In this document: positions 1 to 39,727 of the stretch, one piece after another
How positions within the stretch are numbered: position 1 is the first letter of the stretch
Layout of the letters: each line of letters starts with the position of its first letter
Origin: Clostridia bacterium
GTDB lineage: Bacteria; Bacillota; Clostridia; Oscillospirales; Acutalibacteraceae
NCBI GenBank assembly: GCA_017544665.1
Contig: JAFYDS010000150.1
Location: 1 to 39,727 of the forward strand
DNA length: 39,727 nt
Reading direction: 5' to 3'
Program-made: the position numbers and the translations under genes
Notes under the pieces: model-generated
Database searches by the model: none
What the model saw: only the letters and a program-made list of their open reading frames with translations
Told to the model about the DNA's origin: nothing

Positions 1-1
1 A

Positions 2-1474
2 AAAACCGAAGAAATCAATTGGGAGGGTGCGCTGGAAGAGAATCTCAAGGCAATGAGCTCTGACCAGGAAGTAACTGGCGTTGTTGTAGGTATTGCACCG
101 AATGAAATACAGGTAGATATCGGCAGAAAATATGCTGGCTTCGTTCCCGTCGAGGAATACAGCAACGATCCGGCTGCCGACCCGCAAAAAGAGCTGAAGA
201 TCGGGGACGAGATCAAGCTCATCATCATGAAGACCAACGATTCCGAAGGCACGATGGTGCTCTCCAAGCGCCGCTATGACGCGAAGGCCGCCTGGGATCA
301 GGTCATCGAAGCGAAAGACAACGAAGAAGTGCTCGAAGGCGTGATCGCCGACGCGGTCAAGGGCGGCGTGCTCGTCTATACCAAGGGCGTCCGCGTGTTC
401 ATTCCCGGCTCGCTGACCGGTCTGCCGCGCGAAGCTGAACTGAGCGAGCTTGTCAAGAAGACCGTGAAGTTCCGCATCATCGATGTTGACAAGGCGAAGA
501 AGCGTGCGGTCGGTTCCATCCGTTCCGTCCTGCGCGAAGAAAAGAAAGCCGCGACCGAAGCCTTCTGGAACGAGATCGAAGAAGGCAAGGAATACACCGG
601 CACTGTGAAATCGCTCACCTCCTACGGCGCGTTTGTGGACCTCGGCGGCGTAGACGGCATGATCCATATTTCCGAGCTGTCCTGGAAGCGCATCAAGCAT
701 CCGAGCGAAGTGGTCAAAGAGGGCGACGTCGTCAACGTCTATGTCAAGGCGCTCGACAAAGAGAACAAGCGCATCTCCCTTGGCTACAAGAGAGTCGAAG
801 ACAATCCGTGGGAAATCCTCAAGCGCGACTACCCGGTGGGTACCGTTTGCGAAGCGACCGTGGTCGGCTTGACCTCGTTCGGCGCGTTCGCCAACGTGAT
901 CGACGGCATCGACGGCTTGATCCATATTTCCCAGATCGCAGACCGCCGCATCGCGTCCCCGGCCGAAGTGCTGCATGTGGGCGACGTTGTCACCGTGAAG
1001 ATCACCGACATCGACTTCGAAAAGAAGCGCGTGAGCCTTTCCATCCGTGCGCTGCTTGAGCCGACCAACGGTATCGACTTCAGCGACGAAGCCGACGCGG
1101 AAGACGAGCAGGATATCGCCGACGCGGAAGAAGCGGTTGCGGAAGCGATTGTTGACGCCGCCGAAGCTGCACCCGCAGAGCCGGCAGAAGAAGCTGCCGC
1201 CGCCATCGCGGACGCCGAAGTGGTGGAAGAAGCCGAAGAAGCGGTTGCAGAAGCCATCGTAGAAGCCGCGGAAGCCGCTCCGGCAGAACCGGCAGAAGAA
1301 GCTGCCGCCGCTATCGCGGACGCCGAAGTGATCGAAGAGGCTGAAGAAGCAGTCGCCGAAGCGATCGTGGAAGAAGCCGAAGCTGCTCCCGCCGAAGCCG
1401 CGGAAGAAGCCGCCGAAGTGCTTGAAGCTGCCGCGGAAGCAGTCGAAGAAGCTGCTCCTGCTGACGCAGAATAA
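2..1474 (+). CDS. S1-domain RNA-binding protein (RpsA-like), 5' end outside window
   Basis: The frame is open to the first bases of the window, so the ATG at 53 is probably internal and the gene is cut at its 5' end. Four S1 (OB-fold) domains follow in order, approximately at 65-270, 320-540, 580-795 and 835-1060; the last two carry the usual Y/FGAF and DGLIHIS / DGMIHIS motifs. S1 domains bind mRNA during translation initiation. After the fourth domain comes a highly acidic Ala/Glu tail with a 36-residue repeat. In many Clostridia this kind of S1 array is the C-terminal half of a fusion with IspH (4-hydroxy-3-methylbut-2-enyl diphosphate reductase). That would fit the open upstream frame, but IspH is not in the window, so the fusion is inference. 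A hairpin terminator follows directly. Confidence 0.88.
1124..1447 (+). repeat. 108-bp in-frame tandem repeat in the S1 protein tail
   Basis: Two nearly identical units of 36 codons (1124-1231, 1232-1339) are followed by a degenerate third (1340 to about 1447). Each encodes an Ala/Glu-rich stretch starting [10 protein letters not shown]. The unit length is a multiple of three, so copy-number change would keep the frame. The product is expected to be an acidic, possibly helical or disordered tail. Confidence 0.85.
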
Positions 1475-1484
1475 TCTCAAAGGC

Positions 1485-1513
1485 AAAAGCCGCCCCACGT
1501 GGGCGGCTTTTTT
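1485..1513. terminator. Rho-independent terminator after the S1 gene
   Basis: Stem GCCGCCC (1489-1495), loop CACGT, and GGGCGGC (1501-1507), followed by a T run to 1513. The A run before the stem could also let it work on the other strand. Confidence 0.9.
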
Positions 1514-1559
1514 CATCCACCTCATCCGCCGTCGCGTTCTTATGTTGTCGTCAAGCCAG

Positions 1560-1830
1560 TGGTTATGTGGCGCGACGGCACCTTCCCCGCCGGCGGGGAA
1601 GGCAAGACAGCGACCCGTAGTGGTCGGCTATCAGCCGACTGGGGCGCAAACGACACGGTGATGGCTTTAGCCGCCTGATCGGCGACTACATAATCTTGAG
1701 GCAATTATTTGTTTGCTGCAAATGCGTAGCACCTTGCCCTCCCCGCTGGCGGGGAGGGTGTCACGCGCCCACACATTTACCGGTAAAGCTGACGCTTAAA
1801 TGCGCGTGACGGGTGAGGTGGTTCCACCTT
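1560..1830. repeat. Intergenic palindromic element (REP/MITE-like)
   Basis: This gene-free stretch holds several inverted repeats: a 10-bp-arm palindrome at 1581-1602, GTCGGCT/AGCCGAC at 1623-1639, a second 10-bp-arm palindrome at 1737-1758 of nearly the same sequence as the first, and GTCACGCGC/GCGCGTGAC at 1760-1768 and 1802-1810. The last pair encloses the perfect palindrome TTTACCGGTAAA (1776-1787). No convincing ORF is present. It resembles the short non-autonomous palindromic repeats scattered between genes in Clostridia. No second copy was noticed in this window. Confidence 0.6.
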
Positions 1831-1844
1831 TTTTCCTCAACCAC

Positions 1845-1873
1845 TTGCTTTTTCCCGCAAAATATGATACATT
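1845..1873 (+). promoter_or_regulatory. Possible sigma-A promoter for the Cys-repeat protein
   Basis: TTGCTT (1845-1850), a 17-bp spacer, then TACATT (1868-1873), about 40 bp before the start codon. The match is moderate only. Confidence 0.4.
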
Positions 1874-1914
1874 TTGATTGCAGAACAACATCATTTGAAA
1901 TAGGAGGACTACAC

Positions 1915-4900
1915 ATGAAAACGATGAAACGCGCGCTTGCCGTGCTGCTGGCGGCGGTGCTGCTTTGCGTCGGTGTGCCGCTGGCGGTTGCAGAGGATGA
2001 ATCGACCTATCAGGTCGGTGATTTGATACAATTTGGTACCTATCCGCAAACGCGAGTTGAAGCGACAAATGAACTTAGGAATGCTGCAAACTCTGGGTCG
2101 TGGAGAAGCTACAATTATCCAATAGCTAGCAAAAATGGAACGTGTACCAGTGATTATATGAAGTATGTAGATTTCTTTTCTGATGGGGTAAAGTATCGTG
2201 CAGTCAGATTTGAAGACTATCGTCCTAGATATAATTATTATCATGGTAACTCTACGGACTCTTTGAAGGCTTATCAAAACAGCAACGGGTATTATACTTA
2301 TACTACTTATTTTTTTCGGTATGAGCCATTAACTTGGCGCGTGTTGGATCCGGTATCAGGACTTGTTATGTCTGAGTTTATAATAGATTCACAACCATTT
2401 CAAAACAGTGTTTATGATAATGGTAGTTATAATAATGGTAAATGGTATAAGGACTTTTCCTGCTCGAGTTTTGCAAATGATTATAGCGAATCCTATATTC
2501 GAAGTTGGTTAAATAACTTTTTTTATGAAACAGCTTTTTCAAATTCACAAAAAACAAATATTCAAATGACAAAGCTTGACTATGAAATGGTCAATGGAAA
2601 TACAGTTTCTTTTGACGATAATGTTTTCTTGCTGTCTTTTGAAGAAGCCCTAAACTTTGATTATGGCTTTGATTCGATAGCAACTGCAAAAGATATAAAA
2701 AGAATTGCATATGGAACAGAATATGCAGACTGTCAGGGCCTCTTCAAAGATACAGAACATAATAATAGCTGTTATTGGATGCTAAGATCTTCTGCAGATT
2801 ATTCAAGTTATAAGGGGTGGTTTAACTGGGTGGTTGGCACACAAGGCAGTGTTGATAATGCAAACAAGCTTGGAAGTGTGCAAGTGTATTATAATGGGAA
2901 CGGCGTTCGACCTGCTTGCAAATTGAAGCAGCTTAAAAACAACATTGCTATTAATTATCAATTACTTTCTGAAAAAGCAGTTCAGCTTGGAGATCAAATA
3001 ATGTTTGGAACCTATCCACAAAGCAAGGTTACAGATGATGCAATGATTGCTGCATTAGATTCTGTTGATAAAACCTGGACGGCTTATAATTATTTTAGAG
3101 GAAAGAACGAAACAGGAATAGCACAGCAAAGCGAATATATGTATTTTTGCGACTTCTTTATGAATGGCGAAAAATACAGGGCTGTTAGATTCAATGGTTT
3201 TAGGCCTCAATTTACATCAAATACTTCTAATTCAACCGTATCACAAAATGGATATAGCATGAATACAGTTTATTATTTTCTGTATGAACCATTGATTTGG
3301 CGCGTATTAGATCCTTCAGCAGGACTGATAATGTGTGAGAGTGTTATTGATTCTCAATCTTTTCAGAATACATATTTGTGGGAAAACGAACAAGCTGTTC
3401 AGCGACCAGGTTCAAAAATCATTGGGTCAGATTATTCTTTGTCTTCAATCAGAGACTGGTTAAACTATGATTTCTTTGAAACAGCTTTTTCTCCACAACA
3501 AAAGGATAATGTAGCATTATCTATTGTTAAGAATAGATCACCTCTTTCTTCTTCGCTTTTGTTTAGCGATTCGAAGGATATGGTGTTTCTACTATCATGC
3601 TCAGATTTCGCCAATATCGACTATGGGTTTTCGACTTCTAAGACTGATGAAACACGTATTGCCCAAGGAACGGATTATGCGAAATGTCAAGGACTTAATA
3701 AAAGCTATAATAAATGTATGTATTGGACAAGAACGGCTATAGGTTACAGCTATACCTATGCCGTTTATGGAAATGGATTGGTTGACGATTGTGGAACCTA
3801 CATTCATGACACTAGTCTTGGTGTTCGACCCGTATGCAGGTTGATTGAAGTTAACTCTGATTTAACCCAATCAACGACGCTTTTTTCTACATATTGTCAA
3901 CATATCAACCAAAATACTTTTGAAGCGGTTAAAGCGACTTGTACGGAACCGGGTCATAATACATATAAATATTGCAACGATTGTGGATCTGTTATTACAG
4001 GATCAATGAAGACTATTCCGGCATTAGGGCATAATTACGAAGAATGGAATACAGTTGTAGAAGAAACGTGTACTGAGGCTGGCGAAAAGACACGGCAATG
4101 TATACAATGCGGAATTGTGGAAGAGCAGTCTGTTGACCCTCTTGGACACGATTTTTCCATTGTTTCGGTGTCGCCGGCATCTTGTAAAGAACAAGGCTTT
4201 ACTACATATACATGCAGTAGGTGCAATGAGAGCTATGTGGATGATTTCGTCTCACCCCTTGGCCACGCCGAAAAAACTTATTCTCAAGACTCCACCTGCG
4301 CCGAAAACGGTTTCACGATCACCATCTGCACCCGCTGCGGCGAAACACTCAGCAAAGAGATCCTCCCACGTCTCGACCACAACTGGACAAGCGAAGTGAC
4401 GCAGAACCCCACCTGCACCGCGCTGGGCGTGAAGACCTTCACCTGCAGCGGCTGCGGCGCAACCTACACTGAGCCGGTGGATCTGCTCGCGCATGACTGG
4501 GACGACGGCGTTGTGACAAAAGAACCGTCCTGCACCGAAGCGGGCGAAATGACCTACACCTGCGCGACCGGCGGCGAAACGAGGACCGAACCGATCGACA
4601 AGCTCGACCATAAGATCGTCCTTGTGCCGGGCAAGGCGGCAACCTGCGAAGAACCCGGTCTGACCGACGGCTGGCAGTGTGAAACCTGCCAAAAGTGGTT
4701 CGCCGAACAGCAGCCGATTGAGCCCACCGGCCACGACATGCAGATTCAGTCCTATGTCGCGCCCACCTGCGAGGAGGGCGGCTATGCGCCGTTTGTCTGC
4801 TCACGCTGCGGCTATACGGAAAAAACCGATCCGGAGCCGGCCCTCGGCCACGACTACCAGCCCACCTACGAATGGTCCGCCGACAACAGCACCGTGACGG

Positions 4901-5520
4901 CTTCTCTGGTCTGCACCCGCTGTGACGACGTTCAGGCGAAGGAGACCGTCGGCACAGTCTGCAAGACGGTCGAAGCGACCTGCATGAACCCGGGGCTGCT
5001 GACCTACACCTCCGAGGGCTTCGCCAATAAAGCGTTCTATGTTCAGACGAAGACCATCGAGATCGCGCAAAAGCCCCACATGACGACGCAGATCCGTGAG
5101 GTGTCTCCCACTTGCGACAGAGAAGGCGTCGGCTCCTACTGGACCTGCGGCACCTGCGACGGCATCTTTGAAGATGAAGCGGCGACCAGACCGCTTGAGG
5201 AACCGCCCGTGCTGCCGAAGCTTCCGCACACGCCCGGTGAACCCGTGACCGAAAACGAAACGGCCGCCACCTGCACAGCAGAGGGCAGTTATGACACCGT
5301 CGTCTATTGCTTCGCCTGCGGACAGGAGCTCAGCCGCGAGACGACCGAAACGCCCGTTCTCGACCACGCCGACGCGGACAACGACGGCCACTGCGACGCC
5401 TGCGGCGAACAGATGCAGGGCGGAGATCACTGCAAGGTCTGCGGGAAGATCCACAACGGCGGCTTCTTTGACAAGCTGACCGGCTTCTTCCATAAAATCA
5501 TCGGTATTTTCAAGCGATAA
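1915..5520 (+). CDS. Exported protein with two DUF6273-like domains and tandem Cys-repeats
   Basis: The start is the ATG at 1915, 7 nt after AGGAGG (1902-1907); the frame is open further upstream but has no ribosome site there. The 1201-residue product begins with a signal peptide (about residues 1-25, KR then a Leu/Ala/Val core). Two related domains follow (about 30-345 and 360-650). Each opens with a FGTYPQ motif, then WRVLDP, a RxWLN segment and a closing GVRP, which is the pattern of DUF6273 (function unknown). From about residue 660 to 1170 there are about 11 repeats of the form TCxxxGxxxxxCxxCG...LGH; repeat 6 has lost one Cys (CATGG). The C-terminus is a CxxCG motif plus a short aromatic/amphipathic tail. 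The Cys pairs could bind metal or form disulfides. The gene is compositionally split: the signal-peptide end and the last ~1270 bp are GC-rich, but 2010-4245 is clearly AT-rich. Probably a surface or secreted protein; no function is assigned. Confidence 0.85.
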   Translation: MKTMKRALAVLLAAVLLCVGVPLAVAEDESTYQVGDLIQFGTYPQTRVEATNELRNAANSGSWRSYNYPIASKNGTCTSDYMKYVDFFSDGVKYRAVRFEDYRPRYNYYHGNSTDSLKAYQNSNGYYTYTTYFFRYEPLTWRVLDPVSGLVMSEFIIDSQPFQNSVYDNGSYNNGKWYKDFSCSSFANDYSESYIRSWLNNFFYETAFSNSQKTNIQMTKLDYEMVNGNTVSFDDNVFLLSFEEALNFDYGFDSIATAKDIKRIAYGTEYADCQGLFKDTEHNNSCYWMLRSSADYSSYKGWFNWVVGTQGSVDNANKLGSVQVYYNGNGVRPACKLKQLKNNIAINYQLLSEKAVQLGDQIMFGTYPQSKVTDDAMIAALDSVDKTWTAYNYFRGKNETGIAQQSEYMYFCDFFMNGEKYRAVRFNGFRPQFTSNTSNSTVSQNGYSMNTVYYFLYEPLIWRVLDPSAGLIMCESVIDSQSFQNTYLWENEQAVQRPGSKIIGSDYSLSSIRDWLNYDFFETAFSPQQKDNVALSIVKNRSPLSSSLLFSDSKDMVFLLSCSDFANIDYGFSTSKTDETRIAQGTDYAKCQGLNKSYNKCMYWTRTAIGYSYTYAVYGNGLVDDCGTYIHDTSLGVRPVCRLIEVNSDLTQSTTLFSTYCQHINQNTFEAVKATCTEPGHNTYKYCNDCGSVITGSMKTIPALGHNYEEWNTVVEETCTEAGEKTRQCIQCGIVEEQSVDPLGHDFSIVSVSPASCKEQGFTTYTCSRCNESYVDDFVSPLGHAEKTYSQDSTCAENGFTITICTRCGETLSKEILPRLDHNWTSEVTQNPTCTALGVKTFTCSGCGATYTEPVDLLAHDWDDGVVTKEPSCTEAGEMTYTCATGGETRTEPIDKLDHKIVLVPGKAATCEEPGLTDGWQCETCQKWFAEQQPIEPTGHDMQIQSYVAPTCEEGGYAPFVCSRCGYTEKTDPEPALGHDYQPTYEWSADNSTVTASLVCTRCDDVQAKETVGTVCKTVEATCMNPGLLTYTSEGFANKAFYVQTKTIEIAQKPHMTTQIREVSPTCDREGVGSYWTCGTCDGIFEDEAATRPLEEPPVLPKLPHTPGEPVTENETAATCTAEGSYDTVVYCFACGQELSRETTETPVLDHADADNDGHCDACGEQMQGGDHCKVCGKIHNGGFFDKLTGFFHKIIGIFKR

Positions 5521-5521
5521 C

Positions 5522-5549
5522 AAAAAGCGCCCTGCGGGGCGCTTTTTTT
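5522..5549. terminator. Bidirectional terminator
   Basis: AGCGCCC (5526-5532), loop TGCG, and GGGCGCT (5537-5543), with an A run before and a T run after. It sits between two convergent genes ending at 5520 and 5566 and can serve both. Confidence 0.92.
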
Positions 5550-5565
5550 GCTGTCGACTGTCGAC

Positions 5566-7293
5566 TTATTCAACAATATACACTTTGACGCCATGCGGCG
5601 CGCAGACGGCGCTGAGCTTGCCGTCGCTTTCGGTTGTCACGCCGTCCCAGACGTCGCGGACGGTGTACCGCATCTTTTGCGGCAGATTGACGAAGCCCTC
5701 GTTCGCGAGCTTGGCGCAGTCGAGCGCGGTGGTCGTTTCGCGGCCCGTCTTGTTGAAGACGCAGACCGCTATCCGCGCGTCCGAAAGCGGCTTCAGGAGC
5801 ACGTCGACAAGTCCCGCCTTCACACGGCGGCAGGGGACGCCGAGCGCGTCCTGATTGATCGCGATCATGTCCTTGTTCGTGAGGATCTGCCAGACCTTGT
5901 TTTGCGTGTCGACCGTGCCGTCGTCCTTGACAAAGGCGCGGACGTCGTTGCCGAGGATCAGCGGCGCATTCATCATGCACCACAGAGAGAAGTGGCTGCG
6001 GTTTTCCTCGTGCGTCAGCTTGCCGTTGCCGACCTCGAGCATATCCGGGTCGTTCCAGCCGCCCTTGCAGGCGTGCTTCCAAAGCCGGACGGTGAACTCA
6101 TACAGCGCGAGAATCGACGCCCAGACCGGCTTGATGTCGCCCGTCGTGCGCCAGAGGTTGCCCGCCTCTGCTCCCCACTGCCACGGGCGGTTGAAGCCCC
6201 ATTCGCAGATCGAATAGACGATCGGCTTTTCGGGAACGCCGTTCCGGATCGCGAATTCTTTGGTGGCGCGCTTGAGCTCGCGCCCCATCAGCTTGTATTG
6301 TACCGCCGCGCTGTCAAAGCGCGAACCGACAGGGTTGTCGAAGACGAGCGTGTTGACGCCGTCCTGCAGCCGGATCGTGGTCTGGACGCGCCGTTCGCCG
6401 TGCAGCGGCATACGCCCCTTCGCGCAGTAAACGTGATATTCCTCTTTGCCGTTGACCGTGACGCGCACGAAGCGCTCGGCGTCGTCCGCCTTGGCGACAA
6501 GGAAGGTCAGCACATAGTCTCCCCCGGTCATCGGCTCCGTACAGAGCGAAAACGATCCCGCGCGGGAATCGAGTCCCGCGATAAAGGCTTCGCCGATCGC
6601 GTCGTCCTTGACGATCCGGGCGCGCCCATTAAGTACCGCCTTGTCGATTCCGTAGGTGACGCGTTCGCCGTCTTTTGAAAGCTCGATCTCGCGGATGCGC
6701 GGCGCCTTTTCGCTGATCGGGACGTTGTGGCAAAAGTCATACTTGAAATATTCGATGCCCCAGCTTGCGAACGTGTCGGCGTCGATCGCCTCGTGCCGCA
6801 GCGAGCCGGGGTAGTCTTCACACGTCAGCTTGCCGTTGGAAGAGTAGATGCCGAGCTTGAGCCCGCGGCTGTTGACATATTCCGCCAGCGCCTTGATGCC
6901 GTTCGGGAAGGTCGCCTTGTCGCATTGCAGGCGGCCGTTTTTGTCGCGCTCCGAGCTTTGCCAGCAGTCGTCGATGTTGACATACTGGTAGCCCGCTTCT
7001 CTGAGGCCGCTCTTGTCCATCGCGTCGGCGATCTCCTTGATGAGATCTTCACTGATATGCGTCGCAAAGAGGTTCCAGCTCGACCAGCCCATCGGGGGCG
7101 TCAGCGCGACGCCGTTGTCATAGGGCTTCGTCACGCGCTGGTCGAGGTGGAATTTGTGCGCCGCCTTTTTGACGGTGCAGACGGGGCAGAACTCTTTCTT
7201 TTTCATCTTGACGCCGAGGACGGTCAGTCCGGCGGCGGCAGCGCCTGCGCCCGCGGCGACGGCGGCGGATTGCAGCAGTTTTTTCTGTTCCAT
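5566..7293 (-). CDS. GH27 alpha-galactosidase-like glycosidase with inserted domain
   Basis: This 575-residue protein starts at an ATG preceded by AAAGGAG. It is a retaining alpha-galactosidase-type enzyme of family GH27: TPPMGWSSWN at about 65-74, NIDDCW at 106-111, and YDFC with the probable nucleophile D186. RTTGD with probable acid/base D386 and WNDPDML at 413-419 follow. Between about 196 and 345 the barrel is interrupted by a beta-rich stretch that looks like a carbohydrate-binding module of the CBM6/35 type. The C-terminal beta domain follows. The N-terminus has an Ala/Gly-rich hydrophobic stretch (about 8-28) followed by MKKKEF and CPVC; this is not a typical cleaved signal, so the enzyme may be anchored or cytoplasmic. 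It lies 30 bp downstream of an AEC carrier gene on the same strand. Alpha-N-acetylgalactosaminidase activity is an alternative. Confidence 0.88.
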   Translation of the reverse strand: MEQKKLLQSAAVAAGAGAAAAGLTVLGVKMKKKEFCPVCTVKKAAHKFHLDQRVTKPYDNGVALTPPMGWSSWNLFATHISEDLIKEIADAMDKSGLREAGYQYVNIDDCWQSSERDKNGRLQCDKATFPNGIKALAEYVNSRGLKLGIYSSNGKLTCEDYPGSLRHEAIDADTFASWGIEYFKYDFCHNVPISEKAPRIREIELSKDGERVTYGIDKAVLNGRARIVKDDAIGEAFIAGLDSRAGSFSLCTEPMTGGDYVLTFLVAKADDAERFVRVTVNGKEEYHVYCAKGRMPLHGERRVQTTIRLQDGVNTLVFDNPVGSRFDSAAVQYKLMGRELKRATKEFAIRNGVPEKPIVYSICEWGFNRPWQWGAEAGNLWRTTGDIKPVWASILALYEFTVRLWKHACKGGWNDPDMLEVGNGKLTHEENRSHFSLWCMMNAPLILGNDVRAFVKDDGTVDTQNKVWQILTNKDMIAINQDALGVPCRRVKAGLVDVLLKPLSDARIAVCVFNKTGRETTTALDCAKLANEGFVNLPQKMRYTVRDVWDGVTTESDGKLSAVCAPHGVKVYIVE

Positions 7294-7323
7294 AGGGTTT
7301 CTCCTTTTATGATAATGCTTCTC

Positions 7324-8331
7324 TTATAGGATGGAAAAATAACGCATCAGAAATACTGTGAGGAAGATCGTCAGCACCGAGCAGACCGAAGTCCAGACCA
7401 CGAGCTGCGCGGCAAGCTGATCATCGCCGCCGATCTCGCTGACCATGACAGCGCTGGAGACCGCGACCGGGGAAGCGAAGATCCCGACCAGCGCGGGATA
7501 CTCCACTTTCGTAAACGGCAGAATGCCGGTCTTGGAAAGCAGAACGGCGCCGCCGATTGCGAACAGAGGCGCGAACACCAGACGCATCACAACGCCGAGC
7601 GTGATCTGTTTGCGCAGCGCGTGCACCGCCGAAAAATCGAACCTTGCGCCGAGCACGACGAGCGCCAGCGGCGTGGCGGCTTTTGCCGCCGTCGTCAGCG
7701 CCGTGAAGAAGAACGGACAGTCACGCGAAAACTGAAAGACGGCTTCGCCCGCGGCGTTCTTCGGCAGCAGCATCCGCACGCCGACGGCGGCGACGCCGAG
7801 CATGACGCCGATGATCAGCGGGTTCGTGATCGTACGCAGCAGCGTCTGTCGCAGCGGCGGCTTCTGTTCATCCGCGTAATGGGACAGGCAGATCACCGCA
7901 AGGGTGTTGAACATCAGAACCGTCACCGCTGTCGCGACGGCGGTGAACGCCACGGCCTGCGTGCCGCCGAGCGCTTCCGCGAGCGGGATGCCGAGGATGG
8001 CGGAATTGGAGCGGTAGATACATTGGATGATCGGTCCCTTCTGCAGCCGGTCGGGGACGAAGAGCCGCGCGCACAGGACGCCGATCGCGTATAACGCCAG
8101 TATGGCGGCCGCGATATAGGCGACCGCGTTCCAGTTGACGTCCTGCAGAGAGTCGATCTCATAGATGTTGCAAAACAGCAAAACCGGCAAAAAGACGCGG
8201 AACACGAGCTTGTTCGCCGTTTTGAAGAACGTGTCATCCGCGAAATGCAGCTTTCGAAGCACCACGCCAAGCAGGACCAGCAGCAGAATCGGCACGACTG
8301 CGTTTACCGCATAGAGAAATACCTGCACCAA
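7324..8331 (-). CDS. AEC family transporter (auxin efflux carrier / malate permease type)
   Basis: A 335-residue integral membrane protein with about ten hydrophobic segments in two halves. It has the AEC-type N-terminus (LLLVLLGVVLRK) and small polar motifs in the second half (GIFASPVAVSSAVM). Family members move organic anions, but the substrate here is unknown. No in-frame ATG fits: a TGA lies just upstream of the frame (8335-8337), so translation must begin at TTG 8331 (or GTG 8328). AAGGTG lies 7 nt before the TTG. It sits between trmO and the GH27 gene with short gaps, so the three may be cotranscribed. Confidence 0.85.
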   Translation of the reverse strand: MVQVFLYAVNAVVPILLLVLLGVVLRKLHFADDTFFKTANKLVFRVFLPVLLFCNIYEIDSLQDVNWNAVAYIAAAILALYAIGVLCARLFVPDRLQKGPIIQCIYRSNSAILGIPLAEALGGTQAVAFTAVATAVTVLMFNTLAVICLSHYADEQKPPLRQTLLRTITNPLIIGVMLGVAAVGVRMLLPKNAAGEAVFQFSRDCPFFFTALTTAAKAATPLALVVLGARFDFSAVHALRKQITLGVVMRLVFAPLFAIGGAVLLSKTGILPFTKVEYPALVGIFASPVAVSSAVMVSEIGGDDQLAAQLVVWTSVCSVLTIFLTVFLMRYFSIL

Positions 8332-8379
8332 CCGTCATCACCTTCTTTGTGTTGAGTATAGCATATCTCTGCGTCAAAA

Positions 8380-9075
8380 TCAACCGGACGCTTCGTCTGC
8401 GTCGCGTACCTCGACGACCCGCAGCGTATCGCCCTCGACGGTGAAACCGATGTCGAGCGCGGCGCAGCGCAAATAGTAAACGCGTTCGGGGTCGTCCTGA
8501 TAACCCGGCCGCGGGTCGAGCGACAGCGTCTGTAAAAGCGCGTCGCGGTGGGACGAGGGGATCTGTTCAAAAAGCGCAGGCGGGAAATCGACCGTGAGGA
8601 CGCCGTCCGTTTTCGCAAAGCCGCTGGTCGCCTCCGGGTGGGCGTCGGCATAGGCGAGGTAGGGCTTGATGTCGAAGACCGGTGTCCCGTCCGCGAGATC
8701 GCCGCCTGAGACAAAAAGACACGGCGTGCCGCTTTTCGTTTTACCGACACCCTCGAATTTCACGCAGGACAGCCCGATCGGGTTCGGCCGGTAGGGGGAG
8801 CGCGACGCAAACACGCCGACGCGGGTGTTGCCGCCGAGCTTCGGCGGGCGGACGGTGGGCGAGTCGGATGGTCCGGCTTCGGAAAAGTGCCACAGCAGCC
8901 AGAGATGGGAATATCCCTCGATCCCGCGCAGGTAATCTGGATTCTGGAACGCGCCGTAAAACTCGATCCGTCCCTTCAGATCGGGCGCAAGCCCGCTTTG
9001 CCGCGGCAGTCCGAATTTCAGCGGAAAGTCGCAGCGGTACACGCCCACGGGGCGCAGGATAAGTTCGTCAGACAT
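8380..9075 (-). CDS. trmO: tRNA (N6-threonylcarbamoyladenosine37-N6)-methyltransferase TrmO
   Basis: 231 residues. TrmO (older names TsaA, YaeB) uses S-adenosylmethionine to methylate t6A37 in tRNA. Family marks visible here are the N-terminal RPVGVYRCDF, then GIEGYSHLWLLWHF, and TRVGVFASRSPYRPNPIGLS, followed by a C-terminal domain containing DIKPYLAYAD and the DPRPGYQDD segment. The start chosen is the ATG at 9075, preceded 6 nt away by GGAGGC; a TTG start at 9102 would be too far upstream and lacks a site. Its promoter is back to back with that of the divergent GH31 operon. Confidence 0.92.
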   Translation of the reverse strand: MSDELILRPVGVYRCDFPLKFGLPRQSGLAPDLKGRIEFYGAFQNPDYLRGIEGYSHLWLLWHFSEAGPSDSPTVRPPKLGGNTRVGVFASRSPYRPNPIGLSCVKFEGVGKTKSGTPCLFVSGGDLADGTPVFDIKPYLAYADAHPEATSGFAKTDGVLTVDFPPALFEQIPSSHRDALLQTLSLDPRPGYQDDPERVYYLRCAALDIGFTVEGDTLRVVEVRDADEASG

Positions 9076-9104
9076 AGAAACGCCTCCGAAGTGTTCTTGC
9101 AAGC

Positions 9105-9133
9105 ATTATAGCAGATTCCGCGACCGTTTGCAA
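9105..9133 (-). promoter_or_regulatory. Sigma-A promoter for trmO
   Basis: On the minus strand: TTGCAA (9128-9133), a 17-bp spacer and TATAAT (9105-9110), with an extended -10 TGC just before it. The -35 box abuts the -35 box of the divergent promoter. Confidence 0.75.
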
Positions 9134-9162
9134 TTGACTTTTGAGAACTTTACGATTATAAT
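9134..9162 (+). promoter_or_regulatory. Sigma-A promoter for the GH31 operon
   Basis: TTGACT (9134-9139), a 17-bp spacer, and TATAAT (9157-9162), about 34 bp before the GH31 start codon. Confidence 0.85.
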
Positions 9163-9195
9163 AAATAAGATAGCTTCTTTTCGGAGGTGCGAAGA

Positions 9196-11223
9196 ATGAT
9201 TACGTTTAAGCTGAAAAACAAAAGCTTCCGTATCCTGCGCGACGGGACGCCCATCTTCTCTTTGACAGAGGGCGCACGGATCGCGGAGGTCGCCAATATC
9301 GACGCGGACTATACGATGAGCCGCGGCAGCTTTGTTTTGAAAGAAAAGGTCGTCGGTCGCCGTCCGCTGTTCGTGGTGGATATGGTGCTCAAAGACGACG
9401 GCGTGCTGCTGGTTATGGACGAGGGCAAGCTGAAGCTCGAAACGCAGTATGACGGCGACCGGCTGAAGGTCACGCCGATCGGGCTGGGCATGTACGACAG
9501 GCTCTGGCTGCGCGTGCCCGCCGAATGGGATGAAGCCGTCTACGGCACGGGAGAAACCTTCAGCGAATTCAACCTGCGCGGCCACAAGAGCGACGTCTGG
9601 GTCAGCGAACACATCAACGCGATGCAGATCATGCGCAAGGTGGCGCAGATCGCGCTGCACATCAAACGGGACGACAAAAAGAAGAAGTTCGAGTCCTACG
9701 CGTCCTACTACGTCCAGCCGACCTATCTTTCCTCGCGCAAATACTTCTTCCATTCCGACGCGACCGCAATCTCGCGCTTCGACTTCACAGCGCCGACCGA
9801 GCACCGGCTCCAGATCGACCCGAACGCCGCATTCTATTTCGGCTTCGGCGACACGTTTGAAAAAGTGATGACCAACCTGACCGACCTCGTCGGGCGGCAG
9901 ATCCCGCTGCCCGCGTGGGTCCACGACGGCGAGATCCTCGGCGTCCAGGGCGGCACTCAGATCATGGATAAAAAGTTGCAGACCGCGCTCGAACACGACA
10001 TGAAGGTCGCCGGCGTCTGGATCCAGGACTGGGAGGGCCGCCGCGTCACCGCCGTCGGCAAACAGCTTTGCTGGAACTGGGAGTGGGACAAAGAGCTCTA
10101 CCCTGACCTCGACAAGCGCATCGCGTCCTACGGCGAACAGGGCGTTAAAATCCTCGGCTACTGCAACACCTTCCTCGCGGTCGAAAAGCCGCTTTACAAG
10201 ATCGCGTCCGAAAAAGGCTACTGCGTCAAGGACAAGAAGGGCGACGACTATCTCGTGACGATCACGACCTTCCCCGCGGCGATGGTCGATCTGACGAACC
10301 CCGACGCCTACGAATGGATCAAGGGCGTCATCAAGGAGAACCTGATCGGTTTCGGGCTTGTCGGCTGGATGGCGGACTTCGGCGAATATCTGCCGACGGA
10401 CTGCGTACTTTACAGCGGCGAGGACCCGTTTATCGTCCACAACACCTGGCCCGCCCTTTGGGCGAAGGTCAACCGCGAAGCGATCCGCGAGACCGGCAAC
10501 GAAGGCAAGATCATGTTCTTCACCCGCGCCGGCTATACCGATACCTGTAAATACTCCACGATGATGTGGAATGGCGACAACCACGTTGACTTTTCGGTCG
10601 ATCTCGGCTTGCCGTCCGTGATCCCGGCGATGCTGTCGCTGACCTGCTGCGGCTTCGGTCTGAGCCATTCCGATATCGGCGGCTACACGACCTTCTATAA
10701 CCTCAAACGCTCCGAAGAGCTGTTCATGCGCTGGTGCGAGATGAACGCGTTTTCTCCGCTGCTGCGCGGTCACGAGGGGCTCAACCCCGACCTCAACGCG
10801 CAGTTCGACGCGAGCGAGACCGTGCTGCGCCACGGCAAGTACATGAGCGAAAACCACGCGAAGCTGAAAGACTACCTGATGGCGGCGGAACGCTATAACA
10901 GCGAGACCGGCGTCGGCGTGGTGCGTCCGCTGTTCTTCTATTACGACGAGCCGCGCGCCTACAGCGAGCTGCACGAATACCTGCTCGGCAGAGACATTCT
11001 TGTCGCGCCCGTGCTCAAACAGGGCGCCATCACGCGCGAAGTGTACCTGCCGGAGGACAAGTGGATCCACGCGCCGACGGGCAGAGCGTTCGGCGGCGGC
11101 GTCCATGCCGTGGAAGCGCCGGTCGGGCAGATCCCGGTCTTCTACCGCGCCGACGCGGACGACAGCGTGAAAGCAATGATGCAGTCGCTCGTGTTCCCGA
11201 CGGAGGCTGACCTTCATGCTTGA
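9196..11223 (+). CDS. GH31 alpha-glycosidase, sulfoquinovosidase (YihQ)-like
   Basis: 675 residues from ATG 9196, 8 nt after CGGAGG; the GTG at 9187 overlaps that site and is rejected. It is a retaining GH31 enzyme, closest by motif to E. coli YihQ, which releases sulfoquinovose from its alpha-glycosides. Using my recollection of YihQ numbering, all positions align with a constant offset of 11. Nucleophile D405 is D394 (WMADFGEYLP), acid/base D472 is D461 (WNGD), Q262 is Q251, Q288 is Q277, W304 is W293 and Y508 is Y497. The sulfonate-binding R301, however, is Q290 (GKQLCWNW). No signal peptide, so it is expected in the cytoplasm. It overlaps the next gene by 8 bp, indicating one operon. The glycosidase call is firm; the sulfoquinovoside substrate is doubtful because of the R-to-Q change. 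Confidence 0.92.
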   Translation: MITFKLKNKSFRILRDGTPIFSLTEGARIAEVANIDADYTMSRGSFVLKEKVVGRRPLFVVDMVLKDDGVLLVMDEGKLKLETQYDGDRLKVTPIGLGMYDRLWLRVPAEWDEAVYGTGETFSEFNLRGHKSDVWVSEHINAMQIMRKVAQIALHIKRDDKKKKFESYASYYVQPTYLSSRKYFFHSDATAISRFDFTAPTEHRLQIDPNAAFYFGFGDTFEKVMTNLTDLVGRQIPLPAWVHDGEILGVQGGTQIMDKKLQTALEHDMKVAGVWIQDWEGRRVTAVGKQLCWNWEWDKELYPDLDKRIASYGEQGVKILGYCNTFLAVEKPLYKIASEKGYCVKDKKGDDYLVTITTFPAAMVDLTNPDAYEWIKGVIKENLIGFGLVGWMADFGEYLPTDCVLYSGEDPFIVHNTWPALWAKVNREAIRETGNEGKIMFFTRAGYTDTCKYSTMMWNGDNHVDFSVDLGLPSVIPAMLSLTCCGFGLSHSDIGGYTTFYNLKRSEELFMRWCEMNAFSPLLRGHEGLNPDLNAQFDASETVLRHGKYMSENHAKLKDYLMAAERYNSETGVGVVRPLFFYYDEPRAYSELHEYLLGRDILVAPVLKQGAITREVYLPEDKWIHAPTGRAFGGGVHAVEAPVGQIPVFYRADADDSVKAMMQSLVFPTEADLHA

Positions 11224-11881
11224 ACGACTGAATCAGGTGAATGACGTCCCGGTCGTCTCTGTATTTGACGACCGCTTCCGGACCTACGGCAAGGTGCTGA
11301 CCGGCTTCGACTTCGCGCCTCTGTGCCGTTATCTCGAGACGGAAACGCCGATTCCCGAAACGGGGAATATCTACGTTGCGTCCGATCCGGCGCTGGAAGC
11401 GATTTCCGTCTGCAAAGAGATCGAGACGACCGTTTACGGCAACATGCCGATCCAGGTCGGCTACTGCAACGGCAGAAACACGACCTACAACGGTTTCGAA
11501 TACCACAAGGGATCCGAGATCAACGTCGCCGCGACCGATTTGATGCTCGTCCTCGGCCACACGTGGCAAATCAAGGACAACTGCTTTTCTGTCGGCGGCG
11601 AGACCGTGTTCTTCGTCCCGCAGGGGACGGCGATCGAGCTGTATTCGACAACGCTGCATTTGTCTCCTTGCCGGGTGACGGATGCGGGCTTCCGCGCCGT
11701 CGTGATTCTGCCGCGCGGGACGAATACGCCGCTGGAAACAAGACCCGCCGACCCGACGGGCGAAGCGCGGCTGCTGCTGCAAAAAAACAAGTGGGTGCTC
11801 TCCCATCCCGACCGTGAACCGCTGATGAAGCAGGGCGCGTTTCCGGGGCTGATCGGAGAAAACAAAGAACTGCACTATTAA
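11216..11881 (+). CDS. DUF4867-like protein
   Basis: 221 residues. The ATG overlaps the GH31 stop (ATGCTTGA), so the two are translationally coupled. It has no signal or membrane segment. Visible features: a GYCNGRNTTYNGFEYHKGSE segment in the middle and alternating short strands with small polar turns, as in a cupin-like barrel. My recognition is DUF4867 (function unknown), from overall pattern rather than a search. Its place between a glycosidase and a sugar isomerase suggests a role on the released sugar, such as an epimerase, mutarotase or binding protein. That is inference from context. Confidence 0.7.
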   Translation: MLERLNQVNDVPVVSVFDDRFRTYGKVLTGFDFAPLCRYLETETPIPETGNIYVASDPALEAISVCKEIETTVYGNMPIQVGYCNGRNTTYNGFEYHKGSEINVAATDLMLVLGHTWQIKDNCFSVGGETVFFVPQGTAIELYSTTLHLSPCRVTDAGFRAVVILPRGTNTPLETRPADPTGEARLLLQKNKWVLSHPDREPLMKQGAFPGLIGENKELHY

Positions 11882-11895
11882 GGAGGCGGATTTCT

Positions 11896-13230
11896 ATGTC
11901 CTTCCAACTAGCCTACATCCCCATCGGCGTGCCGACGTTCCATCTGGAGTCGGCGCAGAAAGCCTTTGACGATTCCGTCGCTCTGCTCAAAGGGATCGAT
12001 CCGTCCGTCAAAACGCCGGACAAAATGCTGCTCTCGCTCGACAAGCTGAACGCGTTTCTCGACACGATCGATCCCGATCTTGTGGTCGTCCAGAATGTCA
12101 CGTTCGCCAACGCTGCCTATATGAGCGCGGTGCTGCGCCGCTTCTCGTGTCCCGTCCTCCTCTGGACGCTGCGCGAACCGGTGATCGACGGCGGCCGCCT
12201 GCGCCTCAATTCCCTGACCGGCGCTTACTCCGCCGCGAACATCATGCGTGCCTGCGGCAGACGTTTCGCCTATGTGTTCGGCGCGCCTGCGGAAGAGGAC
12301 GTGCAGCGCAAGATCGCGGCCGTTGTTGCGGCGGCGAAAATCAAAAAGCAGCTGCGCGCGCTGACGCTGCTGCAGATCGGGCACACGCCGGAGGGCTTCG
12401 GCTTCGGGCGGGGACTGGACGCGGAGCTGCTGTCGGTGTTCGGCGTCAACCTCAAGTCGATCGAAGCGCGCGAGTTGATCAACAAAGCGAAGACCTACAC
12501 CGACGACGAGATCGCGTCCTATCTTGACAACGCGAGAACCCGGATCGTCGGACTGGATAAGACGCCCGATAAAAACAAGCTGGACTTTGCCCGGCTCTAT
12601 AAGGCGTATGACGAATACGTGAAAGAGAATCATATCGGTGCGGTGTCCAGCCGCTGCTGGCCGGACTTCTTCGTCGATTTCGGGACGCCTGTCTGCGCGG
12701 TGCTCGCGATGCTCGGCGACAACGGCGTGCCCGCCTCTTGCGAAGCGGACGCCTACGGCGCGCTGTCGATGTATATCGGCCAGCACCTCAGCGGCAAGCC
12801 GACCTTCTTCGGCGACCCTGTCTCGCTCGACGAGGGCGAGAATACCATCACGTTCTGGCACTGCGGGACGGCGGCGTGCTCGCTCGCGCGGGAAGACACC
12901 GGCGCGGTCTGCGACGTCCACTGCAACCGCAAGATCGGCCCGACGCTGGACTTCGGCTGCAAAGCGGTGCCCGCGGTGACGGTGTTCCGGATCGGCCGCG
13001 AGCCGGACGGCAGTGTGCGCTTCTTCGTCTGCAAGGGCGAAGCGCTCGACAAGCCCAAGCAATTCAACGGTACGTCCATCGTGGTCAAAACCGAATGGGA
13101 CAGCAAGCAGATCGTGGAGAGGAGCGTCAAAAACGGCTGGGAGCCGCACTTCGTCGTCGTGATGGACGACGTGAAGGAACCCCTCCTCGCGCTGGCAGAT
13201 ATGCTGGATATCCCGGTGGAAGAGTATTGA
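11896..13230 (+). CDS. L-fucose isomerase-like sugar isomerase (COG2407 type)
   Basis: 444 residues from ATG 11896; AGGAGG (11881-11886) overlaps the stop codon of the upstream gene. It resembles the L-fucose/L-arabinose isomerase fold. The likely metal-binding and catalytic acids are E283 (CEADAYGA), D307 (FFGDP) and H322 (FWHCG). N-terminal Rossmann-like domains include VVVQNVTFAN and VLLWTLREP. Such enzymes interconvert aldoses and ketoses through an enediol with Mn2+. As the third gene of the operon it presumably isomerises the sugar freed by the GH31 enzyme. In Firmicutes sulfoquinovose clusters an isomerase makes 6-deoxy-6-sulfofructose, but no sulfofructose transaldolase or kinase/aldolase is in this window, so the product is unproven. 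Confidence 0.82.
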   Translation: MSFQLAYIPIGVPTFHLESAQKAFDDSVALLKGIDPSVKTPDKMLLSLDKLNAFLDTIDPDLVVVQNVTFANAAYMSAVLRRFSCPVLLWTLREPVIDGGRLRLNSLTGAYSAANIMRACGRRFAYVFGAPAEEDVQRKIAAVVAAAKIKKQLRALTLLQIGHTPEGFGFGRGLDAELLSVFGVNLKSIEARELINKAKTYTDDEIASYLDNARTRIVGLDKTPDKNKLDFARLYKAYDEYVKENHIGAVSSRCWPDFFVDFGTPVCAVLAMLGDNGVPASCEADAYGALSMYIGQHLSGKPTFFGDPVSLDEGENTITFWHCGTAACSLAREDTGAVCDVHCNRKIGPTLDFGCKAVPAVTVFRIGREPDGSVRFFVCKGEALDKPKQFNGTSIVVKTEWDSKQIVERSVKNGWEPHFVVVMDDVKEPLLALADMLDIPVEEY

Positions 13231-13252
13231 GCAAGATCTGAAGCTAAAAAAA

Positions 13253-13278
13253 ACCGGCGCGGGACGCCGGTATTCTTT
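13253..13278 (+). terminator. Terminator after the GH31 operon
   Basis: ACCGGCG (13253-13259), loop CGGGA, and CGCCGGT (13265-13271), followed by a short T-rich run (attcttt). The weak U tract may allow some read-through into the acetyltransferase gene. Confidence 0.65.
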
Positions 13279-13301
13279 CGGAAAAGAAAGGGGAACGGGG
13301 C

Positions 13302-13709
13302 ATGGGAGAAATCACCTATCGAACCACACACGAATTCCGGCAGGAAGATCTGCAGCGGCTGTTTTTGTCGGTTGAGTGGTCGTCCGGGCATTACCCGGAA
13401 AAGCTGGTCAAGGCGATGCGGAACTTCGCGTCGGTCGATTCCGCCTGGGACGGCGAAACGCTGGTCGGGCTGATCTGCGCGATGGATGACGGGATCATGA
13501 CAGCCTATATTCATTATCTTCTGGTGGATCCGCGCTATCAGGGACGGGGCATCGGCAAACAGCTTGTCGCAAAGATGAAGGAACGCTACAAGGACTATCT
13601 GCGCATCGTTGTCGTCGCCTATGACGAAGAAATCGGCTTTTATGAAAACAGCGGGTTTGAAAAGGCGTCGCACGCCAGCCCGATGTTTATCACCTCGCTT
13701 TGGACATAA
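13302..13709 (+). CDS. GNAT family N-acetyltransferase
   Basis: 135 residues. It has the acetyl-CoA-binding loop of the Gcn5-related fold (PRYQGRGIGKQL), a preceding strand (IHYLLVD) and a C-terminal YDEEIGFYENSGF segment, where the Asn/Tyr usually helps catalysis. These enzymes move an acetyl group from acetyl-CoA to an amine; the acceptor cannot be read from sequence. The ATG at 13302 follows a G-rich site (AAGGGGAACGGGG). It lies between two hairpins and is probably a single-gene unit. Confidence 0.85.
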   Translation: MGEITYRTTHEFRQEDLQRLFLSVEWSSGHYPEKLVKAMRNFASVDSAWDGETLVGLICAMDDGIMTAYIHYLLVDPRYQGRGIGKQLVAKMKERYKDYLRIVVVAYDEEIGFYENSGFEKASHASPMFITSLWT

Positions 13710-13723
13710 CAGTCCGGTAAGCA

Positions 13724-13757
13724 TAAAAAAAGACAGCCTGCGGGCTGTCTTTTTTTG
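13724..13757. terminator. Bidirectional terminator
   Basis: AGACAGCC (13731-13738), loop TGCG, and GGCTGTCT (13743-13750), with A7 before and T7 or more after. It separates convergent genes ending at 13709 and 13767. Confidence 0.93.
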
Positions 13758-13766
13758 TTTGTATGA

Positions 13767-16208
13767 TCAGATCGCCTTCATCAGCGCCGGCAGCTTCGCG
13801 ATCGCGGAAGGAATGCCCTTGAGCAGCTTGCCCAGACCCTTCGCGGACGACGTGTCGTCGTTGAGAATGTCGAGCAGACCCTGCGCCATGTCCTCGGTGA
13901 AGACGCCCATCGACATCGCGATGAAGTTGCGGATCGGGATCTGCAGCGCCATCGCGGCAAGCATCTTGCCGTCGCCGTTTTCGGCGGAGCCGAACTTGCT
14001 CATCGCGCCGGAGATCAGCTTGCAGATGCGGCCGCCCCACTTGGTGTCCTGCGCGTCGTGCAGGCAGCAGTAGATGTCGATCGGCTTGCGCGGGTCGCGC
14101 TCGTCCGCCGGCAGTTCGCCGTACAGTGCGGCAAAATCAGCGCGGCTGATGTTCGCGACGTCGTCGTAATACGCCGGGGCGCTCTCACGGTAGTCGGGGA
14201 TCTCACAAGCTTCCGCCTTGACAGTCAGCGTCGCCTGGAGCTTGATGTCGCGCGAGGAGGCGCCGACGAGAATATCAAACTTGCCGGCCTCCACACACCA
14301 GTCGTTGGTGTTGACGTTGAAGAACGCAAACGCGCGCTTGTCGAGCGTGAGGGCGATCTCCTTGCTTTCACCCGGCGCGAGCCAGACCTTCCGGAAGCCC
14401 TTGAGCTCCTGCACGGGGCGGAAGATCGTGCTTTCCAGATCGGCAACATAGAGCTGCGCGATCTCGGCGCCGGCAACGTCGCCCGTGTTCGTCACTTTGA
14501 AGGTGACCGTGAGGGTGTCGCCGTCGTTGATCGTCTTCTTGGAAAGTTTGAGGTCGCTGTATTCGAACGTCGTGTAGGACAGACCGTGACCGAACGGGAA
14601 AAGGACGTCCTTTTTCGCCGTGTCGTAATAGCGGTAGCCGAGATAGATCGACTCGCGGTGTTCGCTCGTGACCGGACCGCCGGGATAGTTCCCGTAGGTC
14701 GGGTTGTCGCTGAACGAGAGGGGATAGGTCTCGATCGTTTTGCCGCTCGGGTTGACTTCGCCCGTGAGGATGCGCGCGACCGCCGCGCCGCCCGCTTCGC
14801 CGCCGAGACCGGAATTGAGGAGCCCCTTGACTTCGCTCAGCCACGGCATCTCAACAACGCTGCCGCCGGCGAGCACCACGACGGTGTTCGGGTTCGCCTT
14901 CGCGACTTCGAGGATCAGCGTGTTGTGGCAATTCGGCATCCGGATGTCCTCGCGGTCATAGCCTTCGCCTTCGAATTCTTCGGTGAGGCCCGCGAACACA
15001 ACCGCGACGTCGGCGGCTTTCGCCTGCCGGACCGCCTCAGCGATCAGCGCGTCGTCCACCACGTCTCTGCCCTTACTGTAGCCCTTGGCGTAGGTGAAGT
15101 TCACGCCGCGTTTGCCGAGCTCCCAGTAGGCGTTGTCGATCTGGAACGGGTTGACGACCGAGGAGCCTGCGCCCTGATAGCGCGGGAACTTCGCCATTTC
15201 GCCGATCACGGCGATCTTTGCGCCTTTTTTGAGCGGCAGGATATTGTCGTCGTTCTTGAGCAGCTGCATCGACTGTTCCGCGACCTCCTGCGCGAGCGCG
15301 TGGTGCGCCGCCTGGTCGAAGGTGTGATCGGTTTCCAGCTGCGGCTTGCTCTTCATGATAAGAGCGACGACGTTATCGACCGCCGCGTCGAGCACATCCA
15401 TCGGCAGCTCGCCGTTTTCGACAGCGGCAAGGATCTTCTTTTCGTTGTAATCGCCGCTCGAGGGCATCTCCAGATCGGTACCGGCCTTCAGACCCGGTAC
15501 GCGGTCCACCGAGGCGCCCCAGTCGGTGATGAACAGCCCTTCAAAGCCCCATTCACCGCGGGCGATCTCCTGCTGGAGATGGACCTGCTCGGAGCCGTAC
15601 AGACCGTTGACGCGGTTGTAGCAGTTCATGATCGTCCAGGGCTGTCCTTCTTTGACGGCGATCTCAAACGCCGTGAGATACAGCTCGCGCAGCGCGCGCT
15701 CGTCAACGATCTCGTCCACGACCATGCGGAACGCCTCCTGGCTGTTGCAGGCGAAGTGCTTGAGCGACGCGCCGACGCCCATGCTCTGCACGCCGTTGAT
15801 CCACGCCGCGGCGCATTTGCCGGACAGATAGGGATCTTCCGAGAAATACTCGAAGTTTCTGCCGCAGGTCGGGGCGCGCTTGATGTTCGTGCCGGGGCCG
15901 AGGAGGACGGACACCTTCTCTTTGAGGCATTCTTCGCCGAGCGCCTTGCCTTCACGGACGATCAGGTCGGGGTCCCACGAGCAGCCGAGCGTGGCGGAGT
16001 TCGGGAACGCCGTCGCGGGGTAGGAGTTGCCGAGACCGACGCCGTCCGCGTTCGGGTTTTGCTTGCGCAGCCCGTTCGGACCGTCGGTGACCATGATCTG
16101 CGGCAGGCCGAGCGCCTCGTCCGCCTCCAGATGCCAGTAATCAAAGCCGGAAACAAATTTCGCTTTCTGCTGCAGCGTCATCTTTGCAACGATTTCGGGA
16201 TATTTCAT
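13767..16208 (-). CDS. GH3 beta-glucosidase-type glycosidase with C-terminal extension
   Basis: 813 residues; the ATG lies 8 nt after AAGGAG. It is a family GH3 enzyme: an N-terminal TIM barrel with TDGPNGLR (41-48), GPGTNIKR, KHFACN (150-155), and the nucleophile D229 in FITDWGAS. Next comes the alpha/beta sandwich with EGEGYDRE, where the general acid usually lies, and a fibronectin-III-like domain (about 590-690, VTNTGDVAGAEIAQLYV). There is no signal peptide, so it should act in the cytoplasm. The last ~120 residues (CEIPDYRES to the end) form an extra region beyond the Fn3-like domain. It is divergent from an AraC-type regulator that may control it. The substrate is most likely a beta-glucoside or beta-xyloside, not decidable here. 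Confidence 0.92.
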   Translation of the reverse strand: MKYPEIVAKMTLQQKAKFVSGFDYWHLEADEALGLPQIMVTDGPNGLRKQNPNADGVGLGNSYPATAFPNSATLGCSWDPDLIVREGKALGEECLKEKVSVLLGPGTNIKRAPTCGRNFEYFSEDPYLSGKCAAAWINGVQSMGVGASLKHFACNSQEAFRMVVDEIVDERALRELYLTAFEIAVKEGQPWTIMNCYNRVNGLYGSEQVHLQQEIARGEWGFEGLFITDWGASVDRVPGLKAGTDLEMPSSGDYNEKKILAAVENGELPMDVLDAAVDNVVALIMKSKPQLETDHTFDQAAHHALAQEVAEQSMQLLKNDDNILPLKKGAKIAVIGEMAKFPRYQGAGSSVVNPFQIDNAYWELGKRGVNFTYAKGYSKGRDVVDDALIAEAVRQAKAADVAVVFAGLTEEFEGEGYDREDIRMPNCHNTLILEVAKANPNTVVVLAGGSVVEMPWLSEVKGLLNSGLGGEAGGAAVARILTGEVNPSGKTIETYPLSFSDNPTYGNYPGGPVTSEHRESIYLGYRYYDTAKKDVLFPFGHGLSYTTFEYSDLKLSKKTINDGDTLTVTFKVTNTGDVAGAEIAQLYVADLESTIFRPVQELKGFRKVWLAPGESKEIALTLDKRAFAFFNVNTNDWCVEAGKFDILVGASSRDIKLQATLTVKAEACEIPDYRESAPAYYDDVANISRADFAALYGELPADERDPRKPIDIYCCLHDAQDTKWGGRICKLISGAMSKFGSAENGDGKMLAAMALQIPIRNFIAMSMGVFTEDMAQGLLDILNDDTSSAKGLGKLLKGIPSAIAKLPALMKAI

Positions 16209-16296
16209 AATGCTGTCTCCTTTTCTCGGCGCAGGGGCGCCGGTTTCTTCAGTTTCTATTGTAATGGGAGAACCTGAAAAAAGATATAAAAAAACC

Positions 16297-16308
16297 GCTA
16301 TTTATAGC
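16297..16308. promoter_or_regulatory. Small palindrome between GH3 and araC-type gene
   Basis: GCTAT-TT-ATAGC in the 155-bp divergent intergenic region, just upstream of the regulator's -35. It could be an operator, but it is short and unproven. A TACAAT at 16258-16263 on the minus strand may be the GH3 -10; no good -35 was seen. Confidence 0.35.
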
Positions 16309-16317
16309 AAAATTCCG

Positions 16318-16346
16318 TTGTCTTTTTTGAAAAAGCGTGCTATACT
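16318..16346 (+). promoter_or_regulatory. Promoter for the AraC-type regulator
   Basis: TTGTCT (16318-16323), 17 bp, TATACT (16341-16346), 18 bp before the start codon at 16364. Confidence 0.65.
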
Positions 16347-16363
16347 GTGACGGGGTGATCAAA

Positions 16364-17143
16364 ATGAAAGAGACGACCGTACCGTCGATTTCCGTATTGG
16401 AACAAAGCGACCTGTTTTTTCAGCGCGAGAGCGGGCAAACGCACACGCCCTACGAGACCGAGCAGCTCTTTTACGGCTGTATCCGCGACGGCGAAGTGGA
16501 GCGCGTGGAGCAGCTGATGCATGCCCTGCTGCAGCAGACCGTTGTGGCGGGCAGGCTGTCCGCCGACCCGCTGCGGCAGATGCAGTACTGGGCGATCTGC
16601 TGTATCACGCTCGCGACGCGCTGCGCCATTCAGGGCGGACTGGACGAAACAACGGCGTTCAACTGCTCCGATGAAAGCATCCTGCAGATCGACCGGATGC
16701 GTGACCCGCAGGAGATCCTGCGCTATCTGCAGTCGCTCTGTCTCCAGTTTACGGCGCTGGTGCGCGAAAGCCGGCTGCGCCGCGACGCCCCGCAGGCGGT
16801 GCGCAAATGTATGCACCTGATCGAAACGAATCTCCACGGCAAGCTGACCGCTGCTTTTCTGGCAAAAGCGTGCGCTCTGTCGCCGGACTATCTGTGCGCC
16901 CTATTTAAGAAGCACGTCGGCATGCCGCTGAACGCCTACATCCGTACGCGCAGACTGAGCGCCGCGCGGTCGCTGCTGCGGACCGATAAGAGCCTGTCCG
17001 AGATCGCGTATGACCTCGGCTTCTGCTCGGAAAGCTACTTTATCCGCTGCTATAAGGCACAGTTCGGCGTTACGCCGCGGCTGGACCGCGAAAAGCTGCA
17101 GCCGCTGTTCGAAAGCGCGCTTGACTTTCCGGCGGAATCGTGA
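16364..17143 (+). CDS. AraC family transcriptional regulator
   Basis: 259 residues from ATG 16364, which follows GGGGTGA; an in-frame GTG at 16337 lies upstream of the -10 box and is rejected. The C-terminal ~100 residues carry the double helix-turn-helix of AraC/XylS regulators: LTAAFLAKACALSPDYLCAL, then the second helix pair LSEIAYDLGFCSESYFIRCY followed by FGVTP. The N-terminal ~150 residues are helical and do not look like the usual AraC cupin, so the ligand is unknown. It is divergent from the GH3 gene, a typical arrangement for a regulator of glycoside use. Confidence 0.88.
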   Translation: MKETTVPSISVLEQSDLFFQRESGQTHTPYETEQLFYGCIRDGEVERVEQLMHALLQQTVVAGRLSADPLRQMQYWAICCITLATRCAIQGGLDETTAFNCSDESILQIDRMRDPQEILRYLQSLCLQFTALVRESRLRRDAPQAVRKCMHLIETNLHGKLTAAFLAKACALSPDYLCALFKKHVGMPLNAYIRTRRLSAARSLLRTDKSLSEIAYDLGFCSESYFIRCYKAQFGVTPRLDREKLQPLFESALDFPAES

Positions 17144-17149
17144 TACAAT
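17121..17149 (+). promoter_or_regulatory. Promoter for the Crp/Fnr-ABC operon
   Basis: TTGACT (17121-17126), 17 bp, TACAAT (17144-17149). The box pair lies in the 3' end of the araC-type gene, so the ABC operon has its own start of transcription. Confidence 0.8.
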
Positions 17150-17167
17150 CCGTCTATGTAAGCGGAT

Positions 17168-17183
17168 GGATCCATATGGATCC
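17168..17183. promoter_or_regulatory. 16-bp perfect palindrome, candidate operator
   Basis: GGATCCATATGGATCC, about 20-35 bp after the -10 box and before the ribosome site of the Crp/Fnr gene. Its position suits repression of the operon, possibly by its own product, though it is not a classic TGTGA-N6-TCACA site. Confidence 0.5.
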
Positions 17184-17200
17184 GGGAAAAGAGGAACGCT

Positions 17201-17875
17201 ATGACCTATAACGCCAAATTCTTCAACGCGCTGACGGAGCACGCGCTGTTCTCCGGGCTGTCGCCGGAGCTGCTGCAGGCGGTTTTCCCGCCCCAGCAGG
17301 TGTCGTTCGTCCGCTTCAAACGCGGCGATACGCTGTCGCCCGCGCTGTGGGAGCAGCCGGCGATCGGCTTTCTGGTGCGCGGCGAAGCGCGGCTGCAGGG
17401 AGAAAACAGCGACGTGCTGCTCGAAACGCTGCTGCCGGGCGACGTCTTCGGCTGCGAAGCGCTCTTTTCGGGCGCGCAGAGCGCCTGCGGGACCGTCGTC
17501 GCGACGAAGGCGGGCGAAGCCGCCTGCCTCAGTAAAAGCGGCGTGACGCAGCTTCTGGAGCGCGAACCGCTGTTCGCGCTGCGCCTGATCCGCTACCTTT
17601 CGCAGCGTGTCGTCACATTCAGCGGCAAGGTCGGGCTTTATACCGGCGGTTCGGCGCAGGGAAAGCTGGCGCAGTACCTGCTGAACGGTTTTGGCGATTA
17701 CAAGACCTGCGAATTGGAGATATCGATGAGCCAGCTTGCGGTGCTGCTGCAGATCGGCCGCGCGTCGCTCTACCGCGCCTTTGATTCGCTCGAAGAGAAG
17801 GGCGCGATCGCGCGGGACGGCAAGAATATCCGTCTTGTGAGCCGCGACGTCCTGCTCTCCTGCTGCGGCCGCTGA
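17201..17875 (+). CDS. Crp/Fnr family transcriptional regulator
   Basis: 224 residues; the ATG follows AGAGGAA. An N-terminal cyclic-nucleotide-binding-type beta barrel (about 20-120, with GFLVRGEARLQ and LLPGDVFGCEALF) is followed by the dimerisation helix and a C-terminal winged helix (about 165-215, SMSQLAVLLQIGRASLYRAF). The residues needed for cAMP are not evident, and no Cys cluster for an Fe-S centre is seen at the N-terminus, so the signal is unknown. It is the first gene of an operon with an ABC importer and probably controls it. Confidence 0.87.
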   Translation: MTYNAKFFNALTEHALFSGLSPELLQAVFPPQQVSFVRFKRGDTLSPALWEQPAIGFLVRGEARLQGENSDVLLETLLPGDVFGCEALFSGAQSACGTVVATKAGEAACLSKSGVTQLLEREPLFALRLIRYLSQRVVTFSGKVGLYTGGSAQGKLAQYLLNGFGDYKTCELEISMSQLAVLLQIGRASLYRAFDSLEEKGAIARDGKNIRLVSRDVLLSCCGR

Positions 17876-17921
17876 CCTTTTCACATTGTAAACAAACCTT
17901 CCACAGAAAGGATAGATCACC

Positions 17922-18977
17922 ATGAAACTTTCGAAACGTCTGTTTGCCGCCGCGCTGGCGCTCATGCTTGTGCTTGCGCTCGCCGCCTGCGGCATCAACA
18001 ACACGAACAACACCACAACGACCGCGCCCGCCGTGACGCCGACCGCCGTCGATTACAAGGGCGACACGATCAAGGTCGCCGCGATCAAGGGCCCCACGGG
18101 GATGGGCATGGTCAACATGATGGACAACGACATCTACGATTTCACGCTGACGAGCGACCCGACGGAGGTTGCGACGCTGCTTGCGACGGGCAAGGTGGAT
18201 ATCGCCGCCTGTCCGCTGAACCTCGCCGCGAATCTCTATAAAAAGACGAACGGCGGCGTCCAGATGCTCGCGATCAATACGCTCGGCGTGCTGTACCTGC
18301 TGACGAACGGCGAAACCGTCAACAGCCTTTCCGACCTCAACGGCAAGACGATCTACGCCACGGGACAGGGCGCGACGCCGGAATATATCCTCTCCGACCT
18401 GCTGAAAGCGAACGGCGTGACCGCGGTCCAGGTGGAATACCTCAGCGAGCACAGTGAACTTGCCGCGAAGATCGCGACCGGCGACTGCAAGATCGCTGTT
18501 TTGCCCGAACCGTTTGTGACGGTCGCGACAAATAAAAACAGCGCCGTCACCGTGGCGCTGAGCCTGACCGAGCTTTGGAACGACGCGCATCCGGAGTCCC
18601 GTCTCGCGCAGGGCTGCGTGGTCGCGCGCAAAGCGTTCATCGACAGCAATCCCGACGGCGTGGCGGCGTTCCTTGCCGACGCGCGCAGCTCCGTGGAATA
18701 CGTGAACACGAATCCGCTTGCCGCGAGCGCGAAAATGGTGGAAAAGACGATCGTCGATGAAGCGCTCTTCTCCATCCCGGCGGATACCGCCGAAAAGAAG
18801 CAGGATTCCGCCAAGACCGAAAAGGCCAACGCGGTGATCGGCCGCTGCAATATCGTGCTGATCGAAGGCGCGCAGATGCAGCAGATCGCCGACGAAAACT
18901 ACAAGGTGCTCTTTGCCGCGGACCCGACGTCCGTCGGCGGCGCACTGCCTGACGGCGCGTTGTACTATGGCGCGTAA
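17922..18977 (+). CDS. ABC transporter substrate-binding lipoprotein (NMT1/SsuA-like)
   Basis: 351 residues; GAAAGGAT lies before the ATG. A lipoprotein signal peptide ends in LAAC (Cys23), followed by a Thr/Asn-rich linker. The mature protein has the two-lobe type II binding fold with KGPTGMGMV, DIAACPLNLAANLY, ATGQGATPEY and LPEPFVT, a pattern shared with nitrate, sulfonate, taurine or pyrimidine binding proteins. It captures a small solute outside the membrane for the permease and ATPase encoded next. The substrate cannot be told from sequence. It starts 46 bp after the Crp/Fnr gene and overlaps the permease gene by 11 bp. Confidence 0.88.
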   Translation: MKLSKRLFAAALALMLVLALAACGINNTNNTTTTAPAVTPTAVDYKGDTIKVAAIKGPTGMGMVNMMDNDIYDFTLTSDPTEVATLLATGKVDIAACPLNLAANLYKKTNGGVQMLAINTLGVLYLLTNGETVNSLSDLNGKTIYATGQGATPEYILSDLLKANGVTAVQVEYLSEHSELAAKIATGDCKIAVLPEPFVTVATNKNSAVTVALSLTELWNDAHPESRLAQGCVVARKAFIDSNPDGVAAFLADARSSVEYVNTNPLAASAKMVEKTIVDEALFSIPADTAEKKQDSAKTEKANAVIGRCNIVLIEGAQMQQIADENYKVLFAADPTSVGGALPDGALYYGA

Positions 18978-19740
18978 CGAACGGCTGAAGAACAGTCTGA
19001 AAACCCTTGCCGCTGCCGCGTTCTGGCTCTTGGTCTGGCAAGGGCTTTCGCTTTTGGTGCATAAGCCGCTGCTGCTGCCGTCGCCGGTCGAGGCGGCGAA
19101 GCGCCTCGGTGCGCTCTGCGTGACCGGTCCGTTCTGGACGAGCATCGGCCTGACGCTGCTGCGTGTGACGGCGGGCTTTTGCTGCGGCGTCGTCTGCGGC
19201 GTGCTGCTCGGCGCGCTGACGGCAAAATCGAAGCTGATGGAACGGCTGTTTGCGCCGCTGCTCGCCGTTGTCAAGGCGACGCCTGTCGCGTCGTTCATCA
19301 TCCTCGCGCTCGTGTGGCTGCAAAAGGACCTTGTGCCGGTCTTCATCACGTTTCTGATCGTTCTGCCGGTCATCTGGGCGAACGTCCTCGAGGGCATCCG
19401 CCAGACCGACCGCGGGCTTTTGGAAATGGCGCGGGTGTTCCGTCTGCCGCGCCGGAAGGTGTTTTCGAAGGTGTACGCGCCGTCGGTCCTGCCGTACTTT
19501 GCGGCGGGCGCCGCCACGGCGATGGGACTATCGTGGAAAGCCGGCGTCGCGGCGGAGGTGATCGCGATGTCGAACAGCTCGGTCGGCTATCATCTCTACC
19601 GCGCGAAGATCAACCTCGAAACGCCCGATCTGTTCGCGTGGACGGCGGTCGTCGTGCTGCTGTCTGTGCTGCTCGAGCGGCTGCTGCGGCGGGTGATCCG
19701 CCGGATGGAAGGGAGGAAACGCGATGCTGCAAATCCATGA
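18967..19740 (+). CDS. ABC transporter permease (SsuC/TauC type)
   Basis: 257 residues starting at an ATG inside the end of the lipoprotein gene; no strong ribosome site is visible, so translational coupling is likely. About six membrane segments. The EAA-type loop is IRQTDRGLLEMARVFRLPRRKVFSKVYAPSVLP in part, where the ATPase docks. It belongs with the BPD_transp_1 permeases of the nitrate/sulfonate/bicarbonate group. It overlaps the ATPase gene by 17 bp. Confidence 0.87.
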   Translation: MARNERLKNSLKTLAAAAFWLLVWQGLSLLVHKPLLLPSPVEAAKRLGALCVTGPFWTSIGLTLLRVTAGFCCGVVCGVLLGALTAKSKLMERLFAPLLAVVKATPVASFIILALVWLQKDLVPVFITFLIVLPVIWANVLEGIRQTDRGLLEMARVFRLPRRKVFSKVYAPSVLPYFAAGAATAMGLSWKAGVAAEVIAMSNSSVGYHLYRAKINLETPDLFAWTAVVVLLSVLLERLLRRVIRRMEGRKRDAANP

Positions 19741-20284
19741 GCTGACGTTTTCCTACCTCCCGGAGCAACCGCTGTTCGACCGCTTTTCGCTCGAAGCCCG
19801 AAAAGGGGAGCGCGTCTGTCTCAAGGGCGCGTCCGGCAAAGGCAAAACGACGCTTTTACGGCTGATCGCCGGACTCGAAACGCCGAACGGCGGCGCGATC
19901 ACGCTTCCGCCCGACTGCAAAACGGCGATGGTCTTTCAGGAGGACCGCCTGCTGCCGTGGCTGACGGCGAAGGGCAACGTGTCTCTGTGCAGCAGCGACG
20001 CTGCCGCGGAAGACTGGCTTTGCGCCTTCGGGCTCGAAGACGAGCTGGACGCCTATCCGTCCACGCTCTCCGGCGGAATGTGCCGCCGCGTGGCGCTGGC
20101 GCGCGCCTGCGCGGTTGCGCCTGATCTGCTGCTGCTCGACGAGGCGTTCAAGGGGATCGATCCCCAGCGCAAGGAAGCGATCATGACGCTGCTGCAAGAA
20201 CGCTTTCAAAACAGCCTGATCCTGTTTACCAGCCACGACGACGCGGAGATCGCCGCGTTCGCCACGAGAATCGTTGAAATATAA
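19724..20284 (+). CDS. ABC transporter ATP-binding protein, compact
   Basis: 186 residues, shorter than the usual ~240-260 of this importer group. All core motifs are present: Walker A GASGKGKTT (about 36-44), Q loop VFQEDRLLPW, signature LSGGM, Walker B LLLLDEA, and H loop TSHDD. It lacks the extra C-terminal segment of SsuB/TauB proteins. GGAGG lies inside the end of the permease gene ahead of the ATG. It powers import with the two upstream products. Confidence 0.88.
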   Translation: MLQIHELTFSYLPEQPLFDRFSLEARKGERVCLKGASGKGKTTLLRLIAGLETPNGGAITLPPDCKTAMVFQEDRLLPWLTAKGNVSLCSSDAAAEDWLCAFGLEDELDAYPSTLSGGMCRRVALARACAVAPDLLLLDEAFKGIDPQRKEAIMTLLQERFQNSLILFTSHDDAEIAAFATRIVEI

Positions 20285-20289
20285 GAAGA

Positions 20290-20310
20290 ACCGCCCACGG
20301 GCGGTTTTTT
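20290..20310 (+). terminator. Terminator of the ABC operon
   Basis: ACCGCC (20290-20295), loop CACG, and GGCGGT (20300-20305), then T6. Confidence 0.9.
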
Positions 20311-20350
20311 CATGTGCGGAAGCAGTCCGTCAGCGGCGGATTGTCAGAAT

Positions 20351-20399
20351 TTTGTAAGAATTCCGCAAGGACTTATTCGCATTTGCGTGGTATCATAAT
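20351..20399 (+). promoter_or_regulatory. Promoter region of the VanZ-like gene with direct repeats
   Basis: A GTAAG-N6-GCAAG direct repeat (20354-20369) lies upstream of an AT-rich -10 candidate (TATCAT 20391 or CATAAT 20394) that lacks a good -35. An 11-bp repeat phase near the -35 is typical of OmpR-type response regulator sites, so activation by a two-component system is possible. Inference only. Confidence 0.35.
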
Positions 20400-20418
20400 C
20401 GCGAAAGGAGGGGACCGT

Positions 20419-21084
20419 ATGATCCAGTCCTATTTCGGCAGTATGCTTTTTACCTGCGTCGCGGTGCTGGTGCTCTATCTTCCGCTGCGTCTGGCTTTTC
20501 TGCGGCTGCGCCGCGCAAAGATTGATTGGGCGCATGAACTCTGGCTGGCGCTGCTGGTGTGCTACTTGGGCGGTCTGCTGTCGCAGACGGTGCTGCCGGA
20601 GCTGCTGTTCAGCCGCGGCGGAGACGGCAGCCTCGCGCTGAATGTGCTGTTCTATTCCGGCAACCAGCTTGTGCTTTCCAAACACGGCTTCGAGTGGGTC
20701 TATGCCGCGCAGCCGCTCATGCGCCGCTGGAATCTTGTGCCGTTCCATACGATCGTGTCCTATCTCAAAGCGGACGGCTATGCGGTCAGCGTCTCAGTGC
20801 GCGCGATCAATCTGTTGGGCAACGTCCTCGTGCTCGTTCCGTTCGGTGTGCTGCTGCCGCTTGCCTTTCCGAAAATGCAGAAATGGTCCCGCGTGTTTCT
20901 TTGCGGGAGCGCGCTGATTCTCCTGATCGAGGTCACGCAGTTCTTCGTCGGGCGCGCGGCGGATATCGACGACTATATTCTGAACATCCTCGGCGTCATG
21001 CTGGGCTACGCGCTGCTGCGGCTTTGCCTGTACGGTGTGCGCAGCGTCCGCCCGGTCCCAAACGCTGCCGACGGCTTGTCGTAA
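20419..21084 (+). CDS. VanZ-like family membrane protein
   Basis: 221 residues; the start is the ATG at 20419 behind AAAGGAGG. Five or so membrane helices, with the VanZ marks NLVPFHTI, INLLGNVLVLVPFGVLLPL, and EVTQFFVGRAADIDDYILNILG. VanZ-like proteins are linked with glycopeptide/teicoplanin resistance and other envelope functions, but most stand-alone copies are uncharacterised. No other van genes are present. Confidence 0.88.
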   Translation: MIQSYFGSMLFTCVAVLVLYLPLRLAFLRLRRAKIDWAHELWLALLVCYLGGLLSQTVLPELLFSRGGDGSLALNVLFYSGNQLVLSKHGFEWVYAAQPLMRRWNLVPFHTIVSYLKADGYAVSVSVRAINLLGNVLVLVPFGVLLPLAFPKMQKWSRVFLCGSALILLIEVTQFFVGRAADIDDYILNILGVMLGYALLRLCLYGVRSVRPVPNAADGLS

Positions 21085-21097
21085 GACGGACAGAATG

Positions 21098-21302
21098 GTT
21101 ACCAGCTCCGCGCTGGTAACCGCTGGTAACTCGCCGGTAACTCGCTGGTAACTCCGAAAACCCGCACCACGTCTGGGTTTATAGGTGTTTGGTTACCAGC
21201 TTCCCATGATTTTTAAGAAAAAGAGCTGGAAAGAAAAACAAAAAAGAGTTTGACCTGCTGGTAACCGCGCTGGTAACTGCGCTGGTAACTCCGGCGGTCA
21301 CC
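21098..21302. repeat. Cluster of GCTGGTAAC / GGTNACC repeats
   Basis: Direct copies of GCTGGTAAC occur at 21112, 21122, 21144, 21257, 21269 and 21281, with a variant GCCGGTAAC at 21133 and inverted copies at 21098 and 21191. The first inverted copy forms a perfect 10-bp-arm hairpin with the next (21098-21107 and 21112-21121). The later three have an exact 12-bp period. GGTCACC at 21296 continues the pattern. No gene covers 21085-21297. Function unknown. Confidence 0.8.
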
Positions 21303-21492
21303 GGCGATTCTGTTTGCCGTCCGCCGGCGCCGGATCTGTTTCGGAGAGCGCCGTGAAATCGACGTCGTCTGCTGTCGCCACGGACGTGTCTGCCGGCGAT
21401 CCGTGCACCAGCCGGTCGAGCGGCGTATAGACGAACGGACACACTGCCAGTGCCAGCAGGAGAATAAGCACAAGAACCAAGGAAAGCTTCAT
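21298..21492 (-). CDS. Small single-pass membrane protein
   Basis: 64 residues. The ATG is preceded by AAAGGATGA. An N-terminal hydrophobic segment (about 3-24, rich in Leu/Val) is followed by a polar, acidic tail (DDVDFTALSETDP). It could be a membrane anchor or an uncleaved signal. It matches no family I recognise. It is divergent from the citrate synthase gene, and its 3' end abuts the GGTNACC repeat cluster. Confidence 0.55.
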   Translation of the reverse strand: MKLSLVLVLILLLALAVCPFVYTPLDRLVHGSPADTSVATADDVDFTALSETDPAPADGKQNRR

Positions 21493-21522
21493 TTTGGTTT
21501 CATCCTTTGTTGATTCGGTGAG

Positions 21523-21551
21523 TTGACTTTTTGCGCGGTTTGCAATATAAT
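21523..21551 (+). promoter_or_regulatory. Sigma-A promoter of the citrate synthase operon
   Basis: TTGACT (21523-21528), 17 bp, TATAAT (21546-21551). The leader to the start codon is about 80 nt. Confidence 0.85.
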
Positions 21552-21636
21552 ATATAGAAACTATTTTTTCTTTAATCTATTGTATGGACGCGGCCGCGGG
21601 GATAGAACCGGCGGCCGGAAAAAGGAGGAGACGCGG

Positions 21637-23076
21637 ATGGCAGATGCGTTGTTCAATCCGATCGCACCGGAGCTGCTCGAAGCGATGTGCAGCAAAATCG
21701 AGCGCAAAAGTCAGATCAATCCCGACGATTTCTGGAAGTACGGCGTCAAGCGCGGTCTGCGCAACCACGACGGCACCGGCGTGATGGCCGGTCTGACCAA
21801 GATCTGCGCGGTGGAAGGCTATTATATCGACGACGGCGAACGTGTGCCGAAAAAAGGTAAACTGAAGTACCGCGGTATCAATATCGAAGAGATCATCGAA
21901 GCCTGCGAACGGGAAAACCGCTTCGGCTTTGAAGAGGTCGCCTATCTGCTGATCTTCGGTTCGCTGCCCTCGAAGGAGCAGCTGGCGCTGTTCCAGAAGG
22001 CGCTCGGTCTTTGCCGCAAGCTGCCCGACGACTTCATCGAAGACGTAATCATGAAGAACGCCTCGTTCGATGTGATGAACGAGATGGCGCGCTGCGTCCT
22101 CGCGCTGTATTCCTACGACGAAACGGCGGACGACACGAATCTCGAAAACGTCCTGCGCCAGAGCATCCAGATCATCTCCCAGATGCCGCTGATCGCTTCC
22201 TACGCATATCAGGTCAAGCGCCACAAGTACTACGGCAAAAGCATGTACTTCCACCCGGACAAGCCCGAGCTTTCAACCGCGGAGCTGATTCTGCGCTCCA
22301 TCCGTTCCGACCGGAAGTACACCGACGACGAAGCGAAGCTCCTGGACATCTGCCTGATGCTGCAGGCGGAGCACGGCGGCGGCAACAATTCCACCTTTAC
22401 CTGCCGGGTGCTGACCTCGAGCGGTACCGATTCCTACGCCGCGTATTCTTCGGCGATCGGCGCGCTCAAGGGACCGCGGCACGGCGGCGCGAATATCAAG
22501 GTCTGCCGGATGCTCGACGACATGCTCGCGCATATCGACGATGTGTCGGACGAAGCGCAGGTGGCGGCCTATCTCGAAAAGATCATCCGCAAGGAAGCCG
22601 GCGACGGCAGCGGCCTTGTCTATGGTATGGGGCACGCGGTCTATACGCTCTCCGACCCGCGCGCGCAGCTTTTGAAAGAGAAAGCGAGCGCCTTCGCGGC
22701 GCAGTCGCCGCACGCGAAGGAATTCGAACTCGCGTGCATGGTCGAAAAGCTGACGCCGGAGGTCTTCCGCCGTCTGACCGGAAGCAGCAAGCCCCTTTGC
22801 GCCAACGTCGATCTGTTCTCCGGCCTCGTTTTGAAACTGCTCGACATCCCCGAAGATTTGTTTACGCCCCTGTTCGCGACGGCGCGGATCGCGGGCTGGT
22901 CGGCGCACCGGATGGAGGAACTGCTGACCGGCGGACGGATCATCCGCCCGGCCTATAAGAGCGTGGCGCTGCCGAAAAAGTATGTGCCGCTCGACGAACG
23001 CATTTCGAACTATCTGACCACCGCGACCTATGTGCCCGCGGAGGCGCGTGTTTACAGCGAGGAGGACCTGACATGA
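21637..23076 (+). CDS. gltA: Citrate synthase
   Basis: 479 residues from ATG 21637 behind AAAGGAGGAG; a longer open frame upstream overlaps the promoter and is rejected. It condenses acetyl-CoA with oxaloacetate. Key residues visible are H246 (AEHGGGNNS), H282 (GPRHGGAN), H333 (YGMGHAVY) and D392 (NVDLF), which match the substrate-binding and catalytic His/Asp set. The SDPRAQLLK motif is also present. The GGGNNS form of the first His motif is the one common in Clostridia. 2-Methylcitrate synthase is possible but there is no prp context. No other citrate-cycle gene is nearby, so it probably supplies glutamate synthesis. It overlaps the next gene by 4 bp. Confidence 0.92.
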   Translation: MADALFNPIAPELLEAMCSKIERKSQINPDDFWKYGVKRGLRNHDGTGVMAGLTKICAVEGYYIDDGERVPKKGKLKYRGINIEEIIEACERENRFGFEEVAYLLIFGSLPSKEQLALFQKALGLCRKLPDDFIEDVIMKNASFDVMNEMARCVLALYSYDETADDTNLENVLRQSIQIISQMPLIASYAYQVKRHKYYGKSMYFHPDKPELSTAELILRSIRSDRKYTDDEAKLLDICLMLQAEHGGGNNSTFTCRVLTSSGTDSYAAYSSAIGALKGPRHGGANIKVCRMLDDMLAHIDDVSDEAQVAAYLEKIIRKEAGDGSGLVYGMGHAVYTLSDPRAQLLKEKASAFAAQSPHAKEFELACMVEKLTPEVFRRLTGSSKPLCANVDLFSGLVLKLLDIPEDLFTPLFATARIAGWSAHRMEELLTGGRIIRPAYKSVALPKKYVPLDERISNYLTTATYVPAEARVYSEEDLT

Positions 23077-23960
23077 TAAAAAACAGCAAAGAAAACCTGA
23101 CGGTCGGAAAGCTGCTCGGCGTCTTTTTGCCGATGTTCCTTTGCCTGCTCGTGATCCGCTTTGTGGAGGTCGCGCGCGGGATCGACGCTGCCACCGGCTT
23201 CTTCAAGGTGCAAAGCCCGCTGCACGGTCTGTTCTATGCCTTTGTGATCGCCTGCGGCGCGGTGCTGATCGTCGGCAGTTTCCTCAGCAAGCCCGCGGGC
23301 GGGATCCGCACGATCGGTTTTCGTTCCCCCTGGCTTTGCGTGATGTCCGTTCTGACAGCGCTCGCGTTTTTGCTGGACAGCTACGGCGCGTTTCGTCAGC
23401 ACGCCGCGATCGGTACGGTCGGCGTGACGTTCCGCGAAAAGATGAGCTCCGGCGCGCTGCCGCTGACGCTGCAGGGCGTCTTTGCGCTGCTGTCCGCCGC
23501 GTATTTCATCGTACTCGCGATCTCTTACAAGAAAGGCTCGCTTCTCGCAAAGAAGGCGCGCATCCTTGCGCTTTCGCCGATCTGCTGGGCGGCGTTCCGC
23601 ATGATTCGCCACTTTGTGCGCAAGATCAGCTTTGTCAAGGTTTCCGATCTGTTCTTTGAGATTCTGATGCTCGGCTGCATGATGCTGTTCTTTATGGCGT
23701 TCGCATCGGTAACGAGCGGGATCTACAGCGACGGCGCGGCATGGCGGATCACCGGCTACGGGCTCCCCGCGGCGCTGCTTGCCGGGATGCTCTCGCTGCC
23801 GCGTATGGTCTTCACGCTGATTGACAAGGCGGCGTATATCAACGAAAACCACCCCCTGAACCCTGTTGATTGTCTGTTCTTCTGCTTCGTGCTGCTGCTC
23901 TGCGTCACAGCGGCGCGGCTGCCGCAGACAGCACAGCCGCAGGAGGCGCCTGCCGCATAA
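23073..23960 (+). CDS. Conserved-type polytopic membrane protein, function unknown
   Basis: 295 residues; starts within the stop of the citrate synthase gene (ATGA), so it is coupled to it. About seven or eight hydrophobic segments, with a basic N-terminus and short charged loops (for example SYKKGSLLAKKAR and RKISFVKVSD). No motif lets me place it in a named family. The operon position suggests it is expressed with citrate synthase. Confidence 0.75.
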   Translation: MIKNSKENLTVGKLLGVFLPMFLCLLVIRFVEVARGIDAATGFFKVQSPLHGLFYAFVIACGAVLIVGSFLSKPAGGIRTIGFRSPWLCVMSVLTALAFLLDSYGAFRQHAAIGTVGVTFREKMSSGALPLTLQGVFALLSAAYFIVLAISYKKGSLLAKKARILALSPICWAAFRMIRHFVRKISFVKVSDLFFEILMLGCMMLFFMAFASVTSGIYSDGAAWRITGYGLPAALLAGMLSLPRMVFTLIDKAAYINENHPLNPVDCLFFCFVLLLCVTAARLPQTAQPQEAPAA

Positions 23961-23999
23961 GACACTTATTCAACAACGTGAACCGGACGGGAGCAAACT

Positions 24000-24932
24000 G
24001 TGTTTTTTGAGAATATGAAATCCGCTGCCGGACAGGTGGCGATCTTGTATCTGATTGTGCTGGTCGGCTTTATCTGCGACAAGGTCAAGCTGTTCACGGA
24101 AGCGACGGCAAGAGCAACGGTGAATCTGTTGCTGTATATCATCACCCCGTGCATCATCATCGACGCCTTCCTCAAGATGGAGTATTCGCCCGCGCGGGCA
24201 AAGAAGCTCTTTCTTGCGCTGGGGCTGATGTTTCTGCTGCACATCATCGCGATCGTGATGAATCTGCCGTTCTTCCGCAGAAAGGGCGGACCGTACAACC
24301 CGATTTATAAATATGCGAGCATCTACGGCAACGTCGGCTTTATGGCGATCCCGCTGGCCAAGGCGGTGCTCGGGGCAACGGGCGTGTTCTACTGTTCGAC
24401 TGGGATCATTGCGTTCAATGTGCTCACATTTACTCACGGGATCCGTGTGATGGCGGGGGATCAGTCGAATTTCGACTGGAAAAAGCTGATCGTGAACCCC
24501 GGTGTGATCGGCGTCACCGTCGGACTGCCGCTGTTCCTGCTGAACGTGGAGGTGCCGACGATCATCGCGCAGCCGATCTCGCTGATCGCGGGGCTCAACA
24601 CGGCGATCGCAATGCTGATTTTCGGCACGTATCTCGCGAACACCGACCTCAAAACGATGTTTACGGCGAAGGGGATCTACCTCGTCGCGCTGCTGAAACT
24701 GATCGCCCTGCCTGTGTCCTGTATTCTGCTGTTCCACGCGATGGGCGTCAAAGGCCCGCTGCTTGTGGCCTGCGCCATTTCAGCGAGCGTGCCCTCGGGC
24801 AACAACACCTTTATGTTCTCTTCCAAATACGGACTGGACGTCGGTATGGCGTCGAAGACCGTCGCGCTTGTTTCCGTGTTTTCCATTCTGACTATGCCGG
24901 TCATCATCGCTTTCGCGCAAAGCATGGCCTAA
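24000..24932 (+). CDS. AEC family transporter
   Basis: 310 residues with ten or so membrane segments in two halves; a typical AEC start (VGFICDKVKLFTEATARATVNLLLYIITPC) and the second-half motif SVPSGNNTFMFSSKYG. The start is taken as GTG 24000, 6 nt after GGGAG; an ATG at 24015 lacks a site. Family members export or exchange organic acids. The neighbouring citrate synthase makes a tricarboxylic or dicarboxylic substrate plausible but not shown. This is the second AEC gene in the window, and the two proteins differ clearly. Confidence 0.85.
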   Translation: MFFENMKSAAGQVAILYLIVLVGFICDKVKLFTEATARATVNLLLYIITPCIIIDAFLKMEYSPARAKKLFLALGLMFLLHIIAIVMNLPFFRRKGGPYNPIYKYASIYGNVGFMAIPLAKAVLGATGVFYCSTGIIAFNVLTFTHGIRVMAGDQSNFDWKKLIVNPGVIGVTVGLPLFLLNVEVPTIIAQPISLIAGLNTAIAMLIFGTYLANTDLKTMFTAKGIYLVALLKLIALPVSCILLFHAMGVKGPLLVACAISASVPSGNNTFMFSSKYGLDVGMASKTVALVSVFSILTMPVIIAFAQSMA

Positions 24933-24974
24933 CTATTCGTCCGGTTTCACCACCGGGTACAAGGAGGTCCTTTT

Positions 24975-26075
24975 ATGGACGCGTTTACCGTTGCGGTCCG
25001 CTTCGCCGGAATCGCGAAAGAGTTCATGGTTTCCAATACGCTGAATCTCGGCTTCACCACCGTGCGCTGGTACGGTGTGATCATCGCGTTCGGCTTTTTG
25101 CTTGCCGCGCTGTTCGGCGGCCGGATCGCCTATACGTGGAAGATCAATCTCGATAAAATGATCGACGTGCTGCTCTACGGCACGATCTTCGGCATCATCG
25201 GCGCGCGGCTGTACTACGTCGCGTTCCGTTGGGACTATTACGGCAGCCACCTCGCCGACATCCCGAAGATCTGGGAAGGCGGGCTCGCCATCTACGGCGG
25301 CATCATCGGCGGCATTCTCGCCGGCTACGTCGTCTGTAAGCTCGAAAAGATCAACTTCTTCAATCTGCTCGACATGGTCGCCATGTCGCTTTTGATCGGG
25401 CAGGGGATCGGTCGCTGGGGCAACTTCGCCAACCAGGAGGCCTTCGGCACGATCACTTACAAAAACTGGGGCATGATGAGCGATATCGTCGCTAAGTATA
25501 TCAGCGAGAACCCCGCGTCGTTCGGCCTCAAAAATGTGGAGAATATCCCGCAGTACATCTCGGACAACAATTTGTACGTCCACCCGACGTTCTTCTATGA
25601 ATCCGTGTGGTGCCTGCTGGGCTTCGGTCTGCTGTACCTGATCCTCAAAAAGCGCCGCCGCTTCAGCGGACAGCTGTTCCTTTGCTACGGCGTGTGGTAC
25701 GGCTTCGGCCGGATGGTGATCGAAGGGCTGCGCACCGACTCGCTGTATATCGGCAGCACGTCCATCCGCGTGTCGCAGGTGGTCTCCGGCGCGTTGTGCG
25801 CCGTGTGTCTCGTTCTGCTCGTCTCGCTGACGGTCCACTATAAGCGCCACCCGAAGCCGATCGAAGGCATCGACTATTTTCCGCCGAAGAGCGAGAAGGA
25901 GCTTGCCGCCGAACAGCGCAAAAAAGAGCGTAAAGAACTGCGCCAAAAGGCGAAAGAGATGCGCATCCGCGACGGAAAGGCGACCAACCGCCCCGCAGAG
26001 CAAGCGCCGGAAGAAACACCGGCGCCCGACGCGACCGAACCGCCCGAAGAGGAGGAGACCGATGCAGCTGATTGA
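24975..26075 (+). CDS. lgt: Prolipoprotein diacylglyceryl transferase
   Basis: 366 residues behind AAGGAGG. Lgt moves diacylglycerol from phosphatidylglycerol to the lipobox Cys of prolipoproteins in the cytoplasmic membrane. About seven membrane segments; the Lgt signature GRWGNFANQEAFG is at about 146-158, and YGGIIGG and HPTFFYES are also typical. The C-terminus continues ~85 residues past the last helix as a charged, Lys/Glu- then Pro/Glu-rich cytoplasmic tail, longer than in many homologues. Its last codons contain the ribosome site and start of folD (14-bp overlap). Confidence 0.95.
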   Translation: MDAFTVAVRFAGIAKEFMVSNTLNLGFTTVRWYGVIIAFGFLLAALFGGRIAYTWKINLDKMIDVLLYGTIFGIIGARLYYVAFRWDYYGSHLADIPKIWEGGLAIYGGIIGGILAGYVVCKLEKINFFNLLDMVAMSLLIGQGIGRWGNFANQEAFGTITYKNWGMMSDIVAKYISENPASFGLKNVENIPQYISDNNLYVHPTFFYESVWCLLGFGLLYLILKKRRRFSGQLFLCYGVWYGFGRMVIEGLRTDSLYIGSTSIRVSQVVSGALCAVCLVLLVSLTVHYKRHPKPIEGIDYFPPKSEKELAAEQRKKERKELRQKAKEMRIRDGKATNRPAEQAPEETPAPDATEPPEEEETDAAD

Positions 26076-26907
26076 CGGAAAAACGGTGTCCCTCGCCGTC
26101 AAAACGGCGGTCAAAGACGCGATCGCGCAAGAGGGGATCGAACCCTGTCTCGCGGTGATCCTCGTCGGGAACGACCCGGCTTCACGCGTCTATGTCAACA
26201 ACAAAAAGAAAGCCTGCTCCTTTTGCGGTATCCGCTCGCTCGAATACACGCTGCCGCAGGAAACGACGCAGGACGAGCTGCTCGCGCTGATCGACCGGCT
26301 GAACAAAGACGAATCCGTCAACGGGATCCTCTGTCAGCTGCCCGTGCCGCCGCAGATCAGCGAAAAGGCGGTCATCGACAAGATCAACCCCAAAAAGGAC
26401 GTTGACTGCTTCCATAACGAAAACGTCGGCCGGCTCTGGACGGGCAACGACCGTCTGAAGCCCTGCACGCCCGCCGGCATGATGGCGCTGCTCGATTATT
26501 ACAATATCGACCCCGCAGGGAAGCGCTGCGTGATCGTCGGACGCAGCAACATCGTGGGCAAGCCCATGGCGGCGCTGATGCTCTCCCGCAACGCGACTGT
26601 GACGGTCTGCCATTCGAAAACGCAGGACCTTGCCGCCGTCTGCAAAGAAGCGGACATTCTGGTCGCCGCCGTCGGCAGACCGAAGTTCATCACGGCCGAC
26701 ATGGTCAAAGACGGCGCCGTCGTCCTCGACGTCGGGATCAACCGCCTGCCGGACGGCAGTCTTTGCGGCGACGTGGACTTTGACGCCGTCAAAGAGAAAG
26801 CGTCCTATCTGACGCCCGTGCCCGGCGGCTGCGGACCGATGACGATCGCCGTGCTGATGCAAAATACACTGACTGCGTACCGGATCCAAAACGGTATGAC
26901 AAAATAA
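26062..26907 (+). CDS. folD: Bifunctional methylenetetrahydrofolate dehydrogenase / cyclohydrolase
   Basis: 281 residues; the start is ATG 26062, inside the end of lgt, with AGGAGGAG 4 nt upstream. FolD oxidises 5,10-methylene-THF with NADP and hydrolyses the methenyl product to 10-formyl-THF. Visible marks: YVNNKKKAC with the catalytic Lys, GILCQLPVPPQI, CTPAGMMALL, the Rossmann motif VGRSNIVGKP, and TPVPGGCGPMTIAVL. Length is normal for the family. Confidence 0.96.
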   Translation: MQLIDGKTVSLAVKTAVKDAIAQEGIEPCLAVILVGNDPASRVYVNNKKKACSFCGIRSLEYTLPQETTQDELLALIDRLNKDESVNGILCQLPVPPQISEKAVIDKINPKKDVDCFHNENVGRLWTGNDRLKPCTPAGMMALLDYYNIDPAGKRCVIVGRSNIVGKPMAALMLSRNATVTVCHSKTQDLAAVCKEADILVAAVGRPKFITADMVKDGAVVLDVGINRLPDGSLCGDVDFDAVKEKASYLTPVPGGCGPMTIAVLMQNTLTAYRIQNGMTK

Positions 26908-26931
26908 TCCCAAAGAGAAGGAGTGTCTCTC

Positions 26932-27477
26932 ATGCAAAAGAAATTATACTGTTCCCCGCAAAAGAAGCTGTGCGGCGTCTGCGCCGGTATCGCGGATTAT
27001 TTCAACATCGATCCGACCATCGTGCGCCTGATTGCCGTGGAGATCGCGTTCTTTACCGCGATCGTGCCGTGCCTGCTCGCGTATTTCATCATGGCGCTGA
27101 TCATTCCCCAGCCGACGCCGGAGTATGAGCAGATGTTCGACAACACGTCCAAGCGGCTGTATAAGAGCAACGATAAAAAGATCGCCGGCGTCTGCGGCGG
27201 TATTGCGGAGTACTTCAAAATCGACCCGACGATCGTGCGGCTGATCTTCTTCCTGCTCGTGCTGATCCTCGGCAACGGCATCCTGACCTACATCGCCTGC
27301 GCGGTGATCTTCCCGCAGGCGCCGCAGGAAGCGACCTATCAGGACTACGGCTTCCAGCAGCCGTTTGCCCCGCAGCCCGAGCCGCAGCCGGAACCGCAAC
27401 CGGAACCGCAGCCCGAGCCGCAGCCCGAACCGGAACCGCAGCCGGAACCGGATGCCCCGGCAGACGAACAGGCATAA
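26932..27477 (+). CDS. Double PspC-domain membrane protein
   Basis: 181 residues; ATG 26932 lies 8 nt after AAGGAG. Two PspC domains in tandem (about 1-60 and 75-135), each with the KK(L/I)xGVCxGIAxYFxIDPTIVRLI pattern split by a hydrophobic hairpin. The C-terminal ~45 residues are a PQPEP repeat ending acidic. PspC proteins act in envelope stress; in Gram-positives the role is little known. Last gene of the citrate synthase-lgt-folD run before a terminator. Confidence 0.9.
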   Translation: MQKKLYCSPQKKLCGVCAGIADYFNIDPTIVRLIAVEIAFFTAIVPCLLAYFIMALIIPQPTPEYEQMFDNTSKRLYKSNDKKIAGVCGGIAEYFKIDPTIVRLIFFLLVLILGNGILTYIACAVIFPQAPQEATYQDYGFQQPFAPQPEPQPEPQPEPQPEPQPEPEPQPEPDAPADEQA

Positions 27478-27489
27478 ATTCATGAGAAG

Positions 27490-27516
27490 AAAGGGTTGCG
27501 TTTGCAGCCCTTTTTT
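27490..27516 (+). terminator. Terminator after the PspC gene
   Basis: AAAGGGTTGC (27490-27499), loop GTTT, and GCAGCCCTTT (27504-27513) with one G-U pair, then T run. It ends immediately before the ribosome site of the next gene. Confidence 0.88.
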
Positions 27517-27527
27517 GGAGATACGGT

Positions 27528-28178
27528 ATGATTTACTACGCTGACCCCCGCGCGTTTGACGACGCGCTGCTGCAGCGGCTGACGCCGCTTCTGCCGCCCG
27601 AAAAGCAGACGGCGATTGCCAGAATCAAGCACCTGCCTGCCCGCAATCAGGCCATCCTCGCCTGGGCGGTGCTGGTCTATGCCCTGCGCGAACAGGGCTT
27701 CGCGCTGCCGAAGCTGGCGCAAAGCGAAACGGGCAAGCCCTATTTCGAAGACTTCCCGCTGCACTTCAATCTCAGCCACACCGACACGCTCGTGTGCGCT
27801 GCGCTGTCTGCCTCTCCGGTCGGGATCGACGCGCAGACGCTGACCACAGCCTCCGACGCGGTCGTGCGGCGCGTGCTCTCTCCCGCGGAGCGAAAACTGC
27901 TGGCAGAGGCGGACGACAAGGCCGCGCTGTTCACCCGCTTCTGGACCCAGAAGGAAGCTTACGCGAAGCAGACGGGGGAGGGACTGTCGTGCGGCTTTTC
28001 TTCGCTCGATTTTGCGCCCTGTGCGCAGCTTGACGCATTCACGGCGTACGGTTGCGCGTTCCGGCTTTGGACGCTGTGCGGCGCGGTAATGACCGTGTGC
28101 GGCGCGGACGACCCGACGCCGCCGGCGGAGGTCACGCAGCAGATGATGGTGTCGCTCGTCGCGCAAAATCAAGGTTGA
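27528..28178 (+). CDS. Sfp-type 4'-phosphopantetheinyl transferase
   Basis: 216 residues behind GGAG. This family moves the phosphopantetheine arm of CoA to a Ser of carrier proteins. Domain marks: LNLSHT-like FNLSHTDTLVC, GIDAQ with D101, and FWTQKEAYAKQTGEGLS with E143 and K147. The usual second Mg ligand (GIDxE) is Gln103 here. No carrier protein or synthase gene is nearby, so the partner is unknown; it could serve fatty-acid ACP if no AcpS exists. Confidence 0.88.
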   Translation: MIYYADPRAFDDALLQRLTPLLPPEKQTAIARIKHLPARNQAILAWAVLVYALREQGFALPKLAQSETGKPYFEDFPLHFNLSHTDTLVCAALSASPVGIDAQTLTTASDAVVRRVLSPAERKLLAEADDKAALFTRFWTQKEAYAKQTGEGLSCGFSSLDFAPCAQLDAFTAYGCAFRLWTLCGAVMTVCGADDPTPPAEVTQQMMVSLVAQNQG

Positions 28179-28203
28179 CGAATCGCCCGTTTTACGGTAC
28201 AAT
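28175..28203 (+). promoter_or_regulatory. Promoter of the GPH symporter gene
   Basis: TTGACG (28175-28180), overlapping the stop codon of the upstream gene, 17 bp, TACAAT (28198-28203). Confidence 0.8.
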
Positions 28204-28236
28204 AAAAGCGTATCCCAACGAAGGAGAATGAAGAAA

Positions 28237-29658
28237 ATGAACGCAATCAAATTCATCAAAGGCAAGCTCGGCTACGGCGTCGGCGCGATCGGTCTCGACC
28301 TCAGCTACGGGATGTTCTACTCGTTCCTCGCAAAGTATCTGACCGACGTGCTCGGCATGAAGTCCACCTTCCTGCTGATCCTCACGCCGATCGCCCGCAT
28401 CTGGGACGGCGTCAACGACCCGATGATGGGTACCATCGTCGATAACACCCACACGAAGATGGGTAAATACCGCCCGTGGATTCTGACGGGCGCCGTCCTC
28501 AACGCGATCGTGCTGGTCTTTTTGTTTACGAACCCGTTCCATCTCTCCGGCGTCGGGATCGCGATCTATGTCGCCGTGACCTATATCCTTTGGGGCATGA
28601 CAAACACCCTCGCCGATATTCCCTATTGGTCGATGGTGCCCTCGTTCACGAGCGACCCCAAAGAGCGCAACCTGATTTCGACCGTTGCACGTGCATTCTC
28701 CGGTCTCGGCCAGGGCATCGTCTCCATCGGCGCCCCGCTGCTGATGACCGCGTTCAGCGTGACGTCCATCATCGACAACGAGACGGGCGAAGCCGTCAAG
28801 GTCCATGACGCGCGGTCGTTCATGGTGACGGCGCTCGTCTGCGCCGCGTGTCTGATCCTCTTTGCCGGAATCTGCGTCACCACAACAAAGGAACGCATCA
28901 CGACGACGGCAGGGGAGAAGTTCTCGCTGAAGCGCAGCATCTCCATCATCAAGGCGAATGATCAGCTGCTGGTGTTCATGCTCTTCGCGATGATCTCCAA
29001 CGCTGGCTGGTACCTGACGAGCGGCGTCGCGACCTACTACTTCGACGTGGTGGTCGGCGACCCGAACAAGCAGTCCACGTTCTCGACCGCGTCGGCGATC
29101 GGCTCTGTCGTCGGTATGCTGCTGCTGCCGATCCTGACGAAGTACATGAGCAAGCGCCGCGCCTATCAGGTCTCGCTCGGCGTCGCCGCCCTCGGCTACA
29201 CGGGGATGGCGTTCTGCTCCTTCGCGGAAAACCTGATGCTCCTCAACGTCTTCTATATCATCGGCGCGATCGGCATCTCCTCGATGTTCATCGCCCAGAC
29301 GATCTTCCTTGCGGATATCGTGGACTACGGCGAAGTCAAGATGGGCTTCCGCGCGGAATCCATCACCTTCTCGATGAAGGGCTTCTTGCAGAAAATGGCC
29401 TACACGTTGCAGACCATCATCCTGTTCGCTACGCTGGGTCTCACCGGTTACGACAGCGAGCAGCACATGAACAACTCCGGCGCGGCGAAGACCGGCATCA
29501 CGCTGATGCTCTGCGTCATCCCGCCGGTGCTCTTCCTCGTCTCTCTGCTGATCTTCTCGACAAAGTTCAAGCTCCACGGCAGCTACATGGACGAGATCAC
29601 GAAGACCGTGATCGAAAACCAGAAGCAGCGCGAGGAAGCCGCGCAAGAAGCGGAATAA
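28237..29658 (+). CDS. GPH family (MelB/YicJ-type) sugar:cation symporter
   Basis: 473 residues. Two in-frame ATGs are close: the one at 28228 sits 1 nt after AAGGAG, too near, so ATG 28237 (10 nt) is chosen. Twelve membrane segments are expected. Glycoside-pentoside-hexuronide marks are present: GYGVGAIGLDLSYGMFY, RIWDGVNDPMMG with the cation-site Asp residues, KYRPWIL, and the central GFRAESITFSMKGF. It takes up a sugar or glycoside with Na+ or H+. It could supply the intracellular glycosidases elsewhere in the window, but it is ~12 kb from them. Monocistronic by its own promoter and hairpin. Confidence 0.9.
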   Translation: MNAIKFIKGKLGYGVGAIGLDLSYGMFYSFLAKYLTDVLGMKSTFLLILTPIARIWDGVNDPMMGTIVDNTHTKMGKYRPWILTGAVLNAIVLVFLFTNPFHLSGVGIAIYVAVTYILWGMTNTLADIPYWSMVPSFTSDPKERNLISTVARAFSGLGQGIVSIGAPLLMTAFSVTSIIDNETGEAVKVHDARSFMVTALVCAACLILFAGICVTTTKERITTTAGEKFSLKRSISIIKANDQLLVFMLFAMISNAGWYLTSGVATYYFDVVVGDPNKQSTFSTASAIGSVVGMLLLPILTKYMSKRRAYQVSLGVAALGYTGMAFCSFAENLMLLNVFYIIGAIGISSMFIAQTIFLADIVDYGEVKMGFRAESITFSMKGFLQKMAYTLQTIILFATLGLTGYDSEQHMNNSGAAKTGITLMLCVIPPVLFLVSLLIFSTKFKLHGSYMDEITKTVIENQKQREEAAQEAE

Positions 29659-29674
29659 GGCTTGCATTGAATAG

Positions 29675-29713
29675 AAAAAACGCCTGCGGAACGCACAGTC
29701 CACAGGCGTTTGT
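29675..29713. terminator. Terminator between convergent genes
   Basis: AACGCCTG (29679-29686) pairs with CAGGCGTT (29703-29710), extended by GGA/TCC across one mismatch. The clearest T run is on the minus strand (29675-29680), so it mainly serves the Nudix gene but can end the symporter transcript too. Confidence 0.8.
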
Positions 29714-29725
29714 TATTATGTCAGA

Positions 29726-30244
29726 TTACGCAAAAAAGCCTTCCATCAGCAGCAGCTCTAGCACCCGCGCCTCACGTTCAAACATCATGCGGTTATAGGG
29801 GCATTCGCCGACGTTGCGGTTCTTCTCAATTGCGATAGACGGATCGACCCACTCCAGCGTGTAGTGTTCCTTCGCTTCGTAGCCGTCCAACTGCTGCAAA
29901 ACCGTTTTCGGTTCTGCTTCGCACAGATAGTAGAAGTTGTCCTGCACAAAGACTTCCCGCCTGTCGCGGTCGCTGCGCTGCGCGCGGTGAACATAGCCAT
30001 AGGGACGGACGATGCTTTCAATCACAACCAGCCCGGCTTCCTCGCGTGTTTCGCGGATCATGGCTTGGACCGGGTCTTCGCCATTTTCGATCCCGCCGCC
30101 GGGAAACTTGTAGTAGTCATATTGCAAACTGTGGATCATGGCGACTTTGCCGCCGCGCAGGATGATGCTGCGGGCGGAGTTACGCACAAAGGCGCGCTCA
30201 CAATCGTCATAATCCTTCAGATCCATCGAAAACAACAGGCGCAT
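29726..30244 (-). CDS. Nudix hydrolase
   Basis: 172 residues; AAGGAGG precedes the ATG. The Nudix box GGGIENGED...RETREEAGL is intact, with the REXXEE metal-binding acids. These enzymes cleave nucleoside diphosphates linked to another group; substrate unknown. It lies 17 bp downstream of a GNAT gene on the same strand, likely one transcript. Confidence 0.9.
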   Translation of the reverse strand: MRLLFSMDLKDYDDCERAFVRNSARSIILRGGKVAMIHSLQYDYYKFPGGGIENGEDPVQAMIRETREEAGLVVIESIVRPYGYVHRAQRSDRDRREVFVQDNFYYLCEAEPKTVLQQLDGYEAKEHYTLEWVDPSIAIEKNRNVGECPYNRMMFEREARVLELLLMEGFFA

Positions 30245-30261
30245 ACGGGCGTTTCCTCCTT

Positions 30262-30735
30262 TTACGGCAAAATCAGTTCCATCGTCGTGCGCTGCACCTG
30301 AAAGCCCATCGCTTCATAGAACCGCACAGCGCTGTCGTTGCCTGCCCAAACGTTGAGCGTGACTTCATAGCAGCCGCGCTTTTCCGCTTCGGCCTTTACA
30401 TATTCAACCAGTGCCTGCCCGACGTGCTGTCCGCGCGCAGGCGCGTCAACGCACAGGTCGTCGATATACAGCGATCGAAAGGGAACAAAAAGGTCAGTTT
30501 TCGGCGTCTCACGCCATTGGCAGAACGCGTAGCCCAGTACAGCGTCTTCGTCGTCCACGGCAACATAGACCGGCGTCTTTTCGCTTTGGAACATCGCTTC
30601 CAGTTCGGCGGGGCTGTACTTCGTTGTGCCCGAAACAAAGACGTCGGGCCGCAGCGCGGCGTGCACCTCGAGCACCTGCGAGAGCAGGTCCATCACCCTT
30701 GGGATATCCTTTTCCTGTGCTTTTCGAATCGTCAT
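30262..30735 (-). CDS. GNAT family N-acetyltransferase
   Basis: 157 residues from ATG 30735, 7 nt after GAAGGAG; a longer open frame upstream runs through a terminator and is rejected. GNAT marks: the start MTIRKAQEKDIPRVM, YIDDLCVDAPARGQHVGQAL (acetyl-CoA loop, with RGQHVG for the usual RGxGxG/A), and LNVWAGNDSAVRFYEAMGF. Acceptor unknown. Confidence 0.88.
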   Translation of the reverse strand: MTIRKAQEKDIPRVMDLLSQVLEVHAALRPDVFVSGTTKYSPAELEAMFQSEKTPVYVAVDDEDAVLGYAFCQWRETPKTDLFVPFRSLYIDDLCVDAPARGQHVGQALVEYVKAEAEKRGCYEVTLNVWAGNDSAVRFYEAMGFQVQRTTMELILP

Positions 30736-30748
30736 CGTTAACTCCTTC

Positions 30749-30787
30749 AAAAAAACGCCGCAGCGGCACCCTCGTGCTTCTGCGGCG
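30749..30787 (-). terminator. Terminator of prs
   Basis: On the minus strand CGCCGCAG pairs with CTGCGGCG (30780-30787 with 30756-30763), with an inner GCAC/GTGC stem, then T7 (30755-30749). Confidence 0.92.
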
Positions 30788-30800
30788 CGTTTGCCGTTTC

Positions 30801-32000
30801 TTATTTGAGGTGGAACCGCTGCAGGTAGCTCTGGATCTTCTTCATCGGGTTCAGGTACGGGCTGAGCGTTTCGTCGTGGTTCAGCGCGTTGATGATGAGG
30901 GCGACATACTTGGAAAGATCGACCGAGTAGTACCACTCGCGTTCCAGCAGGTTCTCCGGCGTGTAGATCAGGTTCGTGGTGAAGATCTTGTCAAAATAGC
31001 CTTCCGCGTACGCTTCGTCGAAGCGCTCGACGCCGGAAGAGAACAGACCGAAGGTCGCGAAGACGAAGATGCGGCGCGCGTGCAGCGCTTTGAGCTGACG
31101 GCAGACGTCGATCATGCTGTCGCCGCTGGCGATCATGTCGTCCGCCACAATGACGTCCTTGCCTTCGACGTCGCTGCCGAGGAACTCGTGCGCGATGATC
31201 GGGCTGCGGCCGTTGACGACCTTGCTGTAGTCGCGGCGCTTATAGAACATACCGAGGTTGATGCCCAGCACGTGGGAGTAATAGACGCAGCGGCTCATTC
31301 CGCCTTCGTCGGGGGAGATCATCATGGTGTTTTCGGGCTGGAACTTGATGTCGTTGTTGACCGCTTTCGCGAGCGCCTTGATCATCTGATAGGTGGGGGA
31401 GACGCTTTCAAAGCCGATACCGATCGCGTTCTGAACGCGCGGGTCGTGCGCGTCGAAGGTGATGATGTTTTCCACGCCCATCGCTTCGAGCTCCTTGAGC
31501 GCGACGGCGCAGTCGAGCGATTCGCGCATCGAGCGCTTGTGCTGCCGGCCTTCATAGAGCATCGGCATGATGACGTTGATGCGCTTGGCCTTGCCTGCGC
31601 AGGCGGAAATGATACGTTTCAGGTCTGCAAAGTGGTTGTCGGGGCTCATGGGGACCTTCAAGGGGCTGCCGTCGGCGTCCCGGAGGTCATACATCTGGTA
31701 GGTTTCGAAATAGTTGAAGCAATCGGCGATGATGAACAGGTCGTAACCGCGGATGGAATCGTTGATTACGCATTTGCCCTCGCCCGTGGAAAACCGCGGA
31801 AATTCCACGCTGAGCAAATAGTTTTCTTTGTGGTACCCGTCAAAGACGATGGCGTTTTCGTGCTCGATCTCAAAGTCCTTGCGGCATGCGACGATCGCGT
31901 CGTTGATTTTCTGTGCCAACGCTTCGCTGCCGCGCAGCGCAATCAGACCGAGCTTACCCTGCGGAATATTTGTGAATTCCGACACTTTGATATTGGCCAT
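30801..32000 (-). CDS. prs: Ribose-phosphate pyrophosphokinase (long clostridial form)
   Basis: 399 residues from ATG 32000, preceded by a G6 tract as ribosome site. Prs makes PRPP from ribose 5-phosphate and ATP for nucleotide, His and Trp synthesis. Visible: the segment TFDAHDPRVQ, the flexible-loop basic run FYKRRDYSKV, and the PRPP-binding loop VADDMIASGDSMID. It is ~80 residues longer than the ~317-residue classical enzyme, with insertions in the N-terminal half and an extended C-terminus. It has its own promoter and terminator. Confidence 0.88.
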   Translation of the reverse strand: MANIKVSEFTNIPQGKLGLIALRGSEALAQKINDAIVACRKDFEIEHENAIVFDGYHKENYLLSVEFPRFSTGEGKCVINDSIRGYDLFIIADCFNYFETYQMYDLRDADGSPLKVPMSPDNHFADLKRIISACAGKAKRINVIMPMLYEGRQHKRSMRESLDCAVALKELEAMGVENIITFDAHDPRVQNAIGIGFESVSPTYQMIKALAKAVNNDIKFQPENTMMISPDEGGMSRCVYYSHVLGINLGMFYKRRDYSKVVNGRSPIIAHEFLGSDVEGKDVIVADDMIASGDSMIDVCRQLKALHARRIFVFATFGLFSSGVERFDEAYAEGYFDKIFTTNLIYTPENLLEREWYYSVDLSKYVALIINALNHDETLSPYLNPMKKIQSYLQRFHLK

Positions 32001-32063
32001 AAGAAATGCCCCCCATTTCAAGTCCTTTGCGAATTCCCTCACGGCGATAGAATCCGTATCTTT

Positions 32064-32093
32064 ATTTTACATGATATCGGTTCACGATTGCAA
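32064..32093 (-). promoter_or_regulatory. Promoter of prs
   Basis: Minus strand: TTGCAA (32088-32093), 18 bp, TAAAAT (32064-32069). Confidence 0.6.
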
Positions 32094-32177
32094 GGGGTAT
32101 TGCTAAATTTACCGATAGAACTTCATTGTTCAAATCCGTCTGTTTTTCGTGTAATTTGACGAAGGTTTGATTTAGAG

Positions 32178-32204
32178 AAAAACCGGTCTGCAAAAACAGA
32201 CCGG
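32178..32204 (-). terminator. Terminator of the mechanosensitive channel gene
   Basis: CCGGTCTG and CAGACCGG (arms 32183-32190 and 32197-32204) with a six-base loop, then a T run on the minus strand. Confidence 0.92.
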
Positions 32205-32212
32205 AATCGTTC

Positions 32213-33130
32213 TTATTTCGGCTCCACGATATGGACGTCCATCTGCGTGAAAGGGATGTGGACGCCGGCTTCGTCGAACGCCAGCTTGACGTTTTCCTGC
32301 ATGGCGAAGAAGACGGCCCAGTAGTCCGGCGTGTTGCACCAGACGCGGCAGGCAAGGTCGATGCTGCTCGAGGAATGCGCGGCGACATAGACCTCCGGCA
32401 AGGGCTTTTTGAGCACCTTCTCGTTCTGCAGCGCCGTCTGCATGACAACGTCCTTCGCCTTGGCGATATCGTCGGCGTAGCTGATCGAGAACGTCAGATC
32501 GACGCGGCGCGTCTTTTCGGCGGAAAAGTTGATGATGCGGTTCTTCGTGATGTCGGAATTCGGGATGATGACCCGCTTGTTGTCGTAGGTCGTGATGATC
32601 GTCGTCATAAACCCGATCTCCGAAACGAAGCCGCCTTCGCCGCCGACCTCGACATAGTCGCCCGCCTTGAACGGGTGGTTGATCAGAATCTGCACGCCCG
32701 AAGCGAACTGGGACACGCTGTCCTGCAAGCCCAGACCGACCGCGACGCCCGCGGCGGAGAGTGCGGCGATCAGGGAATTGATCTTGATGAACATCGACAG
32801 CGCGATCAGCACGAACGTCAGCCGGATGATAAAGCGGACCATCTTCGCGATGAAGTTATAGACCGCGAAATCGACCTTGTGCCGTTTCATCCCCTTGATA
32901 ATCAGCTTGGAGACAAGGCTCGCCAGGATGAACCCGGCCACGACGATCAGCACGGCGAGGATGATCTTCGGCAGCGCGGCCAGAAAGCTGTTCCAAAGGT
33001 CCCACTCTTTCCACAGTGTGGCAAAGTTTTTGACCGCTTCATCGGGCTTGACAAACTGACCGTTCTCATCCAGCAGAGGATTGGTTGTGGAGGCGGCTTC
33101 CAGCCCGACCTCCAGCAGACGTAATTTCAC
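32213..33130 (-). CDS. mscS: Small-conductance mechanosensitive channel (MscS family)
   Basis: 305 residues; starts at GTG 33130, 9 nt after GGGAGG. MscS channels open under membrane tension to release solutes after osmotic downshock. Three membrane helices; the pore-lining TM3 reads SAAGVAVGLGLQDSVSQFASG (Gly/Ala packing), followed by the beta domain with FKAGDYVEVGG and VIIPNSDITKNRIINFS, and the alpha/beta C-terminal vestibule ending IPFTQMDVHIVEPK. A ~50-residue polar N-terminal segment precedes TM1. Confidence 0.93.
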   Translation of the reverse strand: MKLRLLEVGLEAASTTNPLLDENGQFVKPDEAVKNFATLWKEWDLWNSFLAALPKIILAVLIVVAGFILASLVSKLIIKGMKRHKVDFAVYNFIAKMVRFIIRLTFVLIALSMFIKINSLIAALSAAGVAVGLGLQDSVSQFASGVQILINHPFKAGDYVEVGGEGGFVSEIGFMTTIITTYDNKRVIIPNSDITKNRIINFSAEKTRRVDLTFSISYADDIAKAKDVVMQTALQNEKVLKKPLPEVYVAAHSSSSIDLACRVWCNTPDYWAVFFAMQENVKLAFDEAGVHIPFTQMDVHIVEPK

Positions 33131-33159
33131 GATGCGGCACCTCCCTGAGGTTTTTTGTC

Positions 33160-33188
33160 ATTATAGCATATTGCAGTGAAAACCGCAA
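33160..33188 (-). promoter_or_regulatory. Promoter of mscS
   Basis: Minus strand: TTGCGG (33183-33188), 17 bp, TATAAT (33160-33165) with an extended -10 TGC. Confidence 0.65.
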
Positions 33189-33204
33189 GAAAAAAGTGCA
33201 GGTT

Positions 33205-34983
33205 TTATGCGTTTGTCAGTGCGTCGAGATTGCGCCGCATCAGCGAAAGGTAGGTTTCGCCGTTTTGGAAGTCTTCGCTTGCGATCACGTGGCACGACCA
33301 CAGCGTCTGCACGCCGGCGCCGCAGCCTTCGGCGATGGTCTCAGCCACGTTGCCGGGGCTCAGATCGACCTTGAACACAGTCCGGATCCCCTCGGCCTTC
33401 GCTTTTTCAATCAGATAGCCGATCGTCGCGGGGTTTGCTTCGGTCTCCGCCGCGCAGCCGGGGAAGGCGGCATAGAACGTCAAACCGTATTCTTTTGCAA
33501 AATAGAGAAACGGGAACCGGTCGCCGACAAGGAACGACTGTCCCTGCTTTTCGTCGGCGAGGGCGCGGAACGCGGCATCGAGCTGCTGCAGCTTCGTTTG
33601 ATATGCGTCGTTGTTCGCGCGGTAGTTGTTTTCGTTTGCTCTGTCCTCTTCGCACAGCGCGTCGCAGACCGCGGCGGCGATTTTCATCGCGTTCGGGACG
33701 CTGGTCCAGACGTGTTCGTCATATTCTGTTTCTTCGGCTTCCTCTTCCGCTTCGGACTGCATCCCGTCGAGGAGCTGTTCTTCCCTGAGCGCAACGCAGT
33801 CCATCATGCGCACGATCTGCGTTTTCGACCGGTCGATCGACGACAGTATCCCGTCGACCCAGGTGTCGGATTCCCCGCCGCCATAGACAAAGACGTCGCA
33901 CCGACCGATGGCGTCGATGTCCTGCGGCGTCGGCTCAAAGGTGTGGCTCTCTTCGCCGGGTTTGAGCAGCATCGTGACGTCTGCATTGTCAAGCGCGATC
34001 TGCCGCGCGAAATCGTACGGCGCAAAGCCTGTTGCGACGACCTGCGGCTTCTCGTTGGCGGGGCGGCCTGTCGAGCCGAAAAACGGCAGTGCGAGCGCGC
34101 AAAGCAGCAGGAGCGCGAGCAGGACGCACAGCGGCTTTTTGAAGCGGTAGAGCCGGTTTTTTTCGCTGCAGCGCAGCACGGCGCCGAACAGCGCGAAAAA
34201 CAGCAGCAGCACGATATTGACACAGACGACGGACGCGCCCGTCGGCGCCTCAAAGCGGACGGACACGAGCAGCCCGGTGAAGAAGCAGACGAGCGACACC
34301 GCGACGCTCATCGCGATCACCTTGCGAAAGCTCTTGCATACGCGCATCGCCGTGACCGTCGGGAAGATGATCAGGCTGGAGATCAGCAGCGCACCCATCA
34401 TCCGCATCCCGACGACGATCGTGACTGCCGTCAGCGCGGCGAGGAGCATATTGTAGGCGGAAACCCGCGTGCCGGTCGCCTTGGCGAAGCTTTCGTCAAA
34501 CGTGACGGCGAAGATCTCGTCATAGAACACAAAGAACAGCGCGATCACGGCGACGGACAGCACGACGGAAAGTACGACGTCCGCGCGGCTCATCGCGAGG
34601 ATGGAGCCGAACATATAGTTGTAGATATCGACGTTCATGCCCGTCGTCATCGACGTGACCATCACGCCGACGGCGAGCGCGCCCGTGGAGATCAGCGCGA
34701 TCGCGGCGTCGCCTTTGAGAAAGCCTTTTTCATTCATCGCGAGCAGCGCGAACGCGGCGAGGATCACGATCGGGATCGAGAAATACAGCGGCGCAATATT
34801 GGCGGCGCAGGCGATCGCGAGCGCGCCGAACCCGACGTGGGAAAGCCCGTCGCCGATCATCGAGAATCGCTTGAGTACCAGCGACACGCCGAGCAGCGCG
34901 CAGCAAAGCGAGATCAGGCTACCGACCGCGAGGGCGCGCAGCATAAAGCCGTGGGAAAACAGAAACGACAGCGTCTCAGGCAT
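33205..34983 (-). CDS. Zinc ABC transporter permease-substrate-binding protein fusion (ZnuB-ZnuA)
   Basis: 592 residues in one uninterrupted frame. ATG 34983 lies 8 nt after GGAGG; a GTG at 34992 overlaps that site. Residues 1-270 are an ABC-3 family permease: SLISLCCALLGVSLVLKRFSMIGDGLSHVGFG, and GMRMMGALLISSLIIFPTV. A cytoplasmic RLYRFKK is followed by another helix (about 284-302), then a ZnuA-type zinc-binding domain (about 310-592). This includes H347 (SHTFEPTP), H424 (DEHVW), the DRFPFLYFAKEYGL segment and AETEA, with an acidic loop before H424 rather than a His-rich one. The extra helix would put the binding domain outside, tethered to its own permease. It overlaps the ATPase gene by 8 bp. 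Manganese is an alternative metal. Confidence 0.9.
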   Translation of the reverse strand: MPETLSFLFSHGFMLRALAVGSLISLCCALLGVSLVLKRFSMIGDGLSHVGFGALAIACAANIAPLYFSIPIVILAAFALLAMNEKGFLKGDAAIALISTGALAVGVMVTSMTTGMNVDIYNYMFGSILAMSRADVVLSVVLSVAVIALFFVFYDEIFAVTFDESFAKATGTRVSAYNMLLAALTAVTIVVGMRMMGALLISSLIIFPTVTAMRVCKSFRKVIAMSVAVSLVCFFTGLLVSVRFEAPTGASVVCVNIVLLLFFALFGAVLRCSEKNRLYRFKKPLCVLLALLLLCALALPFFGSTGRPANEKPQVVATGFAPYDFARQIALDNADVTMLLKPGEESHTFEPTPQDIDAIGRCDVFVYGGGESDTWVDGILSSIDRSKTQIVRMMDCVALREEQLLDGMQSEAEEEAEETEYDEHVWTSVPNAMKIAAAVCDALCEEDRANENNYRANNDAYQTKLQQLDAAFRALADEKQGQSFLVGDRFPFLYFAKEYGLTFYAAFPGCAAETEANPATIGYLIEKAKAEGIRTVFKVDLSPGNVAETIAEGCGAGVQTLWSCHVIASEDFQNGETYLSLMRRNLDALTNA

Positions 34984-35686
34984 GGCTCTCACCTCCCGTA
35001 AAGGCGCGGTAAACGCCGCTTTCGAGATACGCTTTCTTCGTCCCGAAGAAGGCGCCGTCGCCCTTCATGTGCAGGATATGCGTCGCGAGCGACAGCGCGT
35101 CCTGCAGGTCGTGGGAGACCATAATAATCGTGATCCCGTAATCGCGGTTGATGCGGCGGATCAGCTTATAGAACTCCGCCGTCGCGAGCGGATCGAGCCC
35201 GGAGACCGGCTCGTCCAGCAGCAGAAGCGTCCCCGTGGCGCAAAGCGCCCGCGCGAGCAGCACGCGCTGCTGCTGTCCGCCGGAAAGCTCACGGTAGCAG
35301 TGGTTCTGAAAGGCGAGCATGTCCAGCTTTTCGAGATTGTCGCGTGCTTTTTGGCGCAGCTGTTTGCTGTAAAAGAGACTGTGCCCCTTCGACGACAGAC
35401 AGCCGGAGAGCACGACTTCAAAGACGCTCGCGGGAAAGTCCCGCTGCGCCGTCGTCTGCTGCGGCAGATAGCCGACCTGTTTCGCGGTCAGTCCGTCGCC
35501 ATAGTGCAGGTGGCCGCTCTCGGTCTCCTTGAGCCCGAGGATCGCCTTGATCAGCGTGCTTTTGCCGCTGCCGTTCTCGCCGACGATGCACAGCAGATCG
35601 CCCTTGTTGACCTGAAACGTCAGATCCTGCGCGACGATCCGGTTCTCGTAGCCGAGCGATACGTTTTTGCAATCAATCAGCGCCAT
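34976..35686 (-). CDS. znuC: Zinc ABC transporter ATP-binding protein
   Basis: 236 residues; AAGGAG lies 7 nt before the ATG, inside the end of the regulator gene (14-bp overlap). Walker A GENGSGKST, Q loop GYLPQQ, signature LSGGQQQRV, Walker B LLLLDEP, and H loop VSHD. It is of the metal-transport ABC class and couples to the fused permease downstream. Confidence 0.92.
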   Translation of the reverse strand: MALIDCKNVSLGYENRIVAQDLTFQVNKGDLLCIVGENGSGKSTLIKAILGLKETESGHLHYGDGLTAKQVGYLPQQTTAQRDFPASVFEVVLSGCLSSKGHSLFYSKQLRQKARDNLEKLDMLAFQNHCYRELSGGQQQRVLLARALCATGTLLLLDEPVSGLDPLATAEFYKLIRRINRDYGITIIMVSHDLQDALSLATHILHMKGDGAFFGTKKAYLESGVYRAFTGGESHA

Positions 35687-36104
35687 GACGGTTCTCCTTC
35701 TTCAAACAGTCTTCGCACAGTCCGTACAGCAGCGAGCGCCGGTTGTCGATCTGAAAGCCGTGGTGTTCGAGGACGTGTTCGTTGACGCCCGCCATCACAT
35801 CGCAGTCCAGATGGATGAATTTGCCGCAGGAGACGCATTTGAGGTGCAGGTGACTGTCGCAGTCACGGTGCGGCTCCACCGGCTGAAACGTGGCGCTTTG
35901 GCCGCGTCCGGCGGTGAATTTGCGGACAAGCCCGCTTTCCACCAGCTTGTCCATCCAGCGGTAGACCGTCGTTTTCCCGATCGGCGCTCCCTGCTTGTGC
36001 AGCAGCGCCGTCCATTCCTCGATCGTCAGGGCGCGTTCGCTGTTCTCGCGCAGGACGCGCAGCAGCGACTGCTTTTGTTTCGTTTTGTATTCGTTGCCGG
36101 GCAA
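35673..36104 (-). CDS. zur: Fur family metalloregulator, probably Zur
   Basis: 143 residues. No ATG fits; the start is TTG 36104, 9 nt after AAGGAGG. N-terminal winged helix (TIEEWTALLHKQGAPIGKTTVYRWMDKL), then a dimerisation domain with CVSCGKFIHLDC and LCEDC (the structural zinc Cys pairs), and HRDCDSHLHL with metal-site His residues. Being first in a zinc-import operon and behind a Fur-type box argues for Zur rather than Fur or PerR. Confidence 0.88.
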   Translation of the reverse strand: MPGNEYKTKQKQSLLRVLRENSERALTIEEWTALLHKQGAPIGKTTVYRWMDKLVESGLVRKFTAGRGQSATFQPVEPHRDCDSHLHLKCVSCGKFIHLDCDVMAGVNEHVLEHHGFQIDNRRSLLYGLCEDCLKKENRHGAD

Positions 36105-36124
36105 GGAAATCGCCCTCCTTCTAA

Positions 36125-36147
36125 ATGAAACTGAAATTCAATTTCAT
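36125..36147. promoter_or_regulatory. Fur-family operator (Zur box)
   Basis: TGAAATTCAATTTCA at 36132-36146 is a perfect 7-1-7 inverted repeat. A larger overlapping near-palindrome spans 36125-36147. It lies directly after the -10 box of the zur promoter, where bound Zur would block transcription start. Confidence 0.8.
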
Positions 36148-36176
36148 ATTATAGTCCGGTCCTGCCGGTTTGTCAA
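36148..36176 (-). promoter_or_regulatory. Consensus sigma-A promoter of the zinc operon
   Basis: Minus strand: TTGACA (36171-36176), 17 bp, TATAAT (36148-36153), an exact match to both hexamers. The -35 overlaps the stop codon of the upstream deacetylase gene. Confidence 0.92.
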
Positions 36177-37060
36177 GCCTTTTCGGCGGGGACGATCCCG
36201 AGTTTTTGAAAGAACGCCGCGCTGCTTTTCCCCGCGGGGCGGTTGAAGCGCCCGAGCCCATACAGGCAATCCGGCTCGCCGAGCGTGACCGTATTGACCT
36301 GCTCTTCGCACGTCATCGTCGAAAGAAAGCCGCAGTCCTTCGCGATCTGTGTCGTCGCCGGACTGAACGCGCCGTAGGGGTAGACGAGCGCCGTCGGCGT
36401 CGCGCCCGTGTTGGTTTGGATCGCTTCCTGGTTCCTTTGCAGGTCCGCCGTCAGCATCGCGCGGTAGTTTTGTTCGCTTTCGCCCGGCAGCTGCGCTAGC
36501 CCGCGGCGGCCGTTCTTTTTGTTGCTGTGCAGGTCATAGCTGTGGCTTTGCAGTTCGAACCGGCCGCTGTCTTTTAATCGCCGCAGCGCGTCCCACGAGA
36601 GCGAGGCGTAGCGGACGTTCCGGTCGCCGCTGTCGGTGTAGGTCTGCGCGAACTGCCCGACGACGGACAGCACCGCTTTCATATCGGTTTTTTCCAGCAG
36701 CGGCAGCACATAGTCCTCCGCACTCTGATAGCCGTCGTCGAACGTCAGCATGACGATCTTTTCCGGCAGGTCCCGTTCGCCGCGCACGAACGACACGAGA
36801 TCGTCAACAGTGACGCTCCGGTAGCCGCACGACTGCAGGTACTGCAGATCCTGTTCGAGCTGCTGCACCGGCAGCACATAGCGTCCCGCGCGGGCTTTGT
36901 CCGGCAGGACATGGTGATACATCACGATCGGCAGCCGCCGCGTCTCGGGGGCAGAAAGGACCTGCCGCGTCGGGTCGGCACGCAGCGCGAACACGAACAG
37001 CACGCAAACCAGAACCGCCAGCAAAGCCGCGATATGGATCTTTCTGAGTCTGAAAATCAA
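36173..37060 (-). CDS. Membrane-anchored polysaccharide deacetylase
   Basis: The frame is open to TTG 37174. The only start with a ribosome site (GGAG, 9 nt) is TTG 37060, giving 295 residues. An N-terminal membrane helix (about residues 8-27) anchors a NodB-type domain outside the cell. Motifs: IVMYHHV, LTFDDGYQSAED with the catalytic/metal Asp pair, QSHSYDLHS with metal His residues, and YPYGAF. Such enzymes remove N-acetyl groups from peptidoglycan or other cell-wall glycans. The upstream 110 bp hold the divergent lon promoter. Confidence 0.82.
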   Translation of the reverse strand: MIFRLRKIHIAALLAVLVCVLFVFALRADPTRQVLSAPETRRLPIVMYHHVLPDKARAGRYVLPVQQLEQDLQYLQSCGYRSVTVDDLVSFVRGERDLPEKIVMLTFDDGYQSAEDYVLPLLEKTDMKAVLSVVGQFAQTYTDSGDRNVRYASLSWDALRRLKDSGRFELQSHSYDLHSNKKNGRRGLAQLPGESEQNYRAMLTADLQRNQEAIQTNTGATPTALVYPYGAFSPATTQIAKDCGFLSTMTCEEQVNTVTLGEPDCLYGLGRFNRPAGKSSAAFFQKLGIVPAEKA

Positions 37061-37131
37061 GTCGATCAACTCCGTTTTGGTTTTTCCAGATATATATGCG
37101 GCGCCTTCTTTTGAAATTCCCGCGCGAACGG

Positions 37132-37160
37132 TTGATTTTGCGGCGGAAATATAGTATAAT
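37132..37160 (+). promoter_or_regulatory. Promoter of lon
   Basis: TTGATT (37132-37137), 17 bp, TATAAT (37155-37160). No HrcA (CIRCE) or CtsR-type repeat was seen nearby. Confidence 0.75.
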
Positions 37161-37196
37161 ATTTTTCTTACCAAACTCTTTTACAGGAGGACAGCT

Positions 37197-39608
37197 ATGG
37201 CAGTTCATCTGATTTATAAATCGCTCCCGACCGTCGCGCTGCGCGGCGTGGTGGTCTTTCCCGGGATGCGGCTGCATTTTGAGATTGCCCGCGACAAGTC
37301 GATCCGGGCGATTCAGACCGCTGTGAGCGATGGGCAAAAGGTGTTCCTTGTAACGCAGCGCAGCGTCGCTGTCGAGGACCCCGACCGCGCCGATCTCTTT
37401 GAGATGGGCGTTATCGCCACGATCAAACAGGTCGTGCATTCGCCGGACAGCAAGGGCGCCCGCGTGATCGTCGAGGGCATATCCCGCGCCGTGATCACCG
37501 ACTTTATCAAAGGCAACGCCTACCTCGTCTCCGACGTCAAAGAGCGCCGCAGTACGTCGATCCGCTCCGCGAACGCCGACTATGTCGACGCGCTGATCCG
37601 CAAGACGAAGGCGATCTTTGAAGAATACATCGAGCTGACCGAAAAGAAAGCGCCCGACGTGGCGCTCGAGGTCTATCTCAGTCAGGATCCGGGCCATCTC
37701 GCCGACTTCATCGCCGGCAACGCGCTGTCGAACTTTGAGGACCGCCAGCGGGTGCTCGAGGAGCTCAACCCGATCAAACGGCTCGAGCTGCTTTGCGCGA
37801 TCCTCTCGCACGAGATGACCATCTACCGCATCGAGGACCAGATCGACCAGAAGGTGCAGGACGCGATGGACCAGAACCAGCACGAGTACTACCTGCGCGA
37901 ACAGCTCAAGGTGATCTCCGACGAGCTGGGCGACACCGACGACGGCGTCGGCGAAGCGCAGGCGTACCGCGAGCGGATCCTTTCGCTCTCTTTGCCGGAG
38001 CCGATCGAAAAGAAACTGCTCAAGGAGGCTGTCCGCCTCGGCAAGATGCAGAGCACTTCGCCCGACGCGAACGTGATCCGCACCTATCTTGACGCGTGTC
38101 TCGATCTCCCGTGGAACCAGTATACCGAAGACAAGCTCGACCTTGACCGTGCCCGCGAAGTGCTCGACCGCGACCACTACGGGATGGAAAAGATCAAGGA
38201 GCGCTTTCTCGAAATGCTCGCCGTCCGCGCGCTGACCGACAAAACGCGGGCGCAGATCATCTGCCTCGTGGGACCGCCGGGCGTCGGCAAAACGTCGATC
38301 GTGCGCTCCGTGGCGGAGGCGATGGGCCGCAAGTACGTCCGCATGTCGCTCGGCGGCGTGCGCGACGAAGCCGAGATCCGCGGCCACCGCAAGACCTATA
38401 TCGGCGCGATGCCGGGCCGGATCGCCGCGGCGCTGACACAGGCGGGCTCGATGAACCCGATCATGCTGCTCGACGAAGTGGATAAACTCGGCGCCGACTA
38501 CAAAGGCGACCCCTCCGCGGCGCTGCTCGAAGCGCTCGACCCGGAACAGAACAACACCTTCCGCGATCATTTTTTGGAGTTCCCACTCGATCTGAGCCGC
38601 GTGCTGTTTATCACAACGGCGAACGACGCCGCGACGATTCCCGCGCCGCTGTATGACCGGATGGAAGTGATCGAACTGCCGTCCTACACCGCGCAGGAAA
38701 AGTTCATGATCGCCAAAGAGCATCTGATTCAAAAACAGCTGGCGCTGCACGGGCTGACGGCCGCAAAGCTGCGCATACGCGACGACGTGATCAAAACGCT
38801 GATCGCGGGCTATACCCGCGAAGCCGGCGTGCGGCGGCTGGAACAGCTGCTGGCGTCCGTCTGCCGCAAGGGCGCCGTTCGGCTGGCAAAGAGCGGCAAG
38901 CGCAGTCTGACGGTCAACGTGCCGCTGCTTGAAGAAATGCTCGGACCGCCGAAGTATAAAGAAGAACTCCCGATGAAGACCGATCTGGTCGGCGTCGTCA
39001 ACGGGCTCGCTTGGACGAGTGTCGGCGGCGAACTGCTGCAGGTGGAAGCCGTCACGATGGACGGCACCGGCAAGCTCGAGCTGACCGGCTCGCTCGGCGA
39101 CGTGATGAAGGAATCCGCAAAGACGGCGCTGAGCTTCGTCCGCTCGGTTGCCGCCCGCTACAAGATCGATCCGCGCGTTTTTAAGGAGCGCGATATCCAT
39201 ATCCATGTGCCACAGGGCGCCGTCCCGAAGGACGGTCCCTCCGCCGGCGTCACGATGGCGACGGCGCTGCTGTCCGCGCTGACCGGGCGCGCCGTTCGCC
39301 GCGACCTTGCCATGACGGGCGAGATCTCGCTGACCGGCCGCGTGCTGGCGATCGGCGGACTGAAGGAAAAGACGATTGCGGCGTACCGCAGCGGTATCAA
39401 AGTCGTATTGATCCCGCAGGAGAACGAAAGCGACCTGTGGGAAGTGGACCCCGTTGTGAAAGAGAACGTGGAATTCCTGCCGGTGGACCGGCTCGAAGAC
39501 GTCTTCCGCGCGGCGCTGCTGCCGGAACAGGTCGCCAAAAAAGGGGAGGCACTGCCGCCGGTCGTGCCCGCCCCGGGACAGCCGAACCGCAAATCCATCG
39601 CGCAGTGA
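37197..39608 (+). CDS. lon: ATP-dependent protease Lon
   Basis: 803 residues behind AGGAGG, 6 nt from the ATG. Lon degrades damaged and regulatory proteins in the cytoplasm. The N-terminal substrate-binding domain starts [15 protein letters not shown]. The AAA+ module has Walker [10 protein letters not shown] (359-367) and Walker B MLLDEVDK. The protease domain carries the Ser-Lys dyad S682 (KDGPSAGVT) and K725 (GGLKEK), 43 residues apart as in E. coli Lon. Length is normal. The ysxC gene follows at once, a gene order also known in Bacillus. Confidence 0.97.
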
Positions 39609-39617
39609 GGAACCAAA

Positions 39618-39727
39618 ATGAAAATTGACAACGCTGTATTCGAATGCGCCGCCGGCACGGCGCAGCAGCTGATCGCGTCCGATCTGCCGGAGGTCGCATT
39701 TGCCGGTCGGTCCAACGTCGGCAAATC
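39618..39727 (+). CDS. ysxC: Ribosome-biogenesis GTPase YsxC/EngB, 3' end outside window
   Basis: Only the first 36-37 codons are present. Start ATG 39618, with GAGG before it, 9 bp after the lon stop. The fragment ends in PEVAFAGRSNVGKS, the G1/P-loop of the YihA/EngB GTPases needed for assembly of the large ribosomal subunit. The lon-ysxC order supports the call. Confidence 0.9.
   Translation, partial: MKIDNAVFECAAGTAQQLIASDLPEVAFAGRSNVGK

Follow-up and report, generated by a model that had tools for sequence, protein, structure and literature searches.

The window, that is, the whole stretch of 39,727 nucleotides that was analysed, contains a unit of three genes on the + strand, which encode a GH31 protein, a DUF4867 protein and a homologue of the SftI-family isomerases (Table 1). 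The first 8 nt of the DUF4867 gene lie within the GH31 gene. A ribosome-binding site and a sigma-70-like sequence precede the unit, and a terminator-like hairpin follows it. Three sigma-70-like sites were found between positions 8900 and 13500, against a mean of 1.1 in shuffled sequences; the terminator-like hairpins of the region (five, against 5.4 in shuffles) are not above the shuffled level.

Table 1. Features of the three-gene unit and of the residues discussed in the text (positions in the window).
Feature	Position	Strand	Basis
Second sigma-70-like promoter, divergent from the 9134-9162 site	9105-9133	-	consensus match only
Sigma-70-like promoter, 11/12 matches	9134-9162	+	consensus match only
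Ribosome-binding site GGAGG	9183-9187	+	sequence reading; 8 nt before ATG 9196
GH31 sulfoquinovosidase-like enzyme, Gln type, 675 aa	9196-11223	+	ORF from ATG 9196
N-terminal loop with H139 (9610-9612) and K148 (9637-9639)	9610-9639	+	alignment columns
Residues 276-296, including the Q290 codon	10021-10083	+	alignment
ITTFPAA segment, residues 356-362	10261-10281	+	alignment; FGEF (YihQ 367-370) in 6/10 Arg rows
D394, YihQ D405 equivalent	10375-10377	+	alignment
D461 (YihQ D472) to H463	10576-10584	+	alignment
DUF4867 protein (SftX/SqvB family)	11216-11881	+	PF16161, 248 bits
Sulfoquinovose isomerase homologue (SftI/SqvD family)	11896-13230	+	NF048012, 420 bits, under the 700 cut-off
Terminator-like hairpin directly 3' of the isomerase gene	13253-13271	+	consensus match only

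The unit is flanked on one side by a gene for a Melibiase_2-type alpha-galactosidase (5566-7293, -) and on the other by one for an arabinopyranosidase-like enzyme (13767-16208, -), which scored 778 bits against a cut-off of 1300. Genes at 7324-8331 (-) and 24000-24932 (+) encode two transporters of the auxin-efflux-carrier kind; the first lies beside trmO and is divergent from the GH31 unit, an order kept in L005, L006/L031 and L007, from three other genomes. After genes for AraC- and Crp-like regulators, ABC transporter genes (17922-20284, +) encode a substrate-binding protein similar to SsuA (60 bits against a cut-off of 163.5) and a permease similar to SaoP/SsuC, and could represent a putative sulfonate importer. 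A 108-bp tandem repeat of 2.7 copies (1127-1415) falls within the 3' portion of a gene whose product resembles ribosomal protein S1.

The GH31 protein matched the TIM-barrel (PF01055, 128.7 bits, gathering threshold 23.5) and C-terminal (PF21365, 64.5 bits, threshold 24.4) domains of the family, as well as the YihQ-type alpha-glucosidase model NF007746 of NCBIfam (724 bits, cut-off 553). It aligned with E. coli YihQ (5aed) over most of its length (E = 2e-179), with 46% identity over YihQ residues 42-668, and a clear match was also obtained with SftG of Eubacterium rectale (6pnr). The protein was also aligned with the product of MG1655 yihQ. As the original prediction had stated, a constant offset of 11 relates the two proteins: Q251, Q277, W293, D394, D461 and Y497 correspond to Q262, Q288, W304, D405, D472 and Y508. 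Thus the catalytic pair (which we take to be D405 as the nucleophile and D472 as the acid/base) and the presumed recognition residues Q262, Q288, W304 and Y508 are all kept. The exception is R301, presumably the sulfonate ligand and the signature of the GH31 sulfoquinovosidases; at its position the alignment places Q290 (codon CAG at 10063-10065), in agreement with the prediction, and for this reason the enzyme was not classified as a canonical sulfoquinovosidase. The window enzyme further differs from YihQ in having Thr at position 369, Pro at 371 and His at 474 (YihQ numbering) and in the 153-158 loop, whereas in SftG residue 301 is Arg and the FGEF segment is present.

R282 or R283 had been named beforehand as residues that might fill the place of R301, and by alignment neither is a specific replacement. 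R283 aligns with an arginine that is also present in YihQ. R282 aligns with an isoleucine of YihQ, is a lysine in several Arg-type enzymes and a cysteine in the second Gln subgroup, and it is not conserved across the Gln clade. A sequencing error as the source of the glutamine was discarded because the close relatives in which this position is readable also have Gln. A literature search found no Arg-to-Gln GH31 sulfoquinovosidase among the matches listed, judged by titles and the beginnings of abstracts in a collection that covers few subscription papers.

The glutamine is frequent among the relatives of the window enzyme. Position 301 was readable in 104 loci, where it was Gln in 93, Arg in 10 and His in 1; this sample was fetched mostly by similarity to the window, three of its genes occur twice (three locus pairs), and seven further loci had no readable GH31 protein at that position. 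Two even draws, of 391 genomes from the class and 398 from the phylum, yielded 14 YihQ-type genes in genomes other than the window's, nine with Arg and five with Gln (two fragments from genome G719 were counted as one gene). A search of 13 genomes from the class to which G719 belongs gave a match in G719 alone. Close versions of the GH31 gene are carried by ten genomes of the window's genus, its own included; eight of these copies, each with Gln, group together as a clade of the tree, and the other two (G010 and G015) are fragmentary, with residue 290 being Gln in G010 and lying outside the fragment in G015. Of the best 80 of at least 591 relatives, 47 have a record title that refers to a ruminant host or to a RUG (rumen uncultured genome) isolate.

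A tree was built with 98 of the 106 GH31 rows (88 Gln and 10 Arg, including YihQ; 95 different sequences), leaving out five fragments of less than 600 aa and three rows with unknown residues; the GH31 proteins of L155 (Gln, with an SftT homologue present) and L062 (His) are therefore outside it. We observed that 85 of the Gln rows form a single clade (SH-aLRT 99), and that the other three (L151 and two genes in L158) are nested among the Arg types. The residue labels require at least three changes on this tree, two of them forced by well supported branches. Gln may be the derived or the ancestral state. The alignment, the tree and the residue states of the loci thus bear out the predicted existence of a real subfamily in which R301 is replaced by Gln and the rest of the named pocket is retained.

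The change at position 301 is accompanied by another one. Where six of the ten Arg rows read FGEF, every one of the 88 Gln rows in the tree has TTFPAA or TAFPAA, and in most of the 85 clade rows residues 356-362 read ITTFPAA. The residue pairs at positions 301 and 369 over the 98 rows are Q-T in 87, Q-A in 1, R-E in 8, R-A in 1 and R-D in 1. As judged from the aligned sequences, residue 301 and the 356-362 segment change together and constitute a coupled switch. Three additional residues, K148, H139 and H463, are fixed in 85/85 rows of the Gln clade and absent from 10/10 Arg rows; the loop that carries K148 and H139 contains an insertion, and H463 is two residues after D461. The three nested rows have Gln and a TTFPA or TAFPA segment together with an N-terminal loop of the Arg type, and since they lack K148, H139 and H463, these residues cannot be a general replacement for the arginine. 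When the nested rows were compared with every fourth row of the Gln clade and with their Arg-type kin, a single one of the 16 windows of 40 residues, 341-380, was nearer to the Gln clade. A tree of residues 280-380 still places these rows with their Arg kin, which argues against recombination of 341-380 as their sole origin; convergence, conversion or an ancestral Gln are possible explanations.

We also examined the gene neighbourhoods of these enzymes. In E. rectale, SftG is encoded with genes for a transaldolase, an isomerase, a reductase and a DUF4867 protein, according to the accessible part of the report on the sulfo-SFT cluster (PMC11968277), and the gene set of the Gln-type loci outside the window's subclade corresponds to it. 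The counts were made on 66 clade loci (65 Gln and 1 His, L062) that belong to other subclades and have at least 5 kb of room on the 3' side. An SftT or reductase homologue was present within 9 kb in 62 of them; taken one by one, SftT was found in 54, an HIBADH-family reductase in 59, SftI in 61, a DUF4867 protein in 35, a TauE exporter in 34, a ROK protein in 37 and an MFS_2 transporter in 49. A representative SftT matched the SF-transaldolase of B. megaterium with E = 4e-95, while other transaldolases reached 1e-43 at best and entries named fructose-6-phosphate aldolase 1e-21 or weaker. The reductase homologue scores higher against other enzymes of the HIBADH family than against the SLA reductase 6sm7. 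A search for GPH symporters gave 12-19 matches per genome and did not discriminate. Position 30 of the transaldolase (L049:12000-12698), which is Arg in the B. megaterium enzyme, was also considered as a covarying marker and rejected, because R, K or N occur there in the Gln clusters; most of the window-type clusters have Asn, and the others any of R, K or N.

Four of the 66 loci (L068, L089, L103 and L107) had neither of the sulfo-SFT markers, SftT or reductase, within 9 kb. The Gln-type enzyme of L103 (L103:8529-16439), from a Halanaerobiales MAG, is the deepest member of the clade, and its neighbours are not sulfo-SFT genes; they encode an MFS_2 transporter, a PfkB kinase, a TIM-barrel isomerase-like protein and a DeoR regulator. 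The nested Gln enzyme of L151 is encoded near a class II aldolase, an ABC transporter and an SftI homologue, a set possibly reminiscent of sulfo-EMP2.

These neighbourhoods bear on whether the substrate is sulfonated at all. The loss of the arginine that we take to be the sulfonate ligand would fit an enzyme acting on a non-sulfonated alpha-glycoside, such as a glucoside, a quinovoside or a uronide, with the isomerase producing an ordinary ketose, and genes of the DUF4867 and fucose-isomerase families are also found in ordinary aldose/ketose clusters in the accessible text of PMC11968277. The absence of sulfo-SFT downstream genes from the window's own subclade points in the same direction. We nevertheless regard this explanation as improbable, given that the transaldolase of these loci is nearest to SF-transaldolase, that the TauE exporter is present in about half of the loci counted, and that a sulfoacetaldehyde-reductase-like gene is found in genomes that lack the transaldolase. 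Of the two readings originally offered for the missing arginine, a related glycoside without a 6-sulfonate is hence disfavoured, as most Gln enzymes lie beside sulfo-SFT homologues and the window's subclade has the sulfo-TK-like pair described below, and as the intermediates of both routes are sulfonated; a 6-sulfonate that is held differently is the alternative better supported by gene context.

A different possibility is that the substrate is sulfonated but is not SQ-glycerol, with another aglycone or another sulfosugar being accepted and a new leaving-group site being marked by the K148, H139 loop and H463. Several of the differences fixed in the Gln clade are indeed located in the N-terminal loop with its insertion and beside the acid/base. 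In addition, genome G166 holds both types at separate loci: its Arg-type enzyme (L126) is clustered with SftT and with SqwI- and SqwF-like genes, and its two Gln-type enzymes (L158) are encoded near ABC transporter genes, which suggests that the latter have another job. This explanation appears rather unlikely to us, because the equivalents of Q262 and Q288 are kept and because the accompanying enzymes resemble those of an Arg-type sulfo-SFT-like cluster, L125: the SftI homologue of the window is 59% identical to its counterpart in L125, and the transaldolase of the Gln cluster L049 is 65% identical to that of L125. The low NF048012 score of the window's isomerase was discarded as a sign of another substrate, since the Arg-type homologue from the same cluster (genome G368) scores about the same, 404 bits.

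The subclade of the window differs from the rest of the clade in its downstream genes. None of its ten genomes, which include the window's own (given as 74% complete) and one given as 97% complete, yielded a homologue of SftT, of the reductase or of TauE, so the combination of SftT and SLA reductase that denotes a sulfo-SFT pathway was not detected in this subclade; all three were matched in two other Gln congeners, G025 and G030, two of the G025 matches containing a stop. The three-gene order is kept in the loci that are long enough to show it. In the DUF4867 and SftI proteins, the subclade retains every position with a conservation of 97% or more elsewhere (41/41 in each, in 10 and 3 sequences, respectively), and dN/dS values in the subclade were 0.12-0.28 (0.14-0.28 for GH31 pairs). 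From these values the DUF4867 and SftI proteins look active. They also bear on the idea that the GH31 enzyme is decaying or inactive, which the loss of a presumed substrate-binding residue could indicate; with such dN/dS values, the catalytic Asp residues in place and the gene order maintained, we consider decay extremely improbable.

A distinct PF02502 isomerase, with scores of 134-145 bits, was detected in 10/10 subclade genomes and in 0/14 of the other congeners (Fisher p = 5e-7, uncorrected for shared ancestry); it was separated post hoc, by bit score, from the ordinary PF02502 copy, which scores about 195-211 bits when complete. In the window's genome, G000, the lower-scoring kind alone was detected, and no PF02502 protein was found in G021. 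In all eight of the loci fetched, the isomerase gene is followed by a gene for an iron-type alcohol dehydrogenase (Fe-ADH), whose best PDB match was 6jko (241 bits; next match 145), the sulfoacetaldehyde reductase BkTauF as named in the accessible part of PMC6616044. The Fe-ADH passes no NCBIfam cut-off; its best scores were 213 bits against PsrA (cut-off 424) and 164 against SarD (cut-off 700). In the sulfo-TK pathway, SqwI belongs to PF02502 and SqwF to PF00465, in the accessible text of PMC9594981. The subclade pair shares 57% and 40% identity with its counterpart inside L132, an Arg-type sulfo-TK cluster that also includes both transketolase halves, a TauE exporter, a DUF4867 protein and an SftI-like isomerase. 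A homologue of the Wadjet protein JetA is encoded near this cluster (L132:3225-4613).

By homology, then, the subclade has an SqwI-type PF02502 isomerase and an SqwF-type Fe-ADH, in addition to its SftI and DUF4867 homologues. Unlike the known sulfo-TK (SqwGHIF) clusters, its genes are split over two loci, no TauE was found and no transketolase class specific to the subclade was detected among the 24 congeners searched, all of which gave matches to Transketolase_N (1-3 each); a shared transketolase would have to carry out the SqwGH steps. The two-gene locus suggests a split sulfo-TK pathway. For the window's own genome the evidence carries a caveat: its isomerase/Fe-ADH locus (on contig C47) is 99.2% identical to that of G012 (contig C132), a different species, over 5984 bp (L171:8915-14898 vs L178:1-5984), in a stretch that begins just before the isomerase gene, whereas identity between the two genomes is 83.6% in the preceding DNA and 82% in the GH31 region. 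This copy may therefore reflect a recent transfer within the genus or a fault of assembly or binning. The remaining copies that were fetched share 70-91% protein identity and are independent, and our assessment, which is based on the whole subclade, is unchanged by this caveat.

The sulfo-SFT, sulfo-TK and possible EMP2-like contexts share SQ and sulfofructose, which argues that the Gln enzymes release SQ and hold its sulfonate differently. We consider it probable that the window enzyme is a variant of the GH31 alpha-sulfoquinovosidases that would release sulfoquinovose (SQ) from its glycosides and bind the 6-sulfonate without the canonical arginine. The sulfonate would be accommodated in a C6 pocket rebuilt by residue 301 and the TTFPAA change, and in the main clade K148, H139 and H463 might help to hold it, a hypothetical contact with the ligand. 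By homology, the SQ released would be isomerised to sulfofructose by the SftI homologue, and the DUF4867 protein would be a further member of the route. In most Gln-type loci sulfofructose would then be processed by the transaldolase and the reductase; in the window's subclade the route would most likely be that of the sulfo-transketolase pathway, with the SqwI- and SqwF-like proteins encoded at the second locus and a transketolase not restricted to these genomes. A partial parallel is offered by the NAD+-dependent sulfoquinovosidases, which belong to another family: there too, in the accessible part of the source, a group with a changed sulfonate-site residue occurs in unusual gene clusters, but the contact concerned is made by a backbone amino nitrogen and the site is intact in the authors' models.

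More broadly, we tentatively propose that the Bacillota possess a second, arginine-free mode by which GH31 enzymes recognise the 6-sulfonate of SQ, marked by the coupled 301/FGEF swap, which would have arisen or reverted at least twice on the present tree. Such enzymes may make up a large share of the ruminant-gut 'yihQ' genes and feed transaldolase or transketolase pathways. The signature R301 that we had assumed is absent from the whole Gln clade and from 5 of the 14 YihQ-type genes of the even draws, and most of the loci examined contain sulfoglycolysis homologues. Should the Gln enzymes act on SQ glycosides, there would be more than one solution to the pocket, and nature would offer an Arg-to-Gln panel for studying how the sulfonate is recognised; otherwise, SQ degraders are miscounted in gene surveys. 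In a 2026 rumen study, yihQ was amplified with primers 1201F and 1526R; according to its accessible part (PMC13219744), one long branch holds 64% of 1220 and 47.5% of 1548 rumen yihQ variants, and only a few variants were enriched on addition of SQ. The primer names given there imply codons of about 401-509, so that the amplicon would leave out residues 301 and 369. That the long branch corresponds to the Gln clade is a lead and not a result. As a separate observation, a protein of about 830 aa without matches in Pfam or NCBIfam (L042:14134-16632) is encoded in 10 of 90 loci, where its gene frequently closes the cassette.
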